From contig JASUSX010000119.1 in the NCBI GenBank assembly GCA_030445875.1, positions 1-6,983 on the forward strand: a stretch of 6,983 nucleotides of DNA, in the 5' to 3' direction. Positions within the stretch are counted from its first letter, which is position 1. Every line of letters starts with the position of its first letter. Under the pieces are notes generated by a model. It searched no databases and was not told the origin of the DNA. It was given only the letters and a program-made list of their open reading frames with translations. This document shows positions 1-6,983 of this stretch, in pieces. The translations under genes were made by a program, and so were the position numbers. The DNA is from Clostridia bacterium (lineage in GTDB: Bacteria > Bacillota > DSM-521 > Neomoorellales > Neomoorellaceae).

Positions 1-923
1 ATGTCCCGGGGGTCGAGGTGGAATTTCTCCGCCGCCCGGTAGGTGTGTAACAGGAAACTGGAGTAAACGCCGGCGTAGCCCAGCATGAGCGGGGCGTTAC
101 GCACTACCTGGGGCCGGTGCATGATAGGCTCGACGATATCCTCGGCTACGTCCATTATTTTATAGAAATCGATGCCCGTCTGGTAGCCTTTCTTTTGCAG
201 GGTGCCGACCAGGGCTTCCGTCTGGGTGTTGCCGGCCCCGGCCCCCAGGCCCCGCAGGGCGCCGTCCAGGAAGGTCGCCCCGGCTTCTACTGCGGCCAAG
301 GAATTGGCCGTGGCCAGGGTCAGGTTGTTGTGGGCGTGGAAACCGACGGGTACCTTTAAGGCCTCTACTACGGCGCTTATCCGCGCCTTGACGTCCTCCG
401 GCAGCATGGCCCCGGCGGAGTCGGCGATATTGACGTAGTCGGCGCCGTATGACTCGAAGAGTTTGGCCTGTTCTACCACCTTTTCCGGGGGTACCATGTG
501 GCTCATCATCAGGAAGCCGACGGCCATCATCCCCAGCTTTTTGGCCATGCCGATGTGCTGCTCACCGATGTCGGCCTCGGTGACGTGGGTGGCTACCCGG
601 ACGACTTTAGCCCCGCAGTCGGCTGCCATCTGCAGGTCCTCGATGGTGCCTATGCCGGGGAGTAAGAGGACAGTAAGCTTGCCGTTTTTAATTACTTTGC
701 TGGCGGCTTTGAGTAACTCTTCTTCGCTGACGGCCGACCAGCCGTAGTTATACGATGAACCGGCCAGGCCGTCGCCATGGGATATTTCGATATATTCTAC
801 CCCGGCCGCGTCCAGGCCGCCGGCAATGGCGGTAACCTGCTCGGGCGTAAACTGGTGGCTGACGGCATGGCTGCCGTCGCGCAGGGTGGTGTCGACCAGG
901 TGGATAAACTTATTTTCCTTCAT
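1..923 (-). CDS. mhpE: 4-hydroxy-2-oxovalerate aldolase (3' end beyond the window)
   Basis: Cleaves 4-hydroxy-2-oxovalerate to pyruvate and acetaldehyde in the cytoplasm, the last carbon-carbon cleavage of the lower meta-cleavage pathway (DmpG/MhpE/BphI family, HMGL-like TIM barrel, divalent metal). I translated 307 open codons from ATG at 923. The N-terminus reads DTTLRDGSH (residues 11-19), which supplies the catalytic Arg15, the metal ligand Asp16 and the catalytic-base candidate His19. [10 protein letters not shown] lies at 49-57, the metal-binding HAHNN at 196-200, and GYAGVYSSF at 282-290 contains the conserved Tyr of the family. Members are usually about 335-345 residues, so some 30-40 C-terminal residues of the dehydrogenase-contacting domain lie off the left edge. 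The start overlaps the stop of the dehydrogenase gene (ATGA), implying translational coupling; in this family the two proteins form a complex that channels acetaldehyde. The related HMGL-like enzyme isopropylmalate synthase is unlikely given these motifs. Confidence 0.95.
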
Positions 924-1804
924 GCTACCACTTCCTTTGCCAGCAGCATTTGCTGGGCTAGTTTTTCGGCTGTAGCTACGGCCGCAGAGGTAATGATGTC
1001 CAGGTTGCCGGAGTACTTGGGCAGGAAGTCGCCGGCCCCTTCGACCTGGATAATGGTCGTCACTTTATCGCCATCGATCAACGGTGGCACCCGCAGGTGG
1101 TAACCGGGCACGTAGGCCTGGATCTCTTTCACCATTTCCTCTACTGAAGTGCGGATGGCCCTTTCATCCACCCTTTCGACCTTGACGTAGACGGTGTTGG
1201 TCATCATGATGGGGGGGTCAGCCGGGTTCAGGATGATAATGGCTTTGCCTTTTTGGGCCCCGCCGACAACCTCCAGGGCTTTGGCCGTGGTCTGGGTGAA
1301 CTCGTCGATGTTCTGGCGGGTGCCCGGACCGGCGCTTTTGGAAGCGATGCAGGAGACGATTTCAGCGTATTTGGCCCCGGCCACGCGGCTGATGGCGTAG
1401 ACGATAGGTACCGTAGCCTGGCCGCCGCAGGTGACCATGTTGAGGTTGGGTTCGGCCTTGACCTTTTCCAGGTTGACGCAGGGAACCACGTAGGGGCCTA
1501 CGGCTGCCGGCGTCAGGTCAATGGCTATCTTACCCGCCGCTTTCAGCAGGGGCGCGTGCTTGAGGTGGGGTTTAGCCCCGGTGGCGTCGAAGACGATCTT
1601 GATATCGTCTTCGGCCAGGACGGCCTCGACCCCCTGGATGGAAGTCTTGATACCCATCTTGCGCGCCCGTTTGATGCCCTCGGACTCGATGATGCCGGTC
1701 ATGAGGGCCATATCCAGGTGCTGGCTGCGGAGAATTTTGTACATCAGGTCGGAACCGATGTTACCCGGGCCGATGACGGCCACTTTTATCTTATCCACAC
1801 TCAC
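920..1804 (-). CDS. mhpF: Acetaldehyde dehydrogenase (acylating)
   Basis: Oxidises acetaldehyde with NAD+ and CoA to acetyl-CoA; DmpF/MhpF/BphJ family, partner of the aldolase encoded next. The N-terminal Rossmann fold has IGPGNIGSD (residues 11-19). The catalytic cysteine is in [12 protein letters not shown], Cys126. [14 protein letters not shown] (157-170) and [12 protein letters not shown] (193-204) are typical of the family. At 294 residues it is close to the usual 300-315, and it looks intact. The start is ambiguous. GTG at 1804 is only 2 nt from an AGGGG ribosome binding site, while a second in-frame GTG at 1798 sits 8 nt away and would give [10 protein letters not shown], which matches relatives equally well. 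The true start may therefore be 1798. The gene lies 30 nt after the hydratase stop and overlaps the aldolase start by 4 nt. Confidence 0.95.
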
Positions 1805-1834
1805 ATCCCCTTGTTAAAACATAATCTTTTGTAG

Positions 1835-2608
1835 CTAGATAAACTTCAGATTCAGACTGCCCAGGCCGTGGAAGGAGACGGTAAAAACATCGCCGGCGTG
1901 GGCGTCTTCGGCAGCGGTGACAGCCCCGGAAAGGATAATCTCCCCGGCTTCCAAGGCAATGTCAAAGGTGGCCAGCTTGTTGGCCAGCCAGGCTACGGCT
2001 GCTGCCGGGTGGCCCCAAACAGCGGCCCCGGCGCCATTATTCACCATCTCGCCGTTCTTCTCCAGGACCATGCCGATGAGGCGCAGGTCCAGGTCCTTGA
2101 TGGGCACCATGCGGCTACCCAGGACCAGGCGGGCGCTGGAGGCGTTGTCGGCAATGGTATCCGGCAGTTTAATCTTCCAGTCGCGGATACGGCTGTCGAC
2201 GATTTCAAAGGCCGGCATAATGCCTTCGGTGGCCCGGTAAACGTCGGCGATGGTTACCCCCGGGCCCTTAAGGGTTTCTTTGAGGATAAAGGCCATCTCC
2301 CCCTCTACCCGCGGCCAGAGGAGTTCCTCCCGCCGGCAGGGCTCGCCTTCCAGGAGGAGCATATTGTCCAGCAGGTGGCCGTAGTCCGGCTCGTTAACCC
2401 CCAGGAGTTGCTGCATACCTCTACTGGTGAGGCCGATCTTTTTGCCGATGACCTTGCTACCCCGGGCGAGTTTCACTTCGATGCCCGCCAGCTGGATGCG
2501 GTAGGCGTCCTCGACTGTAAGTTGCGGGTAGGTTGCCGTCAGGGGCTCGATGGGCTTGCAGTTTGCTTCCGCTGCCAGGAGTTCAGCAGCTATGGCCTGG
2601 TAATCCAT
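1835..2608 (-). CDS. mhpD: 2-keto-4-pentenoate hydratase
   Basis: Hydrates 2-hydroxypenta-2,4-dienoate (2-keto-4-pentenoate) to 4-hydroxy-2-oxovalerate, the substrate of the aldolase two genes on. It belongs to the MhpD/DmpE branch of the fumarylacetoacetate-hydrolase-like superfamily. The 257 residues compare well with about 260 for DmpE. Conserved stretches are GKKIGLTS (55-62), LGVNEPDYGHLLD (69-81) and PRVEGEMAF (99-107), whose Glu102 and Glu104, together with Glu135 in FEIVDSRIRDWKIK, are the expected metal ligands. WLANKL and AGEIILSGA lie near the C-terminus. I chose ATG at 2608, 8 nt after AAGGAGG. An in-frame ATG at 2614 is only 2 nt from that site, and a longer frame to 2692 adds unconserved sequence. 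4-oxalocrotonate decarboxylase (DmpH) is a close homologue and cannot be fully excluded, but the adjacent aldolase and dehydrogenase favour the hydratase. Confidence 0.88.
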   Translation of the reverse strand: MDYQAIAAELLAAEANCKPIEPLTATYPQLTVEDAYRIQLAGIEVKLARGSKVIGKKIGLTSRGMQQLLGVNEPDYGHLLDNMLLLEGEPCRREELLWPRVEGEMAFILKETLKGPGVTIADVYRATEGIMPAFEIVDSRIRDWKIKLPDTIADNASSARLVLGSRMVPIKDLDLRLIGMVLEKNGEMVNNGAGAAVWGHPAAAVAWLANKLATFDIALEAGEIILSGAVTAAEDAHAGDVFTVSFHGLGSLNLKFI

Positions 2609-2670
2609 ATTCATAGCCTCCTTGAAATGGATGTGGGGGTGAGGTCTGCCGCTATGAGGGGTTCCTCCGG

Positions 2671-3552
2671 CTAACCAACCATATTTCGCCATCGTTCACG
2701 CAGGGCGCCGGCAATATACTCCGCCAGGGGGCCGGCTGCCAGGCCCTGCTCCAGGCCGGCGAGCAGGCGTTCGCAGCCCAGCCGCGCTTCCTCGTGGGGG
2801 CCAGGGAGGGCCACCAGGCAGGCTAAACCCGCCTGGCCCACGGCGATGCGCACCCCTTCTTTGTGGTGGCGGTGGTAATCAGGCTTAAACTTCAGGATCC
2901 AGGGGGTATGGGCCTCCGGGTCCAGGCGTAAGATAGCTTCGACGCTGAAGTCTTTATCTTCCGCCCCCACCCCGCCGGTGGTGATAACCAGGCCATAACC
3001 CTCTTCGAGGGCCCCCTCCAGGCGGTTGGCCGCCGCGGTGGCGTCATCCTCCAAGATGCCGCCGTAACGGGCCTGGTAACCAGCTTTTTGCAAGGCCTCC
3101 AGTATATAAGGGGAATTGGTGTCCTTTATCTTCCCAGCGATGACCTCGGTGCCGGAGGCAAAGACTATGGCCCGCCGGGCCACGGCCTGGCTGATGTTCC
3201 GGGCCATACCCGCCGAGGCTGCCAGCACCCGCGCTGCCTCTTCCGGTTCCAGGGCGATGAGGCCCAGCACCCCTTCCGAGTGGACGGCAGCCCCACGACC
3301 TAAATTCACCCCGGGTAATTCCCCCAGGCGGCGCAGGATCTCCCCTTCCTTACCGGCCACGGCCTCCGCCTGCACTTTGCGCCGCAGGATATCAAAGGCT
3401 ACCAGGCCGGGTCGGACGTCAACAACCATGACCTCCCGCGCTGCCAACCCCAGGGCAGCGGCGGCCACAGCGGCCACCTGGCCCAGGTCAGCCTTGCTCA
3501 AGTCAATATCGTCAATCCAGAAGGTAGTCTTTTCCAGCAGGTCCCATTCCAA
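2671..3552 (-). CDS. MoCF_BD (molybdopterin-binding-like) domain protein with an unrecognised N-terminal domain
   Basis: 293 residues in two parts. Residues from about 125 to 275 resemble the MoCF biosynthesis/molybdopterin-binding fold shared by MoaB, MogA, MoeA and CinA: ASGTEVIAGKIKDTNS (132-147) is very like the CinA N-terminus, TTGGVGAEDKD (191-201) fills the phosphate-binding loop position, and ALPGPHEE (248-255) matches the usual LPGxPxE-type loop. Residues 1-120, rich in Ala, Leu, Val and Glu, I do not recognise. The TTG start is supported by GGAGG 9 nt upstream; the nearby ATG is out of frame. It follows the NadC-like gene by 16 nt, and 62 nt separate it from the hydratase start, so it is probably in the same operon. 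Function is unproven: it may insert or process molybdenum cofactor for a hydroxylase encoded elsewhere, or have taken another nucleotide-binding role. Family assignment is good, role weak. Confidence 0.8.
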   Translation of the reverse strand: MEWDLLEKTTFWIDDIDLSKADLGQVAAVAAAALGLAAREVMVVDVRPGLVAFDILRRKVQAEAVAGKEGEILRRLGELPGVNLGRGAAVHSEGVLGLIALEPEEAARVLAASAGMARNISQAVARRAIVFASGTEVIAGKIKDTNSPYILEALQKAGYQARYGGILEDDATAAANRLEGALEEGYGLVITTGGVGAEDKDFSVEAILRLDPEAHTPWILKFKPDYHRHHKEGVRIAVGQAGLACLVALPGPHEEARLGCERLLAGLEQGLAAGPLAEYIAGALRERWRNMVG

Positions 3553-3568
3553 TGGGTAACCCCTCCAC

Positions 3569-4378
3569 TTATTCTAGCGTTATACCTGCTACATCCAGGC
3601 TCAAATCCAGCAGGGGCGCGTCAATAATGGCCCGGCCGACGTCGACAATGTCGGCCCCGGTAGCGATCACCGCCTCCAGCTCGGCCGGGGTAACGCCCCC
3701 GGCAAAGGCGAGTTGCACCCTGGCCCGCCAACCGCCCTGGCGCGCCGCTGTCCCGACGGCCGCCAGGTCCTCCAGGCGGCCGGTATCCACCATAAGGATG
3801 CCCGCCCCGGCCTTGACCGCCTCTACGGCTTCTGCAGCCACAGGGCTGTCTTCCCCGCGCAGCTGCACGGCAATGACCCGCTCCGTGTCGTAGGCCCGCG
3901 CCCGGCTTACGGCCGGGCCGACGCCCCCCAGGAGGCGGACGTAATTCTTATCCAAGTAGATAAAGGGACGTTCAGTGATACGGATACCGGCACCCCCCGT
4001 AGCGATGGCCTGGCGCAACGCCGCCCGCACCTCCGGGGCCACCTTTTTCCAGGACCCGCAAACTACCTGCACCCGTCCGCCCGCCTGGCGCACAAACCGC
4101 GCCGCAGCCGTGGCCACCCCGGAGGGCTTGCCGATGACCCCCAGGAGCATCTCTTCCGCCCGGACAATCGCCGCAGCCTTACCCCAGGCCTGGAACACCC
4201 GGCCGCCAGCCTCCAGGCTATCCCCTTCGGCTGCTATCCAGGTTATGTCCAGCCCCAGTTCCCTGGCCAGATCTGCCAAGGGAGCGGCCCCGGAGAAGAT
4301 GCCTTCCTCGCGGGCCGTAATGGTTAATTCCCTGCTCTGCCCTGCCAGGGGGGCAAAGAGAAAATCCCTAAGCTCCAC
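3569..4378 (-). CDS. Divergent NadC-like (quinolinate phosphoribosyltransferase-fold) protein
   Basis: 269 residues, near the usual 275-300 of NadC and its ModD relatives. The family plan is visible: an N-terminal sandwich domain with AREEGIFSGAAP (22-33), the helix AEEMLLGVIGKPSGVAT (74-90) matching the NadC ER-LN-LSGIAT region, then a barrel ending in FAGGVTPAELEAVIATGADIVDVG (225-248). Key catalytic segments differ. NadC's TRKT loop is replaced by GSWKK (108-112), the HR pair by IR (132-133), and the KDNH segment by LDKNY (142-146). Ordinary quinolinate phosphoribosyltransferase activity is therefore doubtful. ModD, a NadC paralogue linked to molybdate transport genes, is an alternative, of interest because the next gene is MoCF_BD-like. 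The GTG start has GGAGG 7 nt upstream and overlaps the end of the IclR gene by 11 nt, indicating coupling. Fold is fairly sure; substrate unknown. Confidence 0.75.
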   Translation of the reverse strand: MELRDFLFAPLAGQSRELTITAREEGIFSGAAPLADLARELGLDITWIAAEGDSLEAGGRVFQAWGKAAAIVRAEEMLLGVIGKPSGVATAAARFVRQAGGRVQVVCGSWKKVAPEVRAALRQAIATGGAGIRITERPFIYLDKNYVRLLGGVGPAVSRARAYDTERVIAVQLRGEDSPVAAEAVEAVKAGAGILMVDTGRLEDLAAVGTAARQGGWRARVQLAFAGGVTPAELEAVIATGADIVDVGRAIIDAPLLDLSLDVAGITLE

Positions 4379-5177
4379 CAGCGTCCCTCCCCAGGGCGGG
4401 CCGGTAACCCAGCCCTCCTGATATCTCCGCTGCCGTCCGGGTCACCAGTTCCACTGCCTGCCGGAACCTTTCCCCTTCCAGCCGGGCTACCGGGCCGGAA
4501 ACGCTGATACCCGCACAAACCTTGCCGCTGTGATCCCTTATCGGTGCCGCCACGCAGCGCAGGCTGTCCATGATCTCCTCGTTATCCACGGCGTACCCCC
4601 GGGCCCGTATCTTCTCCAGCTCCGCCTCGAGCTGGCGCTGATCGGTGATGGTATGGCGGGTGTAACGGGCCAGGCCGCGGGTGGCGATAATGCGCTTCAC
4701 CTCGCTGGGGTGGAGGTAAGCCAGGAGCACCTTGCCCACCCCGGTACAGTGGGCAGGCAAGCGCATGCCTACCTGGGAAACAATACGTAAGGACTGGTGG
4801 CTCTCCCGTTTATCGATATAGAGGACTTCGCCTTTATCCAGGATGACCAGGTGGATCGTTTCCCCCAGGTCGTCTACCAGCTTTTGTATATACGGAGCAG
4901 CCACACGGCGCACGTCCCAGTTGTTGGCCACGACGTTGCCGATTTCAAAAAGGTGCACCCCCAGCCGGTAGCGACCATCAAACAAAGATTGCTCGATGTA
5001 CCCAAAATCCCGCAAGGTGGATAACAGGCCGTGCAGGGTACTCTTCGGCAATTTCATTTCCCGGGCTATCTCCGCCAGGGACATATCCCGCTGGTTTCTC
5101 GCCAGTACATCGATAATTGTTAGCGCTTTGGCTACGGAGCGAATCTGAGAGGAAGTACCCTGATTACCTGCGGCCAC
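4368..5177 (-). CDS. IclR-family transcriptional regulator
   Basis: 269 residues with the standard two-domain IclR layout. An N-terminal winged helix-turn-helix spans about residues 11-75 (VAKALTIIDVLARNQ, then SLAEIAREMKLPKSTLHGLL as the helix-turn-helix at 33-52, wing around FDGRYRLG). The GAF-like effector domain covers about 88-258, with HCTGVGKVLLAYL (143-155), RCVAAPIRD (207-215) and GISVSGP (223-229). IclR proteins commonly respond to aromatic or small-acid catabolites and control adjacent catabolic genes, so it most likely regulates the five genes downstream; the effector cannot be read from sequence. Start GTG at 5177 has GAGGGGG about 8 nt upstream. As the first gene of the unit, with an 11-bp overlap to the next gene, it is probably co-transcribed with its targets and may autoregulate. 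Activator or repressor is undecided. Confidence 0.93.
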   Translation of the reverse strand: MAAGNQGTSSQIRSVAKALTIIDVLARNQRDMSLAEIAREMKLPKSTLHGLLSTLRDFGYIEQSLFDGRYRLGVHLFEIGNVVANNWDVRRVAAPYIQKLVDDLGETIHLVILDKGEVLYIDKRESHQSLRIVSQVGMRLPAHCTGVGKVLLAYLHPSEVKRIIATRGLARYTRHTITDQRQLEAELEKIRARGYAVDNEEIMDSLRCVAAPIRDHSGKVCAGISVSGPVARLEGERFRQAVELVTRTAAEISGGLGYRPALGRDAGGA

Positions 5178-5258
5178 TGTGCCAGCCCCCTCTTCTCTAT
5201 GGCCGAACTTATGTAAGCTATCTTTACCGGGCTAGCCTCGTTCGACATGGCTAAACGG

Positions 5259-5299
5259 CGTTCCGCTTTTCTATTTTAACAATTCGCCATTCCGTTCCG
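5259..5299. repeat. Short direct repeat CGTTCCG flanking the possible -10 element
   Basis: The plus strand carries CGTTCCG at 5259-5265 and again at 5293-5299, 34 bp apart and on either side of the possible -10 at 5273-5281. The right copy lies within ATTCCGTTCCG. Spacing and position would suit a regulator site, but 7-bp repeats can arise by chance. Confidence 0.25.
5273..5281 (-). promoter_or_regulatory. Possible extended -10 promoter for the IclR-led operon
   Basis: The minus strand reads TGTTAAAAT, matching an extended -10 element (TG-n-TAtAAT type, one mismatch). No convincing -35 lies 16-18 nt upstream, which extended -10 promoters can tolerate. Transcription would begin near 5266, giving an untranslated leader of about 90 nt before the GTG at 5177. 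Pattern reading only. Confidence 0.35.
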
Positions 5300-5345
5300 T
5301 ATTCCTGCTCAACTTAAGCATCCCCTATTCGGTATTGTCGTAAAT

Positions 5346-5365
5346 TTGTTGACCATAGTGAACAA
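5346..5365. promoter_or_regulatory. 20-bp imperfect palindrome, candidate operator
   Basis: The plus strand reads TTGTTGACCATAGTGAACAA. Eight of ten base pairs are symmetrical (TTGTTnACnATnGTnAACAA). The site lies about 170 bp upstream of the IclR start and about 65 bp upstream of the possible -10. The length suits a dimeric regulator, with IclR as the nearest candidate, but no consensus can be assigned. Confidence 0.4.
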
Positions 5366-5448
5366 GGCCCTCCCCTGAAAACAACTTTCTCCGAAAAGGG
5401 TATTAATCTTCTCTAGCTTCCGGGGTTGAGACAGGTTCCCGGCAAACA

Positions 5449-5490
5449 ACAACCCCCCGGTGGAGTTTTCTCCTCGGGGGGTTGTCTTTT
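5449..5490. terminator. Rho-independent terminator, roughly bidirectional
   Basis: Inverted repeat: ACAACCCCCC (5449-5458) pairs with GGGGGGTTGT (5476-5485). It is extended inward by G-C and G-T pairs and by GGAG/CTCC (5462-5465 with 5470-5473) around a TTTT loop. The plus strand continues TCTTTT-like (5486-5490), and the minus strand continues TGTTT. Because all neighbouring genes are on the minus strand, its job is most likely to end the coat transcript, 28 nt past the stop at 5514. Confidence 0.88.
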
Positions 5491-5513
5491 GAGGCTTCCG
5501 GTCAGGTTGCAGC

Positions 5514-5861
5514 CTACACCCGGTACTGGGGTATGCCGCCACCCATCTGGTTAGCTGTACCCATCTGGGCTCCCATTATGCCGCCCTGCTGGATCTGCGC
5601 CTGCTCCTGCTGCAGGCGCTGCTGCAGCTGGCTGATCTCCTGCTGGCTGGCCATATTGAGCTGGTACCAGCCCCGGGCGTGCATGACATCCCACACCGCC
5701 TTGAGGCAGTTCTGCTCATCCTGGTAAACGGCCAGGAAATCCCGCCGCAACTGGTCGTTGGCGGATTCGGTAATGGCCGTATTATAGCAACTCGTCAAGA
5801 GCTTCTCGCTGGCCAGGCAATCGCTGCACATGGTTTTGTCGTCGAATTGTTGCATGGGCAT
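5514..5861 (-). CDS. CotF-like spore coat protein
   Basis: 115 residues. The segment at about 5-70 resembles the coat F (ferritin-like helical) domain of spore coat proteins: DDKTMCSDCLASEKLLTSCYN (7-27), then LRRDFLAVYQDEQNCLKAVWDVMHARGWY (38-66). The family's typical elements are the D-x-LxxEK helix and the closing MxxRGWY. A Gln-rich probable coiled segment follows (73-92), then a Gly/Met-rich tail ending QYRV. Cysteines at 12, 15, 25 and 52, including a CxxC, could cross-link in the coat; that is inference. ATG at 5861 was chosen because GGGGGAG lies just upstream, and the longer frame to 5981 adds Pro/Ala-rich sequence from the overlapping upstream gene. Fourteen nt separate it from that gene, so the two are surely one unit. 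Expected in the mother cell or spore coat. Confidence 0.85.
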   Translation of the reverse strand: MPMQQFDDKTMCSDCLASEKLLTSCYNTAITESANDQLRRDFLAVYQDEQNCLKAVWDVMHARGWYQLNMASQQEISQLQQRLQQEQAQIQQGGIMGAQMGTANQMGGGIPQYRV

Positions 5862-5875
5862 GGTATACTCCCCCT

Positions 5876-6076
5876 CTACATCATATGCTGCCCGCCCAGG
5901 TGGCGGATCAGGGTGTTGTAGTGGCGCTGGTGGGCCTGCTGCACAGACCCCAGCACCTGTTTTAACTGGGGATCGCTGCACTGGGCCGCATAGGCGCCAA
6001 ATTTCTGGATCATCAACAGTTCATTACTCAGGTTCTCACGGAGCTGCATTACTTCAGCCTGGGTTAAACCTGCCAT
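5876..6076 (-). CDS. Small spore-coat-type helical protein, partner of the CotF-like protein
   Basis: 66 residues, predicted as two amphipathic helices: LTQAEVMQLRENLSNELLMIQKFGAYAAQC (4-33) and DPQLKQVLGSVQQAHQRHYNTLIRHL (35-60). The pattern ELLxxxKxxxYAxxxxDPxLKxxLxxxxxxHxxHxxxL resembles short coat/ferritin-like helical proteins encoded beside CotF in clostridial spore formers. The Glu and His positions recall ferritin-like proteins, but there are too few helices for a full di-iron site in one chain. The start is well supported: AGGAGG lies 7 nt before ATG at 6076. The stop is 14 nt before the CotF-like start, whose ribosome binding site begins at once, so the proteins are probably made together, and may assemble together. 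The exact family name is uncertain. Confidence 0.75.
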   Translation of the reverse strand: MAGLTQAEVMQLRENLSNELLMIQKFGAYAAQCSDPQLKQVLGSVQQAHQRHYNTLIRHLGGQHMM

Positions 6077-6116
6077 GGTAGACCCTCCTTCGAAATGAGA
6101 TGTGGGAAGCGCTGGC

Positions 6117-6171
6117 GGCGGTGTGCCGCCATGGGGGACGAGAAACTTTTCTCTAGGTAATATTTCCCCCC
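6117..6171 (-). other. Two hairpins in the leader of the spore-coat unit
   Basis: Given as plus-strand positions: GGCGG (6117-6121) pairs with CCGCC (6126-6130) around a 4-nt loop. Separately, GAGAAA (6140-6145) pairs with TTTCTC (6148-6153), inside an outer GGGGG (6133-6137) to CCCCC (6166-6170) pairing. Both lie between the presumed promoter and the ribosome binding site at about 6084-6090. They could stabilise or regulate the mRNA; no known riboswitch class fits. Confidence 0.4.
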
Positions 6172-6180
6172 TGTAGCTCT

Positions 6181-6186
6181 ACTATA
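6181..6186 (-). promoter_or_regulatory. Possible -10 element for the spore-coat unit
   Basis: The minus strand reads TATAGT, one mismatch from TATAAT, about 105 nt before the coat start. It overlaps the perfect 10-bp palindrome ATACATGTAT (6184-6193). No good -35 is visible at 16-18 nt. A sporulation sigma factor would be expected for these genes, but I found no clean sigma-E, sigma-G or sigma-K pair, so this is weak. Confidence 0.22.
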
Positions 6187-6212
6187 CATGTATCACGTTA
6201 ACCATATATAGC

Positions 6213-6237
6213 CAGAAACCGGGGCCCAAACCCCGGC
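6213..6237 (-). terminator. Rho-independent terminator of the glutaredoxin-like gene
   Basis: On the minus strand, GCCGGGG pairs with CCCCGGT around TTTGGG (6237 to 6218, outermost pair G-U), followed by TTTCT. It lies 42 nt past the stop at 6279. A smaller hairpin, GCCGC/GCGGC with a 4-nt loop (6257-6270), precedes it. It separates the redox gene from the spore-coat unit. Confidence 0.75.
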
Positions 6238-6278
6238 TTCCAGGTGCAAGATTGGTGCCGCCACAGCGGCCTACCCCT

Positions 6279-6515
6279 TCAATGGAACACTTTATTCAAG
6301 CGGTTTTCGTCAAACCCGACAATCACCTGGCCGTTGACGACCAGGGTGGGCACAGCCATAATACCCCGGTTGCGCCGGCGCAGTTCCTCCATAGCCCCGT
6401 CATCGGTGCTGATATCCTTTTCTTCGTATTGAATACCTTGCTGGGAAAGATACTCTTTCACCGAAACACAGGCGGGTCAGGTCGGTGTCGTGTAGACGAC
6501 AACATTATTCGGCAT
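6279..6515 (-). CDS. Glutaredoxin-like selenoprotein with a UxxC active site (in-frame TGA)
   Basis: Read from ATG at 6515 (GGAGG 8 nt upstream), the frame gives MPNNVVVYTTPT, then TGA at 6479-6477, then PACVSVKEYLSQQGI and onward to a final TGA at 6279, for 78 residues in all. This matches the glutaredoxin/NrdH family along its length. The first strand is VVVYTTPT, the redox motif is U13-P-A-C16 in place of CxxC, the cis-proline motif is AVPTLVV (54-60), and NGQVIVGFD (61-69) follows. TGA falls exactly at the nucleophilic cysteine, the hallmark of selenocysteine substitution. UxxC glutaredoxin-like selenoproteins are known in clostridia. It would be a cytoplasmic thiol-disulfide oxidoreductase with higher nucleophilicity than a Cys form; the electron donor and partner are unknown. 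The alternative is a nonsense-mutated gene, but every other motif, start, ribosome binding site and terminator is intact. A caller ignoring Sec would start at GTG 6461 and lose the active site. Confidence 0.88.
6445..6479 (-). promoter_or_regulatory. Candidate bacterial SECIS element
   Basis: On the minus strand, 22 nt after the TGA, GAAAG (6459-6455) pairs perfectly with CTTTC (6449-6445) around the 5-nt loop AGTAT, which has G at its second position. This agrees with general bacterial SECIS rules: a small apical loop with G in the first two positions, placed roughly 16-37 nt from UGA. A competing fold, TTTC-GGT-GAAA (6466-6456), has a GGU loop only 14 nt from the TGA. The two share bases, so only one can form. 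Confidence 0.6.
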
Positions 6516-6567
6516 GGGGTTTACCTCCCGGGAGAGTTTTTTCTTAGTCTGCCTGGATGGCAAAGTT

Positions 6568-6596
6568 ATTATGCTCTGCCCGGCGCCGGGAGTGCA
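6568..6596 (-). promoter_or_regulatory. Possible promoter of the glutaredoxin-like gene with a palindromic spacer
   Basis: On the minus strand a -10-like CATAAT (6573-6568) lies 17 nt after a poor -35 candidate TGCACT (6596-6591). The spacer contains CCCGGCGCCGGG (6579-6590), a perfect 12-bp palindrome. A start near 6561 would give a leader of about 45 nt. The weak -35 with a symmetrical spacer suggests an activator or repressor site, but the element is only a pattern match. Confidence 0.35.
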
Positions 6597-6615
6597 GCCT
6601 TATCCTATATATCCT

Positions 6616-6641
6616 GCTAGCCCAAAAATTTACGGGCTAGC
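6616..6641 (-). other. Inverted repeat directly after the aminotransferase stop
   Basis: GCTAGCCC (6616-6623) and GGGCTAGC (6634-6641) form a perfect 8-bp stem around a 10-nt A/T-rich loop, touching the TAG stop at 6642-6644. On the minus strand no T-run follows (AGGATATATAGG), so it is a poor intrinsic terminator. It may protect the 3' end of the mRNA or terminate incompletely. Confidence 0.5.
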
Positions 6642-6983
6642 CTACTTACGTTTAAAAAGGGAGCCCAGGGCGGTCTTAGCGCTGCTTAAAGTAACGCCAA
6701 TAAAGCCCAGACCATGTAAAATGGCTTCCAGGGCCGCCAGCACCTGTTCAATCTCTTCCTTAGCCACAACCAGAGGCGGTTCCAGGCGGATGACATTGGG
6801 GTTATTTAATGTGTAGGCGGTAATGATCTGGTGTTTATTCATCAGTTCCCCGGCTACCAGGGAGCCGAAATACTCCCCGGCCAGTTCATTCACCCTGCCG
6901 CGGGTAAGTTTATCCAGCCACCCGCCCACCGGCTGGTTAAACTCCAGGCCGATGATGAGCCCGCGGCCGCGGACGTCTTTAAT
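6642..6983 (-). CDS. Class III PLP-dependent aminotransferase, C-terminal part (5' end beyond the window)
   Basis: The open frame enters from the right edge and supplies 113 C-terminal residues to TAG at 6642. IKDVRGRGLIIGLEF at the edge and NNPNVIRLEPPLVVAKEEIEQVLAALEAIL later are the characteristic end of class III (ornithine/acetylornithine/putrescine/GABA-type) aminotransferases; the RLEPPL segment is near-invariant there. These PLP enzymes move an amino group between an omega-amine or amino acid and a 2-oxo acid in the cytoplasm. The catalytic lysine lies upstream, outside the window, so the substrate cannot be judged. The final 24 or so residues, HGLGFIGVTLSSAKTALGS then a basic end, extend past the usual fold end and could be an extra helix. 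The gene precedes the glutaredoxin-like gene by 126 nt with a hairpin between, so the two may or may not share a transcript. Confidence 0.88.
   Translation of the reverse strand: MKDVRGRGLIIGLEFNQPVGGWLDKLTRGRVNELAGEYFGSLVAGELMNKHQIITAYTLNNPNVIRLEPPLVVAKEEIEQVLAALEAILHGLGFIGVTLSSAKTALGSLFKRK

Follow-up and report, generated by a model that had tools for sequence, protein, structure and literature searches.

A glutaredoxin-like gene in the 6,983-nt stretch of DNA analysed here (the window) contains two in-frame TGA triplets, one at the place of the first, nucleophilic cysteine of a CxxC motif and one at its end. This raises the question of whether the first is read as selenocysteine (Sec), as a preliminary description had proposed from the letters of the sequence, and what would distinguish it from the second.

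The gene, its protein and its family

Translation confirmed a glutaredoxin-like gene at 6515..6279 as described, and placed it on the minus strand, which had been left unstated; the plus-strand reading of 6279..6515 encodes nothing of interest. The gene comprises 78 codons followed by a terminal TGA (6279..6281, minus strand), the second TGA at which it had been said to end. Its ATG start (6515-6513, minus strand) is preceded at a distance of 8 nt by GGGAGG (6524..6529, minus strand), a likely ribosome binding site with a similar purine-rich stretch in most of the listed relatives. With TGA translated as Sec, the minus-strand product reads MPNNVVVYTTPTUPACVSVKEYLSQQGIQYEEKDISTDDGAMEELRRRNRGIMAVPTLVVNGQVIVGFDENRLNKVFH, in short form MPNNVVVYTTPTUPACVSVKEYLSQQ...VGFDENRLNKVFH, after which the terminal TGA follows. 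The internal TGA is codon 13 (6477..6479, minus strand) and, as had been claimed, takes the first active-site position of the glutaredoxin motif, here UPxC (UPAC), where homologues carry either Cys or the same TGA. The second, presumably resolving cysteine is codon 16 (6468..6470, minus strand) and is Cys in 10 of 10 distinct sequences from the genus. AVP and VGFDE motifs lie C-terminal to it, and the proline of the former is, from the fold, what we take to be the cis-Pro. The start, ribosome binding site, second cysteine and GFD motif of the preliminary description were thus all located in the sequence.

The protein matched the Pfam Glutaredoxin family (PF00462) with 68.9 bits against a gathering cut-off of 22.9. 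With C written for Sec, it narrowly passed NCBIfam Uxx_star (NF041212; 66.5 bits, cut-off 66) and missed the YruB family (TIGR02196; 86.1 bits, cut-off 88.55), and it remained far below the cut-offs of UXX-star families 1, 2 (NF041211) and 3, with 33.3, 52.6 and 32.2 bits versus 72, 100 and 97. The best PDB match by sequence was 7c10, a chain named Glutaredoxin (69.5 bits), which we take to be cGrx1 of Clostridium oremlandii. In the available text of the study on cGrx1, it is a native selenoprotein with a U/CPXC motif and the proposed reductant of the selenoprotein MsrA (PMC7642778). It shares the U/CPXC motif with the predicted window selenoprotein, with moderate sequence similarity; the redox partners tested for it, according to the same text, were glutathione and MsrA.

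That the class itself is not new, as had been stated, is borne out by the existence of the NCBIfam Uxx-star family and by a 2006 survey by Zhang et al., which in the text available to us lists six selenoproteins for Moorella thermoacetica, namely SelD, two FdhA, HdrA, FrhD and a glutaredoxin (PMC1794560). The listed glutaredoxin shares genus and protein name with the window gene and comes from another species, with no sequence given in that text. Because each genome of the genus holds a single close UGA copy, the window gene probably corresponds to the listed protein, which was therefore known in the genus; the class is known, and the window gene adds a new copy as a further member. Our literature search found no paper on a glutaredoxin-like selenoprotein of Moorella.

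UGA13 in relatives and the Sec machinery

The read-through protein was matched in 41 of the 81 genomes searched. Its own genome and each of the 10 genomes of the genus that were searched contain exactly one internal TGA and no other internal stop in this gene, and the TGA invariably falls at the UxxC position; the same-genus copies are 65-79% identical to the window protein. The closest named relatives are Moorella (four of five loci in contigs of named genomes, and all four named entries among nine database proteins). Of the other seven genomes in the family, five contain a TGA copy; the sole match in G015 is weak and stop-free, and G013 has none. One genome of the genus has, some 8 kb away from its Sec copy, a second glutaredoxin-like match that is free of stops and 35% identical (G009:C1:2158859-2159071).

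A wider comparison used 100 high-scoring homologous copies (30 loci from the search of 81 genomes, to which 10 and then 60 were added); they are a top slice, a search of 398 genomes having given matches in 235. The alignment at residue 13 that the preliminary description had called for gave TGA in 63 copies and a Cys codon in the other 37. The TGA was never replaced by TAA or TAG in the 63 copies with a stop-type codon, unlike the terminal stop, which drifts between TGA (4), TAA (4) and TAG (3) across 11 genes of the genus, so that seven of these end in TAA or TAG instead of the window's TGA. The protein N-terminal to the UGA is conserved within the genus (codons 4-12) despite synonymous variation, with codons 9 and 10 using three and four synonymous codons for one amino acid among the 10 distinct sequences. 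Judged by this comparison, UGA13 behaves as a codon and not as a stop.

The selenocysteine machinery was sought in the window's genome, a 1.57-Mb assembly of 163 contigs (the window being contig C106) that is estimated to be 58.8% complete. A tRNA-Sec was found there with 69.5 bits (cut-off 47) and anticodon tca. Of the other genes that had been proposed as a check, selA had no match in this 58.8%-complete assembly, and selB and selD had only matches below their cut-offs (best 79.5 of 242 bits and 78.9 of 125 bits, respectively). A missing selB had been named as a refutation of the reading, and no selB over the cut-off was found here, but the assembly is incomplete and selA, selB and selD were all over their cut-offs in 10 of 10 genus relatives. 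In the four relatives compared (G001, G003, G008 and G010), selC is preceded by selB at a distance of 4.8-5.0 kb; since selC in the window's genome begins at base 226 of its contig, 225 bp from the contig end, selB would be expected to lie off the contig. Across the wider set, SelB exceeded the cut-off in every one of the 62 other genomes that have a Sec copy (17 + 45) and in 14 of the 31 with Cys copies only. The window's genome also encodes a formate dehydrogenase alpha subunit (FdhA; locus L063 on contig C157, 864.5 bits) with one internal TGA within NVDHCARTUHAPTVAG, presumably the Sec site of this enzyme. Downstream of that TGA, TGGCCGGTCTGGCCA could form a candidate SECIS hairpin with a GGTCT loop.

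These data bear on three other readings of the internal TGA. If UGA13 were a true stop, the real protein would begin at the GTG of codon 19 and be 60 residues long. This is what gene callers choose: the same 60-aa reading frame appears in the open reading frame list of the window, and eight of the nine relatives in databases begin at this codon, after the active site, with lengths of 59-60 aa. Such a protein would lose both active-site residues, and the reading would not account for the synonymous changes in codons 4-12, whose protein sequence is conserved, for Cys homologues that run through the site, or for a triplet that is never TAA or TAG in 63 copies where the terminal stop varies; we therefore regard it as very improbable. 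The truncation is better seen as the effect of standard gene calling that had been predicted for this gene. These eight entries lack residues 1-18, the catalytic one among them, so that the protein would be taken for inactive or missed, for instance when proteome data are searched.

A sequencing error or a pseudogene might be suspected in an assembly as fragmented and incomplete as this one, and is scarcely credible given that the same TGA recurs in each of the 10 genomes searched within the genus and in five of the seven other genomes of the family. Equally hard to credit is that UGA encodes tryptophan or is passed by read-through of a general kind. One 80-aa database relative (P0010) does carry Trp at the Sec site (KTWPHC), which may stem from a genuine UGG codon or from Trp having been written for UGA. 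Homologues have Cys at this position, not Trp, TGA serves as the terminal stop where relatives use TAA or TAG, and a tRNA-Sec is present in the genome.

A conserved hairpin downstream of the UGA

The preliminary description had left it to local RNA structure to decide which UGA is read as Sec, and downstream of UGA13 there is a conserved hairpin that agrees with the bacterial SECIS model in stem, loop, loop G and spacing. The core of this putative SECIS element (6445..6459, minus strand) starts 17 bases 3' of UGA13 and consists of a GAAAGA stem, a GUA loop (6453-6451) and a UCUUUC stem; below it, a bulged U and two further G-C pairs (GG/CC) extend the hairpin to 6443-6462. According to the available text of a 2026 review, the bacterial SECIS model has a loop of 3-9 nt, an upper stem of 4-16 bp, a spacing of 16-37 nt from the UGA, a G at loop position 1 or 2 and an energy of at most -7.5 kcal/mol (PMC13188914). 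The window hairpin, with a loop of 3 nt, a stem of 6 bp, G as the first loop base and a spacing of 23 nt, agrees with all four structural features; its energy is -7.1 kcal/mol for the 22-nt core, slightly weaker than the -7.5 of the model, and -13.5 kcal/mol for 63 nt. The fold of the core had a z-score of -4.08, and none of 200 shuffled sequences matched it. For the region as a whole the energy was unremarkable (z was -1.29, and 22 of 200 shuffled sequences and 1650 of 5000 synonymous recodings folded equally well), and it is only the local hairpin that sets the region apart. An Rfam search of the last 1000 bases of the window returned no SECIS family and only a chance sub-threshold match to a snoRNA.

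Conservation of the hairpin follows the TGA. All six pairs were present at the fixed offset in 57 of the 63 Sec copies and in 3 of the 37 with Cys (Fisher P = 4e-17, with kinship not corrected for). Codons 19-23 (GTG AAA GAG TAT CTT) are invariant across the 10 distinct genus sequences, and the encoded motif KE[FY]LS is shared by 54 of the 63 Sec copies, as against 5 of the 37 with Cys. In all 54 Sec copies with this motif the Leu23 codon is CTT, which elsewhere in the window (seven other genes) serves for 3 of 147 leucines. When the window gene was recoded synonymously 5000 times, the six-pair stem survived in only 2 cases. With KE[FY]LS found mainly in Sec copies, the RNA signal appears to dictate the protein sequence here. 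The hairpin also provides a simple DNA signature, UGA and then GAAAGAGTWTCTTTC from the 18th base on, with which the family can be found and re-annotated.

RNAalifold on 24 distinct Sec sequences retained the six-pair stem alone, with a covariation term of 0.04, a value this low reflecting how little the stem varies. In the related Sec copies L113 and L114 the stem is AAGAGA/UCUCUU, with two pairs changed on both sides. The full stem is absent at the usual offset in the remaining 6 of the 63 Sec copies, which keep five pairs (L111), three (L125, L131, L146 and L148) or two (L151), and one further Sec copy (L095) has a loop without G; these seven may use another form of SECIS.

Some Cys copies keep the hairpin. 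Two of them (L102 in G208 and L110 in G343) have a TGC codon with the complete hairpin, and a third (L080 in G318) has TGT with the stem kept and the loop G replaced by A, while two others (L108 in G155 and L132 in G378) have decayed stems. SelB is present in all five genomes and a tRNA-Sec with anticodon tca in G208, G343, G318 and G155, which rules out a variant tRNA-Sec anticodon as the cause of the hairpin-bearing Cys copies in G208, G343 and G318. A tree of 98 distinct sequences over 77 columns, in which 42 of 95 inner branches were unresolved, placed L102, L108, L110 and L132 beside Sec copies, with strong support for L102 and L132 and less for L108 and L110; L080 fell in an unresolved, mostly Sec part. 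The Cys copies with a retained hairpin are likely to carry a fossil SECIS after recent replacement of Sec by Cys. Fossil SECIS elements of this kind were reported in 2006, in the text available to us, for FdhA and a HesB-like protein (PMC1794560). A search of titles and abstracts for SECIS elements with Cys codons or fossil SECIS gave nothing on point.

With homologues carrying Cys or Sec, a tRNA-Sec in the genome, the conserved hairpin and the truncated database copies all in its support, the interpretation first put forward for this locus stands: with a probability of about 95%, from comparative sequence data, UGA13 would be read as Sec in a small glutaredoxin-like protein, aided by the predicted hairpin 17 bases downstream. 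By extension from what is known of selenocysteine decoding in bacteria, SelB loaded with Sec-tRNA(Sec) would bind to the GAAAGA-GUA-UCUUUC hairpin and bring Sec to UGA13, and the terminal UGA would act as an ordinary stop. The 78-aa product is a predicted thiol-disulfide oxidoreductase in which, by analogy, Sec13 may attack the disulfide of a substrate or, as has been suggested for the C. oremlandii relative, an MsrA intermediate, with Cys16 then resolving the selenenylsulfide. It is also conceivable that the protein is a selenoprotein whose Sec13 binds a metal or another ligand and takes no part in disulfide exchange, since the 2026 review, in its available text, allows that the Sec of UXX-star proteins may be a metal ligand or bind unknown substrates (PMC13188914). 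We consider this unlikely for the window protein, whose UPxC motif includes a resolving Cys as in dithiol glutaredoxins and whose nearest PDB chain is named glutaredoxin.

Gene neighbourhood

The upstream neighbour is the C-terminal part of a class-III aminotransferase that runs off the window (6642..6983, minus strand), with NCBIfam aminotransferase matches and a weak match to Pfam Aminotran_3 (25.1 bits, cut-off 30.5). Downstream, also on the minus strand, lie a 66-aa protein that is weakly Coat-F/ferritin-like (5876..6076; sub-threshold Pfam matches to DUF3231, 16.8 bits, and Coat_F, 16.6 bits) and a Coat F domain protein (5514..5861; Pfam Coat_F 75.4 bits, cut-off 25.7). The first ATG of the latter is at 5861, and the open reading frame list has a longer GTG start at 5981. 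A scan of 5984-6983 found nothing resembling a terminator; its single promoter-like site lies on the plus strand, and 0.9 such sites were expected.

Conservation of these neighbours was followed by tblastn against 39 homologous loci, with about 1.5 kb on either side and E at most 1e-4. The aminotransferase was conserved at 16 of the 39 loci and each of the two Coat-F-like genes at 17. The full block of aminotransferase, Sec-glutaredoxin, Coat-F-like 66-aa protein and Coat F protein (window 5514-6983) was present at 16 loci (L014-L029), of which 10 belong to the genus, five to the family and one to another family of the same order. Partial blocks were seen at L032 (same order; the Coat-F pair only) and L083 (aminotransferase only), and none of the three neighbours at the other 21 loci.

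Because a block with two Coat-F-like genes is kept at 16 loci in two families, the Sec-glutaredoxin could be imagined as a spore redoxin in the order of Moorella, reducing or rearranging disulfides during coat assembly or germination of very heat-resistant spores. We offer this only as a tentative and rather doubtful lead, since the full block was seen only within the order and shared descent alone could therefore explain its conservation. Two Coat-F proteins are reported in the spore proteome of M. thermoacetica, and the available text of that paper contains no glutaredoxin, 'selen', 'thioredoxin' or 'disulfide' (PMC8745062). A literature search on selenoprotein glutaredoxin and spore coat found nothing relevant.

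Elsewhere in the window, the minus-strand genes between 3 and 5177 resemble a pathway module. They code for an aldolase-like protein (the first gene, named from its translation), an acetylating acetaldehyde dehydrogenase, a 2-oxopent-4-enoate hydratase-like protein, a molybdopterin-synthesis-domain protein, a NadC/ModD-like protein and a regulator of the IclR type. The same gene order recurs at three other loci (L073-L075) for the IclR, NadC-like, molybdopterin-domain and hydratase-like genes.
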